Shown here: positions 1 through 11,288 of the stretch, piece by piece
Numbering within the stretch: the stretch's first letter is position 1
Layout of the letters: every line of letters begins with the position of its first letter
DNA from: Syntrophomonadaceae bacterium
GTDB lineage: Bacteria; Bacillota_D; Dethiobacteria; DTU022; PWGO01
NCBI GenBank assembly: GCA_003554535.1
Contig: PWGT01000007.1
Span: forward strand, 1-11,288
DNA length: 11,288 nt
Direction of reading: 5' to 3'
Position numbers and translations under genes: made by a program
The notes under the pieces: model-generated
What the model saw: the letters and a program-made list of their open reading frames with translations, nothing else
The model's database searches: none
What the model was told of the DNA's origin: nothing

Positions 1-10
1 TATGAAATTA

Positions 11-16
11 TATAAT
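11..16 (+). promoter_or_regulatory. -10 box of the tRNA-Arg promoter
   Basis: A perfect TATAAT lies 34 bases before the tRNA. The -35 element would fall left of the window start, so only half the promoter can be seen. The surrounding sequence is very AT-rich, so a chance match is possible. Confidence 0.4.
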
Positions 17-49
17 ATATCTTAGCAAGAAAAAGTAAAGACAAGATAT

Positions 50-125
50 GCGCCTGTAGCTCAGGGGATAGAGCAGCGGACTTCTAATCCGTTAGTCGGG
101 GGTTCGAATCCTCCCAGGCGCGCCA
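50..125 (+). tRNA. tRNA-Arg (anticodon UCU), CCA encoded
   Basis: The full cloverleaf can be drawn by eye. The 7-bp acceptor stem is GCGCCTG (50-56) with CAGGCGC (115-121), followed by discriminator G122 and an encoded CCA at 123-125. The D-arm is GCTC/GAGC. The anticodon stem is GCGGA/TCCGT around the loop CTTCTAA, giving anticodon TCT, which reads AGA and AGG arginine codons. The T-arm is GGGGG-TTCGAAT-CCTCC with one G-U pair. No neighbouring tRNA is visible downstream, where a REP-like hairpin begins within 15 bases. Confidence 0.97.
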
Positions 126-137
126 CTTTTAATGGAT

Positions 138-171
138 CAGGCAAGGGGACGGTTCCTCTGCCTGTCCCCTT
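138..171 (+). repeat. REP-like palindromic repeat, copy 1
   Basis: The segment contains AAGGGGAC (143-150) pairing with GTCCCCTT (164-171). An alternative pairing is CAGGCA (138-143) with TGCCTG (159-164). Its core at 140-164 matches 23 of 25 positions with the reverse complement of 2547-2571. Hairpins built on GGGGACGGTTC and GTCCCC are scattered repeats in many Bacillota genomes. Such repeats are associated with Y1 (REP-associated) transposases, and a remnant of one lies directly beside this copy. Confidence 0.7.
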
Positions 172-194
172 ACTCCTTATACTTTGATCAATAA

Positions 195-272
195 CTATTT
201 TTTTCGTTTATTTCCACGTAGCATTACATGATCAGTTCCAGATGTACTCAGTTCTCCAAGCCGTCTTGGTAT
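195..272 (-). pseudogene. N-terminal remnant of a REP-associated tyrosine (Y1) transposase
   Basis: Read on the minus strand from 272, the frame gives 25 residues before a TAG at 197-195. They include PRRLGEL, then TSGTDHVMLRGNKRKK. This matches the well-known beginning of IS200-like/RAYT transposases, which start MPRR and continue into a YHVMxRG block carrying the catalytic-domain His region. The initiator here is ATA instead of ATG, although a GAGGAG ribosome site still sits about 9 bases upstream. The rest of the protein, including the catalytic tyrosine and HUH motif, is missing, and the frame runs out just before the REP-like hairpin at 138-171. This is a dead fragment recognised from motif memory, so moderate confidence. 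Confidence 0.6.
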
Positions 273-303
273 TGACTACAACTCCTCACGTTCTTTCCGA
301 ATC

Positions 304-353
304 AATTTTAGGTTTTCACTTTAAATGACCTGGGAATCCTAAAATTCTTTTTT
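304..353 (+). other. Inverted repeat with T-tract between the transposase remnant and the MCP gene
   Basis: AATTTTAGG (304-312) pairs perfectly with CCTAAAATT (338-346) across a 25-base loop, followed by CTTTTTT on the plus strand. It resembles a weak plus-strand terminator with a large loop. It does not face the minus-strand chemotaxis gene, for which no clear terminator is visible. Confidence 0.3.
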
Positions 354-370
354 CGATCCACTCTGTAACA

Positions 371-2155
371 TTAACTCAATAATTTTTTGTTTCTCCCGGA
401 ATCTCCGGATAGCTGAAATGATCTGGTAACATTATTTAATTCCGTAGCTTCCGAACTCATGCTTTCACTTGAACTGGCTATTTCTTCTACCAAAGCTGAA
501 TTTTGCTGAGTAACCTCATTTAATTCTTCCAGATCCTTGGCAATATCATCTACCTCACCAACAGTTTTTTGGGTGTTATTCACAATTTGATCCATAAGTT
601 CCTTTGTATTGTTCATCACTTTGTTACCATACTGGACTTTTTCAACACTCTTATTGACTAATCTTTCTATTTCCTTAGCTGATTCTGCTGTGCGTCCTGA
701 CAAACTCCTGACCTCACTTGCTACTACTGCAAAACCACGTCCATATTCTCCCACTCGGGCAGCCTCTACAGAAGCATTAAGAGAAAGCAGATTAGTCTGA
801 AAAGCTATATCATTAACCTTGGATATTATTTCGCTAATTTCCTGACTGCTTTGGGTTATGTCCTGCATGGCCTTCTGTAATTCTTCCATACCTTCTTCTT
901 CCTGCTGAACCGTTTTTAGAGTTTGATTAGAAAACTTGCTTGCTTCCGAAGCACGCAAAGCTGACTGTTGAATAGAAGAGGCTTCTTCTTCCGTGCGCTG
1001 GGCCAGATCCTGATTGCCATTGGCAATTTCATCGGAAGCATTGGAAACGTTATATGCCACATCCTGCACTCTGTTTAAAGACTCATTAAAGGCAGAAACC
1101 ATTTGGTTTAAGTTATCTGCCATTACTCCTATTTCATCACGTGAATAATGGCTAACCCCAGTATTTAAATCTCTTCTGGCTAATTTTATTAGAGCATTTT
1201 GCACTTTTTGCACCGGGTTAACCACCATGCGGCGAATCGCTATACTCATAGCAAAAATTAAAATCAAAGCTGTAAGAACAAACAACCCAACCACATAATT
1301 ACGAATATCGGTGATATTGTTTATTATTTCCTGGCGATCATTGACTACCTTAATATACCCTTCAACTTCGCCCGCATAATTGGTAAATGGAGTTAAAACT
1401 ACTCCGTATTGCTCATCTTCAGTTTGGGTAAATCTCGTTTCCCCCTGTTGAACTGACTGGAGATAATTTTGATCCACATCCCACTGATCCTCCTCAACAG
1501 TAGCAGTTATTAAACCCTCATCGGGATCCAGGATCTCGGTAGCATCAAAATCATCTGTAGCGAAAGAATATAACAAATACTCGCCGTCATATTCCTCCTG
1601 TAATTCTTCCAAAAATGTCCTGCCCAAATCTGAGCCAAACTCAAAAGAACCTGTGTGCTGACCTTCATAAAACATAGGTGCAACCACCCGGAATCCGTAG
1701 CCTCCTACTCCTCTTTCTATACCGGCTACTATCTCTTGAGATGCATTGGCTTCGTTCACAGTATCTCGAAATTCTTTCAAGCTGTCTCCATACCTTTCCG
1801 GCATGTGCAAACGCAAAAATGATTCAGAATCAGGGGTGTGGAATTGCATCTGTGCCACCTGATCATCCACTGATTCAAATACAGGCAAAAGCAATTCGGC
1901 AAGTTCTTCTCGCTCCCTTTCAGCAAATAATTCTTGCACGTGTTGGTTTTGGGCAATGCTTTGCACTGAAATTTCTGTATTGGTAATCTCTTGTTGAATA
2001 GTTCCCTCAATCGATTCAACAAGCAGATCATATTCATCTTTCTCCCTTTCCATTGCCATATTTGTGGTCATCCCTATAGTAATAAACAAAATTGCAACAA
2101 AACACACAATCACTATAGAACCAATTATACCAAATATTTTTGTTTGCAAATTCAA
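371..2155 (-). CDS. Methyl-accepting chemotaxis receptor with periplasmic dCache-type sensor
   Basis: This is a transmembrane chemoreceptor that would signal through CheW/CheA. Residues here are numbered from the upstream ATG at 2170. TM1 is about 11-33. The external sensor is about 35-285; its [13 protein letters not shown] and later [17 protein letters not shown] blocks resemble the dCache_3 family. TM2 is about 292-313, HAMP about 314-368, and the cytoplasmic coiled coil follows. The signalling hairpin tip is near 455-482 ([20 protein letters not shown]), then [12 protein letters not shown]. There is no NWETF-type CheR tether at the C-terminus. I prefer the TTG start at 2155: GGAGGT lies 7 bases before it, whereas that same GGAGGT would be inside the coding sequence if the ATG at 2170 were used, and that ATG has no ribosome site. 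It is monocistronic as far as visible; ligand unknown. Confidence 0.93.
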
Positions 2156-2288
2156 ATTCTCTACCTCCATTATTTTTGACGTTTACATTCTTAATAACAG
2201 CCTTTATAAATGGTCTTGCTATTGCCAGCAGATATCTATGTATCCAGAACTTTGATTGAATCTACCTTAGCCTCTTTTATTAAAATTA

Positions 2289-2317
2289 AGTATATAAAAA
2301 ATAACACAAAATATCAA
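2289..2317 (-). promoter_or_regulatory. Sigma-A type promoter of the chemoreceptor gene
   Basis: On the minus strand, TTGATA (2317-2312) is followed by exactly 17 bases and TATACT (2294-2289). Each box has one mismatch to the vegetative consensus. Transcription would start near 2282, giving a leader of about 125 bases before the TTG start. I saw no convincing flagellar sigma-D box (TAAA-N15-GCCGATAA) in this region, so expression is probably not tied to the flagellar regulon. Confidence 0.6.
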
Positions 2318-2347
2318 GAAATATGTAATTTTATAATGCTACCACAT

Positions 2348-2379
2348 AGGGACAGGGGGACAGGTTCATTGTCCCACCT
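2348..2379 (+). repeat. REP-like palindromic repeat, variant copy 2
   Basis: GGGACA (2357-2362) pairs with TGTCCC (2370-2375) around GGTTCAT, preceded by another GGGACAGG. It belongs to the same GGGGAC-GGTTC-GTCCC class as the copies at 138-171 and 2547-2579 but is only distantly similar. The following 160 bases hold no gene that I can recognise, only a short direct repeat CATCTGTAG at 2422-2430 and 2438-2446. Confidence 0.55.
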
Positions 2380-2546
2380 GAATAATTATCGTGTAGTAAG
2401 TATTCACAAGGGGTGACAGGTCATCTGTAGGGAATAGCATCTGTAGAAGAATTTGTTTATAGTTTCTGTAATTGTATGCTTAGGACTATAGGGCTGTATA
2501 ACCCGTTAATTAATAATATTTTTCCCTCCCCATTGAAGGGTAGACG

Positions 2547-2579
2547 CAGGCAAAAGAACCGTCCCCTTGCCCGTGCCTG
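2547..2579 (-). repeat. REP-like palindromic repeat, copy 3 (inverted relative to copy 1)
   Basis: CAGGCA (2547-2552) pairs with TGCCTG (2574-2579). The reverse complement of 2547-2571 matches 140-164 at 23 of 25 positions, with the two differences in the loop. The copies are therefore inverted repeats bracketing the chemoreceptor gene. The element ends only 12 bases before the -10 box of the hydrolase gene, and its TTGCCC (2567-2572) could act as a poor -35. Confidence 0.65.
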
Positions 2580-2586
2580 TGTTAAT

Positions 2587-2597
2587 TATGGTAAAAT
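2587..2597 (+). promoter_or_regulatory. Extended -10 promoter of the hydrolase gene
   Basis: TATGGTAAAAT fits the Gram-positive extended -10 pattern (TRTG-N-TATAAT) with one mismatch in the hexamer TAAAAT (2592-2597). If +1 lies seven bases after the last T, it falls on 2604, the A of the ATG. That would make a leaderless message. A TTGCCC inside the adjacent repeat is spaced 19 bases, too far to be a good -35. Confidence 0.45.
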
Positions 2598-2603
2598 AAA
2601 TAT

Positions 2604-3398
2604 ATGAACAGCCTAAATAGCAACAATGAAAAAAGAGAGCAAAACCTTATTCCATTCAAAAAGACAGGCATAAGATTTTTTATTGCCCTAATTGTAGTTT
2701 TTATCCTGTTTTGGCTTTACGTTAACTATTCTACTTATCCTGCAGAAGAAAAGTACTTAGCAAAAATCAAGGCAAACGAGAAGTTATCCATAGAAGAAAA
2801 CCGAGAAAGTAATTTATTCGTTATCACTCCCCAGAAAAAAAATCCAGAATACCCCTCGTTAGTTTTCTACCCGGGTGGCCTGGTAGAACCCAGCGCCTAT
2901 CTTTATAAAATGAGCCACCTAGCAATAAACCTGAAAACTAATGTCTTTATAATCCAGCCTCCCTTCAACGCTTCCATTTTTGCAATTAATTCAGCAGACA
3001 AAGTTTTTGAACATTACGAGAGCGTTAATCAAGAGAAACTTACAGAAATTTGGGTAGGCGGCCATTCGCTTGGTGGAATTGCCGCTTGCCGTTATGCAAA
3101 AAATAATCCTAATAAAATACACGGAGTATTTTTGTTTGGTAGCTATTGTGATCAAAACATAAAAGATCATGAATTTAAGATTATTTCAATAATGGGATTA
3201 GAAGATAACATAATCGACTGGGAAAACTACACTAATGCACGCCAAAACCTCCCCCCACATGCTAAAATTCAAGAAGTTGAAGGCCTCAACCACTCAGATT
3301 TTGGCAATTACGGCATACAGGACGGTGATGGAAAAAGCCAGTTAAACAACCAGGAAATTATTACTTTAATCACAAAAACTTTTCAATCGACATTTTAA
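2604..3398 (+). CDS. Membrane-anchored alpha/beta hydrolase (serine hydrolase)
   Basis: The 264-residue protein has a basic N-terminus, then one hydrophobic segment at about 24-41 that probably anchors it with the catalytic domain outside the cytoplasm. The domain shows YPGG (89-92, oxyanion-hole region), the nucleophile elbow GGHSLGG with Ser155, Asp201 in GLEDN, and His230 in GLNHSDFGNYG. This Ser-Asp-His order and the tail resemble the Abhydrolase_5-like (PF12695) family seen in many Bacillota. The substrate cannot be told; esters or peptidase-like roles are both possible. A TAA at 2592 in the same frame rules out any upstream start, and the ATG at 2604 has no Shine-Dalgarno sequence, which fits a leaderless transcript. 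It is alone on the plus strand. Confidence 0.88.
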   Translation: MNSLNSNNEKREQNLIPFKKTGIRFFIALIVVFILFWLYVNYSTYPAEEKYLAKIKANEKLSIEENRESNLFVITPQKKNPEYPSLVFYPGGLVEPSAYLYKMSHLAINLKTNVFIIQPPFNASIFAINSADKVFEHYESVNQEKLTEIWVGGHSLGGIAACRYAKNNPNKIHGVFLFGSYCDQNIKDHEFKIISIMGLEDNIIDWENYTNARQNLPPHAKIQEVEGLNHSDFGNYGIQDGDGKSQLNNQEIITLITKTFQSTF

Positions 3399-3410
3399 AG
3401 AACATACATG

Positions 3411-3575
3411 TGACGACTCCCCGGACTAAAGTCCGAGGTTTTCCCGGCGTGATTCTATAATAATTAAGTCGCTCTCTTAAAACTGTTTTTCTATTTATAA
3501 AGATCCAGCAACTCAGTCGATTCCACAAGAAGAGCTATCATTTCCCGCCTTTTCAAGAGTCTGAACCAGACTCAT
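3411..3575 (-). pseudogene. Decayed right end of an IS605-family element (tnpB C-terminal tail plus omega-RNA-like hairpin)
   Basis: On the minus strand, 3575-3513 reads MSLVQTLEKAGNDSSSCGID then stop. The block TLEKAGNDSSSCGID is, as I remember it, typical of the last residues of TnpB proteins of IS605-family elements. It is followed at 3435-3422 by the hairpin CGGACTTTAGTCCG, then GGGGAGTCGTCA ending at 3411. A hairpin followed by GGGGAG is the usual layout of the right end, which also forms the 3' end of the TnpB guide RNA. Stops occur immediately upstream in this frame, and the RuvC and zinc-finger parts are not recognisable. The boundary is only 12 bases after the hydrolase stop codon. 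Confidence 0.5.
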
Positions 3576-3580
3576 TTTTT
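3557..3580 (+). terminator. Possible rho-independent terminator (plus strand)
   Basis: GAGTCTG (3557-3563) and CAGACTC (3567-3573) form a perfect 7-bp stem with loop AAC, followed by A and six Ts. It lies 158 bases after the hydrolase gene and could end its transcript. It also lies within the putative tnpB tail, so the hairpin may be incidental. Confidence 0.45.
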
Positions 3581-3585
3581 ATTAC

Positions 3586-3768
3586 TCAACACCCCACTTC
3601 CCCATAATGTCCACAACAGTTTTTTCTGGTTTTTAATTTAATTAGGTTATTGCGAGTCGCCATTTTTAGTTTTTCCCAAAAGGGAGTCGGGCTACGCTTC
3701 CAATTACTAAAGATGGCTTTTAACGAAGGTTTGGGAGTAGCTTTAGGCTTAGAGTTGGTTCGACACAT
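3586..3768 (-). CDS. Small basic ORF with Cys-rich tail, unknown function
   Basis: This is a 60-residue reading frame if started at the ATG at 3768, where GGAGAGGGG lies about 9 bases upstream. A longer start at 3813 has no ribosome site. The product is rich in Lys and Arg (for example KPKATPKPSLK) and ends with NCCGHYGEVGC, three Cys in the last ten residues. There is no signal peptide or membrane segment. It lies downstream of the second Fe-S protein gene on the same strand and just before the IS605 remnant. I do not recognise the family. It may be a genuine small protein or part of decayed mobile DNA; the plus-strand frame across it looks like a shadow. Confidence 0.3.
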   Translation of the reverse strand: MCRTNSKPKATPKPSLKAIFSNWKRSPTPFWEKLKMATRNNLIKLKTRKNCCGHYGEVGC

Positions 3769-3882
3769 ATCTATAGTTCCCCTCTCCAAATATTTATACA
3801 TTAAATGGTGCAACTTAATACATCATAGCAATCAGCAAGGCAGACGAAATAATTCCAATACCCCTGTAGTTCTCAGAAAGAT

Positions 3883-4710
3883 TTATTTACCTATATTAAC
3901 CCGATTAGATAATCTCTCTATAACGTTGCTAACATAAGAATCATCATTTATGTTCAATTCAATGGCACCCGATTTGCAAGCGCTCACGCACCTTCCGCAT
4001 GCCATGCAGGTATCCAGTATGGTAGCCTTATTATTTCTCATCTCAATACCGCCAAAAACACACACATCTAAACAATTACCGCATCCAACGCAATCATCGG
4101 AGACAGTCACCTCTGCTCCGGGCAGCTTTACAAACCATTTGGTCAAATATGGCGATAAATAAGGTGTAGCAATTGAAATGCAACAACAAGGACAGCAACT
4201 ACATATTGTAAACAATCTTTTATGATCATCCAAATCAAGCCAGAGAGTATCAAAGGAAGCCTTGCCCGCTAAATAAATCATTCCTTTTTCCTGGGCTTTT
4301 CTAATGTGCTCTTTTGCTTCTTCCTTGGTTGCTTCTCGGCATAAGTTTGGATGAATACCACGGGCTGCCTCTCCCATAAAAATACATCCAAAACCTTGCG
4401 AAAAATCCTTACATCCGTTTGACGATCTGCAGATACAATCATTCATTATTACCCGATAGCTTGATTCATCAATAAAATGCTCAATTATCTGGGTGGGCAA
4501 AACCATTTCTTCGCTGTCAATTTCCTGATCAATAACTACCTTATCGTTTGGCAAACAAACCAGTTCATCACTCTTGGGTATGATCTTTTCGGAAACTTTT
4601 TGAGCAAGTTTGGGAAATTTTTTTAGTGGATCATATCTGTATAACCTCGGCTTGTAAGTCATTTTATATACAAGCTTGCCTATTTTCTTATACAACAATC
4701 TTTTATCCAT
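3883..4710 (-). CDS. 2[4Fe-4S] ferredoxin-type protein with CxCCxCCC motif
   Basis: A 275-residue, probably cytoplasmic iron-sulfur protein. The N-terminus is basic and has no membrane segment. A middle region has DCICRSSNGC (Cys92, 94, 100) and GCIFMG (Cys109), then the dense block CSCCPCCC (Cys170, 172, 173, 175, 176, 177). The C-terminus has two ferredoxin motifs: Cys207, 210, 213, 217 and Cys235, 238, 241, 245. The usual Pro after the fourth Cys is absent in both. The same middle motifs occur in the protein encoded at 6511-7608, so the two are paralogous over that region, but this one lacks the winged helix. AGGAGG lies 6 bases before the ATG. It is last of the minus-strand genes, 285 bases after the FAD enzyme. 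Electron transfer is implied; partners unknown. Confidence 0.88.
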   Translation of the reverse strand: MDKRLLYKKIGKLVYKMTYKPRLYRYDPLKKFPKLAQKVSEKIIPKSDELVCLPNDKVVIDQEIDSEEMVLPTQIIEHFIDESSYRVIMNDCICRSSNGCKDFSQGFGCIFMGEAARGIHPNLCREATKEEAKEHIRKAQEKGMIYLAGKASFDTLWLDLDDHKRLFTICSCCPCCCISIATPYLSPYLTKWFVKLPGAEVTVSDDCVGCGNCLDVCVFGGIEMRNNKATILDTCMACGRCVSACKSGAIELNINDDSYVSNVIERLSNRVNIGK

Positions 4711-4995
4711 AATTTCCTCCTAACTTGATAAATTTTTTGAGATATGTAGTATGGAAAACCGACTATTGTAGCAAAGCAAGAAGGAATTTAGTAGATAAAT
4801 GGATATCTGCTTATAGTGCAAGAATAACTGCTAAATATATTACTTATCACAAAAAACTATGTTCTAAATTATAATTTCGCCAAAAGTTAATACTTCCCTT
4901 TTATTGATCATAGCTGAATTATTACCGGGAGATTAACTACGTTAAATCATAGTTTTCACGACAATAAGTTTAAGATAATATTTTGCCGCTCAATT
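4711..4995. other. Intergenic region between FAD enzyme and second Fe-S gene
   Basis: These 285 AT-rich bases hold no ORF of note. On the minus strand, a TACAAT near 4772-4777 could be a -10 box for the Fe-S gene, but no matching -35 is clear. No strong terminator follows the FAD gene, so read-through is possible. Confidence 0.3.
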
Positions 4996-6399
4996 TTATT
5001 CTGCTCCCCTTAAAATTCGCCACAATTTAAGAGCACTGTCAGCGGCCATTTCCATGCCCACACCCCTTCCTCCAACATCGGAACCTACCAGGTATAAGTT
5101 CTCTATGGGGGTCTGGTGTGATGGTCTCTTATCACCAACCTGGGAAGGAGTCTGGGCTACTCCTATTACTTCTCCGGTTTTGCGCCCGGAAATACCTGCT
5201 ATATAATGTGTGTCAGTCCGCAATTTCCACTCCACATGCTTTTCGATATCAGGGAAAAGGTGTTGCATAGTGTTTTCAATACGACCCAAGACCTGTTTGC
5301 AAAATTCGCTGGCCATCTCTTTATCCTCAAGGCCCGGTAATGTCGCTGATCCGGCCAAGACTATCTGGCAGCCGTTAGGAGCCAGTGAAGGATCTACAAG
5401 AGAAGGAACGGTTACAAAAATTCCCGTCAATTTATCTTCCAATTCCGGATAGTTATTAAAATCAGGGGTATAGTAAAAAAGATGTGGTTTTACCACTTCT
5501 TTGTTCAAAGCATATTTAACAGTTACTGCTCCCAAAGAAAGGAGAAGTTCAGAGACTTTTTGCCTGTAATTTTGAGGAAAACACTCAGGCCCTGCTAACT
5601 CAACAGTTTCCTTGATTCCCGTATTACTAATTACTATGTCAGCGGGAATAAAACCGCCAGCCTCTACACCGGTAGTTTTGTTATTTTGGACAACAATTTT
5701 TTCCACAGGGCGATTGTAGCAGATTTCTCCCCCCAATATTTCCAACCTCCTTAAGTAATCAAGGGGAGGAGCTCCGGCACCGCCCAGGGGGTAGGACATA
5801 CTGCTGGAAGCAAAACTTCGGGAGAAACAATAAACAAATTCACCGGCAGAAGCCTCTTTTCGAGGAAGCACCACACCCATTGCCGTCAACGCCGTTATTA
5901 GCCTGGTAAACTGCCGGTCATGTACAAATTCCTTTGAATAATCATAAATTGAAAGGGGATCAATTTTTTCTTGTTCTTTTCTCGGCGGTATCTGAGCAAG
6001 TTTATTAAAAAAAGCCTGGGCGCCTGGCATGTTTTCAGGCAAAACCCCTATATTTTCTAACATTTTATTGATTTCACCGGGATCACCCATATCCCTGGCC
6101 CAATGAATAGTTTTGTCTCCGGTAGTAAGTTGTATAGCCGGATCGGGAGCGCAGAAAACAAGACTACCGCCTGTCAATTCACTGATCTCTCCCAAAGGAC
6201 CATTATCTCCCCGTGATAACCAATGCACACCTGTGTCATAATAAAAACCATCTTTTTCCAGGGTGGCAGCTTTCCCACCACCAAAAGGGTTTCTCTCCAG
6301 AACAGTAACTTTAGCCCCCTCGCTAGCCAGCAGAGCAGCTACTCCGGCTCCACCAACCCCGGAGCCTATGATAACAACCTCTTTGCCTCTTAATTTCAT
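4996..6399 (-). CDS. FAD-dependent oxidoreductase, phytoene desaturase / retinol saturase-like
   Basis: The 467-residue protein begins with a Rossmann FAD-binding fold: VVIIGSGVGGAG (Gly12, Gly14, Gly17), then Glu35 closing the second strand, and GGGKAATLEKDGFYYDTGVHW. It ends with LVGSDVGGRGVGMEMAADSAL, the C-terminal FAD-contact motif typical of CrtI-like amine oxidase superfamily enzymes. Length suits the family (about 460-520). Carotenoid synthesis is unlikely because no crtB or crtE gene is nearby. The gene lies between two related Fe-S protein genes, so I infer a redox enzyme that exchanges electrons with them, perhaps on a lipid or acyl substrate. A GGGGGG ribosome site lies 8 bases before the ATG. 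It begins 111 bases after the upstream Fe-S gene on the same strand. Confidence 0.88.
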   Translation of the reverse strand: MKLRGKEVVIIGSGVGGAGVAALLASEGAKVTVLERNPFGGGKAATLEKDGFYYDTGVHWLSRGDNGPLGEISELTGGSLVFCAPDPAIQLTTGDKTIHWARDMGDPGEINKMLENIGVLPENMPGAQAFFNKLAQIPPRKEQEKIDPLSIYDYSKEFVHDRQFTRLITALTAMGVVLPRKEASAGEFVYCFSRSFASSSMSYPLGGAGAPPLDYLRRLEILGGEICYNRPVEKIVVQNNKTTGVEAGGFIPADIVISNTGIKETVELAGPECFPQNYRQKVSELLLSLGAVTVKYALNKEVVKPHLFYYTPDFNNYPELEDKLTGIFVTVPSLVDPSLAPNGCQIVLAGSATLPGLEDKEMASEFCKQVLGRIENTMQHLFPDIEKHVEWKLRTDTHYIAGISGRKTGEVIGVAQTPSQVGDKRPSHQTPIENLYLVGSDVGGRGVGMEMAADSALKLWRILRGAE

Positions 6400-6510
6400 T
6401 TAAACTGCCCCCCTGCAATAATTGGTAAGATTATTAGTTGGATGAAAATAGAAAATACTCCATAACTGATTAATGAAAAGTAATAATTTAACAATTAATG
6501 TCATTGCTAA

Positions 6511-7608
6511 TCATTCATCACGTGGAGGGAGAATAAAAATTTCCCGCTGCTCCGTATTAACAAGCTTTATGCCTATAGGATCTTCCGGGCAAAAATGAAC
6601 ACATACTCCGCACCCGATGCATTTCTTTTTATCAACTACTGCCACATCATCAAGTATTTGGATAGCATCAAGAGGACATTTATCTTCACAGATCCCGCAG
6701 CCAATACAATTTTCAGCGTCCACACTAGCAAGATAATAAGTTACCGTATGAAATGGGATAGCTCCTTCATAAAAAAGACGAAAAATCCCGCAGCAACAGC
6801 TACAACAACTGCAAATGCCATCTATTTCTCTTGCCATGTCTAATTGGCTATGGAATATTTTATGGACAAGTCCGTTGTCTTCTGCTTCCCGAAGAACTTC
6901 TTTGGCCTTTTCTTTGGTAATTTCCTGAGCAAAGTCATAGTTTACGGCAAATTCAGCAATTTTTCCGAAAATAAGGCAATTATGGCGTATATCTGTTACC
7001 TGGCAAGGCTTACCGGTTAAATCTCTTTCAATCCGGCAATAGCAGTGAGCCAGAGCAAACTTATCCTGTGCTTCCACAATCTGGTCTATGTCTTCGGAAG
7101 GAATGATCATGTCTGCCTCCTCCGAGACAACTTCATTAACGGGGACCACCCGGGCGGGAACAGGAAGAGTCTTAGCCCCGGACATCATCAAGTCATAATT
7201 TCTTTGAGCACCGGCACGAAGTTCTGCAAACAATTTTTCCATGTATTCTGCAATTTTCTGAGATTCTTTATCTTTTTTACCGCGCATCATCTGAAATTCA
7301 ATTATACCCGGAAACGGAGGCATGAGGGTATATACTTTAATACCTGTTTTACGGCTATGGGTTCCGGCAATAAAACCTTTTCTCATAAGATTTTCAAGTA
7401 ATTCTTCGACCTTTTCGCGGGGCAGTTCTGCTACTTCCATTATTTCATCTATATTCATGGAATTTTTGCCAAATACAGTTAGTAATTCTGCTTCTTCTTC
7501 CGTAATAAGGGCTTGGAAAAATTCGATCATTGTATCGGTAACAGGAAACGGCATTTTGCCTGCCTGAACAACCCGGTCCGCTAATTGAAACCATATTTTG
7601 TTTGACAT
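6511..7608 (-). CDS. Winged-helix / 2[4Fe-4S] ferredoxin fusion protein with CxCCxCCC motif
   Basis: From the ATG at 7608 the protein has 365 residues. Residues about 34-96 look like a winged helix-turn-helix (MNIDEIMEVAELPREKVEELL, then a KGFI wing and TGIKVYTL). Then come HCYCR (Cys189, 191), Cys202, CLIFG (Cys211), and CSCCSCCC (Cys266, 268, 269, 271, 272, 273). The tail has two classic ferredoxin motifs: Cys301, 304, 307, 311-Pro and Cys330, 333, 336, 340-Pro. I chose 7608 because GAAGGAGAG lies 6 bases upstream of it; the first ATG at 7671 lacks a ribosome site. The domain mix suggests either a redox-sensing regulator or an electron carrier using the winged helix for protein contacts. 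It sits 66 bases after the acyl-CoA synthetase gene. Confidence 0.87.
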   Translation of the reverse strand: MSNKIWFQLADRVVQAGKMPFPVTDTMIEFFQALITEEEAELLTVFGKNSMNIDEIMEVAELPREKVEELLENLMRKGFIAGTHSRKTGIKVYTLMPPFPGIIEFQMMRGKKDKESQKIAEYMEKLFAELRAGAQRNYDLMMSGAKTLPVPARVVPVNEVVSEEADMIIPSEDIDQIVEAQDKFALAHCYCRIERDLTGKPCQVTDIRHNCLIFGKIAEFAVNYDFAQEITKEKAKEVLREAEDNGLVHKIFHSQLDMAREIDGICSCCSCCCGIFRLFYEGAIPFHTVTYYLASVDAENCIGCGICEDKCPLDAIQILDDVAVVDKKKCIGCGVCVHFCPEDPIGIKLVNTEQREIFILPPRDE

Positions 7609-7674
7609 ATGTATCTCTCCTTCATCAATTAATATGGAGATTGACATACTCCCAAAATCTGACTCAAACACTTT

Positions 7675-9582
7675 TTATTCTTGCTTTGCTTTCTCATTTT
7701 TGTATAAATCCTCTATGCGGTCTGCGTATTTATTTTCCACAGCATGTTTTTTCACCTTAAGGGTAGGGGTTAATTCACCTCCCTCCAGAGATACTGCTTC
7801 TTCTATGAGGATAAATCTTTTTACCTGTTCGAAATTGTTAAAGTAATAATTAGCTTCCTCTACTTCTTCTTTATAAAGATTTGCCACTTTTTCATCTTTA
7901 AATAACGAAGGATCAACTTTGGAGGGAATCTTTTCGCCAACCTGGGTATAGGTATATTCGGTGAGGTTTCTATCAAAATCTACTTTGTTTTCTTCGGCAA
8001 AATCCACTAATTTTTTGAATTCAGGCTGTATCAAGGCTGCTATATATTTTCTGTTATCGCCTAAAACTATTGCCTCTTCAATCCAGGGACTTTTCCTTAA
8101 CTTTTCCTCGATGGGAAGAGGCGCCACATTTTTACCTGTAGAAAGTACCAGAATATGCTTTTTGCGTTCTTTATAAAAAAAGTATCCTTCATCATCAAAA
8201 AACCCGATATCACCGGATTTTAACCAGCCATCTTCCGTTATAGCTTCTTTGGTTTCTTCAGGAAGATTATAGTAACCCTGCATTATGCCATCACCCTTAA
8301 TAAGTAATTCGCCATCTTCGGCAATTTTTTCTGTTATTCCGGGAATGGGTGGTCCCACAGAACCCGGCCGGAATTTATTTGAAGGAACAATGTTAACAGG
8401 TCCGGCAGTTTCTGTAAGCCCGTAGGTTTCCAGTAGTGGAAGACCTATTCCGTTAAAGAAATATGCTAATTCTTTGCGCAAAGAGGCAGCACCTGAGACA
8501 CATGTTCTTAAACGTTCTAGTCCACCCATAATTCTTATTTTCCGGAAAACCAACCGGTCAGCCAAGCGATGCTTGAACTGTAACCCCCGAGAAGGTTCTT
8601 TATTTTTACTTCGTGTTTCTCCGATATCCCGGGCGACCCCGGCAGCCCAGTAAAATATCTTGCGGCGAAGTATTCCCGATGACTCCACTTTTTCTATTAG
8701 TCTGTCATAGACGCGCTCCCAAAGCCTGGGCACTGCAGCCATGGCTACAGGCCTAATAAGGGATATGTCTTCTGATAATTTTTCCGGAACGCTGAAATAA
8801 CATGAAAGCCTTCCTATGAGTGAACAGAGAAAATTTGCCCGCATGCCAACATGGGCAAAGGGTAAAAAACCAAGCATAATGTCACCGGGTTTATAATCTA
8901 AAACTTCCTTTAAACCGAAAGTTATGGAGATTAAGTTCCAGTGGGTTAACATGACCCCTTTAGGATTTCCGGTGGTCCCGCTGGAATAAATAATACTACA
9001 AAAATCATCGGGTTTGATGTTATGCTGCCTTTCTTCGTAAACCAGGGAGTTTTGTTCATTCTTTGCTCCCAACTTCTTTAACTCTTCCAGGGAGTAAATG
9101 TTTTCATGAGTGTTTTCCTGGGGATCAATGTTAATGATGTATTCTAAATGAGGAATATTTTTCTTAACTTCCAGCACCTTATCCAATCTTTCTTGATTGT
9201 CTACAAATATTAGTTTACTGCCTGAATCATTAAGAATATATTCTATAGAAGGAGAAGAAAGAGTGTGATATATGGTAACAGTAACTCCTCCTGTAGTGAG
9301 GATTGCAAAATCCGCCAGGGGCCATTCGTACCTTGTTTCAGACAGAATGCTGATTCTGTCACCTTTTTCTAAGCCCAGGGCTATTAAACCAAGAGCAAGT
9401 TCCTTTATTTCCCGGGAAAACTCCCGGTAAGTCAGCTTGGTAAATTCATTTTCTCCCGGCTTTCGGTAAGCTGCAGCCACTACTTCCGGATCAGCTATAG
9501 TGGCAGTGTTCAACAAGTCCCCCAGGGTTATCCTTTTAAAAAACGGCAACTCTTTTCCCTTAACTATTTTTTCGGAAGTCAT
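7675..9582 (-). CDS. Long-chain acyl-CoA synthetase (AMP-forming)
   Basis: It activates fatty acids to acyl-CoA with ATP and CoA through an acyl-adenylate. The 635-residue ANL-superfamily protein carries the P-loop YSSGTTGNPKG (199-209), FLPFAHVG (239-246), the A5 motif YGLTET (387-392), SGDIG (456-460), the hinge region YKERKKHILVLSTGKNVAP (470-488), and the C-terminal LTPTLKVKK (604-612) with the catalytic Lys. The TGKNVAP and LTPTLK forms are characteristic of the long-chain (FadD15/FAA-like) branch rather than acetyl-CoA synthetases. AGGA lies 7-8 bases before the ATG. The gene is followed after 66 bases by the winged-helix Fe-S gene and preceded by a 500-base gap after the hydratase. Chain-length preference cannot be read from sequence. 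Confidence 0.94.
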   Translation of the reverse strand: MTSEKIVKGKELPFFKRITLGDLLNTATIADPEVVAAAYRKPGENEFTKLTYREFSREIKELALGLIALGLEKGDRISILSETRYEWPLADFAILTTGGVTVTIYHTLSSPSIEYILNDSGSKLIFVDNQERLDKVLEVKKNIPHLEYIINIDPQENTHENIYSLEELKKLGAKNEQNSLVYEERQHNIKPDDFCSIIYSSGTTGNPKGVMLTHWNLISITFGLKEVLDYKPGDIMLGFLPFAHVGMRANFLCSLIGRLSCYFSVPEKLSEDISLIRPVAMAAVPRLWERVYDRLIEKVESSGILRRKIFYWAAGVARDIGETRSKNKEPSRGLQFKHRLADRLVFRKIRIMGGLERLRTCVSGAASLRKELAYFFNGIGLPLLETYGLTETAGPVNIVPSNKFRPGSVGPPIPGITEKIAEDGELLIKGDGIMQGYYNLPEETKEAITEDGWLKSGDIGFFDDEGYFFYKERKKHILVLSTGKNVAPLPIEEKLRKSPWIEEAIVLGDNRKYIAALIQPEFKKLVDFAEENKVDFDRNLTEYTYTQVGEKIPSKVDPSLFKDEKVANLYKEEVEEANYYFNNFEQVKRFILIEEAVSLEGGELTPTLKVKKHAVENKYADRIEDLYKNEKAKQE

Positions 9583-9752
9583 TTTTGTTCCTGGTTTTCC
9601 GAAGCATTAATATCTTTCAGGTAAATACTCAGGCTATGCATACATCCCCACTTTCCCCTCCCTCCCAGAAATTGGAGAAAAAGTGTAGATAAGCAAAAAT
9701 AAAACAATGCCCTTGTTGCCAAGCTAAGTAGATACACCTTTAGATAGAAATG

Positions 9753-9923
9753 CTTCCAGTGCCTAACATTTTGGTTAGTCAGGCAGATAGCTCACGGGAG
9801 TATGCAGTTCACCCACCCTATTGCAGCAGTATGGTTATTCTATATTCCTCCACTGGTAAGGAAAGTTGTCTTACTCAATACGGCTGGTGTCTTTTCTTTC
9901 AGGCGGTGCCGCCTGGTTTTCTT
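9753..9923 (+). ncRNA. Possible small structured RNA, plus strand
   Basis: The segment begins with a long-range stem (9753-9761 with 9851-9860) enclosing a local hairpin at 9763-9778, and it ends with a good intrinsic terminator at 9900-9923. Nothing else on the plus strand would use that terminator. No clear promoter was found; TTGCCA near 9717-9722 with TTAGAT about 18 bases on is weak. It would be transcribed opposite to the flanking acyl-CoA genes. The RNA family is unrecognised. Confidence 0.25.
9900..9923 (+). terminator. Rho-independent terminator (plus strand)
   Basis: CAGGCGG (9900-9906) and CCGCCTG (9909-9915) form a GC-rich stem with a minimal loop, followed by GTTTTCTT. The opposite strand lacks a T-tract after the stem, so the orientation is plus, against the flanking genes. 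Confidence 0.5.
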
Positions 9924-10083
9924 ATCCCCGAGCTATCAAAACTCAGGTTTTTTTCACCTGCCTTTTCCATAAGATATAAGACAAGCTGTGACCGGTGAAG
10001 TATATTTTCCTTGGGCAAATCTGCAGGGTTTTCTGCCAGTGAGAATGCTTAGTTTTTACAAAAAATATTATAAATAGCACATT

Positions 10084-10932
10084 TTAAGTGTTAAACCATG
10101 CCGCGGCGTTGGTTAAGCAATATTCACCTCTTTCTTTTGTTTTACATCTAAATAATATCATTTCCGGTGATTCCTTCCACATTTCAGTTACTATAGTTTC
10201 TCCCGGGTACACGGGCCTGGAAAAACGAACTTTGATGGCTTTAAACATCTCGGTATTGTCATTACATAGTCTCCTGAGGATAGCTCTTCCCGCAACACCA
10301 AAAGTGCAAAGACCGTGTAAAATAGGTTTTTCAAAGCCAGCCATTTGAGCAAACTCGGGATCTATATGCAAAGGATTTGAATCGCCGGAAAGGCGGTAGA
10401 TAGCAGCCTGCTGGGGAAGAGTTTCTAACTCTACCACCTCGTCTGGCTCCCTGTCAGGTGCTTCATAGCCGGGCTCCGGGCCTTTTTCTCCTCCAAAACC
10501 ACCTTCACCTCTAATAAAAAAGCCAATGCGGTTATAATAAACTACGTCCCCTTTATTATCTACTGTGTCTACGTCTATTTCCACCAAAGCACCTTTGCCT
10601 TTGTCATAAATATTGGCTATCTTTGGTTTGGATATCAGTTCTCCATCAACAGGAGCCGGATGTTTCCTTTGCTCCAGATACTGCTCACCATGCAGTAGCA
10701 TAGCCGGATTAAACTGAATTTCCTCCATGCTCATAAAACTGGTAACCGCAGGCACCAGGGGAATTACTCCAAAAGTAGGCAAAGCCACCAGGTTATTTTC
10801 GTATACGTATTTTAGATCTTCCGGCTCTGCTCCGGCACCAACTCCAAGAGCATAAAGTATCACATCTTTCTGGGTGAAATTGTAAGGTAACGGTTCTAAT
10901 TCTTTACCAACTGCTGACAAATCAATAGGCAT
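10084..10932 (-). CDS. MaoC-type 2-enoyl-CoA hydratase (hydratase 2, R-specific)
   Basis: This is a 282-residue double hot-dog protein. The C-terminal half carries the hydratase-2 signature YRLSGDSNPLHIDP (179-192) with catalytic Asp184 and His189, five residues apart as in the family, followed by FEKPILHGLCTFG. The N-terminal half is the degenerate hot-dog that shapes the acyl pocket, as in eukaryotic peroxisomal MFE-2 and related bacterial long-chain hydratases. It is expected to hydrate trans-2-enoyl-CoA to (R)-3-hydroxyacyl-CoA. AAGGAGGT lies 7 bases before the ATG, a near-perfect ribosome site. It is the first visible gene of the minus-strand fatty-acid and redox set; no dehydrogenase or thiolase is in the window. 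The R stereochemistry is inferred from the family. Confidence 0.92.
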   Translation of the reverse strand: MPIDLSAVGKELEPLPYNFTQKDVILYALGVGAGAEPEDLKYVYENNLVALPTFGVIPLVPAVTSFMSMEEIQFNPAMLLHGEQYLEQRKHPAPVDGELISKPKIANIYDKGKGALVEIDVDTVDNKGDVVYYNRIGFFIRGEGGFGGEKGPEPGYEAPDREPDEVVELETLPQQAAIYRLSGDSNPLHIDPEFAQMAGFEKPILHGLCTFGVAGRAILRRLCNDNTEMFKAIKVRFSRPVYPGETIVTEMWKESPEMILFRCKTKERGEYCLTNAAAWFNT

Positions 10933-10969
10933 AAATAATTACCTCCTTCTAATTATTAATATTTTTATT

Positions 10970-10988
10970 TAGGCTGATCCTCAGCCTA
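10970..10988 (-). other. Hairpin in the hydratase mRNA leader
   Basis: TAGGCTGA and TCAGCCTA form a perfect 8-bp stem with a 3-base loop, about 20 bases upstream of the hydratase ribosome site. There is no T-tract on the minus strand, so it is not a terminator. It could stabilise the 5' end of the message. Confidence 0.45.
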
Positions 10989-11022
10989 CCTGAAGCCGTT
11001 TCTCATAAAATAAACTGCTTAC

Positions 11023-11051
11023 TTTATATTAGAATAACAATAGCTTAAAAA
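11023..11051 (-). promoter_or_regulatory. Candidate promoter for the hydratase gene
   Basis: On the minus strand, TATAAA (11028-11023) could be a -10 box. Seventeen bases upstream is TTTTTA (11051-11046), a poor -35 that overlaps the palindrome at 11045-11072. Transcription would start near 11016, giving a leader of about 84 bases containing the hairpin at 10970-10988. AT-rich sequence makes false matches likely. Confidence 0.28.
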
Positions 11052-11072
11052 TAATTTTCTAATTATTTTTAA
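11045..11072. repeat. Perfect AT palindrome upstream of the hydratase
   Basis: TTAAAAATAATT (11045-11056) is the exact inverted repeat of 11061-11072, with a TTCT centre. It overlaps the candidate -35 region, so it could be an operator, but a 12-bp all-AT palindrome may also arise by chance in such AT-rich DNA. Confidence 0.4.
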
Positions 11073-11075
11073 AAC

Positions 11076-11095
11076 TGCTATATAACATTATAGCA
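11076..11095. repeat. Inverted repeat TGCTATA-N6-TATAGCA
   Basis: A 20-base imperfect palindrome with 7-bp arms lies just upstream of the AT palindrome. Its size and symmetry suit a dimeric regulator such as a TetR-family protein, which often control fatty-acid genes in Bacillota. No regulator gene is in the window, so this is only a candidate site. Confidence 0.35.
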
Positions 11096-11288
11096 TATGA
11101 ATGTGTTTGGAAGATAATGTTTTTAAAAAATTTTGATTTAATTTACATAATTTATGAGATCGTATAAATTTCATAATTAGGCGAGAAGGCATTGATTATA
11201 TTCAAATAAATTGACCAAAATTATAACGGCTATTTTTTGGGGGGGGGCAATAATTGAAGAAACTTCTTAAAGCCTAGCTTTGATAGAA
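11096..11288. other. AT-rich intergenic DNA with poly-G tract
   Basis: I see no gene in this end segment. The notable item is TTTTTT followed by nine Gs at 11233-11247. Past it lie two tiny inverted repeats (GAAG-AAA-CTTC and AAGC-CTA-GCTT) near the window edge. A neighbouring gene or its control region may begin beyond the window. Confidence 0.4.

Follow-up and report, generated by a model that had tools for sequence, protein, structure and literature searches.

The two iron-sulfur proteins FeS_S and FeS_L are distant members of a large uncharacterised Fe-S family of oxygen-avoiding bacteria and Asgard archaea. Both share an architecture in which ten extra cysteines, arranged as CxCR...C...C...CxCCxCCC, are followed by a 2[4Fe-4S] ferredoxin domain, and the ten cysteines probably hold additional metal clusters through which electrons are exchanged with flavin enzymes and enzymes of fatty-acid metabolism.

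The window, meaning the whole stretch of 11,288 nucleotides that was analysed, carries the two genes on either side of a gene for a CrtI-like FAD oxidoreductase. The earlier note had described this order, and the middle gene indeed encodes a PF01593 protein (76.4 bits against a cut-off of 19.8), with a ligase and a MaoC-type hydratase upstream according to a Pfam scan. The genes are as follows.

3883..4710, minus strand: FeS_S, 275 amino acids, small-type, without winged helix; AGGAGG 5' of its ATG
4996..6399, minus strand: CrtI-like FAD oxidoreductase, 467 amino acids, PF01593
6511..7608, minus strand: FeS_L, 365 amino acids, large-type; GAAGGAGAG 5' of its ATG at 7608
7675..9582, minus strand: AMP-forming acyl-CoA ligase (FadD-like), ending 66 bp ahead of FeS_L
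10084..10932, minus strand: MaoC / MFE-2-type hydratase, separated by 501 bp from the ligase gene, which lies downstream

The acyl-CoA ligase and FeS_L are likely to share a single transcript. An in-frame GTG at 7671 would make FeS_L 21 amino acids longer if used as its start.

The CxCR motif, the further cysteines, the CxCCxCCC block and the C-terminal 2[4Fe-4S] domain could each be located in both proteins, in agreement with the earlier note, which had not mentioned the N-terminal winged helix of FeS_L.

3976..4092, minus strand: FeS_S, cysteine span of the 2[4Fe-4S] ferredoxin (residues 207-245)
4180..4203, minus strand: FeS_S, CSCCPCCC block (170-177)
4384..4413, minus strand: FeS_S, C100 to C109, the third and fourth extra cysteines
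4426..4437, minus strand: FeS_S, CICR motif (C92-R95)
6589..6708, minus strand: FeS_L, cysteine span of the 2[4Fe-4S] ferredoxin (301-340)
6790..6813, minus strand: FeS_L, CSCCSCCC block (266-273)
6976..7005, minus strand: FeS_L, C202 to C211, the third and fourth extra cysteines
7033..7044, minus strand: FeS_L, CYCR motif (C189-R192)
7291..7545, minus strand: FeS_L, winged helix, approximately residues 22-106; matches TrmB in sequence and winged-helix folds in structure

The cysteine block lies outside the ferredoxin motifs, and the at least ten extra cysteines per protein that had been counted are borne out: FeS_S has 20 cysteines (ten extra, eight of the ferredoxin, C52 and C124) and FeS_L has 18 (ten and eight, none besides). 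Shuffling produced six cysteines within eight residues in 6 of 20,000 trials for FeS_S and 0 of 20,000 for FeS_L. The eight ferredoxin cysteines form two CxxCxxC...C sets in each protein, and Fer4 exceeds its Pfam cut-off of 21.1 bits in both (34.2 and 50.9 bits). This is the clostridial-type ferredoxin, here as the tail of a protein of 275-365 amino acids with ten more conserved cysteines. The winged helix of FeS_L matches TrmB (PF01978) with 34.4 bits against a cut-off of 25.6. At its ferredoxin end FeS_S scores below the NCBIfam cut-offs for HdrA2 (44.7 of 1100 bits) and EFR1 (40.8 of 75 bits). AlphaFold2 produced two confident models for these proteins, their mean pLDDT being 93.2 for one and 91.9 for the other.

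FeS_S and FeS_L are 24% identical over 207 columns (E 1e-13), homologous but distant. The proposed paralogy holds in a deep sense, since the two types form two deep clades, with 3 label changes against about 50 for shuffled labels on a FastTree tree with some long branches; a recent duplication was rejected on this ground. When genomes were sampled and given the phylum labels of the centre genomes, the profile was positive in 115 of 148 from an Asgard phylum, 97 of 198 of Deltaproteobacteria type, 53 of 296 Actinomycetota and 18 of 151 Chloroflexota, and some genomes hold at least about 20 copies. Compact Chloroflexota genomes encode the ten-cysteine domain without a ferredoxin, in about 190 residues, which indicates that the domain is a module in its own right. 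This form has Glu at the fourth cysteine position, and its gene adjoins an operon of formate-THF ligase, AcsV, a MinD-like ATPase and a FolD-like protein.

When FeS_L was aligned to 118 of the 150 relatives listed in two protein searches that applied no motif filter, six of the ten extra cysteines proved invariant and the remaining four were each at least 90% conserved; the conservation is therefore not a matter of chance. In a set of 165 sequences, whose selection by motif fixed C1, C2, C5, C6 and the Arg/Lys following CxC beforehand, all eighteen cysteines are present in 137 and the ferredoxin cysteines are kept in about 157. Besides cysteine, these sequences conserve a Glu-Ala (93% each) and a Gly-Leu (94 and 91%). 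Part of the rows of alignment A4 come from a motif scan, and in the motif-picked alignment A5 C7-C9 are also conserved by construction. The ten extra cysteines probably bind metal, as the earlier note had proposed, because most of their non-gap replacements in the 165 sequences (24 of 35, not phylogenetically independent) are Asp, Glu or His.

The database searches assigned the cysteine region to no known domain: no Pfam or NCBIfam family matched it in FeS_S, FeS_L or the cut-out domains. A profile of the ten-cysteine domain searched against the PDB found designed repeat proteins alone up to E 10. The PPR designs, which reached E 2.9e-9, and one other design matched through a short helical stretch that recurs in the PPR proteins, and these matches were dismissed. 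Whole-protein PDB matches track the ferredoxin part, with a few alignments extending into the cysteine block. Foldseek searches with the full models of FeS_S and FeS_L gave nothing at E <= 0.001, and the VIA-align rows for both models cover chiefly the winged helix or the ferredoxin. The whole-protein models thus gave no convincing structural match for the ten-cysteine domain, which may yet have a known fold. The catalytic subunit of ferredoxin:thioredoxin reductase (FTR) has the motif CPC-x16-CPC-x8-CHC, in which CxC motifs surround an Fe-S cluster with extra cysteines; the CxC motifs and extra cysteines are alike but the spacing is not, and no PDB chain of this subunit was among the profile matches. 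The CCG domains of HdrB and of EtfD, which links fatty-acid oxidation to an electron chain, carry a noncubane [4Fe-4S] or linear [3Fe-4S] cluster and resemble the present proteins in placing a cysteine-rich domain beside two cubanes, according to passages in PMC13083937. However, Pfam gave no HdrB-type CCG match up to E 1 in FeS_S, FeS_L or 63 cut-out domains. No description of the motif, the family or its setting was found in the literature searched, which was largely without subscription journals.

The middle gene product stays below the cut-offs of phytoene desaturase TIGR02734 (92.6 against 238.1 bits) and of the NCBIfam crtI_fam and carotenoid isomerase models, and no carotenoid function is claimed for it. 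Eight of its ten nearest orthologs lie 2.1-3.1 kb from an aldehyde:ferredoxin oxidoreductase. No family gene was called in the DNA surrounding the best FAD match of each of 17 Actinomycetota genomes, by a script whose calls were in places out of frame (as over residues 1-340 of an 851-amino-acid FAD frame at locus L129) and which missed a family gene at locus L235. At another locus (L184), with a 41% FAD match, an 89-amino-acid frame 213 bp away scores with the full-length family profile and is without the ten-cysteine domain.

Pairing of family genes with FAD, ligase and aldehyde-oxidoreductase genes is recurrent, not general. A set of small-type, large-type and FAD genes occurs at 3 of 80 small-type loci. 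A Chloroflexi MAG and a Desulfobacteraceae MAG, from two phyla, share one such set as orthologs (73, 72 and 51% identity) in differing gene orders, and ligase, FeS_L and FAD genes are grouped in three closely related Actinomycetota loci. At the locus of the tree neighbour of FeS_S (L206), a FAD homolog 34% identical to that of the window lies about 40 bp away. Of 63 family matches in three genomes, 5 have a FAD gene no more than 3 kb away, two of these five probably being halves of one gene, against 2.1 expected (P 0.065). Over these three genomes, family matches lay near a FAD or ligase gene only about twice as often as expected, with P between 0.06 and 0.10 for the distances used, and in the one complete chromosome P ranged from 0.03 to 0.4 depending on distance, uncorrected. 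In genome G002, joining two matches that are probably halves of one gene changes 3 of 20 near FAD to 2 of 19, and the clustering of family genes with each other (P 0.02-0.03) leans on this probable split gene. Of 27 close FeS_L relatives, 17 lack a FAD, ligase or aldehyde oxidoreductase gene within 3 kb. Several single-copy members adjoin housekeeping genes (SRP54-type GTPase, inositol-phosphate synthase or Mg-chelatase-like), and no neighbour family recurred in more than 4 of 20 loci, 12 from one-match genomes and 8 from genomes with more, with part of the neighbours annotated. One single-copy member (L213) follows an aldehyde oxidoreductase gene at a distance of 67 bp. As a general feature, an operon of fixed Fe-S / FAD / Fe-S order was rejected, given the rarity of the full set and the weak proximity statistics. 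The suggested linkage in other genomes therefore holds for a few loci, and what remains of the proposed module for acyl-CoA metabolism is a redox setting near acyl-CoA genes, not a general gene order.

On balance we favour the reading that FeS_S and FeS_L are redox adaptors with extra metal clusters that exchange electrons with the CrtI-like FAD enzyme, which we consider somewhat probable. The ten-cysteine domain and the ferredoxin would form the core of the adaptor, to which the large type adds its winged helix, probably as a docking surface. The ten cysteines would hold one or two further metal clusters, and electrons may move between the ferredoxin pool of the cell, the two cubanes, the ten-cysteine cluster or clusters and the FAD. 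We infer that both proteins serve this enzyme, which might carry out saturation, isomerisation or desaturation of a substrate, a long-chain or isoprenoid acyl compound, on which the ligase and hydratase encoded upstream also act; the metal content and the direction of electron flow are proposed in the same sense. The geranylgeranyl reductase of M. acetivorans is comparable as a FAD enzyme acting on an isoprenoid lipid that depends on a ferredoxin encoded at its own locus, but it belongs to another flavoenzyme family, and its partner is described just as a ferredoxin in the passages concerned (PMC10821996). As a further parallel, CRTI depends on oxygen or quinones for the reoxidation of its FAD and CRTISO requires reduced FAD, as stated in parts of PMC3382138.

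The winged helix could instead mean that the large type regulates transcription in response to redox state or metals, with the helix binding DNA, the Fe-S and ten-cysteine parts acting as the sensor and each copy controlling the adjacent enzyme genes. This is unlikely, since the predicted recognition helix, with its limits taken from the model, carries a net negative charge in 85% of 95 close relatives, averaging -2.2, and in 62% of a wider set of 55. The charge pattern is thus that of a mostly negative recognition helix with a positive wing. Moreover, small-type members and the ferredoxin-less form are without the winged helix, a large-type member is joined to an AMP-binding ligase in an 868-amino-acid reading frame, and sensors do not usually carry a complete 2[4Fe-4S] pair. 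Rather less probable is a catalytic role of the ten-cysteine domain, as a thiol or Fe-S site comparable to FTR or heterodisulfide reductase, which would reduce a disulfide, persulfide or thioester with electrons supplied by its own ferredoxin domain. The cysteines in excess of what two cubanes need and the conserved Glu-Ala and Gly-Leu fit such a site, and there is a parallel in HdrB, where a bridging cysteine on the noncubane cluster serves disulfide chemistry (passages in PMC13083937), but the profile and family searches provide no sequence link and the annotated neighbours point to no disulfide substrate. It is improbable that the block stores metal or acts as a metallochaperone (for zinc, nickel, copper or Fe-S assembly) outside the electron path. 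The density of the block and the ferredoxin-less form, with its Glu and its adjoining operon, are in its favour, yet nearly all motif-selected members keep ferredoxin cysteines that a store would not need.

The CxCCxCCC block of FeS_L interleaves a CxxCxxC set (266, 269, 272) with a CxxC pair (268, 271), so that a single loop would serve two clusters or a larger, fused one. Tentatively, and less likely than not, the ten cysteines may form a composite metallocentre not described before, with CxCR, C and C as further ligands. It would sit in a portable module with or without ferredoxin, of which certain Asgard archaea and anaerobic bacteria have about 20 copies in a genome, and every copy would serve its own flavin, tungsten or acyl-CoA enzyme. 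The ferredoxin-less form is a small and simple target for finding what the site binds. Most Asgard genomes in the sample and half of those of Deltaproteobacteria type contain the family, some of them in many copies, and neither Pfam nor NCBIfam has a model for its most conserved part. Should the ten-cysteine site hold a cluster, anaerobic metabolism would possess a redox centre that is widespread and unexplored, and that would help to explain the electron exchange of flavin and tungsten enzymes in uncultured anaerobes.

FeS_S and FeS_L, the small-type and large-type Fe-S proteins of the window, belong to a real, widespread and unnamed family of Fe-S proteins that carry a ten-Cys module with a putative cofactor in addition to their ferredoxin domain. 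FeS_L has 18 cysteines and none besides CYCR, two single cysteines, CSCCSCCC and the eight ferredoxin cysteines. FeS_S has counterparts of all eighteen and two more. Shuffling produced six cysteines within eight residues 6 times in 20,000 for FeS_S and 0 times in 20,000 for FeS_L. The cysteine block that the earlier note placed outside the ferredoxin motifs in both proteins is confirmed. Protein searches that applied no motif filter supplied 118 relatives, and across these and FeS_L itself six of the ten additional cysteines are invariant and the other four at least 90% conserved. All ten, together with all eight ferredoxin cysteines, are present in 137 of 165 motif-selected sequences. The non-gap replacements of extra cysteines in these 165 sequences are mostly Asp, Glu or His (24/35), the commonest being Asp at the fourth block cysteine (11) and Glu at the fourth cysteine overall (7, one clade), and this favours metal binding by the ten extra cysteines.

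Pfam and NCBIfam matches cover the ferredoxin part of both proteins and a TrmB-type winged helix in FeS_L. When 63 excised ten-Cys domains were scanned alone against the same collections up to E 1, no consistent family was found, and their profile matched only designed repeat proteins in PDB. These were dismissed as relatives, the match being a helical repeat. The searches for a characterised domain thus gave no family for the cysteine block. Structure prediction, which the earlier note had proposed, gave confident AlphaFold2 models (mean pLDDT 93.2 and 91.9), but their fold matches were mainly to the winged helix and ferredoxin. The ten-Cys domain may yet have a known fold, since the fold searches were run with whole models. 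The winged helix of the large type might bind DNA, but its recognition helix is mostly acidic and it is therefore probably not a classical DNA reader.

A protein of 181-202 amino acids has the ten-Cys domain without ferredoxin, with Glu in place of the fourth cysteine, at eight loci (L227-L234; for example L227:5423-6004) in seven genomes of the Chloroflexota sample. The ten-Cys domain is therefore a module in its own right. In seven of the eight loci the divergent neighbours are formate-THF ligase, AcsV, a MinD-like ATPase and a FolD-like gene (domains profile-checked for L227 alone, the FolD-like gene assigned by eye and the others by similarity), and the six genomes holding them appear, from size and genes, to have a Dehalococcoidia-like make-up. 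The exception, L234, adjoins a DNA polymerase III subunit gene. Two degenerate members (L236:5558-6367 and L237:5647-6456) carry CNCDQDC instead of CxCCxCCC, with Asp at two of the block's six cysteine positions and Met at one.

The genome-collection pattern scan gave at least 593 matches, 437 of these encoding relatives, and 80 loci were kept. In the phylum of L002 (titled Deltaproteobacteria) the ten-Cys domain profile (E <= 1e-8) is positive in 97 of 198 genomes; the corresponding counts are 53/296 for the phylum of L025 (Actinomycetota), 18/151 for that of L008 (Chloroflexota) and 115/148 for that of L035 (Lokiarchaeota). Three genomes have about 19-23 members each, ferredoxin-only matches left out. 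Among the best 120 of 428 FeS_L relatives, those with organism names are mostly Asgard archaea, and the two named FeS_S relatives among 30 matches listed are a Thermodesulfobacteriota MAG and a Desulfatibacillum MAG. The family tree separates two deep clades, the small type without winged helix and the large type, the latter also holding a few short rows. FeS_S clusters with L001 and L206, and FeS_L is placed amid Asgard, Actinomycetota and Deltaproteobacteria sequences.

The genes in the window are, in transcription order:

10084-10932, minus strand, MaoC-type hydratase (first)
7675-9582, minus strand, FadD-like acyl-CoA ligase (second)
6511-7608, minus strand, FeS_L (third)
4996-6399, minus strand, CrtI-like FAD enzyme (fourth)
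3883-4710, minus strand, FeS_S (fifth)

The intergenic gaps are, in order, 501, 66, 111 and 285 bp, and good Shine-Dalgarno sequences precede both FeS_S and FeS_L. Promoter-like matches in the window are near chance (26 against 19.8 in shuffled DNA) and terminator-like matches are above chance (16 against 7.5), yet the matches are scattered, which is no proof on an operon either way. Elsewhere in the window there are a tRNA-Arg(TCT) at 50-125, a methyl-accepting chemotaxis protein with a dCache_3 sensor domain at 371-2170, and short intergenic GGGGACAGG/GGTTC-like repeats, spotted by eye, at 144-171, 2346-2372 and 2551-2575.

The earlier note took the Fe-S / FAD / Fe-S order as suggesting a redox module serving acyl-CoA metabolism. 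The set recurs, with orthologous S, L and FAD genes in L028 (Chloroflexi) and L054 (Desulfobacteraceae) at 73%, 72% and 51% identity between the two loci and in different gene order, but it is not general: a second family gene is found in 7 of 80 small-type loci and a CrtI-like gene in 3, all within those 7 and including L028 and L054. In L206 the S ortholog lies about 40 bp from an FAD homolog. The L206 region (1-11956) has three CrtI-like and two FAD_binding_4 flavoenzymes clustered with the FeS_S ortholog, followed by a TetR regulator and an AMP-binding gene. Neighbours were examined for 27 close FeS_L relatives (identity at least 38%). Five have an FAD gene within 3 kb (three closely related Actinomycetota loci and two Asgard), four a same-strand AMP-binding ligase nearby (those three Actinomycetota loci and L150) and four, which come from two Asgard genomes, an aldehyde oxidoreductase; near the remaining 17 the search showed no gene of the three kinds. 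The FAD enzymes concerned are of different subfamilies, mostly at 18-27% identity. An AMP-forming ligase is fused to a large-type member in a single reading frame of 868 amino acids (L220:4017-6623).

For 63 family hits in three genomes, an FAD gene within 3 kb was observed 5 times against 2.1 expected (P 0.065), a ligase 7 times against 3.5 (P 0.064) and an aldehyde oxidoreductase once against 0.6; in one complete chromosome P ranged from 0.03 to 0.4 depending on distance. Seventeen Actinomycetota genomes, which may be one clade, have a close FAD match, and every one of them carries at least five family genes; of the other 279, 36 carry any. In the stretch of DNA covered around the top FAD match of each of the 17, cut short in some cases by contig ends, no family gene was called. 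Eight of the ten nearest FAD orthologs adjoin an aldehyde oxidoreductase instead. In L189-L193 and L195-L197 orthologs of the window FAD enzyme lie 2.1-3.1 kb from aldehyde:ferredoxin oxidoreductase genes, with a dihydrodipicolinate-synthase-like gene between the two in L192. The Fe-S / FAD / Fe-S order in the window is one arrangement out of many.

Two ferredoxin cubanes together with a Cys-rich putative metal site, at times next to flavin, tungsten and acyl-CoA enzymes, suit electron adaptors, which is the most likely role of the family members; for the window we infer direction and substrate. According to PMC3382138, the CrtI family requires a redox partner: oxygen or quinones reoxidise the FAD of CRTI, and CRTISO needs reduced FAD. 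Geranylgeranyl reductase (PMC10821996) is an FAD saturase with a ferredoxin encoded alongside, and is similar in having an FAD enzyme gene with an adjoining ferredoxin-type gene. EtfD is described in PMC13083937 as having unusual clusters that link fatty-acid oxidation to an electron chain. Unless the ten-Cys module turns out to hold a new cofactor, the family counts as a further form of the known Fe-S electron-transfer proteins.
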